From NCBI GenBank assembly GCA_019748195.1, contig JAIEPW010000008.1, forward strand, positions 1-60,023: a stretch of 60,023 nt of DNA, read 5' to 3'. Of this stretch, positions 1 to 60,023 are shown in pieces (position 1 is the stretch's first letter; each line of letters starts with the position of its first letter). Both the position numbers and the translations under genes were made by a program. Below the pieces are notes generated by a model. It searched no databases and was not told the origin of the DNA. It saw only the letters and a list, made by a program, of their open reading frames with translations. The stretch is from Bryobacteraceae bacterium (GTDB lineage Bacteria; Acidobacteriota; Terriglobia; Bryobacterales; Bryobacteraceae).

Positions 1-2835
1 CGTATAGCGGTCGCGCTTCTGCGTTTCGGTGCGCTCCCGCGCGATCGTCTCGCGCAGCCCGCGCGCGTCGGGATCGGCGGCGGGAAGCTGCGCCAGCGCC
101 TGCTCGGCTTCGTCGAAGCGGTGGTGCTCCAGCAGTTCGCGCGCCGCCGCGATGGCCGCATGTTTCTGCTGCTTGCGGCCCAGCTCTTCGGCCAGCGCGG
201 CGAACTTCTGTTCATTGGGGAAGTCGCGCAGGCCGCGTTCGATCAGCTCGCGGGCGGCGATGAAATCCTCGGCGATGAGGCGCTGGCGCGCGGCCGACAA
301 GCGCACGTTCAGCTCCGCGGTGCGGCGCTCCTGCTCCAGGCGCGATGCCAGGCGGTCAATTGCGCCTTCGCCGGGGTGCGCGCGCCGCGCCTGTTCGATT
401 TGGGTGTGCGCCGTATCCCAATCCTGGCGTCCCAGCGCCTGCTCGATGGCTTGCACTACGGTGGCCAGCGTTCTCTGCTTCTCTGACGCGCGCAGATTCT
501 CGCGGATGCGTTCGGCGGCGGCCTTCAATCCAGCGGAATGGGGGAACTGCTTCAGCCCGGCTTCGACGGCGGCCAGCGCGGCCGGCCAGTCGAACCGGAG
601 CTCATGCTGCAGCGCGTCGTCGAGCAGCTTCTGGATGCGAGTCCGCTCTTCCTGCAGCAACTGCGATCGCTGCGCCTGCTGCACCACTTCGAGCAGATGC
701 CGGAGCTCGGCTTCCTCGGGAAAGCGCGCGGCCACGGGATCCAGCAGGCGGCGAGCCTCGTCGGGTTTCCCCTGCGCCAGCAGGCGATTGGCGCCGGCCA
801 GCGCGTCGGTGATGGTCTGCGACCGCTCCGTGTCGGTCTGCTCGCGGCGGATCTCGGCGTCGAGCGAACGCAGCGCTTCTTCTTCGGGCTTTTCCGCGAT
901 CAACTGCGTCAGCACCGTCAGCGCTTCGGAATACTTGCGGCCCTGCCGCAGCCGGTGGCACTCGTCCAGCCTTTGGCGGAATCGCTTCTCCTGCTCGTGG
1001 GTTTCGCGGCTTCGGGAGACCGCCTGCTGCAGGCGGACCAGGCTCGACTCGTTGGGATACTGGCGCAGGCCCTCGTCGATCTTCCACAGCGCTTCATCGA
1101 AGCGCTCGTTCTTGTACAGCGCCCAGGCGTCGCGGGCCAGCTTTTCGACGGATTCGGCCCGCTGCTTGGCCTGATAGTTGGCCTGCGCCTCGGCGAGCAG
1201 TTGCTGCATCTGCGGATCGCGCGGATGCTCCCGCGCCAGCCGCTCCAGCCACGGCATCACTTCAGCGAAGCGCTGCTCGCTCAGCAGCTTGCGGACTTGC
1301 GCGACCTCCTCGGCAACCTGATGCTCGCGCTCGCGCTGTCCGGCCTGCGCCTGGGCCAGCAGCTCCTCCACCTCGCGCGAGTGCGGGAAGCGCTCGCGGG
1401 CGGCGACGAGGGTGGCGATAGCCTCGGCGTAGCCGCGGCGCATCATGGCGTTGCGCGCCTCGCCCAGGATGCGCTGCATTTCCAACTGCTGCTGGCGCTC
1501 GCCGAGCTCCTGCTGCAGCTTGTCCACCAGTTGGCGCGCTTCGCTGTTCTCGGGGTCGTAGTTGAGGGCCGCGGAGGCTTGCTGCACCGCCTCCGTCAGG
1601 TTGGCCTTCATCAGGTTCTTGCGCGCGTCGCCCAGCAGCTCGGCCACGCGAACCGCGTTCTCGTGGGCCTTGCGAGCATGCTCCAGGCGGGACAGAACCT
1701 CGGTGTTGTTGGGCTCCAGCTTCAGCGCGTTGTTGAAGAGCTCAATGGCCTGCGAGTAGTTCCTGCGGGCCAGCTCGACATCGGCTTTGTTGACGATGGT
1801 CTGCGCCTGGTTGGCGAAGCCGCGGCGCCGCTCCTCGCGCTGCACGGTTTCGCGCAGCTTGCGGGCCTCGGCGTTGGCGGGGTCCAGGTCCAGCACTCGG
1901 CGGATCACCACGGTGGCCGCGCCGGTGTTCGACTGGCTGAGCAGCGACTTGGCTTCCTCGAGCAGGTGCACGGCCTCGCGCCGCTTCAACTCCGAGAGCA
2001 TCGGGCCGAGGTCGAAGAGCACGTCCTCCAGGCTCTGATAGCGATGGTCGGGGTCCTTGGCGAGCAGCTTTTCGAGCACGTGGCCAAGCTCCGCGGGAGC
2101 GTCGGGCACCACCTCGGACACCGCGCGCGGCGTTTCGGAGGTGATCTTGAACATTACCGCGGCGGGCTCCGGCGCCTCGAACGGATTCCTGCCCGCCAGC
2201 AGCTCATAGAACATCACGCCGTAAGCCCAGATGTCGCTGAGCTCGTCGGTGGGGCTGCCGCGCAACTGCTCCGGGGCCATGTACAGGATGGTCCCGATCA
2301 GGAAGCCGGTCTGCGTCAGCCGGGTGGCGACGTTGCCGGCGCGGCGCGCGATGCCGAAGTCCATCAGCTTGACGCCGCCGTTGGCGGTCAGCATCACGTT
2401 GGCGGGTTTGATGTCGCGATGCACCACGCCGGCGCGGTGGGCGCACAGCAGCCCGTCCGCCACCTGGTACATGATGTCGATCTTCTCGGCCAGCGTGAAG
2501 TTGCGGCCCGCCGCCACGGCCTGCTGCAGGTCCTGGCCGTCCAGAAACTCCATGGCCAGGAACTGGACGCCTTCGTGTTCCCCGAATTCGTAGATGGTGA
2601 CGACGTTCTTGTGGTGCAGGTTGCCGGCGGCGGCGGCTTCATTGCGGAAGCGGGTGACCGAAGTTTCGTCGCCTTCGGTGGTGATCACCTTGATGGCGAC
2701 CACGCGGCCCACGGTGGGATCGAAGGCCTTGTAGACCTTGCCGAACCCGCCCTGGCCGATCTGGCCCGTGACTTCGTATTTGCCGATGCGGCGAAGCATA
2801 CCGGTGGCGTCCGGGCGCGGAGACACCACGCCCAT
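1..2835 (-). CDS. Ser/Thr protein kinase with long helical-repeat tail (3' end outside window)
   Basis: A eukaryotic-type kinase domain fills about residues 18-290: glycine loop GQGGFGKVYKA, ATP lysine K49 (VAIKV), HRD at 139-141 (VVHRDIKPAN), DFG at 159-161 and MAPEQ in the activation segment. It would phosphorylate Ser/Thr on unknown partners. The remaining 650 or so residues are charged, Glu/Gln/Arg-rich helical repeats of TPR-like spacing, with no membrane segment in the visible part. The frame stays open for 945 codons to the window edge, so the C-terminus is missing. I start at ATG 2835; ATG 2799 (MLRRIGKYEV) is a possible alternative just before the domain. Neither has a clear Shine-Dalgarno sequence. 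A perfect TATAAT lies 14 bases upstream of 2835. The gene follows efp on the same strand. Confidence 0.9.
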   Translation of the reverse strand, partial: MGVVSPRPDATGMLRRIGKYEVTGQIGQGGFGKVYKAFDPTVGRVVAIKVITTEGDETSVTRFRNEAAAAGNLHHKNVVTIYEFGEHEGVQFLAMEFLDGQDLQQAVAAGRNFTLAEKIDIMYQVADGLLCAHRAGVVHRDIKPANVMLTANGGVKLMDFGIARRAGNVATRLTQTGFLIGTILYMAPEQLRGSPTDELSDIWAYGVMFYELLAGRNPFEAPEPAAVMFKITSETPRAVSEVVPDAPAELGHVLEKLLAKDPDHRYQSLEDVLFDLGPMLSELKRREAVHLLEEAKSLLSQSNTGAATVVIRRVLDLDPANAEARKLRETVQREERRRGFANQAQTIVNKADVELARRNYSQAIELFNNALKLEPNNTEVLSRLEHARKAHENAVRVAELLGDARKNLMKANLTEAVQQASAALNYDPENSEARQLVDKLQQELGERQQQLEMQRILGEARNAMMRRGYAEAIATLVAARERFPHSREVEELLAQAQAGQREREHQVAEEVAQVRKLLSEQRFAEVMPWLERLAREHPRDPQMQQLLAEAQANYQAKQRAESVEKLARDAWALYKNERFDEALWKIDEGLRQYPNESSLVRLQQAVSRSRETHEQEKRFRQRLDECHRLRQGRKYSEALTVLTQLIAEKPEEEALRSLDAEIRREQTDTERSQTITDALAGANRLLAQGKPDEARRLLDPVAARFPEEAELRHLLEVVQQAQRSQLLQEERTRIQKLLDDALQHELRFDWPAALAAVEAGLKQFPHSAGLKAAAERIRENLRASEKQRTLATVVQAIEQALGRQDWDTAHTQIEQARRAHPGEGAIDRLASRLEQERRTAELNVRLSAARQRLIAEDFIAARELIERGLRDFPNEQKFAALAEELGRKQQKHAAIAAARELLEHHRFDEAEQALAQLPAADPDARGLRETIARERTETQKRDRYT

Positions 2836-2849
2836 GATGCTTGTATCGA

Positions 2850-2877
2850 ATTATAAACGTTTACACGGACGGCGCAA
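2850..2877 (-). promoter_or_regulatory. Predicted sigma-70 promoter of the kinase gene
   Basis: On the minus strand a perfect TATAAT (2850-2855) is preceded, after a 16-base spacer, by TTGCGC (2872-2877, three of six matches to TTGACA). The predicted start leaves a leader of under ten bases before ATG 2835, consistent with the missing ribosome-binding site there. Confidence 0.45.
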
Positions 2878-2918
2878 GTCGCTCAAAAGGCGGATGCGGA
2901 GGCCGGGTTTGGCGGCGG

Positions 2919-3476
2919 CTAGGCGCGTTCCAGGTAGGTGCCTTCGGCGGTGGAGACTTTGATCTTTTCGCCGGTGCTCACGAACGGGGGCACCTGCACC
3001 ACCAGGCCGGTTTCCATGGTGGCGGGCTTGGTGACGTTGGAGACGGTGGCGCCCTTCAGTCCCGGCTCGGTTTCCTGCACGGTCATGATGACCGAAGGGG
3101 GCAGCTCGACGCTGATCGGCTTGCCTTCGTAGAACTCGACGTTGACCTTCAGGTTGGGGATCAGGTAATCGACGGCGTCGCCCAGCAGGTCCTTCAGCAG
3201 GTGGATCTGCTCATACGTTTCGGTGTTCATGAAGTAATACGACTCGCCGTCGTCGTACAGGTACTCCATTTCCTGCTCGTCCAGGGCGACGCGCTCCACC
3301 CGATCCTCGGAGGCGAAGCGGTGCTCGATCATGGAACCGCTCTTCAGGTTGCGCATTTTCACCTGGACGAAGCCGCGGAGGTTGCCGGGCGTCCGGTGCA
3401 TCATGCTGAAGACGGAAAACAATTGACCATCGAACTTGATCAGCATCCCCGGGCGCAGTTGTGTCGACTGAATCAT
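2919..3476 (-). CDS. efp: Translation elongation factor P
   Basis: EF-P binds the ribosome between P and E sites and relieves stalling at polyproline. The 185-residue product has the three expected beta-barrel domains: KOW-like N-terminal part, middle OB domain (YLYDDGESYYFMN, QIHLLKDLLGD) and C-terminal OB domain (TEPGLKGATVSN, PPFVSTGEKIKV). An upstream in-frame ATG at 3518 would add 14 residues. I prefer 3476 because it gives normal family length and has AGGAG upstream, though 13 bases away. The loop that normally carries modified Lys34 or Arg34 reads TPGNLRGF, with Asn at that position, so neither lysylation nor rhamnosylation of that residue is possible. Divergent from guaB. Confidence 0.95.
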   Translation of the reverse strand: MIQSTQLRPGMLIKFDGQLFSVFSMMHRTPGNLRGFVQVKMRNLKSGSMIEHRFASEDRVERVALDEQEMEYLYDDGESYYFMNTETYEQIHLLKDLLGDAVDYLIPNLKVNVEFYEGKPISVELPPSVIMTVQETEPGLKGATVSNVTKPATMETGLVVQVPPFVSTGEKIKVSTAEGTYLERA

Positions 3477-3563
3477 ATGGAACCACGAACTCCTGAACTT
3501 TTCGCTTGAAACTTTCATTCTAACAAGGCAAAGCCGTTCCCCGCCATGTTGCGGGTCCTGTAA

Positions 3564-5051
<1,488 letters not shown>

Positions 5052-5112
5052 ATTCCGGCTGTCTGTAGATACACTTCGGCATTCGCCTGAGGCTCGCGAT
5101 TCGCGAATGGAA

Positions 5113-5161
5113 GGCCGCCGCGGTCCCTTGCGAATGGGAGTCGCGGCGGCCAGTTGTTTTT
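5113..5161 (+). terminator. Rho-independent terminator after guaB
   Basis: Perfect 10-bp arms GGCCGCCGCG (5113-5122) and CGCGGCGGCC (5142-5151) enclose a 19-base loop and are followed by a T-rich tail ending in five T (5157-5161). It lies about 60 bases after the guaB stop. Confidence 0.65.
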
Positions 5162-5324
5162 CGGTGCGGGATCGATCCCGGCTTAAGAAGCAGGCTGGCC
5201 AGCCCGTCGCGCTTCGACTTCTTTATCGCACACGAAGTTCGCCTAAATACGCAGGACGTCGTGCAAACCGTTGGATTTTCAGCGAAAATTCTCGCGAATT
5301 CGGCGTGATTGCCCGGTCCCCTGG

Positions 5325-5351
5325 TCGGCGCCAGGCGCCACCTGGCGCCGA
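5325..5351. repeat. Hairpin repeat, copy 1
   Basis: Perfect inverted repeat with 11-base arms (TCGGCGCCAGG, 5325-5335, and its complement 5341-5351) around the 5-base centre CGCCA. Two further copies lie at 5667-5691 and 8526-8554 with the identical centre. No T-run follows, so it is not a simple terminator. Confidence 0.85.
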
Positions 5352-5387
5352 TCCTGCGCGATGCGATGCCTAAGTGCCAGTCCATTC

Positions 5388-5662
5388 ATGAGCTTACGGA
5401 GGTTTTGCAAGCGTGCGAAAAGTGCCCTCCCCGCATACCCCCCAGTTTTCCAGTGCGCCTCGGCGGGCGAATTGGAAAGGGCTTTCCGGCAGAACGCGAC
5501 ACTCTCGTTTCTGGGGAAAGCGGAGCGAGATGCGCTCATCGAACGCAGCTTCCGGGCGCTGGTGAAAAAGTGTCCCATCTCCAACGGGGGTCTGGTTTCA
5601 GAGATGAGTTTTCCACAAGCTAAGCAGAAGTTGCCCGGTGCTTTAGGCGGATTCGTACGGGC
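5388..5662 (+). other. ORF-like unit between hairpin repeats, possible degenerate gene (unit A)
   Basis: The stretch between hairpin copies 1 and 2 has one reading frame, from ATG 5388 (MSLRRFCKRAKS), that looks protein-like: a helical segment ELERAFRQNATLSFLGKAE and an end GLVSEMSFPQAKQKLP. The frame continues open through hairpin copy 2, which suggests it has lost its proper end. I recognise no family. A second unit after hairpin copy 3 (8592-8853) has similar pieces but is frameshifted. Together with the rest of 5162-5698, I see no other gene here. Confidence 0.3.
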
Positions 5663-5666
5663 GGAT

Positions 5667-5691
5667 CGGTGCCAGGCGCCACCTGGCACCG
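5667..5691. repeat. Hairpin repeat, copy 2 (with compensatory change)
   Basis: Inverted repeat with 10-base arms (CGGTGCCAGG, 5667-5676, and complement 5682-5691) and the same CGCCA centre as copies 1 and 3. Relative to those, one base pair has changed on both sides (C-G to T-A at 5670/5688), so the stem is preserved. It ends eight bases before the hydrolase stop codon on the minus strand. Confidence 0.85.
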
Positions 5692-5698
5692 CTTGTGG

Positions 5699-6514
5699 TT
5701 ACGCCGTCAGTGTTTCGAAGCGAGGCAGCGGGAACTCGCCCAGCACGCGTGCCCAGTGCGAATAATAAGCTCCCGCCATGCGGTAGCTACCGTGCTTCTT
5801 CACCACATGGGAGCAGTCGACAACATAGACCGTGGGGCACTTTTGTTCAATGATGCTGGGGTGCTCCGGCCCGCGCAGGCCCAGGGCCCGGTCGAGGCTC
5901 GCGATCCGGAAGCCGATCTTGAGCACTTTGTCCTGATTCGAGTGATAAACGACGGTGCGGCGGCAGCGGTCGAGCGAGGCGTGGAACTCCTGTCCCGGTT
6001 CCAGGCACTCGTTGTCGACGGCGGCCGCGGTCAGCATCAGGTTATCGACGAACAACTCCTCGGTGGCGGAGAGCGCCTGCAGGGCCACTCGCGCGCCGAG
6101 ACTGTGCGTTTGCACATCGACGGTGAGCGCCGAACCGCCGAGCCGTATCAGCAGGGTTCGAAAGAAACCCGCCGAGCGGTTGGCGTAGGGCACGGCGGGG
6201 AAAAAGCCGAGTTGCGTGCGGAAGCCCGGCCACAGAAAGCCGAGGACCAGATCGTAGTGGGGCGGCTGCACGAGTTCGGAATCCATCAGCTTTGTGAGCA
6301 CCGTGTGATAGGAATCCGCGACGTTCTTGAGGACATTGCGGTAGCCGTGCACCAGCACGAGTACGTGTTTGCCCATAACCTGGGCGAGCAGGCTTTGTTC
6401 GTCCAGATCCGTGAAGCTGCCCGTGTTCTTGAGGTCGGGGTAATCCCGAAACAAGTTTTGGCCGGCGAACCTGTGGTCGCTCACGAACTCGCTGCGGCAA
6501 CTGACCAGAATCAT
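5699..6514 (-). CDS. Alpha/beta hydrolase, DUF900-like
   Basis: The 271-residue protein has an alpha/beta-hydrolase core: strand and oxyanion loop VLVLVHGYRN (51-60) and nucleophile elbow THSLGARVA with Ser138 in G/H-x-S-x-G form. The pattern resembles the DUF900 group of predicted esterases/lipases; substrate unknown. No signal peptide is visible at MILVSCRS. It starts 21 bases downstream of the stop of the Tat-exported ThDP enzyme on the same strand, so the two are probably cotranscribed. Hairpin repeat copy 2 lies just after its stop. Confidence 0.75.
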   Translation of the reverse strand: MILVSCRSEFVSDHRFAGQNLFRDYPDLKNTGSFTDLDEQSLLAQVMGKHVLVLVHGYRNVLKNVADSYHTVLTKLMDSELVQPPHYDLVLGFLWPGFRTQLGFFPAVPYANRSAGFFRTLLIRLGGSALTVDVQTHSLGARVALQALSATEELFVDNLMLTAAAVDNECLEPGQEFHASLDRCRRTVVYHSNQDKVLKIGFRIASLDRALGLRGPEHPSIIEQKCPTVYVVDCSHVVKKHGSYRMAGAYYSHWARVLGEFPLPRFETLTA

Positions 6515-6535
6515 CGCGGTGTATCCGGCCGGGCT

Positions 6536-8440
6536 CTAGGCCTGCTTGCGCTTCTCGGCGAGCGAGAATTTCTCGAACCAGGTGGACGACGCGCCACCGC
6601 CGTATCGCGAAATCTCGACTTCCAGCAGGTAAGGCTTGCCTTCGCGGGTCGCCTTGACGCCGCGCGCCAGCGCCGCGTCCAGGTCCGCGCCCTTGGTGAC
6701 GCGCTCCCCGCGAACGCCCTGAGAGTCGGCGAGCTTCACGAAGTCGATATCCGGGTTGCCCAGGTACATTCCGGCGTAATGATCCGTTTTCACCATCTTG
6801 CCCTGGTAAGCGTAGTAGGCGTGACGCACCGTCTGGTAGTTCTTGTTGTTCCAGACCACGGTGAGCACCGGCATCTCGTAGCGAGCCATGCTCCAGAACG
6901 CGGAGGATTGATACATCACGCTGCCGTCGCCGATGGCGCACACCACCGGACGCTTGGGGGCGGCCAGGGCCGCGCCCATCGCCGCGCCGAGGCCCCAGCC
7001 GAGGGAGAATCCGGTGTTGCCGAGCCACATGGGATCCTTGCCGCCGAAGCCGAATTCGAAAGCATCGTATTTACCGGTAAGGTTCTCGCTCACCAGGATC
7101 GTGCCCGGGTCGACGCCGCGCGAGAGCTTGTATCCCAGTTCATCGGGGTGGATCACGCTCTGGCCGAAGTTCGCCTTCATGGCGGCATCCATCTTCTGGT
7201 ACCGAGCCTGCGTGAACGCCCGGATCTCGTCCCGGCGCGGCTTCGCCGCGGCGCTGATCTTCTGGGCGTCGCCCTTCATCGCGATGTTCAGGTCCTTGAT
7301 GACCTCGCTGATGTCGCTGAGCAGCGCGAGATCGGTGGGGTAGTTGCGGCCCATGGTGTTGGTGTCCAGGCCGGCGCGAATGATGCGAACGTTGGTGGGC
7401 ATCTCCGGCTGGTTGGGGACCACGCGGCCGCCGGGGTCGCGTCCGCCGAGGAACAGAATCAGGTCGGCTTTCTGGGCGTACGGCGATCCGGCGGCGAAGT
7501 TGCCGATGTATTGCGCGTGACGGGTGGGGAAGTTACGGAAGCCTTCGACGCCGGAGCAGACGGGAAGTCCGAGCCGCTCGGCAAACTCGACCACCGCCGC
7601 CTGCGCGCCGGATTTCCAGACTTCGTCGCCGACGATCACCAGCGGGTTTTTGGCTTCCAACAGCCATTTGGCGGCCTGTTCCACGGAGGCCGCATCGGCG
7701 CGGACCTTGCCCCGCAGCAGGAATCGGTCGGCCGGCAGGATCTGGGCCGAGATGTTCTTCGCTTCCAGCGCGTAGTGCGCCATCGCCAGATACACCGGCC
7801 CGCCGGGTTCCGTGGTGGCCACCTTGAAGGCGCGCCGCAGGGCCAGCGGCACTCCGCGGCCATCGCGCGCATCCCAGGAGATCTTCGTGAACTGGCGGTT
7901 CACTTCCTTCTGATTGAAGCCCGGACGCGGCGTCAGCGTCGATTCGTCGCTCCACATCTCGTTGTCGTTCAAGCCCGCGGTGATCACGATGGCCGACCCG
8001 TCGCGCGAGGCGTTGTAGAGCTGTCCGCTCATCTGCGCCGTTCCGGCGATGGCGTGCACGTTCACGAACGAAGGCTTGCCGCTGACGCGGTGGTAGCCGT
8101 CGGCCATGGAGATCACCACGCCTTCATGCAAGCCCATGATGAGCTGCATGCCGGGGGCGTCGGTGAAGGCATCGAAGAAGCCGACCTCGAAGGAGCCGGG
8201 GTTGGTGAAGCAGTACTCGACTCCGGCGGCTTTCATCTGCGCGACCATGAGCTCGCCGCCCGTGCCGGTGACGGTGGCGGGCGCGGAGGCTTCCGTTTCT
8301 TCAGCCGCTTCCTCGGATGCCTCGAGCGGCGCGAGCACGGTGTTGGCGGCGGCGGCGGTGAAGCCCAGCGCGGACATCCCCCGCACGAAGCCGCGGCGCG
8401 AGATTCCCTTTTCCATGTAGCGGCGAACCAGATCCTGCAT
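6536..8440 (-). CDS. Tat-exported thiamine diphosphate-dependent enzyme (acetolactate synthase-like)
   Basis: Residues 12-35 form a twin-arginine signal (ISRRGFVRG, then a hydrophobic stretch), predicting folded export to the periplasm. Three ThDP-enzyme domains follow: the N-terminal one with the cofactor-activating glutamate E106 in GLHEGVVISMADGYHR, a central domain, and the C-terminal ThDP/Mg site GDGS (504-507) to NN (531-532). The 634-residue length fits acetolactate synthase, benzoylformate decarboxylase or oxalyl-CoA decarboxylase relatives; the reaction cannot be fixed. The start at 8440 has AGGAGG six bases upstream; a longer in-frame ORF to 8527 is not preferred. Export is unusual, since most relatives are cytoplasmic. 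Confidence 0.85.
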   Translation of the reverse strand: MQDLVRRYMEKGISRRGFVRGMSALGFTAAAANTVLAPLEASEEAAEETEASAPATVTGTGGELMVAQMKAAGVEYCFTNPGSFEVGFFDAFTDAPGMQLIMGLHEGVVISMADGYHRVSGKPSFVNVHAIAGTAQMSGQLYNASRDGSAIVITAGLNDNEMWSDESTLTPRPGFNQKEVNRQFTKISWDARDGRGVPLALRRAFKVATTEPGGPVYLAMAHYALEAKNISAQILPADRFLLRGKVRADAASVEQAAKWLLEAKNPLVIVGDEVWKSGAQAAVVEFAERLGLPVCSGVEGFRNFPTRHAQYIGNFAAGSPYAQKADLILFLGGRDPGGRVVPNQPEMPTNVRIIRAGLDTNTMGRNYPTDLALLSDISEVIKDLNIAMKGDAQKISAAAKPRRDEIRAFTQARYQKMDAAMKANFGQSVIHPDELGYKLSRGVDPGTILVSENLTGKYDAFEFGFGGKDPMWLGNTGFSLGWGLGAAMGAALAAPKRPVVCAIGDGSVMYQSSAFWSMARYEMPVLTVVWNNKNYQTVRHAYYAYQGKMVKTDHYAGMYLGNPDIDFVKLADSQGVRGERVTKGADLDAALARGVKATREGKPYLLEVEISRYGGGASSTWFEKFSLAEKRKQA

Positions 8441-8483
8441 CGGTATCCTCCTGTCGGCTACGAGAATCGTACAGCAAACCGGG

Positions 8484-8508
8484 GGATCGCGGCTAGGCGC
8501 CGCGATCC
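8484..8508. repeat. Inverted repeat upstream of the ThDP enzyme
   Basis: Nine-base arms GGATCGCGG (8484-8492) and CCGCGATCC (8500-8508) enclose CTAGGCG. It lies about 45 bases upstream of the ThDP-enzyme start, without a T-run. Function is unknown; operator or structural repeat. Confidence 0.5.
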
Positions 8509-8525
8509 GGCGTGAAATCAGCTTC

Positions 8526-8554
8526 ATCGGCGCCAGGCGCCACCTGGCGCCGAT
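8526..8554. repeat. Hairpin repeat, copy 3
   Basis: Perfect 12-base arms (ATCGGCGCCAGG, 8526-8537, and complement 8543-8554) around CGCCA. It is nearly identical to copy 1 and, with copy 2, brackets the hydrolase/ThDP-enzyme gene pair. Confidence 0.85.
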
Positions 8555-8591
8555 CCGCGGGGATGTGTCGCGTAACCTTAGTCTGGCCAGT

Positions 8592-8853
8592 ATGTTACGA
8601 GCGCTTTCGAAGCAGGCGAAAACGGGTGATCGCCTGCACCCCCTCCCAGTTCCCGGTCCGCTCCGATCGGCGATGCTTGCCTGCTTGCGTGAGGAAGGAT
8701 TTGGATGCGTTCTTTGAGCAACTCCCGTTGCGCGCGGGCCAGGGCTCGGTGGCTTGCGAAACGTCGCAGAAGCGACTGGGCTACCTTTCGGAGCTGATAT
8801 TTCCGCCGGATAAGCTCCGTTTTGGAATGTTATCCCCCAAATGCACCTCTTAG
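8592..8853 (+). pseudogene. Possible frameshifted relative of unit A (unit B)
   Basis: After hairpin copy 3 one frame runs from ATG 8592 (MLRALSKQAKTGDRLHPLP) to a stop at 8715-8717. A second frame then carries DLDAFFEQLP and GYLSELIFPPDKLRFG to a stop at 8853. The ends resemble those of unit A (SLRRFCKRAKS; GLVSEMSFPQAKQKLP) by eye, suggesting two decayed copies of one short unknown gene. This is weak; the stretch 8441-8885 holds no other gene. Confidence 0.25.
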
Positions 8854-8885
8854 GTGAAGGCGGGACTTACCCGCGGAGGGACAGG

Positions 8886-9650
8886 ATGACATCTCGGAAT
8901 AAACAAGCTGCTTTCGGAATGGTGCTGGCGACCGCATTCGCGATCGCCGGTTGCGGAACCGCGCGACAGACGGAGGAAGCGTCCAAAAGCACCGCGGGCG
9001 GCGCGGCTTCCACCGCTCCGTCCAGCGAGAGCGCGGCGAAACGGGATAAGGCGTTGGTGAGATTCATCAATGCCGATCCGATGCTTTCGAGCGCGGATCT
9101 GTGGTTCGGAGACCAGGCGGCCTTCAGCGGCATCGCCTACAAGACCGTAACTCCTTACCAGGAACTGCCGGGCGAGCGGCGGATCTTCAGCCTGCGCGCC
9201 AGCGGAAAAACCGATTCCATGGCCAACAATAGCGAGGGACTGGGGGACGGCGATCGCCATTCCATCGTCGCCGTTCGCAAGGATGACGGCAGCCTCGCGC
9301 TGCTCGCGCTTAACGACAACCTGGTACAGCCCGATGCCGGACGGGCGCGCATCCGCGTGATCCACGCCGCGCCTTCCTTCGGCGAGCTCCGCCTGACGGT
9401 TCCCGGCCTTCGGGAAGCCCTGTTTGACGGTGTGGACTTCAACAGCGGCAGCGACTACAAGACCGTGGACCCCGCCGCGGCCGTCGAAATCCGGCGCGAA
9501 AATGAGGACCGGGCGGCGTTGCGGATCGCCAATGCCAACATCCAGGCCGGCAAGACCTACACCTTCGTGATCACCGGCGGGAAGAAAGCGGGACAACTCG
9601 ACTACATCCGCATCGAGGATGAGCTGGTCGGGTCCACCGCGGCCCGCTAA
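8886..9650 (+). CDS. DUF4397-domain lipoprotein
   Basis: The product (254 residues) starts with a lipoprotein signal ending in AIAGC (hydrophobic run from A9, Cys about residue 23). A Ser/Ala/Thr-rich linker follows. The rest matches DUF4397: two similar beta-rich halves beginning KALVRFINADP and RIRVIHAAPSFGEL. The domain occurs in secreted or surface proteins of unknown function. The start at 8886 has GGAGG upstream; the frame is open further 5' but without comparable support. It stands alone between the repeat region and the TPR gene. Confidence 0.85.
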   Translation: MTSRNKQAAFGMVLATAFAIAGCGTARQTEEASKSTAGGAASTAPSSESAAKRDKALVRFINADPMLSSADLWFGDQAAFSGIAYKTVTPYQELPGERRIFSLRASGKTDSMANNSEGLGDGDRHSIVAVRKDDGSLALLALNDNLVQPDAGRARIRVIHAAPSFGELRLTVPGLREALFDGVDFNSGSDYKTVDPAAAVEIRRENEDRAALRIANANIQAGKTYTFVITGGKKAGQLDYIRIEDELVGSTAAR

Positions 9651-9754
9651 CCCGCTGCTAAAGCCGCTTCGCCCCAATGCGGCAGACAGGCGGTTGACCC
9701 CGGAAGCCCCCGGAGTATAATCGGAAGCACGCGGAAGGGGGCTTCGGGAGCTGT

Positions 9755-11026
9755 ATGCGCAAGCAAGGTTTAGCGATTTTCATTCTGGCCGGCGTTCTGG
9801 GGACTCCTTTCGCCGGCGGCCAGCAACCAGCTCCCGGCGGAACGCCCGGTGGAACCCCGGGCGGTACGCCGGGTGGAACTCCCGGCGGCGGAACCCCGGG
9901 CGGCGCTCCCGGCAACATCCCGGGACGCCCCGGTCAGCCCGGCCAATTCCCCGGAGGCCAGCCGGGCCAGCAATTCCCGGAGATGCGCCGGCCCATCTTC
10001 CTTTCCGGAAAAGTACAGATGGCGGATGGATCGCCGCTGCCCGAGCCCGTGGCGATCGAGCGGGTCTGCAATGGAGTGGCCCGGGTGGAAGGCTTCACCA
10101 ACGCCAAGGGCAACTTCAATATTGAGCTTGGGCGCAATTCCAACATGTTCATGGACGCCAGTCAGGGCAGCTTCGACGGCACCATGAGCGGCGCGACCCA
10201 GGGCGGCTTCGGCGGCGCGGGTGGCGTGGGAGGCCCCAATCAGGGCATCAGCGAGCGCGACCTGTTCGGCTGCGAGCTTCGCGCCCAGCTTCCCGGCTTC
10301 CGCAGCGACGTGGTGACGCTGGCCAATCGCCGCGCATTCGACAACCCGGACCTGGGCATCCTTCTGATGCACCGCATGGGCAACGTCCAGGGCCTGACCA
10401 TCAGCGCCACCACCGCCGCCGCCCCCAAGGAAGCGCAGAAGTTGTTCGAAAAAGGCCGCAAGGCTTTCGACAAGCAGAAGTACGAGGACGCCCAGCGGGA
10501 TCTGGCCAAGGCCGTGGAACTTTATCCCAAGTACGCGGTGGCCTGGAGCGCCCTCGGCCGCACTTACGAAGCCCGTAAAGAATACGACGAAGCGCGCAAG
10601 GCTTATCAGGCGGCCCTGGCGGCCGATTCCAAACTGGTGCCGCCCTACGAAGGGTTGTACATGATCGCCGTTCGCGAAGCCAACTGGAAGGATGTCGCGG
10701 ACACCACCGACACCATCATTCGCCTGAACCCGTTCGACTTCCCTCATGCGTTTTACTTCAACGCAATCGCCCGCCTGAATCTGAACGATCTGCCGGCGGC
10801 GGAGAAAAGCTGCCGCGAGTTCATCAAGATGGACAAGCAGCGGCGCTTGCCGAAAGCGAGCTACGTTCTGGGGATCATTCTGGCGCAAAAGGCCGAGTAC
10901 GGAGAGGCGGCGCAGCACCTGAAGTCGTTCCTTGAAGCCGCGCCGAACGCCAAGGAAGCGGACACCGTCCGGCGCCAGCTCGCGGAAGTTGAAAAGTTCG
11001 CCAGGGCGACCCCGCAACCGCAGTAA
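9755..11026 (+). CDS. Exported TPR protein with Gly/Thr/Pro repeat and carboxypeptidase-regulatory-like domain
   Basis: Residues 1-22 form a signal peptide (LAIFILAGVLGTPFAGG). Residues 26-80 are low complexity, built from GGTP units and then Pro/Gly/Gln. A beta-sandwich segment (about 85-205, FLSGKVQMADGSPLPEPV) resembles the carboxypeptidase regulatory-like fold. From about 225 to 410 there are four or five TPR motifs (AQKLFEKGRKAFDKQKYEDA, AWSALGRTYEARKEYDEA). It probably acts as a periplasmic or outer-membrane scaffold; partners unknown. It is a single gene, ended by a strong bidirectional terminator shared with clpP. Confidence 0.8.
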   Translation: MRKQGLAIFILAGVLGTPFAGGQQPAPGGTPGGTPGGTPGGTPGGGTPGGAPGNIPGRPGQPGQFPGGQPGQQFPEMRRPIFLSGKVQMADGSPLPEPVAIERVCNGVARVEGFTNAKGNFNIELGRNSNMFMDASQGSFDGTMSGATQGGFGGAGGVGGPNQGISERDLFGCELRAQLPGFRSDVVTLANRRAFDNPDLGILLMHRMGNVQGLTISATTAAAPKEAQKLFEKGRKAFDKQKYEDAQRDLAKAVELYPKYAVAWSALGRTYEARKEYDEARKAYQAALAADSKLVPPYEGLYMIAVREANWKDVADTTDTIIRLNPFDFPHAFYFNAIARLNLNDLPAAEKSCREFIKMDKQRRLPKASYVLGIILAQKAEYGEAAQHLKSFLEAAPNAKEADTVRRQLAEVEKFARATPQPQ

Positions 11027-11040
11027 CGCCGGCCTGCGAA

Positions 11041-11070
11041 AAAGCGGCGGACCTTCCGGTCCGCCGCTTT
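11041..11070. terminator. Bidirectional terminator between the TPR gene and clpP
   Basis: Perfect 13-bp stem (AAAGCGGCGGACC, 11041-11053, and complement 11058-11070) with a TTCC loop, preceded by A and followed by T on the respective strands. It lies between two convergent genes. Confidence 0.85.
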
Positions 11071-11096
11071 CGTCTTCCCCTCGCGACCCGCTGCTC

Positions 11097-11711
11097 TTAC
11101 TTCGGAATCGGAGTCAGTTCACGGCTGCTGATAATGCGGTCCACCATGCCGTAGTTCACGGCGTTCTCGGCTTCCATGATGTAATCGCGCTCGACGTCGC
11201 GGGCGATCTGCTCCACCGGCTGTCCCGTGGCATCGGCCAGGATCTTGTTCAGGTTCTCGCGCATGCGCAGGATTTCGCGGGCATAGATGTCGATATCGGT
11301 GGCCTGTCCGGCCAGCCCGCTCATGGACGGCTGGTGGATCAGGATGCGCGAGTGCGGCAGCGTGTAGCGCTTGCCCTTGGTGCCGCAGGCGAGCAGCACG
11401 GCGGCCATCGAAGCAGCTTGTCCGACGCAATAGGTGGTGATGTCAGGCTCCACCAGGTTCATCGTGTCCAGAATCGCCAGGCCGGCGGTGATGGAGCCTC
11501 CGGGCGAGTTGATGTATAGCGAGATATCCTTCTCGGGATCCTCCGCCGACAGGAACAGGATCTGGGCGATGATCAGATTGGCGACGTTATCGTCGATCGG
11601 CGTCCCGAGGAAGATGATGTTCTCCTTAAGCAGGCGCGAGTAGATGTCGAAGGCGCGCTCACCGCGGGAGGTCTGCTCCACTACCATCGGAACGAGAACC
11701 GAGTTCTGCAT
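11097..11711 (-). CDS. clpP: ATP-dependent Clp protease proteolytic subunit
   Basis: ClpP forms the double-heptamer peptidase chamber fed by ClpX or ClpA. The 204-residue protein aligns end to end with E. coli ClpP. The catalytic triad is intact: S101 (GQAASMAA), H126 (LIHQPSM) and D176 (DVERD). The N-terminus lacks the longer propeptide of E. coli ([14 protein letters not shown]). The start has AAGGAG four bases upstream. Neither tig nor clpX is adjacent. Confidence 0.97.
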
Positions 11712-11892
11712 AAATCTCCTTGAAGCGCGGCTTGGGACTCAAGGGCCGCATGGCCGCACATAACCATCATAGCGGCATTCCATCGGATCTCCAGCAGCTA
11801 TGCTCGAAATTAAGGTTCAACACCTCTCAGGCCGATAGGAACATAATAGAAGAGGCCATTGCTCCCATACCAGAAACCGGCCAGCCGGCGCC

Positions 11893-12825
11893 ATGAAGAT
11901 CCTGATCGCAGATGACAGCATAGTGTCCCGGCACTTGTTGGAGGCCACTCTCAGAAAATGGGAGTATGACGTCGTCATCGCGTCCGATGGCGCGGAGGCG
12001 TGGGAGATCCTGCAGCGTCCCGATGCCCCCTCCATCGCGATTCTCGACTGGGTGATGCCCGGTCTCACCGGACCCGAAGTCTGCCGCAACGTCCGGCAGC
12101 GTGCCCGCGAACCGTACACCTACCTGCTGCTGCTCACTTCCAAAAGCCTCAAGGAAGATCTGGTGGAAGGCATGGAATCCGGCGCCGATGACTACCTGGT
12201 GAAACCGTTCGATCAGCACGAACTGAAAGTACGGCTGCGCGCCGGACGCCGCATCGTCGAACTCCAGATCGAGCTTCTGCGCGCCCGCGAAATCCTGCGC
12301 GAACAGGCTACCCGCGACTTCCTTACCGGACTCTGGAACCGCTCCTCCATCCTCGAAATCCTGGAACGCGAACTCATCCGTGGAGAGCGCGAACGCCGCC
12401 CGGTCGGCGTCGTCCTGGCCGACCTCGATCATTTCAAACAGGTCAACGACACGCATGGCCACTTCGCCGGCGACGCTGTCCTTCGCGAGGCTGCCCGCCG
12501 CATGGTCGCCTGCTGCCGGCCCTACGACTCCATCGGCCGCTACGGCGGCGAAGAACTCCTGGTGATCCTGCCCGGCTGCAATGGGGAGGATTCCAGCCAT
12601 CAGGCCGAGCGCATGAGGCTCTCCGTCTGCGGCGACCCCCTGATGCTCTCGGAAGCCCCCTATCAGCTCACCTGCAGCTTCGGGGCCGCCTGGGCGGAGC
12701 CGGGCCGCAAATCCACCTCCGAGCAACTCATCCGCGCCGCCGACGATGCCCTCTACCGCGCTAAGAACCAGGGCCGCAACCTCGTCGTCCTGGCGCCCAC
12801 CCTCTCCGCCCTCGCCACACAATAA
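11893..12825 (+). CDS. Response regulator with diguanylate cyclase (GGDEF) output
   Basis: A receiver domain at residues 1-120 has acidic pocket DD (7-8), phosphoacceptor D52 and K104 (LVKPF). A GGDEF domain occupies about 140-302: metal-binding DLDHFK, active-site GGEEL (218-222), and inhibitory site RPYD at 209-212. It should make cyclic di-GMP from two GTP under control of phosphorylation, as in PleD-type proteins with one receiver domain. The fifth signature residue is Leu rather than Phe, which is tolerated in the family. No partner histidine kinase is adjacent. Confidence 0.93.
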   Translation: MKILIADDSIVSRHLLEATLRKWEYDVVIASDGAEAWEILQRPDAPSIAILDWVMPGLTGPEVCRNVRQRAREPYTYLLLLTSKSLKEDLVEGMESGADDYLVKPFDQHELKVRLRAGRRIVELQIELLRAREILREQATRDFLTGLWNRSSILEILERELIRGERERRPVGVVLADLDHFKQVNDTHGHFAGDAVLREAARRMVACCRPYDSIGRYGGEELLVILPGCNGEDSSHQAERMRLSVCGDPLMLSEAPYQLTCSFGAAWAEPGRKSTSEQLIRAADDALYRAKNQGRNLVVLAPTLSALATQ

Positions 12826-12907
12826 TCCGCTCTGTTCGATTTCATACCCTGAATCCTGTAACAACTCTGGCTCCTGCCCTCTCTACCCTACAGCAGGTTA
12901 TTTCCAG

Positions 12908-13219
12908 ATGAACCCAGAGCTGACCAACTCCATTCTTTACCCCCTGGCAGGCGTCCTGGCGGGTCTGATCGCCGCGGTTCTGTTCGCCCGCGACCGGCTC
13001 AGCTCACAGGCCGTCTCCGATGTCCTTTACCCGTTTCTGCTCGCGGGGTTGGCGGGTGGGGCGCTCGCCTTCGGGCTGGCCAACCTGTTCGTCAGCCCGG
13101 ATGCCGCCGGCCCCCTGTGGCGGGCGATTGCGGCGAACGGCGTCTGGACCGCCGTGGGTCTGGCTTTCCTGTTCTCCCTGGGTTTCGCGGTAGCTCCGAT
13201 GCGCCGCCGCCGCGGCTAA
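12908..13219 (+). CDS. Small integral membrane protein, unknown function
   Basis: 103 residues with three hydrophobic segments (about 9-27, 42-62 and 77-96) and an Arg-rich C-terminus (MRRRRG). I do not recognise a family. It follows the GGDEF gene by 82 bases. Its stop codon overlaps the stop of the convergent amidase gene in the shared sequence CTAA (13216-13219). The start at ATG 12908 removes a poorly coding 54-codon upstream extension. Confidence 0.65.
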   Translation: MNPELTNSILYPLAGVLAGLIAAVLFARDRLSSQAVSDVLYPFLLAGLAGGALAFGLANLFVSPDAAGPLWRAIAANGVWTAVGLAFLFSLGFAVAPMRRRRG

Positions 13220-14589
13220 TCGCGCTGCGCCACCTGGAATTTGCTCAAAGTCTCGGCGTAACCGCTCACACCCTTGGCGATCGCCTCCGCGATCCGCTGC
13301 CGGTACTCGGCACGCTTCAGCAGGGCCTCGTCCGTCGAGTTCGTCAGAAAGCCGATCTCGCATAGCACGCTGGGCATCGACGCGCCGATCAAGACGACGA
13401 AAGGCGCTTTCTTCACTCCCCGGTTCCGGGAAGCCGCGTTGTTCTTCGCGGAAACGGCGAACAACGAAGACTGGACCCGCGACGCGAACTCGCGCGACTC
13501 ATCCAGCTTGTCGCGGAGCGCGATCCGCTGCAGCAGTTCCTGAAGGTCGAAGATCCCGCGCGACGATCCCGCGTTTTCCCGCGCCGCGAGTTCCAGCGCG
13601 TTCCGATTGGTGGTGAAGCTCAGATAATAAGTCTCCACTCCAGCCACCGACCGCACCGGCGACGAGTTCGCATGAATCGACAGAAACAGATCCGCTTTGC
13701 TCCGGTTGGCGAGCCGGGTCCGCTCTTCCAGCGGGATGAACGTGTCGTCCTGGCGAGTGAGAATCACTTCGCTTCGCAACTGCTCCTGCAGCAGGTCCGC
13801 GAGACGCCTGGAGATGTCGAGGACCAGGTCTTTCTCATTCAAGCCGCTGGGTCCGGTGGTGCCGGTGTCATGCCCGCCATGCCCGGGGTCGATCACGATC
13901 CTTCCCAGCTTCAACCCCAGCACTCGGGTCATGGTGCGGTTGCCGGACCGGTTGGGCTGCGCACCCCTGGGGACGATCGCGGGTCCGGTAATCGCCGGCT
14001 CGGGGGCCGGCGGAACCACTGGTTTCGCCGGCGGCGCCGCTTTCGCGGCGAGATCGGGCGGCGGCAGGTTCAACGCCGCCTCCGGCGCGGGCACGCTGGT
14101 TTCCACCGCGAGGACGGGAGCCTCCGGCGGTTTGCTGGGGACCAGCTTCGACGTCACCTCGGCCGGCTTCGGCGCTTTAGTTGAGGGCCGCAATTCCACA
14201 ATCAGCCGGTCCGGATTCGAAAGCTGGGAAACAGTGAACTCCGCTTTCCGCAGCAGGTCAAGCACCACCCGGGTGGTTCCCGGTTGCGTCTCCGCGATCC
14301 GGATCTTGGAGATCAGATCGTTTTGCGGCTCAATACTCTGGAGGCCTTTTTTCGAGGGCTTGGCGCCCCGGATGTCGAAGAAGAGGCGCTCCGGATTCGG
14401 CAGCCGGTCGGAGCGGTACTGGAACGGGCCGGTAAGTTCGATCGCCACCCGCGTGACCTCGCCGAGCGACCAATAGCGTACATCCGTCACCAGAATCCCG
14501 GCATCCGCCTGCGGCCAGCCAGGCGCCGGCAGGCAGCAGAGCGTGGCGGCCACGGCCGCCCATCTGCCCGGGATGCGGATGCGCATCAT
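13216..14589 (-). CDS. N-acetylmuramoyl-L-alanine amidase with AMIN domain (AmiC-like)
   Basis: Cleaves the amide between MurNAc and the stem peptide in the periplasm. A signal peptide covers about residues 1-28. An AMIN domain for envelope targeting covers about 30-135, then a Pro/Ala linker to about 220, then a catalytic Amidase_3 domain. Zinc-site motifs are visible: VIDPGHGGHDTG, NEKDLVLDI, LFLSIHANSS and catalytic-Glu motif LCEIGFLTN. It lies 10 bases downstream of the lytic transglycosylase gene, so the two wall hydrolases form an operon. ATG 14586 is an equivalent second start. Confidence 0.94.
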   Translation of the reverse strand: MMRIRIPGRWAAVAATLCCLPAPGWPQADAGILVTDVRYWSLGEVTRVAIELTGPFQYRSDRLPNPERLFFDIRGAKPSKKGLQSIEPQNDLISKIRIAETQPGTTRVVLDLLRKAEFTVSQLSNPDRLIVELRPSTKAPKPAEVTSKLVPSKPPEAPVLAVETSVPAPEAALNLPPPDLAAKAAPPAKPVVPPAPEPAITGPAIVPRGAQPNRSGNRTMTRVLGLKLGRIVIDPGHGGHDTGTTGPSGLNEKDLVLDISRRLADLLQEQLRSEVILTRQDDTFIPLEERTRLANRSKADLFLSIHANSSPVRSVAGVETYYLSFTTNRNALELAARENAGSSRGIFDLQELLQRIALRDKLDESREFASRVQSSLFAVSAKNNAASRNRGVKKAPFVVLIGASMPSVLCEIGFLTNSTDEALLKRAEYRQRIAEAIAKGVSGYAETLSKFQVAQRD

Positions 14590-14599
14590 AAGTTTGATT

Positions 14600-15265
14600 C
14601 TAGCGGGTTCTCAAGTGCAACCTGCCCTGGTCGTCCACGAACTGTTCCAGCCTCGGCCGCGGGGGCTCCGCCGCGGCCTGCTTCGCCGCCTGTTTGGACT
14701 GCTCCGCGCGTTTGGCGCCGGCATACCGTTCCGTGATGCGCGCCACGTATTGCTGCGTTTCCTTATACGGCGGCACCCACCGGTACTTCGCCACCGCGGC
14801 CGGACCCGCGTTGTAGGCCGCCAGCGCCAGCCGGTCATCTCCATACTGCTGCTGCAACTGCCGCAGGTACTTCACGCCTGCTTCGATGTTCTGGCGGGCG
14901 TCGAATGAATTCCGCACTCCCAACTCCCGCGCGGTGCCGGGCATCAACTGCATCAAGCCTTCGGCTCCCTTGGGAGACACGGCGAACAGGTTGTAGTTGC
15001 TTTCCGCTTCGATCACCGAGTGCACCAATAGCGGATCCACTTCGTGGCGGGCGGCCGCGTCGTTCACCAGTTCGGCTACCAGCGCGCGCTTGCCCTGGTT
15101 CGCGGCCGGCGCGGCTGTCGGCCCGGCTTTCGGGGCCAGCACGCGACGCACCAGCTTGCCGCTTTTCGGGTCGGCGCGCACGATTGCGGTCCCGGGTCGG
15201 ATCAGGTCCGAGGGGAGCGCCGCGGGCACGGCGGCGAAGACGGCTGCGAGAAAACAGGAGACCAT
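14600..15265 (-). CDS. Soluble lytic murein transglycosylase-like protein (SLT domain)
   Basis: Cleaves the glycan strand of peptidoglycan with formation of anhydro-MurNAc. The 221-residue protein has a signal peptide (about 1-17) and an SLT domain at about 66-175: catalytic Glu88 in IEAESNYN, AVSPKGAEGLMQLMPGTA, and AYNAGPAAV. A charged Ala/Lys/Gln tail follows. The frame is open far upstream, but that part is antisense to mobA; ATG 15265 follows a good promoter and gives a proper signal peptide. Confidence 0.92.
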   Translation of the reverse strand: MVSCFLAAVFAAVPAALPSDLIRPGTAIVRADPKSGKLVRRVLAPKAGPTAAPAANQGKRALVAELVNDAAARHEVDPLLVHSVIEAESNYNLFAVSPKGAEGLMQLMPGTARELGVRNSFDARQNIEAGVKYLRQLQQQYGDDRLALAAYNAGPAAVAKYRWVPPYKETQQYVARITERYAGAKRAEQSKQAAKQAAAEPPRPRLEQFVDDQGRLHLRTR

Positions 15266-15281
15266 CGATTTGTTCTTTAAG

Positions 15282-15309
15282 ATTATACGCAAAACACCTT
15301 GATTCTCAA
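15282..15309 (-). promoter_or_regulatory. Sigma-70 promoter of the transglycosylase/amidase operon
   Basis: On the minus strand TTGAGA (15304-15309, four of six matches) and a perfect TATAAT (15282-15287) are 16 bases apart, ending 16 bases before the start codon. Confidence 0.6.
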
Positions 15310-15357
15310 AGAGCTTAGGGATGGGAGGCGGAAACCCCCTCCGGGTGTTCGTTGGCT

Positions 15358-15373
15358 CTGATGCTAGCATCAG
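15358..15373. promoter_or_regulatory. Perfect 16-bp palindrome just upstream of mobA
   Basis: CTGATGCTAGCATCAG is fully self-complementary and ends three bases before the mobA ATG, where a ribosome-binding site would be expected. It could be an operator or an mRNA hairpin limiting translation. No regulator gene is adjacent. Confidence 0.45.
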
Positions 15374-15376
15374 TGT

Positions 15377-15943
15377 ATGCCGTGGGGGTTTGTGCTTGCC
15401 GGAGGGGGCAGCCGCAGAATGGGCCGCGATAAAGCCATGCTCGCGGTCCACGGCGAACCAATGTTGCGAAAGGTGGCGGAACAGGTTCGCCAAGCCTCCG
15501 GATCCGTCACGCTCATCGCTCCGCCAGAACTGTACGCCGGCCTGGGATTCGAAGTGGTGGCCGACTCCGTGCCCCCTTGCGGTCCCGCCGGCGGCATCCT
15601 CACCGCCCTGGAACTCGGGCGGGCGCAATGGAACCTGGTAGCCGCCTGCGATATGCCGGCTCTGGATTCCGGCCTCTTGCGCCGGCTTTTGGAAGAAGCG
15701 TCGACGGGCGACGGGCTCGAATGCGTCGCGGCCTGTCACCCCAGGGGCGACCCGGAGCCTTTGTGCGCGGTCTACTCGCTCAGCGTGCTCCCGCTGCTCC
15801 GCCGGGAGATCGGGGAGGGCAGGCTGAAGATGCGAGATTTGCTGAAAAAGATGCGGGTAAGCACCATTTCCGCGAGCGCGGACTCCATCACGAACGTCAA
15901 CACCCCGGAGGACTGGGCTAACCATGCTGAATCCGGCGCCTGA
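15377..15943 (+). CDS. mobA: Molybdenum cofactor guanylyltransferase
   Basis: MobA joins GMP to molybdopterin to make the guanine-dinucleotide cofactor used by DMSO-reductase-family enzymes. The 188-residue protein has the family signature LAGGGSRRMGRDKA at residues 7-20, ACDMPALDS for the metal-binding region, and the C-terminal NVNTPED. The NapA encoded at 50444-52762 would need this cofactor. The downstream ATPase gene overlaps its end by 20 bases. No Shine-Dalgarno sequence is visible; a palindrome occupies that place. Confidence 0.9.
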   Translation: MPWGFVLAGGGSRRMGRDKAMLAVHGEPMLRKVAEQVRQASGSVTLIAPPELYAGLGFEVVADSVPPCGPAGGILTALELGRAQWNLVAACDMPALDSGLLRRLLEEASTGDGLECVAACHPRGDPEPLCAVYSLSVLPLLRREIGEGRLKMRDLLKKMRVSTISASADSITNVNTPEDWANHAESGA

Positions 15944-16706
15944 AGGCGCAAATTCGCGCACAACCAGTCACTACATCGCGTTTGAGCACGTTTTTAAGAC
16001 GTTCGACTACCCGGTTTTAGTCGATGTCAGCTTCCATGTAAATGCCGGGGAAACCTTGGCGGTGATCGGGCGATCGGGCGTCGGGAAGTCTGTAAGCCTA
16101 GGGCACATAATGGGTTTTCTGAAACCGGATCAGGGCCGGGTATGGGTGGCCTACACCGATATCACCGAGCTGCCCGAGCCGGAGCTGCGTCGCATTCGCA
16201 AGAAAGTGACCATGGTGTTCCAGAACGGGGCGTTGTTCGACTCCCTGACGGTGGGGGAAAACATCCTATTTTCCTTAGAGTTGCGCGACGACTACAACGA
16301 AAAGAACAAGGAAGACGTGGTGAACGGGCTGCTGCAGATGGTGGACCTGCTTGAATACCGCGACGTATATCCGACTGAGTTATCAACGGGATACAAGCGG
16401 GCGGTGGCCATCGCGCGGGCACTGGCGGCGCAACCGGAGTGCATCCTTTACGACGAGCCGACCACCATGGTGGATCCCATCATGTCGGATCACGTGGGGA
16501 ATCTGATGCTGCGCCTGAAGCGGCAACTGGGGCTGACATCGGTGGTGGTCACGCACGACCTGGACTTAATGCGAAAGGTTGCCGACAAAGTCGTTATGTT
16601 ATACGAAGGTAAGGCGATCTTCTTCGGGACCGTCGCCGAGATGGACCGCTTCGACCACCCTCACATCCGCGAGTTCCTGGCCATGGACCGGGTGGAAATC
16701 GAATAG
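15924..16706 (+). CDS. ABC transporter ATPase, MlaF-like
   Basis: 260-residue ATPase closest in appearance to MlaF/Ttg2A phospholipid-transport ATPases: VFKTFDYPVLVDVSF, Walker A GRSGVGKS (49-56), Q-loop MVFQNGALFDSLTVGENI, Walker B CILYDEP (173-179), and H-loop His211. The signature is LSTGYKRA (153-160) instead of the usual LSGGM/Q form. Family partners (MlaE permease, MlaD) are not in this window, so the substrate is inferred only from family. It overlaps the mobA end by 20 bases and is probably translated from the same message. Confidence 0.85.
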   Translation: MLNPAPEGANSRTTSHYIAFEHVFKTFDYPVLVDVSFHVNAGETLAVIGRSGVGKSVSLGHIMGFLKPDQGRVWVAYTDITELPEPELRRIRKKVTMVFQNGALFDSLTVGENILFSLELRDDYNEKNKEDVVNGLLQMVDLLEYRDVYPTELSTGYKRAVAIARALAAQPECILYDEPTTMVDPIMSDHVGNLMLRLKRQLGLTSVVVTHDLDLMRKVADKVVMLYEGKAIFFGTVAEMDRFDHPHIREFLAMDRVEIE

Positions 16707-16714
16707 CGCGACAG

Positions 16715-17965
16715 CTACGAAGCTCCGAACACGCGGCGGCGCAGGTCACGAACCGCCTGCTTCGCCTTTACGGTCCAGGACACGTCGGGCCGAGGGCGGA
16801 CGGCGCGCGTGGGCATCATGGAGGGCGGGCGTTCCGCGGCAGGCTGCTGATAATCCTCGGTCTGCACGAGTCTCGCCCGAAACCCATTGAAAACATAAGT
16901 CTTGCGAACCAATCGACCGTCCGCCTCCTCGATGACAACGGAGAAACCGCGTTCCGGGCTCGTATAGACTTCCACCGGGTAGTAACCGCGCAGATTGCGG
17001 TCCGAAAAGCCGGTTTCATAGCGGTGGCGGCGCACATTCCAAACGAAAATACGGACTGCATCGAACTCGTAGGGGAGACGGCCTTTATCGATGGTGGTCC
17101 AGAACCAGTGAGTCTTGACCAGATTGCCGTCGCGAACCTCCCCGATGGGGAAGCACGAGGTGATCAGATGGCCTTGGGCGTAACCCAGGATCTCCTCCGG
17201 CACCTGCATGCTCAGCATCCGGAAGAGGACCCAGCCCACCTTGCCGTCCTTGGTACGGACCAGGGACCAGTCTTCGAAAGGGTTGGTGGGACGGGATTGT
17301 CCGATAACAGCCTTCGATTCCGGGTTCTCGGCCGGTTCCGGCGGGGGGATCACGCTGCGAGACAGCTCCAGCCAGTTCTGGGGGGGAGGGGGCGGAAGGG
17401 GAGCGGGAGCCAGCGGTTTCAGCTTTCCGCCCTTCTCCTTCTTGCGGGACTTCGGCTTCCGGGGCGGAGCGGGCTTGCCGATCACCGCGGCGCTGATCGG
17501 CATCATGGTAGAAACGGAGTGGCGAGGGGTGATCTTGTGACCCACGATGTCGACTTCTCCGTCGGCCGGAACCTGATGAAAAGTGGGAGACTGCCGGTTG
17601 GGCTCGATGTGCATGTTCAGCCCGTCGTATACGACAGCCTTGCCCTGCGAGGGCAAAGCCGCGGCCCGTTTCACCAGCCATTCGAAATCCGCCATTTGCT
17701 GCTCGGTGAGCAGCGCATAGCCGTCTGTCCAACCCTCGATGTTGGCATCGGTTCGAACCTTGGCAAAGCGCCGGTGGAGAGCAAGCAGTTCCAGGCGGTC
17801 TCCGTGGCGCACGGTGGCGGTCACCGGCGCGCGGGGAACGAGTTCCTTGCGCAGGGTCACCTCCGTGGCGCCTACGTACACGGTCCCCACCGCGGGGTCG
17901 AGTCCGGCGGACCCGCAACCAGCCAGAATCAGGCCTGCAAGCAGCAGGCAAAGGCGGGGAGACAT
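16715..17965 (-). CDS. Lipoprotein with SH3-like domains
   Basis: 416 residues. A lipoprotein signal ends in LILAGC (Cys17). A bacterial SH3-like segment at about 28-90 (VYVGATEVTLRKEL, VRHGDRLELLALHRRFAKVR) is followed by a Pro/Lys-rich linker (about 165-205) and a second SH3-like piece around SLVRTKDGKVGWVLFRML. The C-terminal half is beta-rich with no recognised catalytic motif. It is probably an envelope protein of unknown role. GAGGAT precedes the ATG. Its start is only 31 bases from the divergent zinc-ribbon gene. Confidence 0.75.
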   Translation of the reverse strand: MSPRLCLLLAGLILAGCGSAGLDPAVGTVYVGATEVTLRKELVPRAPVTATVRHGDRLELLALHRRFAKVRTDANIEGWTDGYALLTEQQMADFEWLVKRAAALPSQGKAVVYDGLNMHIEPNRQSPTFHQVPADGEVDIVGHKITPRHSVSTMMPISAAVIGKPAPPRKPKSRKKEKGGKLKPLAPAPLPPPPPQNWLELSRSVIPPPEPAENPESKAVIGQSRPTNPFEDWSLVRTKDGKVGWVLFRMLSMQVPEEILGYAQGHLITSCFPIGEVRDGNLVKTHWFWTTIDKGRLPYEFDAVRIFVWNVRRHRYETGFSDRNLRGYYPVEVYTSPERGFSVVIEEADGRLVRKTYVFNGFRARLVQTEDYQQPAAERPPSMMPTRAVRPRPDVSWTVKAKQAVRDLRRRVFGAS

Positions 17966-17996
17966 CGAAATCCTCTACTTGTAGTCTAAGAGATAG

Positions 17997-18146
17997 ATGC
18001 CTGACGAGAAAGATCCGGTTGCGTTCTATTGCCCATCCTGCCGGCGGCAGGTGCACGATCCGCTGGTCTGCGGCGATTGCACGGCGGTGATCTGCCGGCA
18101 ATGCGGCAGCGTGCTGGAACGCAGCGATGAGCTGGGAATCGGCTAA
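17997..18146 (+). CDS. 49-residue zinc-ribbon protein
   Basis: A short gene easily missed by length filters. From ATG 17997 it encodes 49 residues with three CxxC pairs (CPSC 12-15, CGDC 25-28, CRQC 33-36), a treble-clef or zinc-ribbon-like pattern, and an acidic tail. It fills the gap between a divergent lipoprotein gene and the convergent YkgJ gene. Its stop overlaps the YkgJ stop in CTAA (18143-18146). Role unknown; a metal-binding accessory or RNA/protein-binding ribbon is plausible. Confidence 0.65.
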   Translation: MPDEKDPVAFYCPSCRRQVHDPLVCGDCTAVICRQCGSVLERSDELGIG

Positions 18147-18661
18147 CCCTTGGGGACCATGCGGAACCCGGTGGTCTGCTTGAATTCTTCCAGGGTGTTG
18201 TAAACGATGGGGCAGTAGGTGGCGCGATCGATAAACTGCCACATCCGGCTGGTGATGGACCCGGCGCCGCGCACCAGGTGCGGGAAGTTCTCGCAGGTGT
18301 CGGGGCGGACGTCGTAAACGGAGCAGTCGTTGCCGGAGAGGAACACGCAGCCGCTCTCCTGGGTGCGCTTCAGGATCAACCCTTCCTCGGGGTCGACGGT
18401 GGTGTATTCGGCGCGAAACTGATGCGGCGTGGCGCGGAAGTACTTCGCCAGCTTCTCCACGTCGCGTTCCTTCAACTGAACGGTGGCCACGCGGCAGCAG
18501 TTCGCGCATTGCGTGCAATCGATGCGGTCCTCGACCTCCTGCGCGATCTTGCGGAACTGGCGCTCGACGAATTCGTGGGATTTCAGATAGCGCCGGAACT
18601 TCTCGTTCTCCGGGCGTTTCTTTTCGCCAAGCCTGCTGATTTGAACGAGGTCGGTAATCAC
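18143..18661 (-). CDS. YkgJ-family cysteine-cluster protein
   Basis: 172 residues with the family's cysteines: DCTQCANCC (C49, C52, C55, C56), C105, C113 (GNDCSVYDVRP), C123 (TCENFPH) and C150 (YCPIVYN). The family (CxxCxxCC) binds zinc or iron-sulfur and has no established general function. A basic, helical N-terminal 45 residues precede the cluster. It is convergent with the zinc-ribbon gene, a suggestive but unproven pairing of two metal-binding proteins. Confidence 0.85.
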   Translation of the reverse strand: MITDLVQISRLGEKKRPENEKFRRYLKSHEFVERQFRKIAQEVEDRIDCTQCANCCRVATVQLKERDVEKLAKYFRATPHQFRAEYTTVDPEEGLILKRTQESGCVFLSGNDCSVYDVRPDTCENFPHLVRGAGSITSRMWQFIDRATYCPIVYNTLEEFKQTTGFRMVPKG

Positions 18662-18763
18662 CTGTAGTTCCAGGTTACAACGCCGCGGGGAGGCGACCTC
18701 CGTGGACCAGGGCTTGCGCCGATCGCGCTATGCTTCCCGGAAGCGACAGAGTAGAATCACGAC

Positions 18764-19999
18764 ATGGCTGCCTCACGCAGGGCGTTTCTGGGATTCGGAT
18801 CATGGCTCGCGATGCAGGCGGCCTTGCGGGCCGAGCCGGGCGGGCCGCAGCCGGGGAACGAAAGCTACTGGCGAATGCTGCGCGGGCACTTCCCGCTGGA
18901 AGACGGCCTGCTGTACTTCAATGCAGCCAACATCGCGCCGGCGTCGCGCGGCGTGCTGGACCGATACCACCTCTACCTGCGCGACTTCGAATCCAACCCG
19001 TCGTTTCAGAATCGCGGCAAATATGACCCGATGCGCGAGCAGGTGCGCGTCAAGCTCGCGCGGCTGCTGCACGCCGATCCCGACGAAATCGCGATCACCA
19101 GAAACACCAGCGAAGGCACCAACACGCTGATCAACGGGCTCGATCTGAAGCCGGGCGACGAGATCGTGATCTCGGAGCACAATCACCAGTCCAACAACGA
19201 AGCCTGGACGGTGCGCGCGCGGCGGCACGGCTGGGTGGTGCGGGCGCTGCCGGTCAGCTTCCCGGCGCGGAGCGTGGATCAGATTGTGGATCAACACGCG
19301 AAGGCGTTCACGCCGCGCACCCGCGTGGTGGGGTTGACGCACGTCACCAACGTGACCGGATTGCGGATGCCGGTGCGAGAAATCGGCGAGATCGCGAGGC
19401 GCAGGAACATCTGGGTGCATGTCGACGGAGCGCAGAGCTTCGGCGCGCTGAACGTGAACCTGTCCGCGATGCAGTGCGATTCCTACGCGACGAGCACCCA
19501 CAAGTGGATGATGGGACCGCTGGAGGCTGGCGTGCTGTTCGTGCGCAAGGATCGCGTCTCTCAAGTCTGGCCCTCGATTGTCACCGCCGGCTGGAAGGAC
19601 GACCTGAAGGGCGCCCGGAGGCTCGAAAACCTGGGGCAGCGCGACGATGCGCGGCTGGCCGGCATCGAGGCCGCCGCAGATTTCCTGGAACTGGCCGGAA
19701 TGGCGAACATCGAAGCGAGGGTTCTCGCGCTGGCGCGCGCGTTTCAGGATCGCGCGCGGGAGCTTCCGGTAAAGGTATGGACCAATCGCGAGACAGAGCT
19801 CTCCGCGGGCGTGATCAAGCTCTCCACCGGCGAGGCGAACGTGAAGGCCCATTACGACCTTTTGTGGAAGCGGCACCGGCTGGCGATCTCGTCCACCGCC
19901 TCGGGCCCGGCGCACGGGCTGCGCTTTTCGCCTCACATCTACAACACCATGGAAGACCTGGATCGCGCGGTGCGCGCCCTGAAGGCGGTGGTTTCCTAG
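18764..19999 (+). CDS. Exported PLP-dependent aminotransferase, class V
   Basis: A Tat-like signal (ASRRAFLGFGSWLAMQAAL, residues 3-21) precedes a class V aminotransferase/cysteine-desulfurase fold (isopenicillin-N-epimerase-like): VHVDGAQSFGAL for the PLP aspartate and STHKWMMGP with Schiff-base Lys247. Periplasmic PLP enzymes of this kind are known, but this substrate cannot be told. The following gene starts one base after its stop, so they form an operon. Confidence 0.85.
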   Translation: MAASRRAFLGFGSWLAMQAALRAEPGGPQPGNESYWRMLRGHFPLEDGLLYFNAANIAPASRGVLDRYHLYLRDFESNPSFQNRGKYDPMREQVRVKLARLLHADPDEIAITRNTSEGTNTLINGLDLKPGDEIVISEHNHQSNNEAWTVRARRHGWVVRALPVSFPARSVDQIVDQHAKAFTPRTRVVGLTHVTNVTGLRMPVREIGEIARRRNIWVHVDGAQSFGALNVNLSAMQCDSYATSTHKWMMGPLEAGVLFVRKDRVSQVWPSIVTAGWKDDLKGARRLENLGQRDDARLAGIEAAADFLELAGMANIEARVLALARAFQDRARELPVKVWTNRETELSAGVIKLSTGEANVKAHYDLLWKRHRLAISSTASGPAHGLRFSPHIYNTMEDLDRAVRALKAVVS

Positions 20000-20000
20000 C

Positions 20001-20570
20001 ATGGCGGACCAGCTTTATCTTTCTTACTGGTTGCGGCGCTACGAAGGCGACCACGTGCTGCAACAGTTCGCCAAACTGATGGCGCAATTCCCGTTCTCGC
20101 GCCTGGCGCGCAAGAGTTCGGTTTTGAGAGGCTACGCGCTGGAAGCGATCGAACCGCCGCTGATCGAGCGGCTGCTAGCCTCCCCGCCCGATCCGGAGCT
20201 GGTGATGTCCTATGCCGCGGAGTTCGCCAACGAGGACGTCAGCTATCAGTTGGAGACGTGGTGGGACCTGTGGCAATACGAGGACGACTGGAAGCTGGAG
20301 CCGTCACCGGTGACGCTGGCCTGCTTCGGCCCGGCGTTTGACAACCCCCTGGGCGATCACCTGCGCGTGGAGCTTGGGCCGGATACGCTCTTTCTCCCGC
20401 TGCCTTCGGTGGAAGGGAGCGCGAGGATCGTGCAGAGCAATGTTCGCAGCGTGCTGCACCTGGCGCACGACCTGGACCAGAGCCTGGAGTACCGGACGCG
20501 CCGGGTTTGGACGGAAGAAGGCGAGAATTTCGTCGACAACCTCACGCACGCGCTGGAGGAACTGCAGTAG
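20001..20570 (+). CDS. Conserved-looking protein of unknown function
   Basis: 189 residues, soluble, acidic and rich in Trp/Tyr/Leu (LETWWDLWQYEDDWKLEP). No signal peptide or recognised motif. It begins one base after the stop of the exported aminotransferase and is surely cotranscribed. The even codon usage and tight spacing argue that it is real. Function not inferred. Confidence 0.75.
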   Translation: MADQLYLSYWLRRYEGDHVLQQFAKLMAQFPFSRLARKSSVLRGYALEAIEPPLIERLLASPPDPELVMSYAAEFANEDVSYQLETWWDLWQYEDDWKLEPSPVTLACFGPAFDNPLGDHLRVELGPDTLFLPLPSVEGSARIVQSNVRSVLHLAHDLDQSLEYRTRRVWTEEGENFVDNLTHALEELQ

Positions 20571-20573
20571 TCA

Positions 20574-20945
20574 CTACGCTCCGGTCTTGCCGGCTCGCCC
20601 CGTCAGATCTTCGAGCAGCGCGGCGAGCGTTTTCGGAAGGTACGGCTTCTGCAGGACGCTGACCTGAAAGCCGGCGTACGCTTCGGCGCTGAAGGGGTAT
20701 CCGCTGGAGATGATCACCGGCATGCGCGGCGCGATGGCGAGCATGCGGCGCACCATCTCGTCGCCTTGCATTCCGGGCAGCGTCAGATCCGCGATGACGG
20801 CGTCAATGGATTCGTGCTCCGCCTGGAAAAGCGGCAGCGCGGCCTCGGCCGATTCGCAGGCGCTTACCTCGAATCCCTGGCGCTCCAAAAATCCGGACAG
20901 CAGCCTGGCGAGCGCGGCTTCGTCGTCCACCAGCAGCAGGCGCAT
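20574..20945 (-). CDS. Single-domain response regulator (CheY-like)
   Basis: 123 residues forming only a receiver domain: acidic pair DD (7-8), phosphoacceptor D53 (VIADLTLPGMQGDE) and K100 (LQKPYLP). It resembles receiver modules of hybrid kinases. It starts five bases after the stop of the outer-membrane protein gene, so they share a transcript. The output partner is unknown. The longer open frame upstream lies within that neighbouring gene and is excluded. Confidence 0.88.
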   Translation of the reverse strand: MRLLLVDDEAALARLLSGFLERQGFEVSACESAEAALPLFQAEHESIDAVIADLTLPGMQGDEMVRRMLAIAPRMPVIISSGYPFSAEAYAGFQVSVLQKPYLPKTLAALLEDLTGRAGKTGA

Positions 20946-20950
20946 GTGAG

Positions 20951-22360
20951 TTACCTGAAGGAAATGGGGATCTCTCCGGGACTGTAGGAGATGCCGATGA
21001 GGACGCGCTGCGAGTTCTGGCGGAACGTGGAGTTCTGCGTGAGGATTCGACGGAAGTCCACGGCGGAGCGGAAGAAGAGATCGCCGCGGATACGGTAAGC
21101 GGCATTTACCCCGGCGGAGATCTGTTCGATCGCATTGAAGTCGGGCCCGATGCTGTTCATCCGGGTGTAGTTGGCAAAAGTTCCGAGAGTCCACTTACGA
21201 TCCGGGGTGTAGTTGAAGTTGGCGGTGCCGTTATCGGCGGACGTGGTGAGAAAGAGACCGTTTCCAGGATTCACGCCGCGGGAATAGGCCAAGTTGAGTG
21301 CGGTCCGCCGCCAGTTTCGATTGGCGCCGATATTAAAGGTCGGAAGCCACACGGTTCGCTGGAAGGCGCGGATCACCGCGGTTTGTCCGAGCAGCGCGGC
21401 CACCGCGGGATCGAGGGTCACCTGCGTAAGCCCTTCGGTATAAGAACGGAAAACGCCACCCTGAATATCGACGTTCCAGCGGGCTCCGCTCTGATACCGC
21501 CAGCCGCCGAAGAATCCATGGATCTGGGAGGATCCGAAGGCGCCCGGGAATCCGAACGAGTTATAGAAGTAGCCTCCGGAAACCTGCTGGCGGCGATTCA
21601 GGCGGTAGGCGGTCTGCGCCTGAAGAACATAGCCAGCCGAATCCACCAGTCCCGGCGAACTGCGATCGATCCGGAAATAATTGCCGCCGCCGGCAACAGA
21701 CCAGCGGGTGGAAGGCGTCCACACCAGGTTGCCGCCCAGTTGAGCGAAATAGACGCGATTGTCGAAGATGAAGGTCCCCGGCCCGCCGATGTCCGGGCTG
21801 CCGATCCCGCCGCCCAGGGGAACTCCGCCGAAAAACCCGATGGCCCGGTTGGTGGTTCCGGCGGCAAGCTGCGCATCCAACGCGATGCTGCGACTCCATT
21901 GATGGGCCACGCCGACACCCAGGTTGTGTATGAACCCGTTGAGGAAGCGGTTCACATTGTAGCGCCCGTACTGGCTCTGGTAATCCAGTCCGAGGAGGGT
22001 CCGGCGCCAGGATTTCTGACCGAAGGCGCCCACGCTGATCTCGACTCCGTAGTTGGCACCGGAGGTGACCAGCTCGCCCGCTTCGTTTACCAGCAAGGGA
22101 ACAAAGCCGTTGTCGTAGGAGCCGGCGACGTCTACCAGAAAGCGGATGTTTGCCACCCGTCCGGCGCGGCGTCCGATGCCGCCGGCGCCCCGGCTCATGA
22201 CGCCGGGCCCCTGATATCCACCCCCGCCGCCCGGGATCTGTGCCGGCAGCACTTGCGCCGCGATTGTCGCCAATACCAGCAAAGCCTTGCCTATCACAGG
22301 GATCGAGAGTCCTCCCCTTATGTATCGCCGGGATTTTGTGTCAGGATTAGGGCGACGCAT
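20951..22360 (-). CDS. Predicted outer-membrane beta-barrel protein
   Basis: 469 residues from ATG 22360. A signal peptide (GKALLVLATIAAQVLPAQ, about 19-36) and a Gly-rich stretch lead into alternating polar/aromatic strands typical of a barrel (YGRYNVNRFLNGFIHNLGVG, RWSVAGGGNYFRIDRSS). No family recognised; the repeated short strands resemble uncharacterised Acidobacteria porin-like proteins. Start choice is uncertain, since no Shine-Dalgarno sequence is clear and the frame is open to 22456. Confidence 0.7.
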   Translation of the reverse strand: MRRPNPDTKSRRYIRGGLSIPVIGKALLVLATIAAQVLPAQIPGGGGGYQGPGVMSRGAGGIGRRAGRVANIRFLVDVAGSYDNGFVPLLVNEAGELVTSGANYGVEISVGAFGQKSWRRTLLGLDYQSQYGRYNVNRFLNGFIHNLGVGVAHQWSRSIALDAQLAAGTTNRAIGFFGGVPLGGGIGSPDIGGPGTFIFDNRVYFAQLGGNLVWTPSTRWSVAGGGNYFRIDRSSPGLVDSAGYVLQAQTAYRLNRRQQVSGGYFYNSFGFPGAFGSSQIHGFFGGWRYQSGARWNVDIQGGVFRSYTEGLTQVTLDPAVAALLGQTAVIRAFQRTVWLPTFNIGANRNWRRTALNLAYSRGVNPGNGLFLTTSADNGTANFNYTPDRKWTLGTFANYTRMNSIGPDFNAIEQISAGVNAAYRIRGDLFFRSAVDFRRILTQNSTFRQNSQRVLIGISYSPGEIPISFR

Positions 22361-22454
22361 CAATAGCTCAACGATAGCAGAATGCCTTACGTCGAAAGGA
22401 TCATGCCCCTGGCGGCATGTCCGCTGTGTGAAGACGAAAACACGAGGTTCCCGC

Positions 22455-24473
22455 ATGAAGAAAATGGCCCCCCTGACGGCGGCTCTGGTGTCCGCCAGTC
22501 TCGCCGCCGAACTTCCGGTTCGCGAGGTGATCCTTTACAAAAACGGCGTCGGGTACTTTTCCCGCGCCGGCGAACTGCAAGCCGGCGAATCCGCCCGCCT
22601 GGAGTTCCGCTCCGCCGAGATGAACGATGTCCTCAAATCTCTTACATTGGAGGATAAAAGCGGAGCGAAGGTTTCGAGCGTACGCTACGATTCGGCCGAG
22701 CCCCTGAACCGCAAGCTGGCGGAATACCCTTTCCTGGTGGGTGAGGGTCAAAGCCTGGCGAGATTCCTGGATCAGTTAAAGGGATCCAAGGTGGAGCTTC
22801 GCTACGGATCGGAAACGGTGAGCGGCGTAGTGGTCAGCGCTCGCAACGTGACCGGCGACGAAAAGCGCAAGGAAGGCGAACAGGTAGTGATTCTCACCGA
22901 TTCCGGTGAGCTGAGAACCATCGACCTGACGGCGGTGAGCAGCGTGAAGTTTTCCGAGTCGCGCAAGCAGGAGATGCTTCGCGAGTACCTGGCGGTAATC
23001 GATCAATCGCGATCGCGCGACAAGCGCGGCGTCATCATCGACGGCGCGACGGACCGGCCGCGGCAGTTAACCGCTTCCTACATGCTGCCCGCGGCGGTGT
23101 GGAAGTCGAGCTACCGGCTGGTGTTCGGAACGGCGGACGCGACGCTGGAGGGTTGGGCGATTGTCGACAACACCACGGGAGATGATTGGACCAACGTACG
23201 CCTGGCGGTGGTATCGGGGCGGCCGGTGTCGTTCGTTTCACAGTTGTTCGAGCCCCGCTACGTGGCTCGCCGGACGGCGGACCTGGCGGAGAACGAAAGC
23301 GTGGCGCCGGTGGTGCTCGAGGGCGCGGTGGCGACCGAGCAAGCCGCGATGGCGGCGCCCGCGGCAGCGCCTGCGCTTGCCGGCCTGCGCGCGGGGAGCA
23401 TGGGCAAGTCGATGCGCCAGGCGAGCGCCGACTTGAAGGACGAAGTCCGCGAGCGGGATGCCTTCCGCCGCAACGAAATGTACAGTTCCGTGGCCGCCAC
23501 CGCGGCGGCGCGGGACCTGGGCGAGCTGTTCGAGTATCGTTTCGAGACTCCGGTGACCATCCGCAAGGGCCAGTCCGCCATGCTGCCCTTCGTCCAGCAG
23601 AAGGTGAACACCCGCAAGCTGCTGATCTACCGCGAAGACTTCGGATTGAATCCGATGAGCGCGGCGGAGGTGAATAACTCCACCGGGAAGACTCTGGATG
23701 GCGGTCCCATCACGGTGTTCGATTCGAACACGTACGCCGGGGAGGCGCTGATGGAAACGCTGAAGACCGGCGACAAACGGCTGATCACGTACGCGCTCGA
23801 CCTGGGTGCGCGCATCACCACGGCCATCGATTCGCGCAACGATGTGACGCGCGAGATCCACATCCGGCGGGGCGTGCTGACTACCAAGAGCGCGCGGGTG
23901 GAATCGAAGACTTACACGATCCACAACGTGGACCAACGGGCGAAAACACTGGTGATCGAGCACCCGCTGCGCCCTGAGTTCAAGCTTTTGAACCAAAAGC
24001 CGGTGGAGACCACCTCCACGCATCACCGGTTTGAGGTGAAGGTCGCTCCGGGAGTGACGGACAAGTTCGTGGTGAACGAGGAGCTGGTCTTCGAGACATC
24101 CACGGGCGTGACGAACCTGACCCCGGACGTGCTCGCCAGCTATGTGCAGAACAAAGCGCTGCCGGCGCAAGGGCGGCTGCAACTGGAGCAACTGCTGGCC
24201 AAGAAGCGCGAGGCGGCGGCGCTGGACTCGCAAATCCGGCAGGCGGATGCGAGCCTGAACGAACTGACACGCGATCAGGAGCGGGTGCGCCAGAACATCT
24301 ACTCGCTGAATAACGTTGCCGGGCAGCAGCAGCAGGTTCAGAAGTACTCGGCGCAACTGGCGGCGGCGGAGACGCGGATCGCGCAACTGCGGGACTCGCT
24401 GGCCGATCTGCGGGCGCGCAAGGGCGCGGTGGATGGCGAGATCGCGGCGATGGTGGAGAAGCTGGAGTTCTAA
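22455..24473 (+). CDS. DUF4139-domain exported protein
   Basis: 672 residues. Short signal peptide (1-18), then a beta-rich domain beginning VREVILYKNGVGYFSRAGEL, characteristic of DUF4139 proteins. The middle (about 285-350) is Ala-rich and low complexity. A further beta domain (VTIRKGQSAMLPFVQQKV) follows, and the last 90 residues form a coiled coil (Gln/Ala/Arg heptads). The family is found in envelopes and has no settled function. Divergent from the outer-membrane protein gene. Confidence 0.82.
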   Translation: MKKMAPLTAALVSASLAAELPVREVILYKNGVGYFSRAGELQAGESARLEFRSAEMNDVLKSLTLEDKSGAKVSSVRYDSAEPLNRKLAEYPFLVGEGQSLARFLDQLKGSKVELRYGSETVSGVVVSARNVTGDEKRKEGEQVVILTDSGELRTIDLTAVSSVKFSESRKQEMLREYLAVIDQSRSRDKRGVIIDGATDRPRQLTASYMLPAAVWKSSYRLVFGTADATLEGWAIVDNTTGDDWTNVRLAVVSGRPVSFVSQLFEPRYVARRTADLAENESVAPVVLEGAVATEQAAMAAPAAAPALAGLRAGSMGKSMRQASADLKDEVRERDAFRRNEMYSSVAATAAARDLGELFEYRFETPVTIRKGQSAMLPFVQQKVNTRKLLIYREDFGLNPMSAAEVNNSTGKTLDGGPITVFDSNTYAGEALMETLKTGDKRLITYALDLGARITTAIDSRNDVTREIHIRRGVLTTKSARVESKTYTIHNVDQRAKTLVIEHPLRPEFKLLNQKPVETTSTHHRFEVKVAPGVTDKFVVNEELVFETSTGVTNLTPDVLASYVQNKALPAQGRLQLEQLLAKKREAAALDSQIRQADASLNELTRDQERVRQNIYSLNNVAGQQQQVQKYSAQLAAAETRIAQLRDSLADLRARKGAVDGEIAAMVEKLEF

Positions 24474-24477
24474 GGAT

Positions 24478-24502
24478 CGCCGCAAGCGCCGGCGTTACGG
24501 CG
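24478..24502. terminator. Hairpin between convergent genes
   Basis: CGCCG (24478-24482) and CGGCG (24498-24502) close a stem whose inner part is the palindrome CGCCGGCG (24487-24494), with a small internal bulge. It lies between the stops of the DUF4139 gene and the cytochrome gene. No T-run. Confidence 0.35.
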
Positions 24503-24514
24503 GTTCCTCAGCCC

Positions 24515-25228
24515 CTATTCGGCGGGTTTGACGATGGGCTTGGGAGCGGCCGCTTTGTACAGGGCGAAGGCGCCGGCGCCGGGAGGGGCGGTTTCGATCC
24601 TGGTTCCGGCGGGCAGCGACAGGGGCTTCGCCAGATGGTAGGTTCGGGTGAATCCGGGCTGATGGTTGTTGATCCAGATCAGGGGCTCGATGCTGCCGTC
24701 AGGCCGGGTGGCGATCACTTGAACGCTGGCGCCGCGGTCCAGCTTCTTCGGCCGGATCGCCAGGATGCGAGCGGGCGCGGCCAGGGAAGTGGCGCCGGTC
24801 ACGGCGATCTCGACCGCGCCGCGAGGTGCGCCGGGATCCTTGGCGTCGGCGAGCTTGGGCGCCTTGGGCAGATAGATATCCTTGCCGGCGGGCGCCCCGC
24901 CTTCCACCCAGTCGGCGATCAGCTTCACTTCTTCCATGGTGAGTCCCATATCGCCCTTGAACTCACCGAATCCCTTCACTGCGCTCCAGGGAGGCATGCG
25001 CCGTTCGAGCACTTCCTCCTTGATCGCCTTGGCCCACGGGCGAGCCTCCTCCCAGGTGGTCAGCGCGAAGGGAGCGGAGCCCCCCTCGCGATGGCAGGTC
25101 ACGCACTTCTTGTTGAAGAGGCGCGAGATCTCCTGGGCGAAGGTGATCTTCGTGGTGATGTATTCGTGCGCATGGAGCGCCGGCACAGCCAGCAAAGCGA
25201 TCCAGGCAAGCGCGGAACGGCGCGGCAT
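24515..25228 (-). CDS. Exported cytochrome c protein, truncated relative of the adjacent cytochrome-copper proteins
   Basis: 237 residues: signal peptide (about 1-20), one heme c site CVTCH (C42, C45, H46), and MPPW (M78) as likely distal ligand in the same context as in the three upstream paralogues. Its C-terminal segment (GFTRTYHLAKPLSLPAGTRI) recalls their sequence after the HxH motif, but the His-His, HxH and Met copper ligands are all absent. GGAG lies eight bases before ATG 25228, and the gap to the upstream gene is 11 bases. It is likely an electron-transfer or accessory subunit derived by loss of the copper core. Confidence 0.82.
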   Translation of the reverse strand: MPRRSALAWIALLAVPALHAHEYITTKITFAQEISRLFNKKCVTCHREGGSAPFALTTWEEARPWAKAIKEEVLERRMPPWSAVKGFGEFKGDMGLTMEEVKLIADWVEGGAPAGKDIYLPKAPKLADAKDPGAPRGAVEIAVTGATSLAAPARILAIRPKKLDRGASVQVIATRPDGSIEPLIWINNHQPGFTRTYHLAKPLSLPAGTRIETAPPGAGAFALYKAAAPKPIVKPAE

Positions 25229-25239
25229 CGGGGTATCTC

Positions 25240-26577
25240 CTACTGGCCGCCCGAGGGCTTCACCACCGGGACCTTCGGCAGGGGCTGCCGCGGCCGCATG
25301 AAGTCGTTGCGATCCTTGAAGCTGGTGTCCACGGCGATGTCGAAGAAGCCGATGAACATTTCCTCCCAGCTCTGCTCGCCCCAGCGGACGGTGGCCTTGG
25401 GATCCGGGTTGTGGGGGTTGTTGGGCGAGTTGTCGAACGCGCCCCGGATGTGGATGCGCATGCCAGGCTTGAGCTTGATGGGCTCGGCCAGGATGTAGTT
25501 CAACTGCCAGTTGAGGTCCCACTGGTCCATCTTGAAGAGCTTGGTGGAGGTGCCATCGAGGTTCACGAGGTCATACTCGAAGTTCTTGCCGCGCAGATGC
25601 ATATGCGGCCAGAGGCTGATCATGGTGGCTTCGTTGGTGATGGGGGCGGAAGCCTCCACCTTGTAGTTGGGATCGCCGGGCGGGATGGTGAAGGCGTTGT
25701 TGAGCGCGCCGAGCGTCATCACGCGCTCCGTCACGGGAGCCTTGGCGAAGATCACGCCGAGCTTGGTTCGGTCCTTGGCGGCCTTCCCGTTGGCGGTGTA
25801 GTGCATCTGGAAGACGAGGTCGCTGCCGGCGGGGACGAATTTGGCCCGGCCGTCCGCCCAGTGATCGGGAACCATGCCGGGAGTGTAGATGGTGAGGATG
25901 TCGTTGCCGCCGCCATTGGTGTTCAGGAATCGCTGGCCGTCATTCTTGACGGTGGGCACGAACGCTTCACCCGGCTTCGCTTCGGCGAGCCACTTCTGGC
26001 CGGGGGGGCGGATGAAGAACACGGCGTGATGAACGACGGAGCGGTTGCCGGGACGGACTTCGACGGCCTGCACCCACTTGTCTTCAGTGAAGTTCGTCGG
26101 AACGACGATGTAGGTGTACTCGATTTTGCCGTCGGCGGGGACGTCGATCTGGACGGGCATCTCGACTTCCATGTCGGGCTTGCCGATGTTCCAGCCGCTG
26201 ATCCACTCGAGGGGCTTCGGCGCATCCTTGGGATTGCCCTCCTTGGCGCCGCCGTCGACCCAGGCCACCAGCGTCTCCACTTCGGCGTTGGTGAGCGAGC
26301 GGTCATTGGCGAACTTGCCCACGGAGCGGTCGATGGGCCACGGCGGCATCTTCTTCGCCAGCACCTGCTGCTTCATCGACTTGGCCCAGGGGCGGGCCTG
26401 CTTGTAGTTGAGGAGAGGCATCGGGCCAATCTCGCCGGGGCGATGGCACTCCTGACAGTGTTTCTGAAGAATGGGCTGAACGTCCTTGTGGAAGGTGACA
26501 TTCTTGCTCGCATCGGCGGCGAAAACCGCCATCGCGGATGCGCCGGCCAGCAGAATCGAACGGACCAACATATTCAC
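25240..26577 (-). CDS. Cytochrome c fused to PHM-like dicopper monooxygenase (paralogue 1)
   Basis: 445 residues, signal peptide (1-20). Cytochrome c part: CQECH (C41, C44, H45) with M77 in KKMPPW. The rest resembles copper type II ascorbate-dependent monooxygenase domains. Ligand pattern and spacing match peptidylglycine hydroxylating monooxygenase: His-His 183-184 (VVHHAVFF), His259 (QMHYTANG), HxH 325/327 (PHMHLRGK) and Met407 (SWEEMFIG). Inferred role: periplasmic C-H hydroxylation with electrons through the attached heme. Substrate unknown. Confidence 0.85.
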   Translation of the reverse strand: MNMLVRSILLAGASAMAVFAADASKNVTFHKDVQPILQKHCQECHRPGEIGPMPLLNYKQARPWAKSMKQQVLAKKMPPWPIDRSVGKFANDRSLTNAEVETLVAWVDGGAKEGNPKDAPKPLEWISGWNIGKPDMEVEMPVQIDVPADGKIEYTYIVVPTNFTEDKWVQAVEVRPGNRSVVHHAVFFIRPPGQKWLAEAKPGEAFVPTVKNDGQRFLNTNGGGNDILTIYTPGMVPDHWADGRAKFVPAGSDLVFQMHYTANGKAAKDRTKLGVIFAKAPVTERVMTLGALNNAFTIPPGDPNYKVEASAPITNEATMISLWPHMHLRGKNFEYDLVNLDGTSTKLFKMDQWDLNWQLNYILAEPIKLKPGMRIHIRGAFDNSPNNPHNPDPKATVRWGEQSWEEMFIGFFDIAVDTSFKDRNDFMRPRQPLPKVPVVKPSGGQ

Positions 26578-26617
26578 TCCTCGCCTGAACCTATCGAATT
26601 AGACACAGAAACCGCAA

Positions 26618-26649
26618 GGCGGCTGGATGAGTGATGCTGACCAGCCGCC
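26618..26649 (-). promoter_or_regulatory. Hairpin between paralogues 2 and 1
   Basis: Perfect 9-base arms GGCGGCTGG (26618-26626) and CCAGCCGCC (26641-26649) with a 14-base loop, in the only sizeable gap (111 bases) of the four-gene array. No clean T-run follows on the minus strand, so attenuation or mRNA stabilisation is more likely than full termination. Confidence 0.5.
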
Positions 26650-26688
26650 CCACGGCTCACAAACCTTTGTTGCCAAACGGGGTGGAGA

Positions 26689-28035
26689 TTACTCAGCCCC
26701 GGACCGGCCGCCGCGTCCGCCGCCCGTGAAAAGCTTCATCGGATTCGCCTTCACGTCGATGGTCACGTCGAACCAGCCGATCATCATTTCTTCCCAGCTT
26801 TGATCGCCCCACCGGACATTCACCTTCGGGTCGGGGTTGTACTTGTTGTTCGGCGAGTTGTCGAAGTGCGCGATGCACTCCATCTTCGTGCCCTTGGGCA
26901 TCACCTTGGGTTGATCGAAGTAGTAGAACAACTGCCAATTGAAGTCATAGCGGGGAACGTTCAACAGCGTCTCGGTTTCGCCGGTGGGATACGTCACTTT
27001 ATAGGTGAAGTCCTTGCCGCGCAGGTGCATGTGCGGCATCAGGCTGATCAGTGTCGCTTCGTCGCCGAAGGTGAATCCGCTGCGGACTTCGTGTGCCGGG
27101 GCGCCGGCCGGGATCTCAAACGCCGCGTTGGTGGCGTTCATGGTGATCATGCGGCGCTGAACCGGCTCTTTCGCAAACACCAGTCCAATCTTGGACTGGT
27201 CCTTGGTCGCCTTTCCGCTTGCGGTGTAGTGCATCTGGAAAACGATGTCCGCGCCGGCGGGAAGCAGCTTCGCCGAGCCCTTGGGCGCGACCTGCGGGTT
27301 CATGCCGGGAGCGTAGCCGACGAGCAGTTCAATACCCGCCATGGACGCGCCGGCTTCGGAATTCTGGGGATCGCCCCCGCCCTCGCCCGCGCGCCGCGAC
27401 CGGACCTCGCGCTTGGGAACAAAGGGAACTCCGGGAACCGCATCCTTCATCCAGGGGGACCCCTTAGGACGGATGAAAGCGATCACATGGTGCACCACGT
27501 CGCGCTTGTCCGGCCGGACTTCGGCCATCGTCACCCACTTGTCTTCAGCGAAGTTAGTGGGCAGCACAACGTACTGATACTCGATGGTGCCCTCGGCGGG
27601 AACTTCGAAAGGCTTGGGCATCTCGAAGACGGCGTCCGGCTGCGCGATCCGCCAGCCCTGCAGGAATTGCCGCGGCGGAGGCGCGTCCTTGATACTGCCT
27701 TCCTTGGCTCCCGCATCCACCCAGCTCGAGATGGTCTTGATATCGGCGTCGCTGAGGCGCGAATCGTTGGCCCACTTGCCGTGCGCCGGATCCGCGAACC
27801 AGGGCGGCATCACCCGAGTGGTAACCGCCTGCTTCATGGCCTTGGCCCATGGCCGGGTCGACTTGTAGTCCAGGAACGACATCGGCCCGGCTTCGCCGGG
27901 ACGATGGCACTCCTGGCAGTTCTTCTGCAGGATGGGCAGCACATCCTTGTGAAACGTGACTTGCTTGGCCGTCGTGGTGTTCGCCGCCAGCGCCACGCCC
28001 GCGGACACAATTCCCAAAGCCCAGAACTTACTCAT
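26689..28035 (-). CDS. Cytochrome c fused to PHM-like dicopper monooxygenase (paralogue 2)
   Basis: 448 residues from ATG 28035, which has GGAGG nine bases upstream. Signal peptide (1-18), heme site C40-x-x-C43-H44, distal M76. Copper ligands present: H182-H183, H269, H335/H337 and M417, in the same order as in PHM. It differs from its neighbours by an insertion at about 207-232 (RSRRAGEGGGDPQNSE), and has a Gly/Arg-rich tail. It shares long blocks with paralogues 1 and 3 (DYKSTRPWAKA, PHMHLRGKDF, NVPRYDFNWQL). Confidence 0.85.
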   Translation of the reverse strand: MSKFWALGIVSAGVALAANTTTAKQVTFHKDVLPILQKNCQECHRPGEAGPMSFLDYKSTRPWAKAMKQAVTTRVMPPWFADPAHGKWANDSRLSDADIKTISSWVDAGAKEGSIKDAPPPRQFLQGWRIAQPDAVFEMPKPFEVPAEGTIEYQYVVLPTNFAEDKWVTMAEVRPDKRDVVHHVIAFIRPKGSPWMKDAVPGVPFVPKREVRSRRAGEGGGDPQNSEAGASMAGIELLVGYAPGMNPQVAPKGSAKLLPAGADIVFQMHYTASGKATKDQSKIGLVFAKEPVQRRMITMNATNAAFEIPAGAPAHEVRSGFTFGDEATLISLMPHMHLRGKDFTYKVTYPTGETETLLNVPRYDFNWQLFYYFDQPKVMPKGTKMECIAHFDNSPNNKYNPDPKVNVRWGDQSWEEMMIGWFDVTIDVKANPMKLFTGGGRGGRSGAE

Positions 28036-28065
28036 AGCCAGCTTCCTCCCCAACGGAACGCTTCG

Positions 28066-29358
28066 TTATTGCCCGCCCGTCGAACCCTTCTTGGGCTGCT
28101 TGGGACGGACCAGATCCATCATGCCGACGTCGGCCTTCACGGCGACGTCGAAAAAGCCGATCATCATTTCATCCCAGCTCTGCTCGCCGAAGCGGATCGC
28201 CTTCTTCGGGTCGGGATTTGCCGGGTTGTTGGCCGAGTTATCGAAATGCGCCGTGCACTCAATGATGGTGCCCGCGGGCATCTTCAGCGGCTCGGCCAGG
28301 TAATACGACAACTGCCAGTTGAAGTCATAGCGCGGCACGTTCAATAGTGTTTCGGTCCTTCCATCAGGGAACTTCACCCGGAACTGGAAGTCCTTGCCGC
28401 GCAGATGCATGTGCGGCAGCATCAGGATCAGATTACTGTCCTCATGAAGCTGGATCTTGGAGTCCACGCGATAGTTGGCGTCGCCCGGCGGGATCTCAAA
28501 TTCGTTGTTGGCCGCCGCCAGCGTGATCACGCGCTCACGGGGGGGCTCCTTGGCGAAGATCAGGCCGATCTTGGCGCGGTCCTGGGCCGCCTTCCCATTG
28601 GCCGTGTAGTGCAACTGCAGCACGATGTCGGAGCCGGCCTTCACCAGCTTCGCCTGCCCCGGCTTCAGCATGTTGGGGATCGTTCCCGGAGCATAGCCGG
28701 TGAGGAACTCGCCCATGCCGCGCTCGCTCTTGTGGTCCGGCGCGAAGGGCACGCCGGGCTTGGCGCCCTTCAGCCACGGATTGCCGGGCTCCCGCACGAA
28801 GGCGATGATGTGATGGCAAACCGCGCGATTGGACGGCCGGGATTCGGCAAACTGCACCCATTTGTCTTCCGTGAAGTTGGTGGGCAGAATGACGTAGTGG
28901 TAATCGATGGTCCCGCTGGCCGGAACCTCGAATGCCGCCGGCATCTCCAACACCACGTCGGGTTTGCCGATCGCCCAGCCTTCGGCGAAGGTCACCGCCG
29001 GGGGCGCATCCTTGGGCGAGCCTTCCTTGGCGCCGCCGTCGGCCCAGGCTACCAGCGTTTTGATGTCCGCTTCGGCCAGCGAACGGTCGTTGGCGAATTT
29101 GCCATGAGCCGGGTCGGCAAACCAGGGCGGCATCTTGCGGGTTTGCACCGCCTGCTTGATCGCCTTGGCCCAGGGCCGGGTGGACTTGTAATCGGTGAAG
29201 TGCATCGGGCCGGCTTCTCCGGGCCGATGGCAGCTTTGACAATTCTTCTGCAGGACAGGCAGAACGTCCTTATGAAAAGTGGGCTGGGAAGAACCGGTGG
29301 CGGCGGCCGCCAGACTTCCGCAAGCGAATCCCAGAACCGATAGAGACAGCAGTCGCAT
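28066..29358 (-). CDS. Cytochrome c fused to PHM-like dicopper monooxygenase (paralogue 3, first in the array)
   Basis: 430 residues; signal peptide (1-20); heme site C40-Q-S-C43-H44; distal M76. Copper ligands H182-H183 (CHHIIAF), H250, H316/H318 and M398 are intact. The residue before H250 is Leu (QLHYTANG), whereas paralogues 1 and 2 have Met. It is promoter-proximal and divergent from the flagellar genes. The order 3-2-1-truncated, with gaps of 30, 111 and 11 bases, suggests local duplication and one transcript. Confidence 0.85.
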   Translation of the reverse strand: MRLLSLSVLGFACGSLAAAATGSSQPTFHKDVLPVLQKNCQSCHRPGEAGPMHFTDYKSTRPWAKAIKQAVQTRKMPPWFADPAHGKFANDRSLAEADIKTLVAWADGGAKEGSPKDAPPAVTFAEGWAIGKPDVVLEMPAAFEVPASGTIDYHYVILPTNFTEDKWVQFAESRPSNRAVCHHIIAFVREPGNPWLKGAKPGVPFAPDHKSERGMGEFLTGYAPGTIPNMLKPGQAKLVKAGSDIVLQLHYTANGKAAQDRAKIGLIFAKEPPRERVITLAAANNEFEIPPGDANYRVDSKIQLHEDSNLILMLPHMHLRGKDFQFRVKFPDGRTETLLNVPRYDFNWQLSYYLAEPLKMPAGTIIECTAHFDNSANNPANPDPKKAIRFGEQSWDEMMIGFFDVAVKADVGMMDLVRPKQPKKGSTGGQ

Positions 29359-29720
29359 CCCTTTGAGCCTCCAACTCCTATCAATATACGACGGTGCGAA
29401 TGCCGAAGTTTTGTAAATTTGTGTCGCGGAAGCAGCGGCGGGAACGCCGTGATGATACGAATAAGCCTAATCTTTTCTGCTGTTTGGAGGGAACATCCGG
29501 GTGGATTCAGGCACCGGAACGATTCTCAGGGCATTAACACTGTTAAGGAAACTCTGTAAATTTTTGTAACAATAGCGGTTTGAGGGAGGGGCGAGCGAAG
29601 AGGTATTCCGCGAGACCACCATGGCACTACGCGGTTTTGCAGAGCGAACAGTGGCGGTTTTGCCGACTCACACTTTCCCTGGCGCTAACCGATAACCACC
29701 TTGGAGGCGAGGTCTCCACC
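29359..29720. promoter_or_regulatory. Divergent control region between copper/heme array and flagellar genes
   Basis: No gene is supported here. It holds AT-rich elements in a GC-rich genome: a 13-bp palindrome TTAACAcTGTTAA (29534-29546), and the motif TGTAAATTT twice (29412-29420 and 29555-29563). Near the flgM end, ACCGATAA (29688-29695) matches seven of eight bases of the sigma-28 -10 element GCCGATAA. The -35 box 15 bases upstream matches poorly (CACA against TAAA). An open frame from 29580 into flgM lacks support as an N-terminal extension. Confidence 0.4.
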
Positions 29721-29999
29721 ATGCGGATAGCAGACACAGGGCTCCCCTACCTGGAGCGGGCGGCGGAAGCGGGCAAGGTAGATGGGCAGGCCGTGGACAA
29801 GCGGGGAGCGGCAGTGGCGGGGGGCGACGCGGTACAAATCTCGCGGCTCGCGGCGGCGGTGCGGGCATTGGCGCCTGGGTCTCCGGAGAGAGCGGGAAGA
29901 CTGGCGCAACTGGAAGGGGCGGTGGAGAGCGGGCGGTACCGTGTGGACGCGGAACGGGTGGGGAGGTCGATTCTAGAGGAGGCGCTGCTTGCCGCCTGA
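29721..29999 (+). CDS. flgM: FlgM-like anti-sigma-28 factor
   Basis: 92 residues. The C-terminal half has the FlgM pattern: VQISRLAAAVRAL, then RLAQLEGAVESGRYRVDAERVGRSILEEAL. FlgM binds FliA and is exported when the hook is complete. The N-terminus is short and polar, as expected for its disordered export region. Identification is supported by position directly ahead of flgK and flgL. A putative sigma-28 promoter lies upstream, which would give feedback control. Confidence 0.8.
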   Translation: MRIADTGLPYLERAAEAGKVDGQAVDKRGAAVAGGDAVQISRLAAAVRALAPGSPERAGRLAQLEGAVESGRYRVDAERVGRSILEEALLAA

Positions 30000-30291
30000 A
30001 CTGTTGGCGCAACAACTGGCGAGCCTGTGTGCGGCGCTCGAGGACAAGCCGGGTTCGATTGAGGCCGCGGTGGACGCGCTGGCGGGGCTGACTGAGCAGG
30101 CGCGGGCGATGGACCTGACCCAGCCGGGCTTACCCCAACTCCAGCGGGAGATCGCGAGGTTGCGGGCGCTGGTGGACTCGGGGCGGACCGTGTTCGACGA
30201 ATGGGCGGCGCGCCTTTACGGAGAGGGCTACACGGCGTCCGGGGAACGTCCGGCGGGGCGCGGGCCAGGCCGGCTTTCGCTTGAGGGGTAA
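29989..30291 (+). CDS. FlgN-like flagellar chaperone (position-based)
   Basis: 100 residues starting at TTG 29989 inside the end of flgM. AGAGGAGG six bases upstream strongly supports this non-ATG start and translational coupling. The sequence is mostly helical (PELLAQQLASLCAALE, LPQLQREIARLRALVDSGRTVFDEW). FlgN, which escorts FlgK and FlgL to the export gate, is usually encoded exactly here. Sequence similarity alone is not convincing, so the call rests on location and helical character. Confidence 0.65.
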   Translation: MPPELLAQQLASLCAALEDKPGSIEAAVDALAGLTEQARAMDLTQPGLPQLQREIARLRALVDSGRTVFDEWAARLYGEGYTASGERPAGRGPGRLSLEG

Positions 30292-30367
30292 GCGGATTCA
30301 CGCCCGTCGGCCTGCGCGGCGGGCCAAATGAGTGACACGGAGTGAGGCGAGTGAAAAAGGACGAGCC

Positions 30368-31729
30368 ATGCCAAGTCTGACGGGAGCGTTGCTGGGAGCC
30401 TCCCAAGTCCTGCGCAGCTACGAGCGTTCGTTGAGCGTGGCGCAGAACAACGTGGCCAACGCGACCACGCCGGGCTACGTGAAGCAGCGGCAGTTGTTGA
30501 TTCCGATGGCGTTTGATCCGGAGCGGGAGTTGCCGGGAGGAGTGTTGCCGGGACCACTTTTGGATTCCCGAACGGGATTGCTCGAGCAAAACGTGTGGCG
30601 GCGCCAACAACAAGCGGGGATGCTGGCGCAGTCCGCCGAAGAGCTGGGCCGGTTGGAGGCGCAGTTCGACCTCGCGGCAGGATATGGGGCGCCGGCGGCG
30701 CTGAACCGGTTTTTCGCATCTTTCTCCCAGCTCAGCGTGAATCCAAACGACGAGGTCAGCCGCCGCGCGGTACTCGATCAAGCCGCGGAGACGGCCCAGG
30801 CGTTCCGCTCCACCGCGGGTGAGTTCGCGCAAGCGGACGCCAATTCCCGGGTACAAACACGCAACACGGTGGATCGCATTAACGCCCTGGTGGGAAAGCT
30901 GAGGGAGCTCAACGCCACGCGCCGGAACAACGGCGCGGTGGCCGACGATCCCGGGCTGGACGCCGCGGCGTACGCGACATTGGAAGAACTGGCGGAGTTT
31001 GCCGACATCGCCGGACTGAAACAGGCGGATGGAACGTTCAGCCTGTACCTGGGCGGGCAGACGCCGCTGCTGATCGGAACCAATCAGTATGCGATCTCGG
31101 CCGACGTCTCCACTCCGTGGACGGTAATCCGCGACGCTCTTTCGAACGACATCACGGCGCAGGTAAGCGGAGGCAGGCTGCGGGGTCTTCTCACGCTGCG
31201 CAACCAGACGCTACCGGGCTACACGGGCACGCTGCATCGGCTGGCCAAGGGGTTCGCGGATGAGCTGAACACGCAACTGTCGCTGGGTCTCGATCGGAGC
31301 GGCGTGCCGCCAACAAAGCCGCTGTTCACCTACGATGAGGACATCGGCGCCGCGTTCACGCTCGCGGTGACCGACCTCGCGCCGGATCAGCTTGCGGCGG
31401 CCCAGCCGGGCGCTCCGGGCGGCAACGGCAATGCCCTGGCAATCGCCCGGATGGGCGAACGCAAGACCATCGACGGATTCTCGTTCGCGGAGTTCTTCGG
31501 CAACCTCGGCGGGCGCGTGGGTCGCGACCTCGCCAACGCCCGGCAAGGCCTGGACCTGCAGCAGCGTACGCTGGCCCAGGCGCGATCTCTGCGCGCCGAA
31601 GCCACCGGCGTATCGCTCGACGAGGAAGCGGCCTACGTGTTGCAGGCACAGCGCGGATACCAGGCCGCGGCCAAGCTGGTCACCGTGCTCGACGAACTCA
31701 CCGAAACTGTTCTAGGACTAATGAGGTAA
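30368..31729 (+). CDS. flgK: Flagellar hook-associated protein 1
   Basis: Joins the hook to the filament junction. 453 residues: conserved N-terminus (SLSVAQNNVANATTPGYVKQ, the axial-protein rod motif), variable middle, and C-terminal helix (SLDEEAAYVLQAQRGYQAAAKLVTVLDELTETVLGL). It is at the short end of FlgK length. The frame is open to 30332, but ATG 30368 with GGA upstream begins the conserved helix correctly. Four bases separate its stop from flgL. Confidence 0.93.
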   Translation: MPSLTGALLGASQVLRSYERSLSVAQNNVANATTPGYVKQRQLLIPMAFDPERELPGGVLPGPLLDSRTGLLEQNVWRRQQQAGMLAQSAEELGRLEAQFDLAAGYGAPAALNRFFASFSQLSVNPNDEVSRRAVLDQAAETAQAFRSTAGEFAQADANSRVQTRNTVDRINALVGKLRELNATRRNNGAVADDPGLDAAAYATLEELAEFADIAGLKQADGTFSLYLGGQTPLLIGTNQYAISADVSTPWTVIRDALSNDITAQVSGGRLRGLLTLRNQTLPGYTGTLHRLAKGFADELNTQLSLGLDRSGVPPTKPLFTYDEDIGAAFTLAVTDLAPDQLAAAQPGAPGGNGNALAIARMGERKTIDGFSFAEFFGNLGGRVGRDLANARQGLDLQQRTLAQARSLRAEATGVSLDEEAAYVLQAQRGYQAAAKLVTVLDELTETVLGLMR

Positions 31730-31733
31730 ACCG

Positions 31734-32639
31734 ATGCTGAGTTTCCTGAAACCGTCCGATCAGATGTTCCTGAACGATCTGAACCGGATCGGCCAGCGGC
31801 TGGAGCGGGCGCAAACGCAGATCACCACGGGCCGGCGCGTGCAAAAGGCCTCTGATGATCCGGACGTGGTCAGCGACATCCTGCAGGCTCGCGCGACACT
31901 CAGCCGGCTGGAACAGGTCTCCTTCAACCTGGGGCGTTTCACCGCCGAAGTGAACTCCGCGGAACAATCGCTGCAGGCGGCAGTGAAGGTGGTGGATCGC
32001 ATCCGCACGTTAGGAACGCAGGGGGCCAACGGAACCGCCTCCGGGGAAACGCGCGCCACGCTCGCCGCGGAAGTGAGTGAAGCGCTGTCGCAGCTTGTTG
32101 GAATCAGCCGCACCAGCGTGGAAGGACGATATATCTTCTCCGGCGACGCCGACCAGCAGCCCCCCTACGAGTTCGACGCCGCGGGCGATCCTCCCTTCAG
32201 CTACTACCTGGGGTCCGAACCGACGCGTCAGGCCGAGCATCCCAACGGAACCACCTTTTCGGTCGCCCTTTCGGCGGAAACCATTTTCGACCCGGCCGAT
32301 CCGGCCGATAGCATCTTCCGGGCGGCCAACAACCTTCGCGCTGCCCTGCTCGCCAACGACCAGGACGCCATCCAGGCCGCCGTGGACGGCCTGAAGCGAC
32401 CCGCAACCCATGTGAACCGCCAGCTTTCCTACTTTGGAATCGCGCAGGGCCGCTTAAAGGAAGCGGGCGAGTTCGCGTCGCGTTACACGCTGCAGGTTCG
32501 CGGCCAACTGGCGAGTATCGAGGAAGCCGACCTCACCGAAGCGATCCTGGAATTGAACCAGGCGCGCCTGAACCAGGACGCGGCCCTGAACGCCCGCGCC
32601 AAGCAACCGAACACTTCCCTGTTCGACTACCTCCGCTGA
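31734..32639 (+). CDS. flgL: Flagellar hook-associated protein 3
   Basis: 301 residues, flagellin-like. N-terminal helices (LNRIGQRLERAQTQITTGRRVQKASDDP) and C-terminal helix (LTEAILELNQARLNQDAALNARAKQPNTSLFDYLR) carry the axial-assembly pattern. It forms the second junction ring between FlgK and the filament. Together with flgM and flgK it is the only flagellar material in the window; no filament, motor or export genes are near. Confidence 0.93.
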   Translation: MLSFLKPSDQMFLNDLNRIGQRLERAQTQITTGRRVQKASDDPDVVSDILQARATLSRLEQVSFNLGRFTAEVNSAEQSLQAAVKVVDRIRTLGTQGANGTASGETRATLAAEVSEALSQLVGISRTSVEGRYIFSGDADQQPPYEFDAAGDPPFSYYLGSEPTRQAEHPNGTTFSVALSAETIFDPADPADSIFRAANNLRAALLANDQDAIQAAVDGLKRPATHVNRQLSYFGIAQGRLKEAGEFASRYTLQVRGQLASIEEADLTEAILELNQARLNQDAALNARAKQPNTSLFDYLR

Positions 32640-32681
32640 AGAAGACTCCGCCGGCGCTTCCGAAGGGTTCAGAATAGCCAG

Positions 32682-33152
32682 GTGGGTGATCCGCTGATCC
32701 TCTGGACAGTCCGCCTCTCTCTGATCGCCGCCTTCGCCGCGGGCGTCCAACACCTGCGCGGACGGCCGTTCCGGGCGCTCTGGACGGTCGCGTTCGCGCT
32801 TTACCTGGCGCACGTCGCCGCGGCGTTCCATTACCGCCACAACTGGAGTCACTTCGCGGCCCTCGCCGACACCGCGCGGCAGACTCGCGAGCTGACCGGC
32901 TTCGACTACGGAGGAGGCTTGTGGTGGAACTACGGCGTGACTGCCCTGTGGGCTTTCGATGTCGCGCTGTTGTGGACCGCCGGGCGGCGGCCGCGCCGGT
33001 GGGCTCGAGCGTTTCTCCTCTTCTGGCTGTTCATGGCGGTGAATGGCGCGGTCGTCTTCGCCGCCGGGCCCATCCGGTGGCTCGGCGCGGCGGCGCTCCT
33101 GATTATCGCGGCGCTGTACTTGCGAAAGAAGCTCAACGCTTCTCTGAGCTGA
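32682..33152 (+). CDS. Integral membrane protein, unknown function
   Basis: 156 residues from GTG 32682, with four hydrophobic segments (about 5-22, 30-47, 85-103 and 108-150, the last possibly two helices). Trp- and Arg-rich loops; a His pair region HYRHNWSHFAAL. No family recognised. Its last 20 bases overlap the convergent amidohydrolase gene. Confidence 0.65.
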   Translation: MGDPLILWTVRLSLIAAFAAGVQHLRGRPFRALWTVAFALYLAHVAAAFHYRHNWSHFAALADTARQTRELTGFDYGGGLWWNYGVTALWAFDVALLWTAGRRPRRWARAFLLFWLFMAVNGAVVFAAGPIRWLGAAALLIIAALYLRKKLNASLS

Positions 33153-34335
33153 CTACCTTACCCTCAATCACCACTCCCGTACAATGCGTGGTGTACTCAA
33201 AGGGATCGCCGTCGAACATCGCGAGATCGCCGTCCTTGCCCGGTTCGAGCGATCCGACACGCTTATCGATTCCCAGAATGCGGGCGGCGTCGATGGTGAT
33301 GGACGCCAGCGCCTGATCGAAACTCAGGCCGTTGGCGGCGGCGATTCCGGCCTCCCACAGAAGCACGCGCGTCTTGGGAACATAAGCCTCGTAGCCGGTC
33401 TGCAACGCGAAGGGAATGCCGGCGGTCCTCAGCTTGGAAGCGGTCTCGAAACTGATGTTTTCCGCGTCTCCGTCGGATCTGTGCTGGCTGGCGTGGACAA
33501 TCACCGGATAACCGGACGCCTTGATTTCCTCGAGCACCATCGGAGCTTCGGCGACGCCGTCCAGGACCAGGCGAAGATTGAACTCCTTGGCGAGCCGGAT
33601 GGCGGAGATGATGTCATTGGCGCGGTGTACGGTCACGAGCAGCGGCAGTTCCCCCTTCACCACTCTCGCGAACGCCTCCATGCGCAGGTCGCGCGGGGGT
33701 TCCTTGCCTTTCTCGGCTTTGGCGAGCTTGTCGGCATAATCCTGCGCCTTGATAAACTCGCCGCGAAGCATGGCGATCGCCTTGCCGCGGGTTCCGGGGC
33801 TGCGTCCGGGCTGCGATTCGCGCGCTCCGTCGCCCAGCGTTGCCGCGATCATCGCCACGGGAACCATTACCGCGGCCTCCGGCGAGTTGCCGCGCGTTTT
33901 CACGATCATGGTTTGGCCGCTCACCAGGATGCCGGGCCCATGGCCGGTGTGCAGCGTGGTGACGCCCAGGCTGCGAACGAACTCCACCAGCTTCTCGTTG
34001 GGATCGTAGGCGTCGATGGCCCGCAACTCCGGCTGCATGGGCGAGGATCGCTCCACCTGATCCTGATCCTGCGGCTGGTTCTGATATCCGGACAAGCCGA
34101 CGACGGAATGAGCATCCACGAATCCGGGAGTCACCACCTTGGCCGACAGGGTCTGGAATCCGGCGGGGATCTGGACCTGAGAAGCGGGACCAACGCGCTC
34201 CACCTTGCCATCCCGGATCAGAACGACGCCGTTGGAGATGGGCGCGCCGGCCGCCGTATGCACGGTGTCGCCCTTGACGGCGATATTTTGCGCGAACGCT
34301 CCGGCGGCGAACGCAAGCATCAGAGCGTAGCGCAT
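33133..34335 (-). CDS. Exported amidohydrolase-family protein lacking the first metal-binding HxH
   Basis: 400 residues, signal peptide (1-15). Fold of imidazolonepropionase/dihydroorotase-type amidohydrolases: VTPGFVDAH at strand 1, TVHRANDI, VIVHASQHR, and the C-terminal SLEPGKDGDLAMFDGDP. In the usual HxH, the second His is Val here (H76-S-V78), while its upstream neighbour keeps HSH. Metal binding, and so activity, may be altered. Its start overlaps the neighbour's stop by one base (TAATG), and GGAGG precedes it, so the pair is translationally coupled. Confidence 0.85.
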   Translation of the reverse strand: MRYALMLAFAAGAFAQNIAVKGDTVHTAAGAPISNGVVLIRDGKVERVGPASQVQIPAGFQTLSAKVVTPGFVDAHSVVGLSGYQNQPQDQDQVERSSPMQPELRAIDAYDPNEKLVEFVRSLGVTTLHTGHGPGILVSGQTMIVKTRGNSPEAAVMVPVAMIAATLGDGARESQPGRSPGTRGKAIAMLRGEFIKAQDYADKLAKAEKGKEPPRDLRMEAFARVVKGELPLLVTVHRANDIISAIRLAKEFNLRLVLDGVAEAPMVLEEIKASGYPVIVHASQHRSDGDAENISFETASKLRTAGIPFALQTGYEAYVPKTRVLLWEAGIAAANGLSFDQALASITIDAARILGIDKRVGSLEPGKDGDLAMFDGDPFEYTTHCTGVVIEGKVVSSEKR

Positions 34336-35630
34336 TAGCGGTGATCCTCCTCGCCGCCGTGCAGGTGCAGGGCGGACTGCCGGTCGGCGGAGCCGTAGCC
34401 GCCGGTCTGATAAAGGCGGTCCTTGGGATTCGACCGGTCAAAGACCTTCACGCCGTCCACCCAGGTTTCGAGAACCTTGGTATAGACGCTGAGCGGGTCG
34501 CCGGAGAGCAGAATGAAATCAGCGTCCTTGCCGGCTTCGAGCGATCCGACGCGGGACTCGAGGTCGAGCATCCTGGCGTTGGCCATGGTGACGCCATACA
34601 ACGCCTTGTCGCGCGACATCCCGGCGCGCACCGCGAGCGCGGCGGATCGCAGGAAGAGCCGGGAATCGAGAATACCGTCGTCGGTATGGAAGCCGACGAG
34701 CACGCCGGCTTTCTCGAGCGCGGCGGCGGAGGCGAGCGAGTTGTCCTTCGCCTCCAGCTTCCCGCCGGGCGATTCGATGACGATGAGCGAAACGGGCGCT
34801 TTCGCGGCGGCGATTTCGTCCGCCACCATCCAGGCGTCGCTGACGTGCTGCAGGACGACGCGGAAATTGAACTCCTTGGCGAGGCGCAGCACGGAGAGGA
34901 TGTCGTCGTGGCGATGAGTATGGTGCTGCACGGCACGCTTGCCGTCGAGGACATCGATGAGCGCTTCGTAGCGGAGGTCGCGGGGCGGCAACTTCGATTT
35001 GTCGCCGCCGGCCGCGCGGACCTTGTCGCGGTACTCCTGGGTTTTGATGAAAAGGTCGCGAGCCATGGCCATGGTCTTGCCGCGCGTTCCCGGAAACGGC
35101 GCGGCGCGGCGCGGGTTGGTGCCGTTGGCCATTTTGATGCCGCCGGCGATGGAGCCGTCGGGGAGGCGGATGAGCATGTCGTCAATGACGCGGCCGTCGC
35201 GCAGCTTCAGGTAGAGAGTCTGTCCGCTGAGAACATGGCCGGAGCCTGGCATTACGTTGGCGACGGTAATCCCGCCGGACTGAGCTTTTTGCAAGCGGGA
35301 ATCGCGAACGTCGAGCGAATCCAGAATCCGGACATCGGGTTGCAGCGCGGCGGAGCCGTCGGCTCCCTCGGGCCCCATGATGTGGCTGTGCGAATCCACC
35401 AGCCCAGGCATGATGATCTTGCCGGAAGCGTCGACGCGTTGCGCGCCCGCCGGGATGGTAGCGGAGCCGGCGGGTCCGGCGGCGAGGATCTTCCCGTTCT
35501 GAACCACCAGGACGCCGTTTGGAACTTCGGGGCCGGAGATGGGAATCAGCCGTGCCCCGGTGAAGGCGATGGGTGTAGTCTGCGCGAGCGCCGCCGCGGC
35601 GATCGCGAACATCGCGAAACTTCGGATCAT
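34335..35630 (-). CDS. Exported amidohydrolase
   Basis: 431 residues from ATG 35630 (GGGAG upstream; the open frame to 35750 is not preferred). Signal peptide (1-17). Metal motifs: MPGLVDSHSHIMG (H81, H83), AVQHHTHRHDDILS, VVLQHVSDAW, FHTDDGILD, and C-terminal SLEAGKDADFILLSGDP. A periplasmic cyclic-amidase or peptidase-like hydrolase; substrate not predictable. It is clearly a paralogue of the downstream gene (shared block GTRGKAxAM and the RDLRxEA region). Confidence 0.88.
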   Translation of the reverse strand: MIRSFAMFAIAAAALAQTTPIAFTGARLIPISGPEVPNGVLVVQNGKILAAGPAGSATIPAGAQRVDASGKIIMPGLVDSHSHIMGPEGADGSAALQPDVRILDSLDVRDSRLQKAQSGGITVANVMPGSGHVLSGQTLYLKLRDGRVIDDMLIRLPDGSIAGGIKMANGTNPRRAAPFPGTRGKTMAMARDLFIKTQEYRDKVRAAGGDKSKLPPRDLRYEALIDVLDGKRAVQHHTHRHDDILSVLRLAKEFNFRVVLQHVSDAWMVADEIAAAKAPVSLIVIESPGGKLEAKDNSLASAAALEKAGVLVGFHTDDGILDSRLFLRSAALAVRAGMSRDKALYGVTMANARMLDLESRVGSLEAGKDADFILLSGDPLSVYTKVLETWVDGVKVFDRSNPKDRLYQTGGYGSADRQSALHLHGGEEDHR

Positions 35631-35701
35631 GAAAGCTCCCAGGTGGCGGAAATCATCGAATCGCCATTGTAACGCGGGCTCCCGTCCGGTTGTTCCGGAG
35701 C

Positions 35702-35741
35702 AAAAAAAACCGCGGGGGGCCGGTAAGGGCGTCCCGCGGTT
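35702..35741 (-). terminator. Terminator of the TonB-dependent receptor gene
   Basis: On the minus strand a 9-bp stem (AACCGCGGG at 35733-35741 read on that strand, paired with 35708-35716) is followed directly by eight T (35702-35709 plus-strand A-run). It begins 22 bases after the receptor stop. Confidence 0.8.
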
Positions 35742-35763
35742 CTCACTCACGTGCGAATGGATC

Positions 35764-38700
35764 CTAGAAGATGATCCGGAGGTTGTAACGGATCACTCTG
35801 CCGCCGCCGTCCGCGATTCCCGGATTCAGGAACTGGTTTGCGGCCGAATTGAATACACTTGCCGGAACGCCGCCGGCCGCGGGAGAAAACGGACTCACGC
35901 TGCCGACCGTGTACTGCGGATGATTGAAGATGTTGAACATCTCGCCGCGAAGTTCGAAGCGCACCCGCTCGGTGAGACGGATGTTCTTGATCGCGGTGAC
36001 GTCGAAGTTGCTGATGCCCGGGGTACGCTCGGTATTGCGGCCGAGGGTTCCGGTTCGCAGCGCCGTGGTGCCGGTGTTCACCGCCAGGCCGATATACATC
36101 GCATCGGCGCGGTTGATGGGTGCGTTGTTGTTGTCCGGGTTGATGTAGCCGGTGGGGCTGGCGGCGTTCGGAACCGCGCGGACGTTGCGCTGGCCGCTCG
36201 GGTTGTAATCCGGACGGTCCAAGGCGCCGCCGAGGCCGTCGGCGTCGACGCCGTTCACGATGGTGAGCGGAACGCCGGATTCGAAAGTGGTGAGGCCAGC
36301 CAGCGACCACCCGCCCACCACGCGACCGAGGAAGCCCTGCTGCGACTTCATCCACGGAAACTCGTAGGTATAGGTAAACACGGCGCGGTGGGTGCGATCG
36401 AAGAACGACACGGCGCGATCCAGCTTCTGGCCGCCGAAGATCGAGGGCACGGCCGCCTGCTGCGGCTGGTTCACGGCGGCGACGCCAAAGACCTCGGCGG
36501 CGTTGTCGATCGCCTTGGACCAGGTGTAGCTTCCGGTCAGGCCCAGGCCGTTGCGGAAGCGGCGCATCACCATGGTCTGGAACCCATGATAATTGGAGTC
36601 CCCGCCGTTGGTCCGGGTGAGACGCTGGCCCTGCAGCGTATCCAAGCGGGGCTGGAGAATCGCACGGGGGCTGACGTTGGGGAAGGTGACGCGCATCGAG
36701 GAAGGAACCACGGGGTTCAGGTCCTCATTGATGAACAGACGGGTGCCCTTGGTGCCGACGTAGGATACGTCCAGCAGGAAGCCGCCCTGGAGCTCGCGCT
36801 GAATTCCGAAGGACCAGCGCTGGGTGTAAGGAGCGACCAGATTAGGGGATACGAACACCTGCACGTCGCTCGGCAGCGGCTCGCGGGCCGTGGTGGGGAG
36901 GGAAGTGCTGAATCCGGCGAGACCGCGCGGAGTCTGGGCGGTCGCGATGGACTGGGTGTTGGTGGAGATCAGGTTCGGCGTCGAGGTGGCTGCGTTCGAG
37001 AGGATGTTGTTGAAGAACAGGTCATAGCTCATCTGATAACCGGTTCGGATCACGCTCTTGTGATCGCCGAACAGCCATCCGAGCCAGCCGCTCTGGAACC
37101 CGGGCGAATAAGCCAGGCCCACCGTGGGAGACCAGTTGTTACGATCTTCCTGAACTCTGCTGGGCTGGCGGTAGGGTCCATCCAGCGTCTGCGGGTTCAC
37201 GTTGAACAACCCGGAGAAGCTGGTGTACCGGAGTGCGTTGATCGGCTGTCCGAGGTAGTCATACCGGACGCCGAGGGTGAGGGTCAGGTCCCGATTGACG
37301 CGCCACCGGTCCTGGAAGAAGTAACCTTGGCGGAACACTTCGGGATAGTTGGCCGGGCTGCCGAAGTCGAGAATGGCCGCGCCGTTGGCGCCGCCGAAAT
37401 CGTCCAGGAAGTTGGCGAACGCGGAGAATCCCGTCGCGTTTCCGTAAGCGTATTGGGGACGGTCCCGGTAGGGAGCCAGGTCGCGGCCCCGCTGCTTCAC
37501 CAGGTCCACGCCGCCGCGGAAGCTGTGCGAACCGCGGACCCAACTGATCGTGTTCTGCAGGGTGTAGTTGTTCTGAATGCGGCCCTGCGGGATGCCGATC
37601 GGCACGCCGATGCCGGTGAGGGGCGCTGGAAAGGTGTAGTTGGGCGCCGTAAGGGCGTCGCTAGCGGATCCATTATTGGGGAACTCGAAGCTGATGCGCG
37701 CATAGCTCAGGCGCAGTTCGTTGGTCAGCCGCGGGGAGAAGACATGGGTCTCGTTCACCACCGCGTTGATCACGGGGCTGGTGAAGCCGGTTTCGTAGCC
37801 CGGAAACACGTTGACGCCGGTGCCGCCGGTGGAGTTGGTCTGGTCGGTGCTCGCGTACCGCAGGCTCAACTGATCGTTGTTGCCGATCTTGTGATCGCCG
37901 CGGGCGATGATCTGCCGGTCGTTAAAACGGCGTCCGAGCGGGATGAGCGCGGTGCCGAACTCGACCGCGGGACGGCCAAGGCCCAACTCCTGGGTGAAGG
38001 TGCGGGAAGTGCCGACCACTCCGGTAGTGAGGCCGCGATAGACCTCCAGGAAGCGGTTCGAGCGGTTGGGGAACAGGCTGTTCAGGGTGGCCCATCCGTT
38101 CGCCGTCGGCGTCACCAGGTTGCGTAGCGCGGAGTTGCGCTGGATCTGCTCATGGTAGCCGAAGAAAAAGAACGTGCGGTCCTTGATGATTGGGCCGCCG
38201 AAGGTGCCGCCCCACCACTGCTCCGTGCCGGCCGGCGGACGCCCGCGCTGCTGGATCTCAGCGGACTGCGACTGCAGGCTGGTGATGGCGTCGTCGAAGG
38301 TGGAGTCCAAAATGTAGAAGCCCGTTCCATGGAACTGGTTGGTTCCACCGCGGGTGACGGTGTTGACGACGGCGCCGCCGGCGCGGCCGAACTCGGCGTC
38401 GAAATTCGAGGTCTGGACGCTGACTTCCGCAACCGCATCGGGGTTGCGGATCTGCAACGCCTGGCCCGCGATTCCGGTGTCGTTGTTATCGGTTCCGTCG
38501 ATCATGAAGTTGTTGGCCCGGCCGCGGCTGCCGTTCACCGAGAAGGTGCCGACGCCGAACCCGAAACGGTTGGTGGAAACGCCCGGCAGGGTCAGCGCCA
38601 GCAACGCCGGGTTGCGGCCCGCCAGGGGCAGGTCCACCGCCTGCTGGGTACTGATGTTGCCGCCGCGGACCGCGCTTTCGGTCTGCAATACGGCCTGCAC

Positions 38701-39054
38701 TTCCGCGGTGACCTCAACGGTGGTGGAAGTCTGGCCGACCTCCATCTTCACGTCCAGGTTGCTGGTCTGGCCGGCTTGCACCGGCAGGCCGCGGCGCACA
38801 AACGTGGTGAAGCCCTGGTTGGAGACGGTGATGGTGTAATCGCCGAGTTCCACCGCGTCAAAACGATAGACGCCGCTTTCCGTGGTGGACGTGACGCGAT
38901 CCACGTTGGTGAGTTGATTACGAAGTTCGACTTTGGCGCCGGGGATTCCGGCTCCGGTTTGATCGGTTACAACGCCCGTTACCGTGCCGCGGCTGGTTTG
39001 GCCCAGCAGCGCAGTGGTAGCGAGTAAAAGCAAAGCGAGACTTTTTTTACTCAA
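35764..39054 (-). CDS. Oar-like TonB-dependent receptor with carboxypeptidase-regulatory domain
   Basis: About 1,096 residues. I start at TTG 39054 (then SKKSLALLLLATTALLGQ, a signal peptide) because GGAGG lies four bases upstream; no ATG fits. Domains: CarboxypepD_reg-like beta sandwich (about 22-110), plug (about 115-330, with NFMIDGTDNNDTG), and a long 22-strand-type barrel ending in the outer-membrane Phe (LRIIF). Such receptors, abundant in Acidobacteria, take up large ligands or act in surface interaction. No TonB or ligand genes are adjacent. A strong terminator follows. Confidence 0.92.
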   Translation of the reverse strand: MSKKSLALLLLATTALLGQTSRGTVTGVVTDQTGAGIPGAKVELRNQLTNVDRVTSTTESGVYRFDAVELGDYTITVSNQGFTTFVRRGLPVQAGQTSNLDVKMEVGQTSTTVEVTAEVQAVLQTESAVRGGNISTQQAVDLPLAGRNPALLALTLPGVSTNRFGFGVGTFSVNGSRGRANNFMIDGTDNNDTGIAGQALQIRNPDAVAEVSVQTSNFDAEFGRAGGAVVNTVTRGGTNQFHGTGFYILDSTFDDAITSLQSQSAEIQQRGRPPAGTEQWWGGTFGGPIIKDRTFFFFGYHEQIQRNSALRNLVTPTANGWATLNSLFPNRSNRFLEVYRGLTTGVVGTSRTFTQELGLGRPAVEFGTALIPLGRRFNDRQIIARGDHKIGNNDQLSLRYASTDQTNSTGGTGVNVFPGYETGFTSPVINAVVNETHVFSPRLTNELRLSYARISFEFPNNGSASDALTAPNYTFPAPLTGIGVPIGIPQGRIQNNYTLQNTISWVRGSHSFRGGVDLVKQRGRDLAPYRDRPQYAYGNATGFSAFANFLDDFGGANGAAILDFGSPANYPEVFRQGYFFQDRWRVNRDLTLTLGVRYDYLGQPINALRYTSFSGLFNVNPQTLDGPYRQPSRVQEDRNNWSPTVGLAYSPGFQSGWLGWLFGDHKSVIRTGYQMSYDLFFNNILSNAATSTPNLISTNTQSIATAQTPRGLAGFSTSLPTTAREPLPSDVQVFVSPNLVAPYTQRWSFGIQRELQGGFLLDVSYVGTKGTRLFINEDLNPVVPSSMRVTFPNVSPRAILQPRLDTLQGQRLTRTNGGDSNYHGFQTMVMRRFRNGLGLTGSYTWSKAIDNAAEVFGVAAVNQPQQAAVPSIFGGQKLDRAVSFFDRTHRAVFTYTYEFPWMKSQQGFLGRVVGGWSLAGLTTFESGVPLTIVNGVDADGLGGALDRPDYNPSGQRNVRAVPNAASPTGYINPDNNNAPINRADAMYIGLAVNTGTTALRTGTLGRNTERTPGISNFDVTAIKNIRLTERVRFELRGEMFNIFNHPQYTVGSVSPFSPAAGGVPASVFNSAANQFLNPGIADGGGRVIRYNLRIIF

Positions 39055-39192
39055 GGTTCCTCCCCTGCGAGTCCGGGAAAGACGTTGGTGACGAAGCCCT
39101 CCCCGGGATGCAGCTTTGTTAGCAGCATGGACGCTGCGGAACCGCGAAGTCGATCCCCTTGGGGTGAACCAGCATTTTTGGAGGGCGAAAAG

Positions 39193-39206
39193 CGTCCTGT
39201 AGGACG
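39193..39206. promoter_or_regulatory. Short palindrome between the receptor gene and aminotransferase gene
   Basis: CGTCCT-GT-AGGACG in the 257-base divergent gap between two genes. Candidate operator only. Nearer the aminotransferase start, TATGAT (39294-39299) resembles a -10 box but has no clear -35. Confidence 0.25.
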
Positions 39207-39311
39207 ATGGCCTGGCTAAAGTGCACAAAATCAATCGTTTCGGGCAACCCCACCGTAGAGTGGTGCTGATGTGGCGGTGAGTACGAGATCGGATATGATA
39301 AAAGCAAGCCG

Positions 39312-40418
39312 ATGCGCCTGGTCCCTCCCTATATCGAGACTCTGAGCCCCTATGTGGCGGGCCGCAGCATAGAAGAAGTGAAGCGTGAGTTCGGGCTGGA
39401 GCGGGTCATCAAACTGGCGTCGAACGAGAATCCGCTGGGAACTTCGCCCCTGGCCATGCAGGCGATGCATGACGCGATCCACGATCTGAACCTTTATCCG
39501 GACGGCGGTCTGCGGTTGCGGCAGGTGCTTGCGGATCAGTACGAGCTGAAGGTGGAGAACGTGATCACGGGATCCGGCTCGGAAGGCATCATGTCGAATA
39601 TCATCCGCACGTTCCTGTGCGATGACGACGAGGTGCTGACCACGGAGGCGGCGTTCATCGGGTTTCAGGTGATTGCGAAGGGCCGCGGCGTGGCATATCG
39701 AACGGTTCCCTACCGGAACTGGCACTACGACCTGGAAGCTCTGGCGGCGGCTATCAACGACAAGACGAAGATCATCTACCTGGCGAATCCGAACAACCCG
39801 ACGGGAAGCATCTTCACGCGGCACGAGTTCGAAGAGTTCTACAAGCATGTGCCGGAGCGCGTGCTGATCATTTTGGACGAGGCGTACTTCGAATATGCGG
39901 CGGCGAATCCGCGTTTCCCGGATTCGATGCACTATCGCTACGACAACGTGATCACGCTGCGGACCTTTTCGAAGGTGTACGGGTTGGCGGCGGTCCGGAT
40001 CGGTTACGGCTTCGCGCACGGGGATCTGATTCGCAACCTGCTCAAGGTGAAGCTCCCGTTCGAGCCGGGCACGATCGCGACGGCGGCTGGGATCGCCGCG
40101 CTGGGCGATCAGGAGTTCCTGCACCGGACGCTGGAAGTGAACGCGCGCGGGCTCCGGTTGTTGTCGCAGGGCTTGAAGGACCTGGGGTTCACGGTTGTGC
40201 CGTCGCAGGCGAATTTCGTGATGGTTCCGCTTGCGAGCGAGGATCAGGTGAACCGGATCACGCTGGAACTGCTGAAGAAGGGCGTAATCGTGCGCCCGCT
40301 GAAGGCGTTCGGCCTGCCCCACTGCCTGCGGGTGTCCACCGGGACGAACGAGGAGACTCAAACATTCCTGGACGAGATCAGCAAGATCGCGATGAAGGAG
40401 GAGATATGCCACAGCTAG
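39312..40418 (+). CDS. Class I/II aminotransferase, HisC-like, probably for aromatic amino acids
   Basis: 368 residues with histidinol-phosphate aminotransferase features: KLASNENPLGTSP, NPNNPTGSIF, ILDEAYFEY, and PLP-lysine K221 in TFSKVYGLAAVRIGYG. HisC and aromatic aminotransferases overlap in sequence and activity. Its last 13 bases overlap the HPPD gene, and no other his gene is near, so transamination of tyrosine to 4-hydroxyphenylpyruvate is the better contextual guess. I leave the symbol blank for that reason. Confidence 0.88.
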   Translation: MRLVPPYIETLSPYVAGRSIEEVKREFGLERVIKLASNENPLGTSPLAMQAMHDAIHDLNLYPDGGLRLRQVLADQYELKVENVITGSGSEGIMSNIIRTFLCDDDEVLTTEAAFIGFQVIAKGRGVAYRTVPYRNWHYDLEALAAAINDKTKIIYLANPNNPTGSIFTRHEFEEFYKHVPERVLIILDEAYFEYAAANPRFPDSMHYRYDNVITLRTFSKVYGLAAVRIGYGFAHGDLIRNLLKVKLPFEPGTIATAAGIAALGDQEFLHRTLEVNARGLRLLSQGLKDLGFTVVPSQANFVMVPLASEDQVNRITLELLKKGVIVRPLKAFGLPHCLRVSTGTNEETQTFLDEISKIAMKEEICHS

Positions 40419-41536
40419 CCGCGGAACACACCCCGGACACAGTGAAGGACTTTCTGCCCATCAACGGCACGGATTACGTCGAGTTCTACGTCGGCAACGC
40501 CAAACAGGCGTCGTACTTTTATCGCGCGGCGTTCGGCATGAGCCTGGTGGGATACGCCGGGCCGGAGACGGGAATGCGGGATCGGGCCTCCTACGTGCTG
40601 CAGCAGAACAAAATCCGTTTTGTGCTGACCACGCCGCTGCGTCCGGAGGGCTTCGTCGCGGATCACGTATACAAGCATGGCGACGGTGTCCGCGATATCG
40701 CGCTGTGGGTCGACGACGCCGAGTCCGCCTGGCGGGAGACCACGTCCCGAGGAGCGGTGAGCGTGCGCAAGCCGGAGGTCCTTCGCGACGACCACGGCGA
40801 GGTGAAGATCGCGGCCATCCAGATCTACGGCGACACGATTCACTCCTTTGTCGAGCGCCGGAACTACGGCGGCGTCTTCCTGCCGGGCTTCGTTGCCGTA
40901 GGGCAACCGGACCCGGTCGCGCGGCCCGTGGGCCTGCTGGTGGTGGATCACATGGTGGGCAACGTCGGCTGGGGCGAAATGAACACCTGGGTGGAGTTCT
41001 ATGAGAAGGTCATGGGCTTCCGCATGTTCAAGAGCTTCGATGACAAGGACATCTCCACCGAATACACGGCTTTGATGTCGAAGGTGATGTCCAACGGGAA
41101 TGAACGGATCAAGTTCCCGATCAACGAACCAGCCCAGGGTAAGAAGAAATCGCAGATTGAAGAGTATGTGGAGTTCTACCGGGGCGCCGGCGTGCAGCAC
41201 ATCGCGCTGTTGACCGGTGACATCCTGCGGACGGTGGCCCAGCTTCGCGATCAAGGGGTGGAGTTCCTGCGCGTTCCCACCACCTACTACCAGGAGCTGC
41301 AGGGTCGCGTCGGCAAGATCGACGAGCCGGTGGACAAGCTGGCTGAGCTCGGCATCCTGGTGGATCGCGATGAGGATGGCTACTTGCTGCAGATCTTCAC
41401 CAAGCCGGTTGAGGATCGCCCGACGGTGTTCTACGAGATCATCCAGCGCAAGGGCGCTCGAAGCTTTGGCAAGGGGAATTTCAAGGCGCTGTTCGAAGCG
41501 ATCGAACGCGAGCAAGCGGCTCGGGGCAATCTGTAA
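40406..41536 (+). CDS. hppD: 4-Hydroxyphenylpyruvate dioxygenase
   Basis: Converts 4-hydroxyphenylpyruvate and O2 to homogentisate in tyrosine breakdown. 376 residues, two VOC-type halves. The Fe(II) ligands are all present: H182 (VVDHMVGNV), H265 (GVQHIAL) and E344 (VFYEIIQRKG). The C-terminal GxGNFKALFEAIE helix is intact. AGGAGGAGAT directly precedes the ATG within the upstream gene, giving coupled translation. Downstream homogentisate genes are not in the window. Confidence 0.96.
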   Translation: MPQLAAEHTPDTVKDFLPINGTDYVEFYVGNAKQASYFYRAAFGMSLVGYAGPETGMRDRASYVLQQNKIRFVLTTPLRPEGFVADHVYKHGDGVRDIALWVDDAESAWRETTSRGAVSVRKPEVLRDDHGEVKIAAIQIYGDTIHSFVERRNYGGVFLPGFVAVGQPDPVARPVGLLVVDHMVGNVGWGEMNTWVEFYEKVMGFRMFKSFDDKDISTEYTALMSKVMSNGNERIKFPINEPAQGKKKSQIEEYVEFYRGAGVQHIALLTGDILRTVAQLRDQGVEFLRVPTTYYQELQGRVGKIDEPVDKLAELGILVDRDEDGYLLQIFTKPVEDRPTVFYEIIQRKGARSFGKGNFKALFEAIEREQAARGNL

Positions 41537-41673
41537 GCCGTTAGAGGAACGCCTTAGCACCCAACTAGGGATGGGAGCATATCGGCATTCCTCTCAGACA
41601 AAACTGTCATTGAGACTAAAAACGGACTCACTCTACCATCCCCATAGGCCCCAAAAGGACCGTGTGGCGAACG

Positions 41674-42318
41674 ATGAGAGTGATTCCCAAGTGCGTGTGG
41701 GTTGCTATGGCGGCCGTGACGGCCCTGCCAGCGGCGTCGCATCGCATCTCGTTCAATCACGACATCGTCAATCCGCGGCCCAACTTCTTCAACAGTACCG
41801 ACAGCGAGATGGTCCTGTTTTCCGCCTCGCAAGGGGCCGATTTGCGAATTCTGAATCCAGGCGTCCAGGGTAACGGCACCAACGGGCTGGCTGTTTTCGG
41901 CGACACGCCGGGTCACCTCATCCTTCATTTCCGCTCGTTGGCATCGGGCGTTTCGATGAAAGTCGGCAACGACGAGCAGATGCCAGGGGGGTACGGGCGC
42001 ATGGTGGCCAGACTCATCCTGTATCGCGGCGACGTCAAGGTGGGCCAAGTCGAGCTGTTGTTGAACTGCGACGATCGCTTGAACCAGACGATTTCCTTTG
42101 AAGCCGGCGACGGCGAATTCTTCGACCGCGCCGAACTGATGTACGCCTACGAGTTTGGAGGCGGCGTGGACCTGATCGAATACATCGACGACGTGGATTT
42201 CATGCTGGTAGCGGGCGACGCCCTGGGGACGCCGGAACCGGGCACGGCGATGCTGTTGGGCGCCGGGCTGCTGCTGATGGGAATCGCCGGGCGGCGACGG
42301 AGATCACTCCGCTCGTAA
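41674..42318 (+). CDS. PEP-CTERM sorting-domain protein
   Basis: 214 residues: signal peptide (about 1-21), a beta-rich body with no recognised domain, then a C-terminal tail with TPEPGTAM (PEP at 187-189), a hydrophobic helix (about 190-206) and RRRR, the full PEP-CTERM pattern. Such proteins are processed by exosortase and linked to exopolysaccharide; no exosortase gene is in the window. GTG 41662 is an alternative start. The end overlaps the convergent permease gene by 15 bases. Confidence 0.85.
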   Translation: MRVIPKCVWVAMAAVTALPAASHRISFNHDIVNPRPNFFNSTDSEMVLFSASQGADLRILNPGVQGNGTNGLAVFGDTPGHLILHFRSLASGVSMKVGNDEQMPGGYGRMVARLILYRGDVKVGQVELLLNCDDRLNQTISFEAGDGEFFDRAELMYAYEFGGGVDLIEYIDDVDFMLVAGDALGTPEPGTAMLLGAGLLLMGIAGRRRRSLRS

Positions 42319-44955
42319 CGCTTCCGAAGGATCGGTCCGGGACGCACGGAACGCGGGGGCGGCCGCGGCGGCGATCGCCGCGAGGCCCAGAAGAAGCGCT
42401 ACCGTGACCAAAGTGATCGGATCTCCGGTTTCCGTCTGGAACAGCATCGATTTCAGGAAGCGGGCCAAGCCGGTGGCGGCGAGCACGCCCAGAGCCACTC
42501 CCAGAACCGCCAGTCTCATGGCCGATCCGAGAATCATGCCCAGGATATTGGCGCGGGTCGCGCCAAGCGCGATACGAATGCCAAGCTCCGGCCGGCGGGC
42601 GCTGGTATTGAAGCTGATCAGGCCGTAGATCCCGATAAAAGCGATGCCCAGCGCTGCGGCGGCGAACACGCCCAGCAGAATCAGGTAAAAGCGCCGCTCG
42701 CCGGTGGACCGGGAGATGAGTTGCTCACCGGTGAAGACGGTTGTGAACGGCTGGTCGCGACTGATGCTCCAAATGCGCTCCTTGATAGCCGACGTCAATG
42801 CCGCGGGATCGCCCGAGGCGCGTGCGACGTAGGTCAGGCTGCCGTTCGGATTCTGCGGGTAATGAAGATAGATCTCAGGGTTCGGATCGCGATCCAGGTT
42901 GAGCTGCCGGACGTCGCCAACCAGGCCGACAATCTCGCATTCGCCGGGTTTGCCGTCCTTATCGCGCTTAAACACCAACAGCAGGCGCCGGCCAACGGGG
43001 TCCTCCCCCGGGAAGAACCTGCGAGCGAGGGTTTCGTTCACCATCACACGGCAAGCCGCTTTTTCGTGATCGGCCTCGGTGAACCAGCGTCCCCGGCGGA
43101 GGGGTACACCCATGGTTTGAAAGTAGCCGGTGCTGACCGTGGTGTGATCGGCGGTGATCTCCTCGCCGGGGCTTGCGGGACGGCCCGGGATCTGGAAGCC
43201 GGCGTTCACATTGATCGCGTTGGGATGGAGTGGCAGCGCGGTCACCACGGCAGCCGACGTCACTCCGGGCAAGCCGCGCACCAGCTCCAAGGTCTGTTCG
43301 ACGAATTGGATTCGCCGTTCGGCCGTGACGGCGCGCTTCCAGATGTGGGCCTCCAGGGTCACAATGCGCTCGGGGCGGAAGCCGGGATCGATCATCAGAA
43401 GTTGAAACAGGCTTCGGCCGAGAATCCCAGCGCCGCTGAGGAGTGTGACCGCCGCGGCGATCTGCACCACGGCGAGAGACCCGCGCAGGAAGTGCCGCGA
43501 TCTCGAGCCACTGGCCCCGCGAGCGCGGCCGGCCGCCACGTCCGTATCGCGAAGGGCCGGAAGCAGGGTGCACACGGCAGAGGTGAGTACGCATAGCAGC
43601 AGTGAGTAGCCTAGGACGGCCCCGTTCAAGCCGGCATGTTCCAGCCTGGGGATACTGCCGGGATCCAGCTTTTTCATTCCCAGGACACCCCAGTGGGCCA
43701 GGGCAATTCCCAAGGTTCCGCCGGCGAACGCCAGCAGGCAGACTTCGGTGAAGAGCTGGCGCGCCAGGCGGCCGCGGGTTGCTCCCAAGGCGGCGCGCAT
43801 GGCGAATTCCTGCCCGCGCCCCGCCCCCCGCGCCAGAAGCAGGTTCGCGACATTGGCGCAGGCGATGAGCAGCACGAACGCAACCGCCCCCATCAGCATC
43901 AGCAGCGCGGGGCGAACGGTCCCGAACACCTCCTCCTGGTATTGCTTCACCAGCACTCCGGAGGACCGGTTGGAGCGTGGATGCTCCCGCGCGAGCTCGG
44001 CGGCGATGCGGCGCATCTCCTGTTGGGCGATGCCGATGGTTGCGTCCGGTTTCAGGCGGGCGACCACCGTCCGGTAATTCGCGAACCGGTCCTTGGTGTC
44101 GGCTTCGCTCGGAACACGTGGAGCCAGCAGATCCTTCTCCCCGAGCTGGGCTTCGGGCGGCATTACCCCCACCACCATCATTGGTCTGCCACGGAGAATT
44201 ACCCTTCGCCCTACAACGGCGGGGTCCGCGCCGAATCGCTGCCGCCACAAGGCATGTCCGAGGATGACGACGTTCGACGATCCCTGCAGGTAGCGGTCGT
44301 CGGAAGCGCGGCGGAAGTCCTGCGGCTCGAACGACCGTCCTAGCATGGGACGCACCCCCAGGGCATCGAAGAACTGGTCCGTGACCAGCCACGACGAATA
44401 GCTCTCCGGCTCGCCGTCCCCGGTGAGCTCGTGACCATAGGGTTCGGCCAGCGCCATCGCGGAGAAGACGCGGTTGCGGTCGCGCCAGTCCAGGAAATTC
44501 GCCACCGACACTTCTTCCTTCAATCCGCCCTTGGACTCATCCGTTTGCCACAGGAACACCAGGCGGGCTGGATCGCCGTACGGGAGCTTCCGCAGCAGGA
44601 CGCCGTGCAGGACGCTGAACACCGCGGCGTTCGCGCCGATGCCCAGCGCGATGGTCAGCACGGCCGCGAAGGTGAAGCTGGGGTTCCGTCTCAACATGCG
44701 CCAGGCGAAGCGCAGGTCCTGTCCGCTCTCGTCGAGGAACGGGAGCCGTTGCCGTTCGCGGTATTGCTCCCGCAGAGCGGTCGTGTTGCCAAAGTCCCGT
44801 CTGGCCCGGTCCAGCGCCTCCGCTTCGCTCACGCCGGCGCGGCGATAGTCCGCGGCCAGCATCTGGAGGTGAAAGTCGATTTCACCCGAGACATCGTCCC
44901 CCTTGCGAAAGGAGGCGCGAAGCCGGGACACAAACGCGCGAATACCTGCCAACAT
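42304..44955 (-). CDS. ADOP-type ABC permease (duplicated FtsX/MacB)
   Basis: 883 residues. An N-terminal soluble stretch (1-80, EIDFHLQMLAADYRRAGVS) is typical of Acidobacterial duplicated orphan permeases. Two MacB periplasmic/FtsX modules follow: helix at about 95-115 (FTFAAVLTIALGIGANAAVFS), a large periplasmic part, three helices near 355-460, then a second periplasmic part and three C-terminal helices ending TDPSEALRAE. These permeases usually lack a linked ATPase, as here. The PadR gene 14 bases upstream is the usual partner. GGAGG precedes ATG 44955. Confidence 0.92.
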   Translation of the reverse strand: MLAGIRAFVSRLRASFRKGDDVSGEIDFHLQMLAADYRRAGVSEAEALDRARRDFGNTTALREQYRERQRLPFLDESGQDLRFAWRMLRRNPSFTFAAVLTIALGIGANAAVFSVLHGVLLRKLPYGDPARLVFLWQTDESKGGLKEEVSVANFLDWRDRNRVFSAMALAEPYGHELTGDGEPESYSSWLVTDQFFDALGVRPMLGRSFEPQDFRRASDDRYLQGSSNVVILGHALWRQRFGADPAVVGRRVILRGRPMMVVGVMPPEAQLGEKDLLAPRVPSEADTKDRFANYRTVVARLKPDATIGIAQQEMRRIAAELAREHPRSNRSSGVLVKQYQEEVFGTVRPALLMLMGAVAFVLLIACANVANLLLARGAGRGQEFAMRAALGATRGRLARQLFTEVCLLAFAGGTLGIALAHWGVLGMKKLDPGSIPRLEHAGLNGAVLGYSLLLCVLTSAVCTLLPALRDTDVAAGRARGASGSRSRHFLRGSLAVVQIAAAVTLLSGAGILGRSLFQLLMIDPGFRPERIVTLEAHIWKRAVTAERRIQFVEQTLELVRGLPGVTSAAVVTALPLHPNAINVNAGFQIPGRPASPGEEITADHTTVSTGYFQTMGVPLRRGRWFTEADHEKAACRVMVNETLARRFFPGEDPVGRRLLLVFKRDKDGKPGECEIVGLVGDVRQLNLDRDPNPEIYLHYPQNPNGSLTYVARASGDPAALTSAIKERIWSISRDQPFTTVFTGEQLISRSTGERRFYLILLGVFAAAALGIAFIGIYGLISFNTSARRPELGIRIALGATRANILGMILGSAMRLAVLGVALGVLAATGLARFLKSMLFQTETGDPITLVTVALLLGLAAIAAAAAPAFRASRTDPSEALRAE

Positions 44956-44969
44956 GGGCGCCCTCCGGA

Positions 44970-45305
44970 TCAGGATGTCGCAGCCAGAAGTTTCTTGATC
45001 GCCCCGGAGACCCTCTCCCAGTTCTCCGTTTCCTCGGCAAGTTGGGACTTGCCGGCGGCGGTGATCGAATAATACTTCGCGCGGCGGTTGTTGTCCGAAA
45101 TTCCCCATTCGGAACGGATCCAGCCGTTCTGCTCCAGGCGCAGCAGGGCCGGATACAGCGACCCCTGGTTCACCTGAAGCACGTCCTTCGAGATCTGCTG
45201 GATGCGTTGCGCGATGCCATAGCCGTGCCGGGGTCCGAGCGTGAGGATCCGAAGCACAATCAAATCAAGGGTTCCCTGCAACAGGTCGGATTTCGGGTCA
45301 GGCAT
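44970..45305 (-). CDS. PadR-family transcriptional regulator
   Basis: 111 residues. Winged-helix PadR N-terminus: LLQGTLDLIVLRILTLGPRHGYGI, the recognition region QGSLYPALLRLEQNGWIRSEW and wing NNRRAKYYSITAAG. It is the short one-domain type with a brief C-terminal helix. It lies directly upstream of the ADOP permease and probably represses this two-gene operon. A palindrome overlapping the predicted -10 box of its own promoter supports autoregulation. Confidence 0.93.
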   Translation of the reverse strand: MPDPKSDLLQGTLDLIVLRILTLGPRHGYGIAQRIQQISKDVLQVNQGSLYPALLRLEQNGWIRSEWGISDNNRRAKYYSITAAGKSQLAEETENWERVSGAIKKLLAATS

Positions 45306-45315
45306 GGCTTCCTGT

Positions 45316-45348
45316 AGACAGGCTAGAGATGTCTCTGTAGATTGTCAA
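45316..45348 (-). promoter_or_regulatory. Promoter and operator of the padR-permease operon
   Basis: Minus strand: perfect TTGACA (45343-45348), a 17-base spacer and TAGCCT (45320-45325, weak -10). The inverted repeat AGACA-N9-TGTCT (45316-45334) covers the -10 region, a sensible place for PadR repression. The start codon is at 45305. Confidence 0.5.
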
Positions 45349-45372
45349 CAGGAATGTGGCGAAAACGCCTCC

Positions 45373-46047
45373 TTAGCCCCAGATTCCGGAGAGCAGTTGC
45401 GCCAGCTCCGCCGGTCGCGATACGAATGGCGCGTGCCCGGCCTCCATGCGCAGCGGCTCCACGCCCAACCGCTCCCGCGCGGCACGCTCCCACCAGGCGG
45501 GATTGATGGTCCGCTCCTGCGTGCAAGAGACATACGCGCTCGAAACGCCGGGCCACTCTCGCATCGGAGTTATTTCCGCTATGGCCGTCTTCGCGTACAT
45601 GAGCCGGACGGTGGAGAACGCCCACTCCGCCACTTCCGGGCTGGCGTCGTGAAAGAGGAAGTCACGAGCCAGCGATTGGTCCACGACGGGATTCCTGCCG
45701 GCGAACCCCGGTATGTACATATCCGGCCACTGACGGAATTGTTCCGCGAAGCTCATGCCGGGCAGGGGGAGCACGGCGGCGAGATACACCAGCCTCGCGC
45801 CTGGAATCCGGGGCGCGGCCAGCGGAAGGAAAAGACCGCTCGCGGAATGAGCCACGACAACGGGTTGGCTCAGGCCGCGCGCCGCGTCGGCGATTGCCGC
45901 GGCATAGACCATGCCGCCGGCCTCCGGCTGATCCACGGGCAGATCGGCGCAAACGCAGAGGTGGCCCAGCGCTTCCAATTCCCGCACCAGCAGATCCCAC
46001 CCATGGGGTCCCTGCGCGGAGCCGTGAACCAGGCAGAAATGGGCCAT
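45373..46047 (-). CDS. Alpha/beta-fold hydrolase (salicylate esterase/hydroxynitrile-lyase-like)
   Basis: 224 residues from MAHFCLVHGSAQG. Oxyanion loop HGSAQGPHGW (8-17), nucleophile Ser68 (VVAHSASG) and a C-terminal His in GHAPFVSRP (about 205). The architecture matches the AB_hydrolase_6 esterases related to plant MES/HNL proteins. No signal peptide. ATG 46065, six codons earlier, is possible. It is followed at the 3' side by the PadR operon and preceded by the VOC gene, both on the same strand. Confidence 0.82.
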   Translation of the reverse strand: MAHFCLVHGSAQGPHGWDLLVRELEALGHLCVCADLPVDQPEAGGMVYAAAIADAARGLSQPVVVAHSASGLFLPLAAPRIPGARLVYLAAVLPLPGMSFAEQFRQWPDMYIPGFAGRNPVVDQSLARDFLFHDASPEVAEWAFSTVRLMYAKTAIAEITPMREWPGVSSAYVSCTQERTINPAWWERAARERLGVEPLRMEAGHAPFVSRPAELAQLLSGIWG

Positions 46048-46073
46048 TCCCGAACAGTACAGCACAAAATCGT

Positions 46074-46448
46074 CTATTCGCCCGTAAACACGGTCTGCTC
46101 ATCTACGAAGCACAGCTTATTGCCGAACGGATCGGCGCAATAGAAGCTCCGCTCACCCCACGGCTGCGTTTCGATTGCTCCAAGGTTGGCGGAGCCAGTG
46201 GCGCTCACCCGGGCATGGCAAGCTTCCAAGTCTTTCACGGCGAAGTAGACATGATCGGGATTAGGAACCGCATCCCACGGATCCCCGTCGGCTCGAGGAT
46301 CGAAACACGCCAGAATCGTTCCTTCACAATCGAAGTAGTGACGTCCCGGCGACACTCGCCGGCCCGGTTGCTGGAGCACGGCCGAGTAGAAGGCGGCGGC
46401 TTGTTCGATCGAGGAGACGGGGAGTATAACGCGATATAAACGCGCCAT
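46074..46448 (-). CDS. VOC/glyoxalase-fold protein
   Basis: 124 residues from ATG 46448, one VOC module of two beta-alpha-beta units: VILPVSSIEQAAAFYSAVLQQP and the closing DPFGNKLCFVDE. Likely a metal-dependent lyase, dioxygenase or resistance-type protein; candidate ligands are few, so activity is open. The longer frame from 46484 is less likely. Spaced 26 bases from the hydrolase gene. Confidence 0.82.
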   Translation of the reverse strand: MARLYRVILPVSSIEQAAAFYSAVLQQPGRRVSPGRHYFDCEGTILACFDPRADGDPWDAVPNPDHVYFAVKDLEACHARVSATGSANLGAIETQPWGERSFYCADPFGNKLCFVDEQTVFTGE

Positions 46449-46511
46449 GCGCCTCAGTCTACGAAAACGGCGTCCGGTTGACAACGCCGTTGCCGCGAGT
46501 GGGCGGTGCTT

Positions 46512-46889
46512 TCAGAGCCACTTCCTATCGGCCCAGGCCGCAACGCCCGCGGCCGCGAGGTCCTTCAACTCGTTCAAGAGCTCCGGATCGGGCTCGTGCT
46601 TGAAGTTGAAGCACGTTTTACCTTGCATCCGTTTCTTTAGCGCCGGAGACATGGCGCCAACCAGTTCCGGACACATGTACAACGGCATCAGGTGGAAGCT
46701 CACGTATGCCTTACCCACCTTGATCGAGCCGAACTCCAACGGATTTCCCTTGTGCTGCGGAAACGGTGACGGAGACTTCGTCACCAAGGTGTAGTTCTCA
46801 GGCGTATCCGATTTGACGGCGAGCTTCCTGGAATGTCTGGACAGCAGCGGTTTCAAGGTCGCGAAAACGGAATCAAACCCGGACGGCAT
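46512..46889 (-). CDS. Small conserved-looking protein, unknown function
   Basis: 125 residues. Motifs: GSIKVGKAYVSFHLMPLYMCPEL, then ALKKRMQGKTCFNFK and a final helix. It has the look of the DUF1801/YdhG-type small cytoplasmic proteins, but I am not certain. It starts 9 bases after the NrfD stop, so it may ride on the nap transcript without belonging to its function. Confidence 0.65.
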   Translation of the reverse strand: MPSGFDSVFATLKPLLSRHSRKLAVKSDTPENYTLVTKSPSPFPQHKGNPLEFGSIKVGKAYVSFHLMPLYMCPELVGAMSPALKKRMQGKTCFNFKHEPDPELLNELKDLAAAGVAAWADRKWL

Positions 46890-46898
46890 GGGAGCATT

Positions 46899-48182
46899 CT
46901 AGCCGACCTCCTTTCCTGGTGAAAGCAGCATTCCAGCACGCCTTCGCTTGCCCAACTCGATCGGGATCGCCGCCTTCGCCAGCACGGTAAACACGAACGC
47001 GCCCATGGCCCAGATGCCGAGCCCGACCACAAGTTCCACCCACGTAGGCAAGTACTCGTCGATCCGCCCCCACGGCTCCGGCACGAATCCGGGGATGATG
47101 GTCCCCAGTCCTTTCTCCACCAGGATGCCCACGAACAGCAGCACGCAGGCCGAGTACAACCACGGCGGCGATCGCCGTAGAGGGTGGATGGTCAGGATCG
47201 CGGTTGCCAATACTACCATCGCCACCGACATCCAGATCCAGGGCACCAGAAGGTTGTGGCCGTCGAGACCGAAGAACAGGTACCGCGCTCCCCGCCCGTG
47301 CTCCGTCTGGCGATAGAACTCAGTGAACAACTCCGACCCGAGCATCACCAGGCAGATCTGTCCCGCGACAGTGACTACCATGGCCAGTTTGTCCAGAGTC
47401 GCCTGCGCAACCGGAAATGGGGTGTTCGCGCGGATCGCGGCGAGGATCAGGATCATCAAGGCCGGCCCGGCGGCGAACGCGGTCGCCAGGAAGCGGGGTC
47501 CCATCAGCGCGGTGTTCCAGTACGGCCGCGCCGGCAGCCCCGCGTAAAGGAACGCCGTCACCAGGTGAACGCTCACCGCCCAGAGAATGGACAGAAACAC
47601 GGCTGGAATGTACACGGCCGGCCGAGGCTCGCGACCCTGATAATGGGAGTACAGAATGTAGAACGGCGCCGCCAGGTTCAGCGCCAGGTAGCCGTTCAGC
47701 ACCAGGATGTCCCAGGCCAGCAGGGAACTGGGAAAATTGAAAATGCCGAGGCCGGGGATCAGATGCCAGAGGCGCGCCGGACCGCCCAGGTCCACCACCA
47801 CGAAGCTGATCGCCATCAGCAACGCGGCTACCGCCATCGCCTCCCCGATCAGCACCGCCTGCTTGAAGTCGTGATCCTTCAGGACGTAGGTGGGCATCAC
47901 CAGGATCACCGCGGCGGCGGCGAGCCCCACCAGGAAGGTGAAGTTCGAGATGTAAAATCCCCAGCTCACGTGATCGTGCATGCCGGTTACGCCCATGCCC
48001 TGGCGCAGTTGTACGCTGTAGGCGAATGCTCCCGCCAGCATGAGAAACGTCAGCAGGCCCATCCAGGCGTGATAAGCCGCTGATCCGGAGGTCACTTCCG
48101 CCAAGGAATCGCGGAGGAAGCCGGTAAGCGCGGAGCGCTTTCGTTCGTCAATGGCGGGCACAACTCGCGAAGTAGCGCTCAT
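46899..48182 (-). CDS. NrfD/PsrC-family quinol-oxidising membrane subunit
   Basis: 427 residues with about ten hydrophobic helices; the sequence HDHVSWGFYISNFTFLVGLAAAAV and the DLGGPARLWHL motif are typical of NrfD/PsrC/ActC proteins. It should oxidise menaquinol and pass electrons to the adjacent Fe-S protein. It follows that gene by three bases and is the last clear member of the nap operon. In conventional nap systems this task falls to NapC or NapGH, not present here. Confidence 0.92.
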   Translation of the reverse strand: MSATSRVVPAIDERKRSALTGFLRDSLAEVTSGSAAYHAWMGLLTFLMLAGAFAYSVQLRQGMGVTGMHDHVSWGFYISNFTFLVGLAAAAVILVMPTYVLKDHDFKQAVLIGEAMAVAALLMAISFVVVDLGGPARLWHLIPGLGIFNFPSSLLAWDILVLNGYLALNLAAPFYILYSHYQGREPRPAVYIPAVFLSILWAVSVHLVTAFLYAGLPARPYWNTALMGPRFLATAFAAGPALMILILAAIRANTPFPVAQATLDKLAMVVTVAGQICLVMLGSELFTEFYRQTEHGRGARYLFFGLDGHNLLVPWIWMSVAMVVLATAILTIHPLRRSPPWLYSACVLLFVGILVEKGLGTIIPGFVPEPWGRIDEYLPTWVELVVGLGIWAMGAFVFTVLAKAAIPIELGKRRRAGMLLSPGKEVG

Positions 48183-48185
48183 CGG

Positions 48186-49157
48186 TCAGTCCGTGAAATA
48201 CCAAAACTTGGGTTCGGCGCCGAGGTCTTCCTTCAGCCGGAACACTTTCTTGTTCCTCAGCACCCAGCGGATTTCGCTGTCCGGATCGAGCAGGTTGCCG
48301 AAGATGCGGGCGCCCGTGGGACACGCCTCCACGCACGCCGGATTTCCGCCGGCGCGCGACCGCTGAATGCAAAACGTGCATTTCTCGACGACGCCCTTCT
48401 GGCGCAGGCGATTGCCCAGGTAGTGCTGGTTGCGGTTCAGCTCCGCCTCCGGCACCACCGGATCCGCCCAGTTGAAGCGCCGCGCATCATAAGGGCACGC
48501 GGCCATGCAGTAGCGGCAGCCGATGCACCAGTTGTAGTCAACCACCACGATGCCGTCGGGCTCCATCCAGGTGGCCTGTACCGGACACACTTGCGTGCAC
48601 GGCGGGTTCTGGCAATGAAAGCACTGCGTTCCCACATAGAAGTGCCCGGCCGCGGGGACCTCATGGAAGTAGGCATCATCGGCGTGTTCGAAACTGATTT
48701 GTCCATGCTCCATCTCGTGGACGCGGATGTACTGCATCGCGGAGCGGCGATCCTGGTTGTTTTCCGCGATACAGGCGCGCACGCAGTCCATGTACCCCCG
48801 GCACTTGGAGATGTTGAATGCGTACCCGTACAGGACTCCGGGAACGGCATCGAGGGCGGTCACCCGGATGCGATCGGTGTTCTGAAGCTGATGGAGGCGC
48901 TCCAGGCGGCGCACCGTTTCCGTCTTTTCTTCCTCCGTCATCAGGCGGAAGTTGCCCTGGAAGTAGGCGTCCCAGTTGAGCCGCGCCTTTTCACGGCTTT
49001 CGCTGGAGGCGAACGGATTGGCGCTGGTGGCGGCGAGCCCGGCGCCGGCGGCCAGAGCGCCCGCCATCGTGAGAGCCGCCGTGCGGCGATCCACGTTCCG
49101 CTCCAGCAGTTGCTCGATGCCCTTGTTGTTCAGAATGCGGAACGAGTTGACGCTCAT
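48186..49157 (-). CDS. NrfC-like periplasmic [4Fe-4S] protein with one ligand cysteine replaced
   Basis: 323 residues with a Tat-like signal after a long n-region (DRRTAALTMAGALAAGAGLAA, 23-43). Four ferredoxin motifs: C179/182/187/191, C211/214/217/221, C260/263/275/279, and a first motif C119-x2-Y122-x2-C125-x3-C129, where Tyr stands at the second cysteine position. That leaves 15 of the expected 16 ligands. It should link NrfD to the cytochromes. Start and the preceding stop overlap as ATGA (49154-49157). Confidence 0.92.
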   Translation of the reverse strand: MSVNSFRILNNKGIEQLLERNVDRRTAALTMAGALAAGAGLAATSANPFASSESREKARLNWDAYFQGNFRLMTEEEKTETVRRLERLHQLQNTDRIRVTALDAVPGVLYGYAFNISKCRGYMDCVRACIAENNQDRRSAMQYIRVHEMEHGQISFEHADDAYFHEVPAAGHFYVGTQCFHCQNPPCTQVCPVQATWMEPDGIVVVDYNWCIGCRYCMAACPYDARRFNWADPVVPEAELNRNQHYLGNRLRQKGVVEKCTFCIQRSRAGGNPACVEACPTGARIFGNLLDPDSEIRWVLRNKKVFRLKEDLGAEPKFWYFTD

Positions 49158-49741
49158 CTGGAATCCGTCCTGGGGATCGCGGGCCAGCGCGAGGGAAGCG
49201 CCGGCGCGTGCGGGTTGTGACACGATGCGCAGTTGTTCACCACGCGTTCCGCGGCCCAGCCCGAGGCTCGCCTGCCGTGCGATCCTCCCGCCCAGTCTCG
49301 CGCCTGGGCCGCGTGGCACTGCGCGCACACCTGATAGCTGTGATTGAGGCCGACCGGCTTGCCCTGCAGCGTGCGCAGCGAGTCTGCGTCCTCCGCCGGG
49401 TGACAGGTGGCGCAGGACATCACATTCTCAGCCGCATGGCGCAATTCGACATCCCAGTGGGCCGCCTTCTTGCCCGTCTGCTTCAGTCGAAGTTGTTCGA
49501 GGGGAAGCGTGTGGCAGCTTGCGCAGGGGAATCGTTTCAGTTGCGATTTCCGCTCCGCCACCGCGAACTCGCGCACACCTTCGATTCCCTCCGCGCGAAC
49601 GCTGGCGATTCCGGATGGCGGCTTCGGAGCGGTGTCCGGCTGCGAGGCCCGGCGTACGATCGCCAGTACATGCGGATCACTGCGCGGTGGCTGAACACAG
49701 CCGGCGAGCGCTAGCCCGGTGGTCAGAAGCAGGTACTTCAC
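49154..49741 (-). CDS. Tetraheme c-type cytochrome lipoprotein
   Basis: 195 residues from GTG 49741, with GGAGG upstream and a GTGA overlap with the previous stop. Lipoprotein signal LLLTTGLALAGC. Four CxxCH sites: CASCH, CATCH, CAQCH and CASCH, with extra His near the C-terminus (NCASCHNPHAP). Likely a membrane-anchored carrier between the Fe-S protein and the NapA-facing cytochrome. An upstream open frame exists but is antisense-type noise. No close family name is certain. Confidence 0.88.
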   Translation of the reverse strand: MKYLLLTTGLALAGCVQPPRSDPHVLAIVRRASQPDTAPKPPSGIASVRAEGIEGVREFAVAERKSQLKRFPCASCHTLPLEQLRLKQTGKKAAHWDVELRHAAENVMSCATCHPAEDADSLRTLQGKPVGLNHSYQVCAQCHAAQARDWAGGSHGRRASGWAAERVVNNCASCHNPHAPALPSRWPAIPRTDSR

Positions 49742-50439
49742 GGCTGGCCTCCGGGGACGGGACGGGTGAATTCGCCTCCGGATGCCCCCGGCGCGGCGAC
49801 GGCGGCGTGGCATTGCCGGCAGTTCACGCGCTGCGGATGCGTGGACCGGATTTCGCCTACCGCCCCCGGTCCACCGTGGCAGGCGCGGCAGTTGTCGCGC
49901 ATTTGCAATCCGTGCGGAACCGGCGGAGGGCTGCCGGGAAGCGGCGCCTGCCGCGTCTCGGGCGGACGTACCGTTTGGAAGACGTTTCCGCGGAACTCGC
50001 CCTGGGACTGCTCGCCGACATGACACTGCAGACAGTTCAGAAAGTCGGGATGCGGCGTCACGGGAGTCCAAGCCTTGAACTGCCGCACATACCCGCCCTC
50101 CGCGTGGCAGGAAAGGCATCCCCCGCCTCCGAACGATCCCGGATCGAGCAACTTGTGGGGAACCGGAGGCGGGGCTCCGTCGTAAGCTCGCCGCTGGTAG
50201 AACGATGCCAGACTGCGATTCGCGTTCCTTGCGTCCGGTTCCCAACGGTATTCCCGCGCGTCCGACGGATCGCGGAAGACTCCCGATTCGAGCGGCAGTT
50301 CCGGGACCGGCTGGCTCACCGCCGCGGCCACGACAGCCGGCCGCTGGCTTTCCACCACGGTCTCCCCGAGAACGAAGATGAACGACGCCATCAGAGCCGT
50401 GGCGATCGCGATCCGGAAGTAACGAAGGCGGTCCCCCAT
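49738..50439 (-). CDS. Tetraheme c-type cytochrome, NapB-like
   Basis: 233 residues with an N-terminal anchor or signal (about 9-27). Four CxxCH sites: CLSCH, CLQCH, CRACH and CRQCH. The segments around PVPHKL, PVPHGLQMRDNCRACHGG and THPQRVNCRQCH resemble NapB, which has two hemes; this protein has twice as many. It starts four bases after the NapA stop. It would accept electrons for NapA or hand them over. Confidence 0.85.
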   Translation of the reverse strand: MGDRLRYFRIAIATALMASFIFVLGETVVESQRPAVVAAAVSQPVPELPLESGVFRDPSDAREYRWEPDARNANRSLASFYQRRAYDGAPPPVPHKLLDPGSFGGGGCLSCHAEGGYVRQFKAWTPVTPHPDFLNCLQCHVGEQSQGEFRGNVFQTVRPPETRQAPLPGSPPPVPHGLQMRDNCRACHGGPGAVGEIRSTHPQRVNCRQCHAAVAAPGASGGEFTRPVPGGQP

Positions 50440-50443
50440 TTGG

Positions 50444-52762
50444 TCAGGCCCTTTCCACCTGCACCGCGCACTTCTTGTAATCGGGCTGCTTGGAGATGGG
50501 ACAGAAGGCGTCCAGCGTCAGCTCATTGATCAGGATCGCCTCGTCGAAAAAGGGTACAAAGACATGCCCTTCCTGCGGGCGTCCGCGCCCGTCGATCTGC
50601 GCGGGCAACGTTAGCGCGCCGCGCCGCGACGTCAGCCGTACGCGATCTCCGTTGCGGATCCCCAATTTCCTCGCATCCATGGGATGAAGTTCCACGTAGG
50701 CGTTGGGCACCGCCTTATGCAGAATGGGAATGCGGCGGGTCATCGAGCCAGTGTGCCAGTGCTCCACAACACGACCCGTATTCAGCCAAAAAGGGAATTC
50801 GGCGTCCGGCTCCTCGGCGGCGGGCTCCCACGGGCGGAACCAGATCCAGGCGCGGCGATCCGGCTTGCCGTAGAAGTCGATGGGATCGCCGTTCACGGAT
50901 TTTGCGGCCGGATCGTAGCGCGCGTTGTAGCGCCACTTCGTTTCCCGGCCGCCGGGGCACGGCCACATGACTCCCGGATTTTCGCGCAGCGCCTGATACG
51001 TCGCCATCTCGTGCTTGGGGTCGTGATGGAAGCTGGTGTACTCTTTCCAGATCTCCGGGATGTGATTCTCGTAGGTCCAATTGAAGTGCTTGCCGAGGCC
51101 CATTCGGCGCGCGACTTCGATCAACTGCCAGGTGTCCGACATCGCGTCGCCCGGCGGCTTCAACATCTGTTCCCAGTGCTGAGTGCGGCGTTCCGAATTG
51201 CCGAACATTCCCTCCCGTTCAATCCACATGGCCGAAGGAAGGATCACGTCAGCGATGTCCGTGGTGGGCGTGGGGTAAACATCGGAAACCACCACGAAGC
51301 GCCCCTCCTTCCGCGCGCCTTCGCGATAGCGCTTCAGCTTCGGCATGGTCACCATCGGATTGGTCACCTGAATCCACAGGAAGCGAAGGTCGCCTCGATC
51401 CAGCGCGCGAAACATTTCCACGGTGTGGAGTCCCGGCTTGGGCTGGATGTTCTCCACCGGCACGCCCCAGATCCTGGCCGCCATCTTGCGATCGGCTTCA
51501 TTGGTGACGTCTCCGTGGGGAAGCCGATGAGTAAGCGTTCCGGCTTCCCGCACGGTGCCGCACGCACTCGGCTGGCCCGTTAGCGAAAACGGCCCGTTGC
51601 CGGGTTGCGAAATCTTGCCCGTGAGCAGGTGCAGGTTGTAGACCAGGTTCTGGATCCACGTTCCGCGCACATGCTGGTTCATGCCCATGCACCAGTAGCT
51701 GACCACCTTCTTTCCGGGATCGCCGTAGAGCGAAGCCAGATAACGGATATCGCGCGCCGGCACTCCGGAGATCTTCTCCACTTTGTCCGGGGTGTACTCT
51801 TCCAGACGCTTCACATACTCGTTGAACGTGATGTTGCGGTTCTCGTCCGTGAACTGGAACTTGTCTTGCGTTCCGTAACCGATGTTGGTCTTGCCTTCGT
51901 GGAAGCTCACATGGCGATCGAGAAACGTGCGATGAATCCACTGGTTACGGATCATTTCGTAGGCGATCGCATTGGCCAGCGCGAGGTCAGCGTTGGGCTG
52001 AAAGAGAATCGAACGGTCGGCAGCCATCGAAGTGCGGGTCCAGCGCGTGGCAAGATCCACGATCTTGACGTGGGCGTTGCGCAGGCGGCGATCCAGCATG
52101 CGGCTGAACAACACCGGGTGCATTTCCGCCATGTTGTTGCCCCACAGCACGAAAACGTCGGCATGATCGATGTCTTCGTAACAGCCCATCGGTTCATCCA
52201 GCCCGAAGGTGGTCATGAAACCGGTCACCGCGCTGGCCATGCAAAGACGCGCGTTCGCCTCGACGTTGTTAGTGCCAATGGCGCCCTTGAAAAGCTTCGA
52301 GGCGACATATCCGTCGGGGATCGTCCACTGCCCCGAACCATAAATCCCGGCGGCGTTTTTTCCGTGTTTATCGATTGTTTCCTTTAGCTTGGAAGCCACC
52401 AGATCGAGTGCTTCGCCGATCGGGACTGGAATCAGTTGTCCGTTGTTGCGAACGTACGCCCGGGTGAGGCGATCCTTGCCATAAAGGGCGATTACCGAGT
52501 GGTAGCCCTTCACGCAGCAGAGCCCCTTATTGACCGCGCTCGCGGGATCGCCTTTTACCGCCACCGCCCGGTTATCCTTGATGCCGATCAGCAATCCGCA
52601 CCCGGTGCCGCAGAACCGGCAGGGCGTTTTCTTCCACGTAAGTCCTTCGGCGGAAAGCGTTTTGGGTGTTCCCGCGGCGAACGCAACCCCCGGCGCCAAC
52701 TGGCTGGCCGCCGTCACCGCCGCAGCCGCGGCCATCGATCTGAGCGCTTCTCGCCGGGTCAT
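50444..52762 (-). CDS. napA: Periplasmic nitrate reductase catalytic subunit
   Basis: Reduces nitrate to nitrite at a Mo-bis-MGD centre. 772 residues, Tat signal (MTRREALRSMAAAAAVTAAS). [4Fe-4S] site C48-x2-C51-x3-C55 ... C83. Molybdenum-ligand Cys174 in NARLCMASAVTGFM, exactly the NapA pattern, with DEPMGCYEDIDHADVFVLWG and TGQPSACGTVREAGT also diagnostic. C-terminal cofactor-binding domain complete. It overlaps napD as ATGA (52759-52762), with GGAGGAGG upstream. Length lies between Desulfovibrio and E. coli NapA. Needs MobA (15377-15943). Confidence 0.96.
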   Translation of the reverse strand: MTRREALRSMAAAAAVTAASQLAPGVAFAAGTPKTLSAEGLTWKKTPCRFCGTGCGLLIGIKDNRAVAVKGDPASAVNKGLCCVKGYHSVIALYGKDRLTRAYVRNNGQLIPVPIGEALDLVASKLKETIDKHGKNAAGIYGSGQWTIPDGYVASKLFKGAIGTNNVEANARLCMASAVTGFMTTFGLDEPMGCYEDIDHADVFVLWGNNMAEMHPVLFSRMLDRRLRNAHVKIVDLATRWTRTSMAADRSILFQPNADLALANAIAYEMIRNQWIHRTFLDRHVSFHEGKTNIGYGTQDKFQFTDENRNITFNEYVKRLEEYTPDKVEKISGVPARDIRYLASLYGDPGKKVVSYWCMGMNQHVRGTWIQNLVYNLHLLTGKISQPGNGPFSLTGQPSACGTVREAGTLTHRLPHGDVTNEADRKMAARIWGVPVENIQPKPGLHTVEMFRALDRGDLRFLWIQVTNPMVTMPKLKRYREGARKEGRFVVVSDVYPTPTTDIADVILPSAMWIEREGMFGNSERRTQHWEQMLKPPGDAMSDTWQLIEVARRMGLGKHFNWTYENHIPEIWKEYTSFHHDPKHEMATYQALRENPGVMWPCPGGRETKWRYNARYDPAAKSVNGDPIDFYGKPDRRAWIWFRPWEPAAEEPDAEFPFWLNTGRVVEHWHTGSMTRRIPILHKAVPNAYVELHPMDARKLGIRNGDRVRLTSRRGALTLPAQIDGRGRPQEGHVFVPFFDEAILINELTLDAFCPISKQPDYKKCAVQVERA

Positions 52763-52998
52763 CCGATTTCCTCCTCCGCGTACGCCGCCACTAGCGCCAG
52801 GCCATCCAGTTCGGGTATCGCCAGCAAGCGTTGTTCGAGAGCCTGGTCCGACGCTTCCTCCGGCGTGTCCGTGATCAGAATCAGCAGTTCGCGGTTTTCG
52901 GCCGGCTCGACGGAACATCCCGGAAGCGCGGCGAGCTTTTCGGCCAGCAGCTCGCCCCAGCCTTCTTTGGGATATGCCAGGTAGCTCTTGATGGGCAT
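52759..52998 (-). CDS. napD: NapD-family chaperone
   Basis: 79 residues, ferredoxin-like small fold: IKSYLAYPKEGWGELLAEKLAALPGCSVEPA and an acidic C-terminus. NapD binds the NapA Tat signal and delays export until the cofactor is in. It opens the operon and overlaps napA. No Shine-Dalgarno sequence precedes the ATG; the predicted transcription start lies only six bases upstream. Confidence 0.85.
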   Translation of the reverse strand: MPIKSYLAYPKEGWGELLAEKLAALPGCSVEPAENRELLILITDTPEEASDQALEQRLLAIPELDGLALVAAYAEEEIG

Positions 52999-53010
52999 GA
53001 CGCTGAGTTC

Positions 53011-53053
53011 AGTTTACGGAGCGGGGTCGCGGGCGTCTGTGACTGAGGTCACC
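53011..53053 (-). promoter_or_regulatory. CRP/FNR-family site and promoter of the nap operon
   Basis: Plus-strand TGTGA-N6-TCACC (53038-53053) matches nine of ten fixed bases of the CRP consensus. On the minus strand TAAACT (53011-53016, four of six to TATAAT) would start transcription near 53004. The palindrome centre is then at -41.5, the class II activator position. The regulator itself is not in the window. Confidence 0.5.
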
Positions 53054-53131
53054 GCGCGTGAGGAATCGACAAGAGATGTCTTCTCAAGAACTTACAGAAT
53101 GGGGCTGAGGAGGGGGAGCGGGAAATGCGAA

Positions 53132-53157
53132 GCGGGGAGTTGAGATCAACTCCCCGC
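53132..53157 (-). terminator. Hairpin at the end of the photolyase-like operon
   Basis: Perfect 12-base arms (GCGGGGAGTTGA, 53132-53143, and complement 53146-53157) with GA at the centre. It overlaps the stop codon of the photolyase N-domain gene. The tail on the minus strand is only weakly T-rich. It separates this operon from the nap promoter. Confidence 0.5.
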
Positions 53158-53625
53158 CGCCGCGTCGTTCGTGTTTGACCCTGGTATTGCGACTTCCTGG
53201 TCCCCTTCGCTTCGGGGCTCCTCGAGCATAGCATAGGGCTCGACGGTGCGCCAAAACTGCGAAAAGCGTTCTAATCGCACCGTTCCAGTGAATTCCAGGA
53301 ACGGATCGTAGGCCAACACCTCTAATTGGATGCTTTGGGCAAGCTTCTGTTGGATTCGCTTCAACCGCGGGCTCGGCGTGGCGATGGTGACAATGCGATC
53401 GGCCGAATGCCGGCGTGCGAAGCCGAGAATCTCCTGGACGGCGTCACCCTTGCGGATCACGACTGGCAGCTCCAGCAGACATTCGTAGATGAATACGTAT
53501 CGCTTCAGGCTCATTACCGGCCCGGCATCATCAAACACGAAGATTGAAGGTGATTCGGGGTAGGCCATGTAAGCTGGCCCGGTGGGATGGAGACAGTCCT
53601 CGTGGACCCAGATAATCGTATTCAT
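53146..53625 (-). CDS. Photolyase/cryptochrome N-terminal-like (Rossmann) domain protein
   Basis: 159 residues resembling the alpha/beta antenna domain of photolyases: opening strand TIIWVHEDCLHPTGPAYMAY (in place of the usual WFRRDLRxxDNPAL), LELPVVIRKGDAVQEILGFARRHSADRIVTI, and later strands ending near VLAYDPFLEF. No FAD domain is attached. Its ATG overlaps the stop of the FAD-domain gene (ATGA, 53622-53625), so both are made together. The match is by pattern and context, so confidence is moderate. Confidence 0.65.
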   Translation of the reverse strand: MNTIIWVHEDCLHPTGPAYMAYPESPSIFVFDDAGPVMSLKRYVFIYECLLELPVVIRKGDAVQEILGFARRHSADRIVTIATPSPRLKRIQQKLAQSIQLEVLAYDPFLEFTGTVRLERFSQFWRTVEPYAMLEEPRSEGDQEVAIPGSNTNDAAAGS

Positions 53626-54422
53626 TGAATTTGAAAGAGCTTCTGGCTCAAGTCCTCATAGCGGCCTTCGAAGGGGCAGCTCCCGTAATGCAGGCACTGG
53701 CGGCAGTACAGGCCTTCGGTATGGCGCTCCAGGTTCTCGCGGTTGAAAAAGTACGGCTTGTTCGAGAACGTGCTGGCCACCCACTGCCACGACAAGTTGT
53801 TCGAGGCGGGATCTCCATCCAGCAGATGCTCCAGGAACCACTCCGCGCCGGCCTGCCACTGCACTTTGCGCCAATGGACAACATACGAAGCGAGCCACAT
53901 CCGCGCATGGTTGTGGAGGTATCCGGTGCGTCGCAACTCGCGGGAAAACGCGTCGATGCACGCGAGTCCCGTGGTGCCGCGCTTGATATTCACCGGCAGC
54001 TCCTCGTCGTAGCTGTCCGGCGGGAATCCAGTCTTGTACTCCTCGATGTCATCCCAGACGCCGCCGCCGAGTGTCTCGTACAAGCGCTGCCAGTATTCGC
54101 GCCAGGCGAGCTCCATGATGAACTTCGCCGCGTCCTTTCGCTGGTCCGCGCGGCGTAGGGCGAGATCGCGCACTTCCCGCAGCGTTACAACGCCGTGACG
54201 AATGTAAGGAGAAAGATACGTTACCGCTCCCGAGATGTTATTGCGGGTTGCGCCATACTTCTTCGGATCGATGTTTTCGAACAACTGTTCGGCTGCCCGG
54301 CGGCCGCCCCTTGTATCCGCTACGAAGGGCTCGAAGTTCGCAGTTTGCGGAAAAATCTCCGCCACATAGTCAATCAGATCCTGGCGATCCTGGAAATCTC
54401 TCCGCAGATCTTGGCTCACCAC
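53622..54422 (-). CDS. Stand-alone photolyase/cryptochrome FAD-binding domain
   Basis: 266 residues covering only the helical FAD domain: TRNNISGAVTYLSPYIRHGVVT, LAWREYWQRLY, NHARMWLASYVVHW and LLDGDPASNNLSWQWVASTF, with the Asn next to flavin N5 retained. Ordinary photolyases carry this after an N-terminal Rossmann domain; here that domain is a separate downstream gene. Three cysteines near the end (CRQCLHYGSCPF) recall, but do not complete, the Fe-S site of the FeS-BCP group. Start is GTG 54422 or 54419. Confidence 0.85.
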   Translation of the reverse strand: MVSQDLRRDFQDRQDLIDYVAEIFPQTANFEPFVADTRGGRRAAEQLFENIDPKKYGATRNNISGAVTYLSPYIRHGVVTLREVRDLALRRADQRKDAAKFIMELAWREYWQRLYETLGGGVWDDIEEYKTGFPPDSYDEELPVNIKRGTTGLACIDAFSRELRRTGYLHNHARMWLASYVVHWRKVQWQAGAEWFLEHLLDGDPASNNLSWQWVASTFSNKPYFFNRENLERHTEGLYCRQCLHYGSCPFEGRYEDLSQKLFQIQ

Positions 54423-54600
54423 CGGTTCCCCCGATTCCGCCGGCAGTGTTTCGGACTTACTGCCGGTCTTCTGCCGCTTGCCACCTCCCGATTCCGGGGG
54501 CGGCTTGGGCAGTGCGGTGGGAGCGTTGCTCCCACGCTTGATGGATGCGAGAGTAAGTCCGACGATCTAGAATGTACGCAAATCCCGGGAGCGGCTGTTT
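54423..54600 (-). other. Gap with open, linker-like frame and a hairpin, no start codon
   Basis: In frame with the FAD-domain gene, 48 sense codons precede GTG 54422, back to a TAG at 54567-54569. They read like a flexible linker (TALPKPPPESGGGKRQ, then a Lys/Ser/Pro/Glu stretch) but contain no ATG, GTG or TTG. A hairpin (GTGGGAGC, 54517-54524, and complement 54528-54535) lies within. It may be a decayed 5' end of the photolyase gene. Confidence 0.35.
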
Positions 54601-56172
<1,572 letters not shown>

Positions 56173-56194
56173 AGTGTGTTCCTTGTAAGAGGGA

Positions 56195-56458
56195 TCAACC
56201 TTCGACCAGGCGTTTGCCGCGCTCGAAGATGCCCGCGGCTTCATCGGCGATACCGCGGCCGCGGTCGAACAATTCGCGCCCGCGATCGTAAACGTCGGCG
56301 CCGTATTCGTTCAACTTCTCCCGGCCCTCGCGGGCCGTGGAGGCGATCCGGGAGCGGGTTTCGCTGCCCGCGTAGGGAGCGTACAGCAGCGCCACCGTGG
56401 CGCCCAGCGCGGCGCCGGCAATGAACCACAGGGCGTTCGACTCTCGAGACTTGGCCAT
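56195..56458 (-). CDS. YtxH-domain small membrane protein
   Basis: 87 residues: one hydrophobic helix (LWFIAGAALGATVALLYAP, 10-28) ending in the YtxH motif LLYAPYAGSETR, then an amphipathic charged helix region. The family is stress-associated and of unknown mechanism. It ends 22 bases before pruA. Confidence 0.85.
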   Translation of the reverse strand: MAKSRESNALWFIAGAALGATVALLYAPYAGSETRSRIASTAREGREKLNEYGADVYDRGRELFDRGRGIADEAAGIFERGKRLVEG

Positions 56459-56524
56459 GATGAGATCTCCTCGAAATCCGATTGTATCGCGCTTGGAGGA
56501 AGCCCTTTGGTATATGCTCGAAGG

Positions 56525-57019
56525 ATGCCGGAGATGGTCACCGTATATCGATCGGCGGAAGCCGGGAAACGCCAGGAAGCGGCTGAGGTTCAGGCCCTGC
56601 TGCAGGGCGAAAACCTGGACGCGGAGATCTTTGACGACAACGCCCCGGGAGTGCCGGAGGGCGCAATCGAGGTGCGGGTGCCCGCCGGGCAGGAGAGCCG
56701 CGCCGAGGAAATCATCGCCGCCAATCCCGTGCCGCCGCTCAACGAATCACACGACCTGGACCTGGTAACCGTGTTTCATCAGCCGGCGGGCGCTTCGCAG
56801 GAAAGCGAAGCAATGATTATCAAAGGCTTGCTGGAATCCAACGGCATTTATGCCGTGATCACGGAGGGGGCGATGCTGCCCAACACCTCGGCGCAGGTCC
56901 GGGTCGCCCGGGATCAGGAACAGGAGGCACGGCGCATCCTGGCTGAGGCGCAGGCGTCCGGAGCGCAGGCGGCCGAGGAAGCGTCGGGAGCCGAGGGGCA
57001 GGAACGCGTCCCCGAATAA
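56525..57019 (+). CDS. Protein with two DUF2007-like domains
   Basis: 164 residues from ATG 56525. Two similar modules, about 4-65 (VTVYRSAEAGKRQEAAEVQALLQ) and 80-145 (VTVFHQPAGASQESEAMIIKGLLE), each a small ferredoxin-like fold of the DUF2007 (putative signal transducing protein) type. An acidic Ala/Glu tail follows. ATG 56534 is an equally good start; the longer frame from 56507 is less likely. Divergent from the ytxH gene. Confidence 0.78.
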   Translation: MPEMVTVYRSAEAGKRQEAAEVQALLQGENLDAEIFDDNAPGVPEGAIEVRVPAGQESRAEEIIAANPVPPLNESHDLDLVTVFHQPAGASQESEAMIIKGLLESNGIYAVITEGAMLPNTSAQVRVARDQEQEARRILAEAQASGAQAAEEASGAEGQERVPE

Positions 57020-57130
57020 TGGAATAGCGAAACGCTCTTACTGAGTCTCACCCGAGTTGCGCCTGCCAGGCAAAAAGAGTAACAATGCGACGGATCTGAG
57101 CGCCTTATCGTCTCCGGAGTCTCCGCATAT

Positions 57131-60023
57131 ATGAAAACTGCTGTTTTTGCCTTGCTGGCCGCCGTTGCCCTGCTTGCCCAATCGCCCGCCGATCTCTTGA
57201 AAAACATGCGCTTCCGCGAAATCGGACCCGCCAGCATGGGGGGCCGCATCAATGATGTCGCGGTGGTGGAGTCCGACCCCAGGATCGTCTACGTGGCCAC
57301 GGCCTCGGCCGGCGTGTGGCGAACGGTCAATTCGGGCACCACCTGGGAGCCGCTATTCGATCATCAGCCGGTCCACTCGATCGGCGACATCGCCATCGCC
57401 CCCTCCGACCCGTCGGTGATCTGGGCCGGCAGCGGCGAATCCAACAACCGCCAATCCTCCAGTTGGGGAAACGGGGTTTACAAATCCACCGACGGCGGCA
57501 AGACCTGGGCGCACATGGGGCTGAAGGACACCCATCACATCGGCCGGGTGGTGATCCACCCGCGCGATCCCAACGTGGTGTACGTGGCCGCTGCAGGGCG
57601 CCTCTGGGGCGCCAACGGGGAGCGCGGCGTTTTCAAAACCACCGACGGGGGCAAGATCTGGAACAAAGTCCTGTTCGTGGACGCCGACACAGGAGTCAAT
57701 GACCTGGCGATGGACCCGCAATCGCCGGATACGCTGTATGCGGGCGCTTATCAGCGCCGTCGGACCCCGTGGGGCTTCAACGGCGGCGGACCCGGCAGCG
57801 GGCTTTATAAATCCACCGACGGCGGCGCCACCTGGAAGAAGCTGACCACCGGCCTGCCCGAAGGCGACATGGGCCGCATCGGGGTCAACATCTACCGTCG
57901 CAATTCGGGTATCGTTTACGCGCTGATCGAACACGCGCGCGGCGGTATCTACCGCAGCGAGAACAAGGGCGAGACGTGGGTGAAAATGAGCGACACCAAC
58001 CCCCGCCCGATGTACTACTCGCAGGTGCACATCGACCCGAACAACGATCAGCGGGTATGGGTGCTGGGCGCCGACATGTTCTATTCCGAGGACGGCGGCA
58101 AGACGTTTGTCACCAACCGCGTGCAACGAATCCACGGGGACTATCACGCGCTGTGGATCAACCCCAACGACTCCAACCACATGTTTGCCGGCTCCGACGG
58201 CGGGCTGCACTTCAGCTACGACGCGGGACGCACATGGATCTTCACCAACAACGTCGCGCTCGGCCAGTTCTATGAGATCGGCGTAGACATGCAGCGCCCC
58301 TATCGCATCTGCGGCGGGCTGCAGGACAATAACTCCTGGTGCGGACCTTCGATGTCCTTCGAGGCGCGCGGCATTTCCAACGATGAGTGGTTCCAGGTGG
58401 GCGGCGGCGACGGCTTCTACTCCCAGATGGACCCCGAAGAGCCGTGGATCGTTTATGCGGAGTCTCAGGACGGGAACCTGCTGCGGCGCGATCTGCGAAC
58501 GCATGAGTCTCGCTCCATCCGGCCTCGCGAGAAGCCCGGCGAGGCCCGTTACCGCTTCCAGTGGAACTCCCCGCTGGTAATCTCCCGTCACGATCGCAAG
58601 ACGCTCTACTACGGCGGAAACTTCGTGTTCAAGTCCACCGATCAGGGCAATTCCTGGACGAAATCCTCGCCGGAACTCACCAGCGGGATGGATCGCGACA
58701 AGCAGCCGATCATGGGCAAGCTGCCGGATCGCACCATGCTGTCGCGGCATGACGGCGTGCAGGCGTTTCCGGCGTCCACCACGCTGAGCGAATCGCCGAT
58801 GCGCGCCGGAATCGTCTGGGCGGGCACCGACGACGGCAACCTGCACGTCACCCGCGACGGCGAGACTTGGAAGAATGTGATCGCCAACGTTCCCGGCGTT
58901 CCCAAGGGGACGTACGTAAGCCGCGTGGTCGCCTCCAAGTTCGCGGAAGGGCGCGCCTACGCCACTTTCGACGGCCACCGCGGCGATGACTTCAACATCT
59001 ACATCTACGCCACCGAGGACTTCGGGGAAAGCTGGAAGCCCATTACCAACGGCATTCCCGCGTCCGGCGGCGTGATCAACGTAATCCGGGAGCACACGCG
59101 CAATCAGAACCTGCTGTTCGCCGGCGGCGAGTTCGGGCTCTATGTCAGCCTGGATCGGGGCGCGAACTGGTTCGAGCTGAAAAACAATCTGCCGCGCGTC
59201 GCGGTGGATGACATCGTAGTGCATCCGCGCGACAATGACCTGATCCTCGGCACGCACGGCCGCTCCATCTGGATCCTCGACAACCTGCACGCGTTGGAAC
59301 AAATGACCCCGCAGGTGATGGCCAGCGATCTGCACCTGTTCGACACGCGTCCTGCCACCATGTGGAGGCTCGCCAACCGCCGGGGAAACACGGGGCATCT
59401 TTACTACCTCGGCCAGAATCCAGCGTACGGAGCAACACTGGACTACTGGCTGAAGGCCAAGACCGAAGCCCGCGATCTGCGTGTGGAGATCCTGGACAAG
59501 TCGGGAAAGGTAATCCGGACGCTGCAGCGTCCGGGGGGTGACGCCGGCTACAACCGCGTGGTTTGGGACCTGCGGATGGAGCGTCCGAACCCGCCCACCG
59601 AGGAAGAGCTCCGCGTCCTGGAAGAACAGGGCGGACGCGGCCGCTTTGGAGGCGGCGGTGGGCCGTTGGTGGATCCGGGCGTGTACACGGTGAGAATCTC
59701 GGCCTCCGGAAAAACGGTGCACAAGCCGCTGGTGGTCGAGGAAGATCCTCGCATCACGTGGTTCTCTTCCGCCGATCGCCAGAAGCGGACCACGGCGATT
59801 ACCGAGCTCTACCAGATGTCCAAACAGGCGGACGCCGCGCAACGCCGCTTCAATGCGATCTCCAACTCTCTTCGCGCGACCATCGAAAGCTGGAATCGTA
59901 CCGGGGCGCCCGCGCTGCCGGAGAACGTCAAGGCCGCCGCGGAGGAGCTTCGCAAGAAGGTGAACGACATGCGGTCGAGCTTCGGCGGCGGATTCGGATT
60001 CGGCGGCGGTGGCGGGCGCGGCG
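57131..60023 (+). CDS. Exported BNR/Asp-box (VPS10/sortilin-like) repeat protein, 3' end outside window
   Basis: Signal peptide (MKTAVFALLAAVALLAQS), then a long beta-propeller region with at least ten Asp-boxes (STDGGKTW, TTDGGKIW, STDGGATW, SENKGETW, SEDGGKTF, SYDAGRTW, STDQGNSW, TEDFGESW and others). The pattern matches the sortilin/VPS10 and glycosyl-hydrolase-BNR proteins common in Acidobacteria and Bacteroidetes. A FlgD/Ig-like segment (YNRVVWDLRMERPNPPTEEE) follows at about 790-870, then helices and a Gly/Phe-rich stretch at the edge. 964 codons are visible. Ligand or substrate unknown. Confidence 0.88.
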   Translation, partial: MKTAVFALLAAVALLAQSPADLLKNMRFREIGPASMGGRINDVAVVESDPRIVYVATASAGVWRTVNSGTTWEPLFDHQPVHSIGDIAIAPSDPSVIWAGSGESNNRQSSSWGNGVYKSTDGGKTWAHMGLKDTHHIGRVVIHPRDPNVVYVAAAGRLWGANGERGVFKTTDGGKIWNKVLFVDADTGVNDLAMDPQSPDTLYAGAYQRRRTPWGFNGGGPGSGLYKSTDGGATWKKLTTGLPEGDMGRIGVNIYRRNSGIVYALIEHARGGIYRSENKGETWVKMSDTNPRPMYYSQVHIDPNNDQRVWVLGADMFYSEDGGKTFVTNRVQRIHGDYHALWINPNDSNHMFAGSDGGLHFSYDAGRTWIFTNNVALGQFYEIGVDMQRPYRICGGLQDNNSWCGPSMSFEARGISNDEWFQVGGGDGFYSQMDPEEPWIVYAESQDGNLLRRDLRTHESRSIRPREKPGEARYRFQWNSPLVISRHDRKTLYYGGNFVFKSTDQGNSWTKSSPELTSGMDRDKQPIMGKLPDRTMLSRHDGVQAFPASTTLSESPMRAGIVWAGTDDGNLHVTRDGETWKNVIANVPGVPKGTYVSRVVASKFAEGRAYATFDGHRGDDFNIYIYATEDFGESWKPITNGIPASGGVINVIREHTRNQNLLFAGGEFGLYVSLDRGANWFELKNNLPRVAVDDIVVHPRDNDLILGTHGRSIWILDNLHALEQMTPQVMASDLHLFDTRPATMWRLANRRGNTGHLYYLGQNPAYGATLDYWLKAKTEARDLRVEILDKSGKVIRTLQRPGGDAGYNRVVWDLRMERPNPPTEEELRVLEEQGGRGRFGGGGGPLVDPGVYTVRISASGKTVHKPLVVEEDPRITWFSSADRQKRTTAITELYQMSKQADAAQRRFNAISNSLRATIESWNRTGAPALPENVKAAAEELRKKVNDMRSSFGGGFGFGGGGGRG

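Follow-up and report, generated by a model that had tools for sequence, protein, structure and literature searches.

The window, that is the whole stretch of 60,023 nucleotides from a Bryobacteraceae bacterium (Acidobacteriota) analysed here, carries on its minus strand two overlapping genes, of which the first encodes a photolyase FAD-binding protein and the second a smaller protein that we assign, from the profile of its family, to the alpha/beta domain of photolyases. The features of the pair are the following.

53622..54422, minus strand: putative catalytic subunit, a photolyase FAD-binding protein of the SPL/Phr4 type, 266 amino acids (FAD_binding_7, alignment, relatives)
53146..53625, minus strand: putative partner subunit, a stand-alone photolyase alpha/beta (antenna-type) domain of the Phr5 type, 159 amino acids (family profile)
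53622..53625, minus strand: ATGA stop/start overlap of both genes (sequence)
53676..53705, minus strand: C240, C243 and C249, ligands of a putative 4Fe-4S cluster (alignment)
53958..53960, minus strand: C155, fourth putative Fe-S ligand (spacing as in RS9916 Phr4)

At the coordinates that a first-pass annotation of this DNA had given, we found both frames open and intact. The FAD frame ends in CTC TTT CAA ATT CAA TGA and the ATG of the partner overlaps this stop codon, which bears out the ATGA overlap described in that annotation. Two adjacent GTG codons, at 54422 and 54419, could start the FAD protein, and we favour the latter because some relatives begin with M-S-x-x-L-R-R. It had also been proposed that the FAD-binding domain is encoded first; indeed, the 266-residue protein matches Pfam FAD_binding_7 (E 8.1e-28, 97.7 bits, cut-off 27), and the N-terminal domain is absent from the chain. 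The photolyase of A. nidulans aligns with it across residues 58-223. Its identity to relatives is 41-60% in our nine-row alignment of FAD proteins (A1) and 48-63% in 80 loci, the best 80 of at least 586 relatives from a scan of a species-level genome collection. It further matches phrog_25969 (unknown function, E 2.5e-33); in a viral contig collection, searched as a check on phage origin, relatives of A1 or of the partner alignment A2 were not confirmed. No other FAD_binding_7 match was found in the bacterium's own genome.

Residues of the FAD protein

In 89 aligned rows, which hold three repeats (L003, L004 and L007 are the same sequences as L061, L072 and L083), R108, N171, D202 and N208 are found in every row, D204 in 88, E104 in 86 and M175 in 82, with Leu in place of M175 in the other seven. 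In 6 of the 89, Phe takes the place of the first Trp in the WQW motif. Presumably, the lesion contacts are made from within the conserved set R108, N171, M175, D202, D204 and N208. N171 and M175 are the same in all seven one-chain reference rows, the position of E104 is Q in six of these seven and is thus not discriminating, and position 172 is His in 89/89 rows versus Arg in 7/7 reference rows. Eukaryotic (6-4) enzymes carry a His pair at the lesion site; with its Asn/Met pair, the lesion site of the window protein looks CPD-type, unlike this His pair. The roles of the flavin residues were taken from the relevant passages of PMC9426592.

The four cysteines C155, C240, C243 and C249 have the spacing 85/3/6 of C169, C254, C257 and C263 in RS9916 Phr4, and we regard a 4Fe-4S cluster in the FAD protein as putative on these grounds. 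C240, C243 and C249 are invariant in all nine rows of A1, and the set of four is complete in 68 of the 89 rows. The 21 rows that lack one or more of the cysteines include most proteobacterial pairs and three pairs from Chloroflexi, which are also split, so that the cluster would be separable from the split design. Split pairs without some or all of the cysteines were seen at L082, L087, L089 and at most of the split loci between L090 and L112. As a set, the cysteines are absent from the seven one-chain reference rows and, to our knowledge, class I CPD photolyases (1owl/1tez, 1dnp) have no Fe-S cysteines.

The partner protein and the photolyase alpha/beta domain

Taken as a single sequence, the 159-residue protein matches PF00875, the DNA photolyase N domain, below the threshold (E 0.035, 14.5 bits, cut-off 26.6), which is no proof by itself. 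It has no meaningful match in the PDB (best E 0.51) and matched no NCBIfam family, and an AlphaFold model computed from the single sequence without an alignment had a mean pLDDT of 43 and was not used. The family profile carries further, and with it the earlier suggestion that a domain like the N-terminal one of photolyases is encoded second holds. The profile was built from an alignment (A2) of 27 partners encoded at split loci, which are 25-53% identical to the window protein. Searched against 177,635 distinct PDB sequences, it gave a single match at E <= 0.01, the alpha/beta domain of a cryptochrome (8p4x, E 2.1e-4). Ten of the 27 members, scanned singly, match PF00875 at E <= 0.01 (best 1.4e-5), the window member not being among them, and one matches DPRP (PF04244, E 0.0025). 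By hhalign, A2 aligns over 98 columns with N domains taken from 13 one-chain photolyases, with a probability of 93.9 and an E-value, to be read as that of a single comparison, of 1.5e-7; the controls gave probabilities of 0.5 for reversed alignments and 3.1 for the FAD alignment A1. On the basis of these comparisons, we judge the assignment of the 159-residue family to the photolyase alpha/beta domain to be good.

The 13 one-chain photolyases were found via their FAD half, and the starts of their N domains were taken from hits of an iterated partner profile. This first profile had been iterated until ordinary photolyases were recruited, so its matches to them are circular; independent of it are the tests made with A2, namely those against the PDB and PF00875 and, below, the search of 12 genomes, the genome samples and the recount of loci. 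In an NCBIfam scan of four of the 13, class I or plant-cryptochrome models were nearest, all below their cut-offs, and we term the reference photolyases 'class I/III type' because of this.

The first-pass annotation had supposed an interface between the two products, on which a fused orthologue bears by inference. A natural fusion from Synechococcus (L078, 453 residues), folded with a 53-row alignment, reached a mean pLDDT of 91.5 and a pTM of 0.91, and in a two-domain protein of this length such a pTM implies that the relative placement of the domains is predicted with confidence, in the Synechococcus protein and not in the window chains themselves. In the C-terminal part of the model strands and helices alternate, with five strands, as expected for the photolyase alpha/beta fold. 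A structural comparison with Foldseek and VIA-align covered mainly residues 8-287, the FAD half, and in effect tests this half alone.

Distribution of the two proteins

Is the reversed and split arrangement found beyond this contig? The 60 relative genomes contain five relatives (L003-L007) that are at least 54% identical, and each of them has the partner directly downstream; L023, whose partial match holds two internal stops, is left out of this number. The 80 loci, being the best 80 of at least 586 relatives, are by construction the closest to the window, and more distant SPLs lie outside their scope. Among them, 62 are split with a downstream partner, six are FAD-first fusions and in the flank of the other 12 there is no partner. 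The partner thus stands downstream in five of five close relatives and at 62 of these 80 loci, and the reversed-order pair is beyond chance. An overlap of four bases (-4) is common to many of the 62 split pairs. The organism titles of some loci, e.g. L072, L097 and L046, are perhaps not those of the true organism.

A recount of the 80 with a non-iterated partner profile returned the same 68 loci with a partner, 67 of them above 70 bits and L071, which lies at a contig end, with 45 bits. In all 12 genomes without a neighbouring partner, a partner match was found elsewhere in the genome (on another contig in 10 of them, and at a distance from the SPL of about 36 kb and about 6 kb in the other two), in a search that included two further genomes as positive controls. 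The downstream sequence at these 12 loci exceeds 3.9 kb in eight, is 1.3-1.5 kb long in three and measures 160 bases at L043, where the SPL lies at a contig end; the partner match in this genome is partial, and the neighbour may have been cut off by the contig end. Among the 80 loci, there was no genome that was shown to be without a partner.

The first-pass annotation had advised looking for fused or split versions in other genomes; both exist, and both have the same FAD-first order. On Deinococcus plasmids we found three FAD-first fusions (L029, L030, L132) and one split pair with a four-base overlap (L031). A quick tree of 102 rows, which has two long branches and in which 37 of 96 inner branches are weak, requires at least four changes between the fused and the two-gene state.

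Some relatives appear to have a three-gene photolyase operon, with a third photolyase-like gene 3' of the partner in L004 and L006 (there with an overlap) and also in L070 and L075. On a Persicobacter plasmid, L133 is an FAD-first single chain on a very long branch, and its C-terminal region, which ends in FFAYWKKARK, bears a weak likeness to the partner family.

We then compared the occurrence of both proteins over genome samples, in which a limited number of candidates was scored per genome, so that misses are possible, and in which the two centre genomes (G000 and G074, both with the pair) are counted. Among 244 cyanobacteria, A1 matched 48 genomes at E <= 1e-45, 47 with at least 297 bits and G493 with 230 bits, and A2 matched at E <= 1e-12 exactly the 47 strong ones, G493 being absent. 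Among 396 Acidobacteriota, A1 matched seven genomes at E <= 1e-50, four of them with at least 335 bits, and the genomes with A2 were exactly those four. Score and frame length were the only criteria by which the weak A1 matches without A2 (G493; G223, G231 and G255) were classed as NewPHL-like and left out. A hypergeometric treatment of the overlap of genome sets ignores shared ancestry and is not to be read as a probability.

The two genes need not be neighbours. Of the 47 cyanobacterial pairs, 30 are adjacent with the partner downstream (within 1 kb) and two share a strand at a distance of no more than 2 kb; eight are more than 470 kb apart on one contig and seven on different contigs. In three of the four Acidobacteriota, about 1 Mb or more separates the two genes; in one of these three (G170) the distance is about 1.4 Mb, and the SPL and the partner (L137, L138) are both intact and have unrelated neighbours. 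Genes at such distances cannot be joined by a ribosomal frameshift, and in those lineages the alpha/beta protein is therefore a separate chain. The matching genome sets, together with the often unlinked genes, speak for an enzyme of two chains and not for a frameshift fusion; they also argue against this SPL group simply being without an alpha/beta domain.

A probable two-subunit photolyase and its alternatives

The reversed split layout has already been published for picocyanobacteria. According to section 5 and further passages of PMC9426592, phr4 and phr5 lie side by side, their domain order is reversed and four cysteines are present, and phr6 is the fusion of the two. The window pair is alike to Phr4/Phr5 (split) and Phr6 (fused) of marine Synechococcus and Cyanobium in the FAD-first order, and to Phr4/Phr5 also in the adjacency of the genes and in the four identically spaced cysteines; it differs in its ATGA overlap, the phr4 and phr5 frames being seven G-C pairs apart, and in its host, an acidobacterium instead of a picocyanobacterium. 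We file it as being of the Phr4/Phr5 kind from its cyanobacterial relatives and the published description of the RS9916 proteins. Unlinked pairs are not mentioned in that section and those passages, and among the matches listed, none of the other papers dealt with a split reversed photolyase or with unlinked partners, subscription papers and preprints lying outside this search.

The FAD protein is also close to the SPLs, which are described in passages of PMC9649867, PMC9498864 and PMC9178010. It resembles the SPL of Xu et al. 2021, as rendered by citing papers, as a single FAD-domain chain related to class I/III with Fe-S cysteines; SPLs are described as lacking an alpha/beta domain (so in the passage of PMC9649867), whereas in the window this domain would be the product of the overlapping second gene, a situation on which these descriptions are silent. 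In NewPHL/Phr7 (Emmerich et al. 2020, likewise via citing papers), an N-terminal FAD domain is followed by a second, C-terminal domain, as in the order of the window, but NewPHL is a single chain with a C-terminal Z domain and the window has two chains. The C-terminal regions of five rows labelled NewPHL-like are weakly similar to the partner family (hhalign probability 27.7), and none of the five has the complete set of four cysteines. A passage of PMC13274461 places NewPHLs and SPLs together and ascribes to them an inverted topology and CPD repair in single-stranded DNA. The FAD domain of class I CPD photolyases (A. nidulans 1owl/1tez, E. coli 1dnp) is homologous, and its flavin and lesion residues are largely kept in the window protein; these enzymes are one chain with the alpha/beta domain first, whereas the window has two chains with FAD first. 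The prokaryotic (6-4) photolyase FeS-BCP was considered as a candidate and ruled against by the absence of its DPRP domain: PF04244 gave no match at E <= 1 to either window protein and no match in the own genome.

In our view the two genes probably form an operon with coupled translation, whose products make up a two-subunit short photolyase of the Fe-S type and the Phr4/Phr5 kind, likely a CPD-repairing heterodimer. The first product would carry the FAD, the lesion pocket and the putative 4Fe-4S cluster. The second would be the domain that is N-terminal in ordinary photolyases, here made as a chain of its own; it would dock on the catalytic subunit and may stabilise the fold, hold an antenna pigment, or both. 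For the heterodimer, the most likely reaction would be repair of cyclobutane pyrimidine dimers driven by blue/UV-A light. Proteins that are fused to each other repeatedly, as these two are in several lineages, are usually interacting partners. We infer that the two window chains associate physically and that their translation is coupled. Of the earlier suggestion of a heterodimeric photolyase or light sensor, the heterodimeric photolyase is thus supported, and nothing favours a light sensor over repair. An antenna role of the alpha/beta chain is conceivable; a search of the own genome for FO synthase, which belongs to the 8-HDF antenna, gave two CofH matches (341.6 and 333.7 bits) below the cut-off of 374.1, which could be other radical SAM enzymes.

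Could the two genes instead yield one polypeptide by programmed frameshifting across the overlap? For phr4/phr5, the cited passages of PMC9426592 give heterodimer and frameshift as alternatives, and natural single-chain fusions in the same order as well as the short overlap would fit the latter. The distant genes in 15 of 47 cyanobacteria (eight beyond 470 kb, seven on another contig) and three of four Acidobacteriota speak against it, as does the window itself, where a classical slippery heptamer before the stop was not seen by eye. Frameshifting is excluded for the distant pairs and, though not strictly so for the window pair, we hold it to be very improbable there. That the FAD protein acts by itself as a complete short photolyase, with the alpha/beta protein a functionally separate neighbour such as a light or nucleotide sensor, appears improbable to a somewhat lesser degree. 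Since citing papers call SPLs CPD repair enzymes without an alpha/beta domain, the FAD protein may work alone, and the fast divergence of the partner (down to 25% and at most 53% identity to the window protein in A2) agrees with this; against it stand the identical genome sets (47/47 and 4/4) and the fact that in several lineages the FAD protein is fused to this same partner. If an ordinary photolyase gene had been broken, rearranged and degraded, the sub-threshold PF00875 match of the 159-residue protein would be accounted for, yet both frames are intact, the motifs are conserved and the architecture recurs at 62 of the 80 loci (best 80 of at least 586) in several phyla, which makes this reading practically negligible.

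A (6-4) photolyase or a blue-light receptor in place of a CPD photolyase is unlikely, though the least unlikely of these alternatives. The four-cysteine motif is of the kind found in FeS-BCP (6-4) photolyases, and (6-4) repair was predicted for Phr4/Phr5 in the passages of PMC9426592, where loss of phr4 lowered survival after UV-C and not after UV-B. E. coli with phr4/phr5 survived UV-C better in the same source, with a light/dark difference that was not significant, an outcome that does not look like photorepair. The own genome, moreover, has one PF00875 protein (L134, contig C139) that is class II-like (TIGR00591, 452.6 bits, cut-off 550.05), so that CPD repair alone would be redundant. Against the (6-4) reading, N171 and M175 at the lesion site are as in the one-chain reference photolyases, and SPLs are called CPD-repairing by the papers that cite Xu et al. 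2021. CPD repair by the window pair is accordingly a prediction from residues and family that we prefer.

Given the published picocyanobacterial layout, the window pair is a further case, in Acidobacteriota. The new findings suggest that, in several phyla, the alpha/beta partner is regularly present as a subunit encoded by its own gene. A regular separate partner questions the description of SPLs as lacking this domain, a description tied to the proposal, by Xu et al. 2021 and cited in PMC9649867 and PMC9498864, that SPLs are ancestral. The matching genome sets and the distant genes also turn the frameshift-or-heterodimer question of 2022 into a clear prediction of two chains. We go further only tentatively, at slightly less than even confidence, in speculating that SPLs as a class, the published single-domain examples among them, are obligate two-subunit photolyases whose alpha/beta subunit, provided in trans, was overlooked. 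If so, SPLs would not be relics that never had an alpha/beta domain, the argument for them as single-domain ancestors of the photolyase/cryptochrome family would lose its footing, and there would be naturally heterodimeric photolyases that were fused several times, always FAD-first in the cases seen.

Around the pair, Rfam gave nothing at the gathering threshold over window positions 50000..57500. Downstream, at 49154..52918 on the minus strand, lie genes for a molybdopterin oxidoreductase (NapA-like) and for heme-motif proteins, named by eye.
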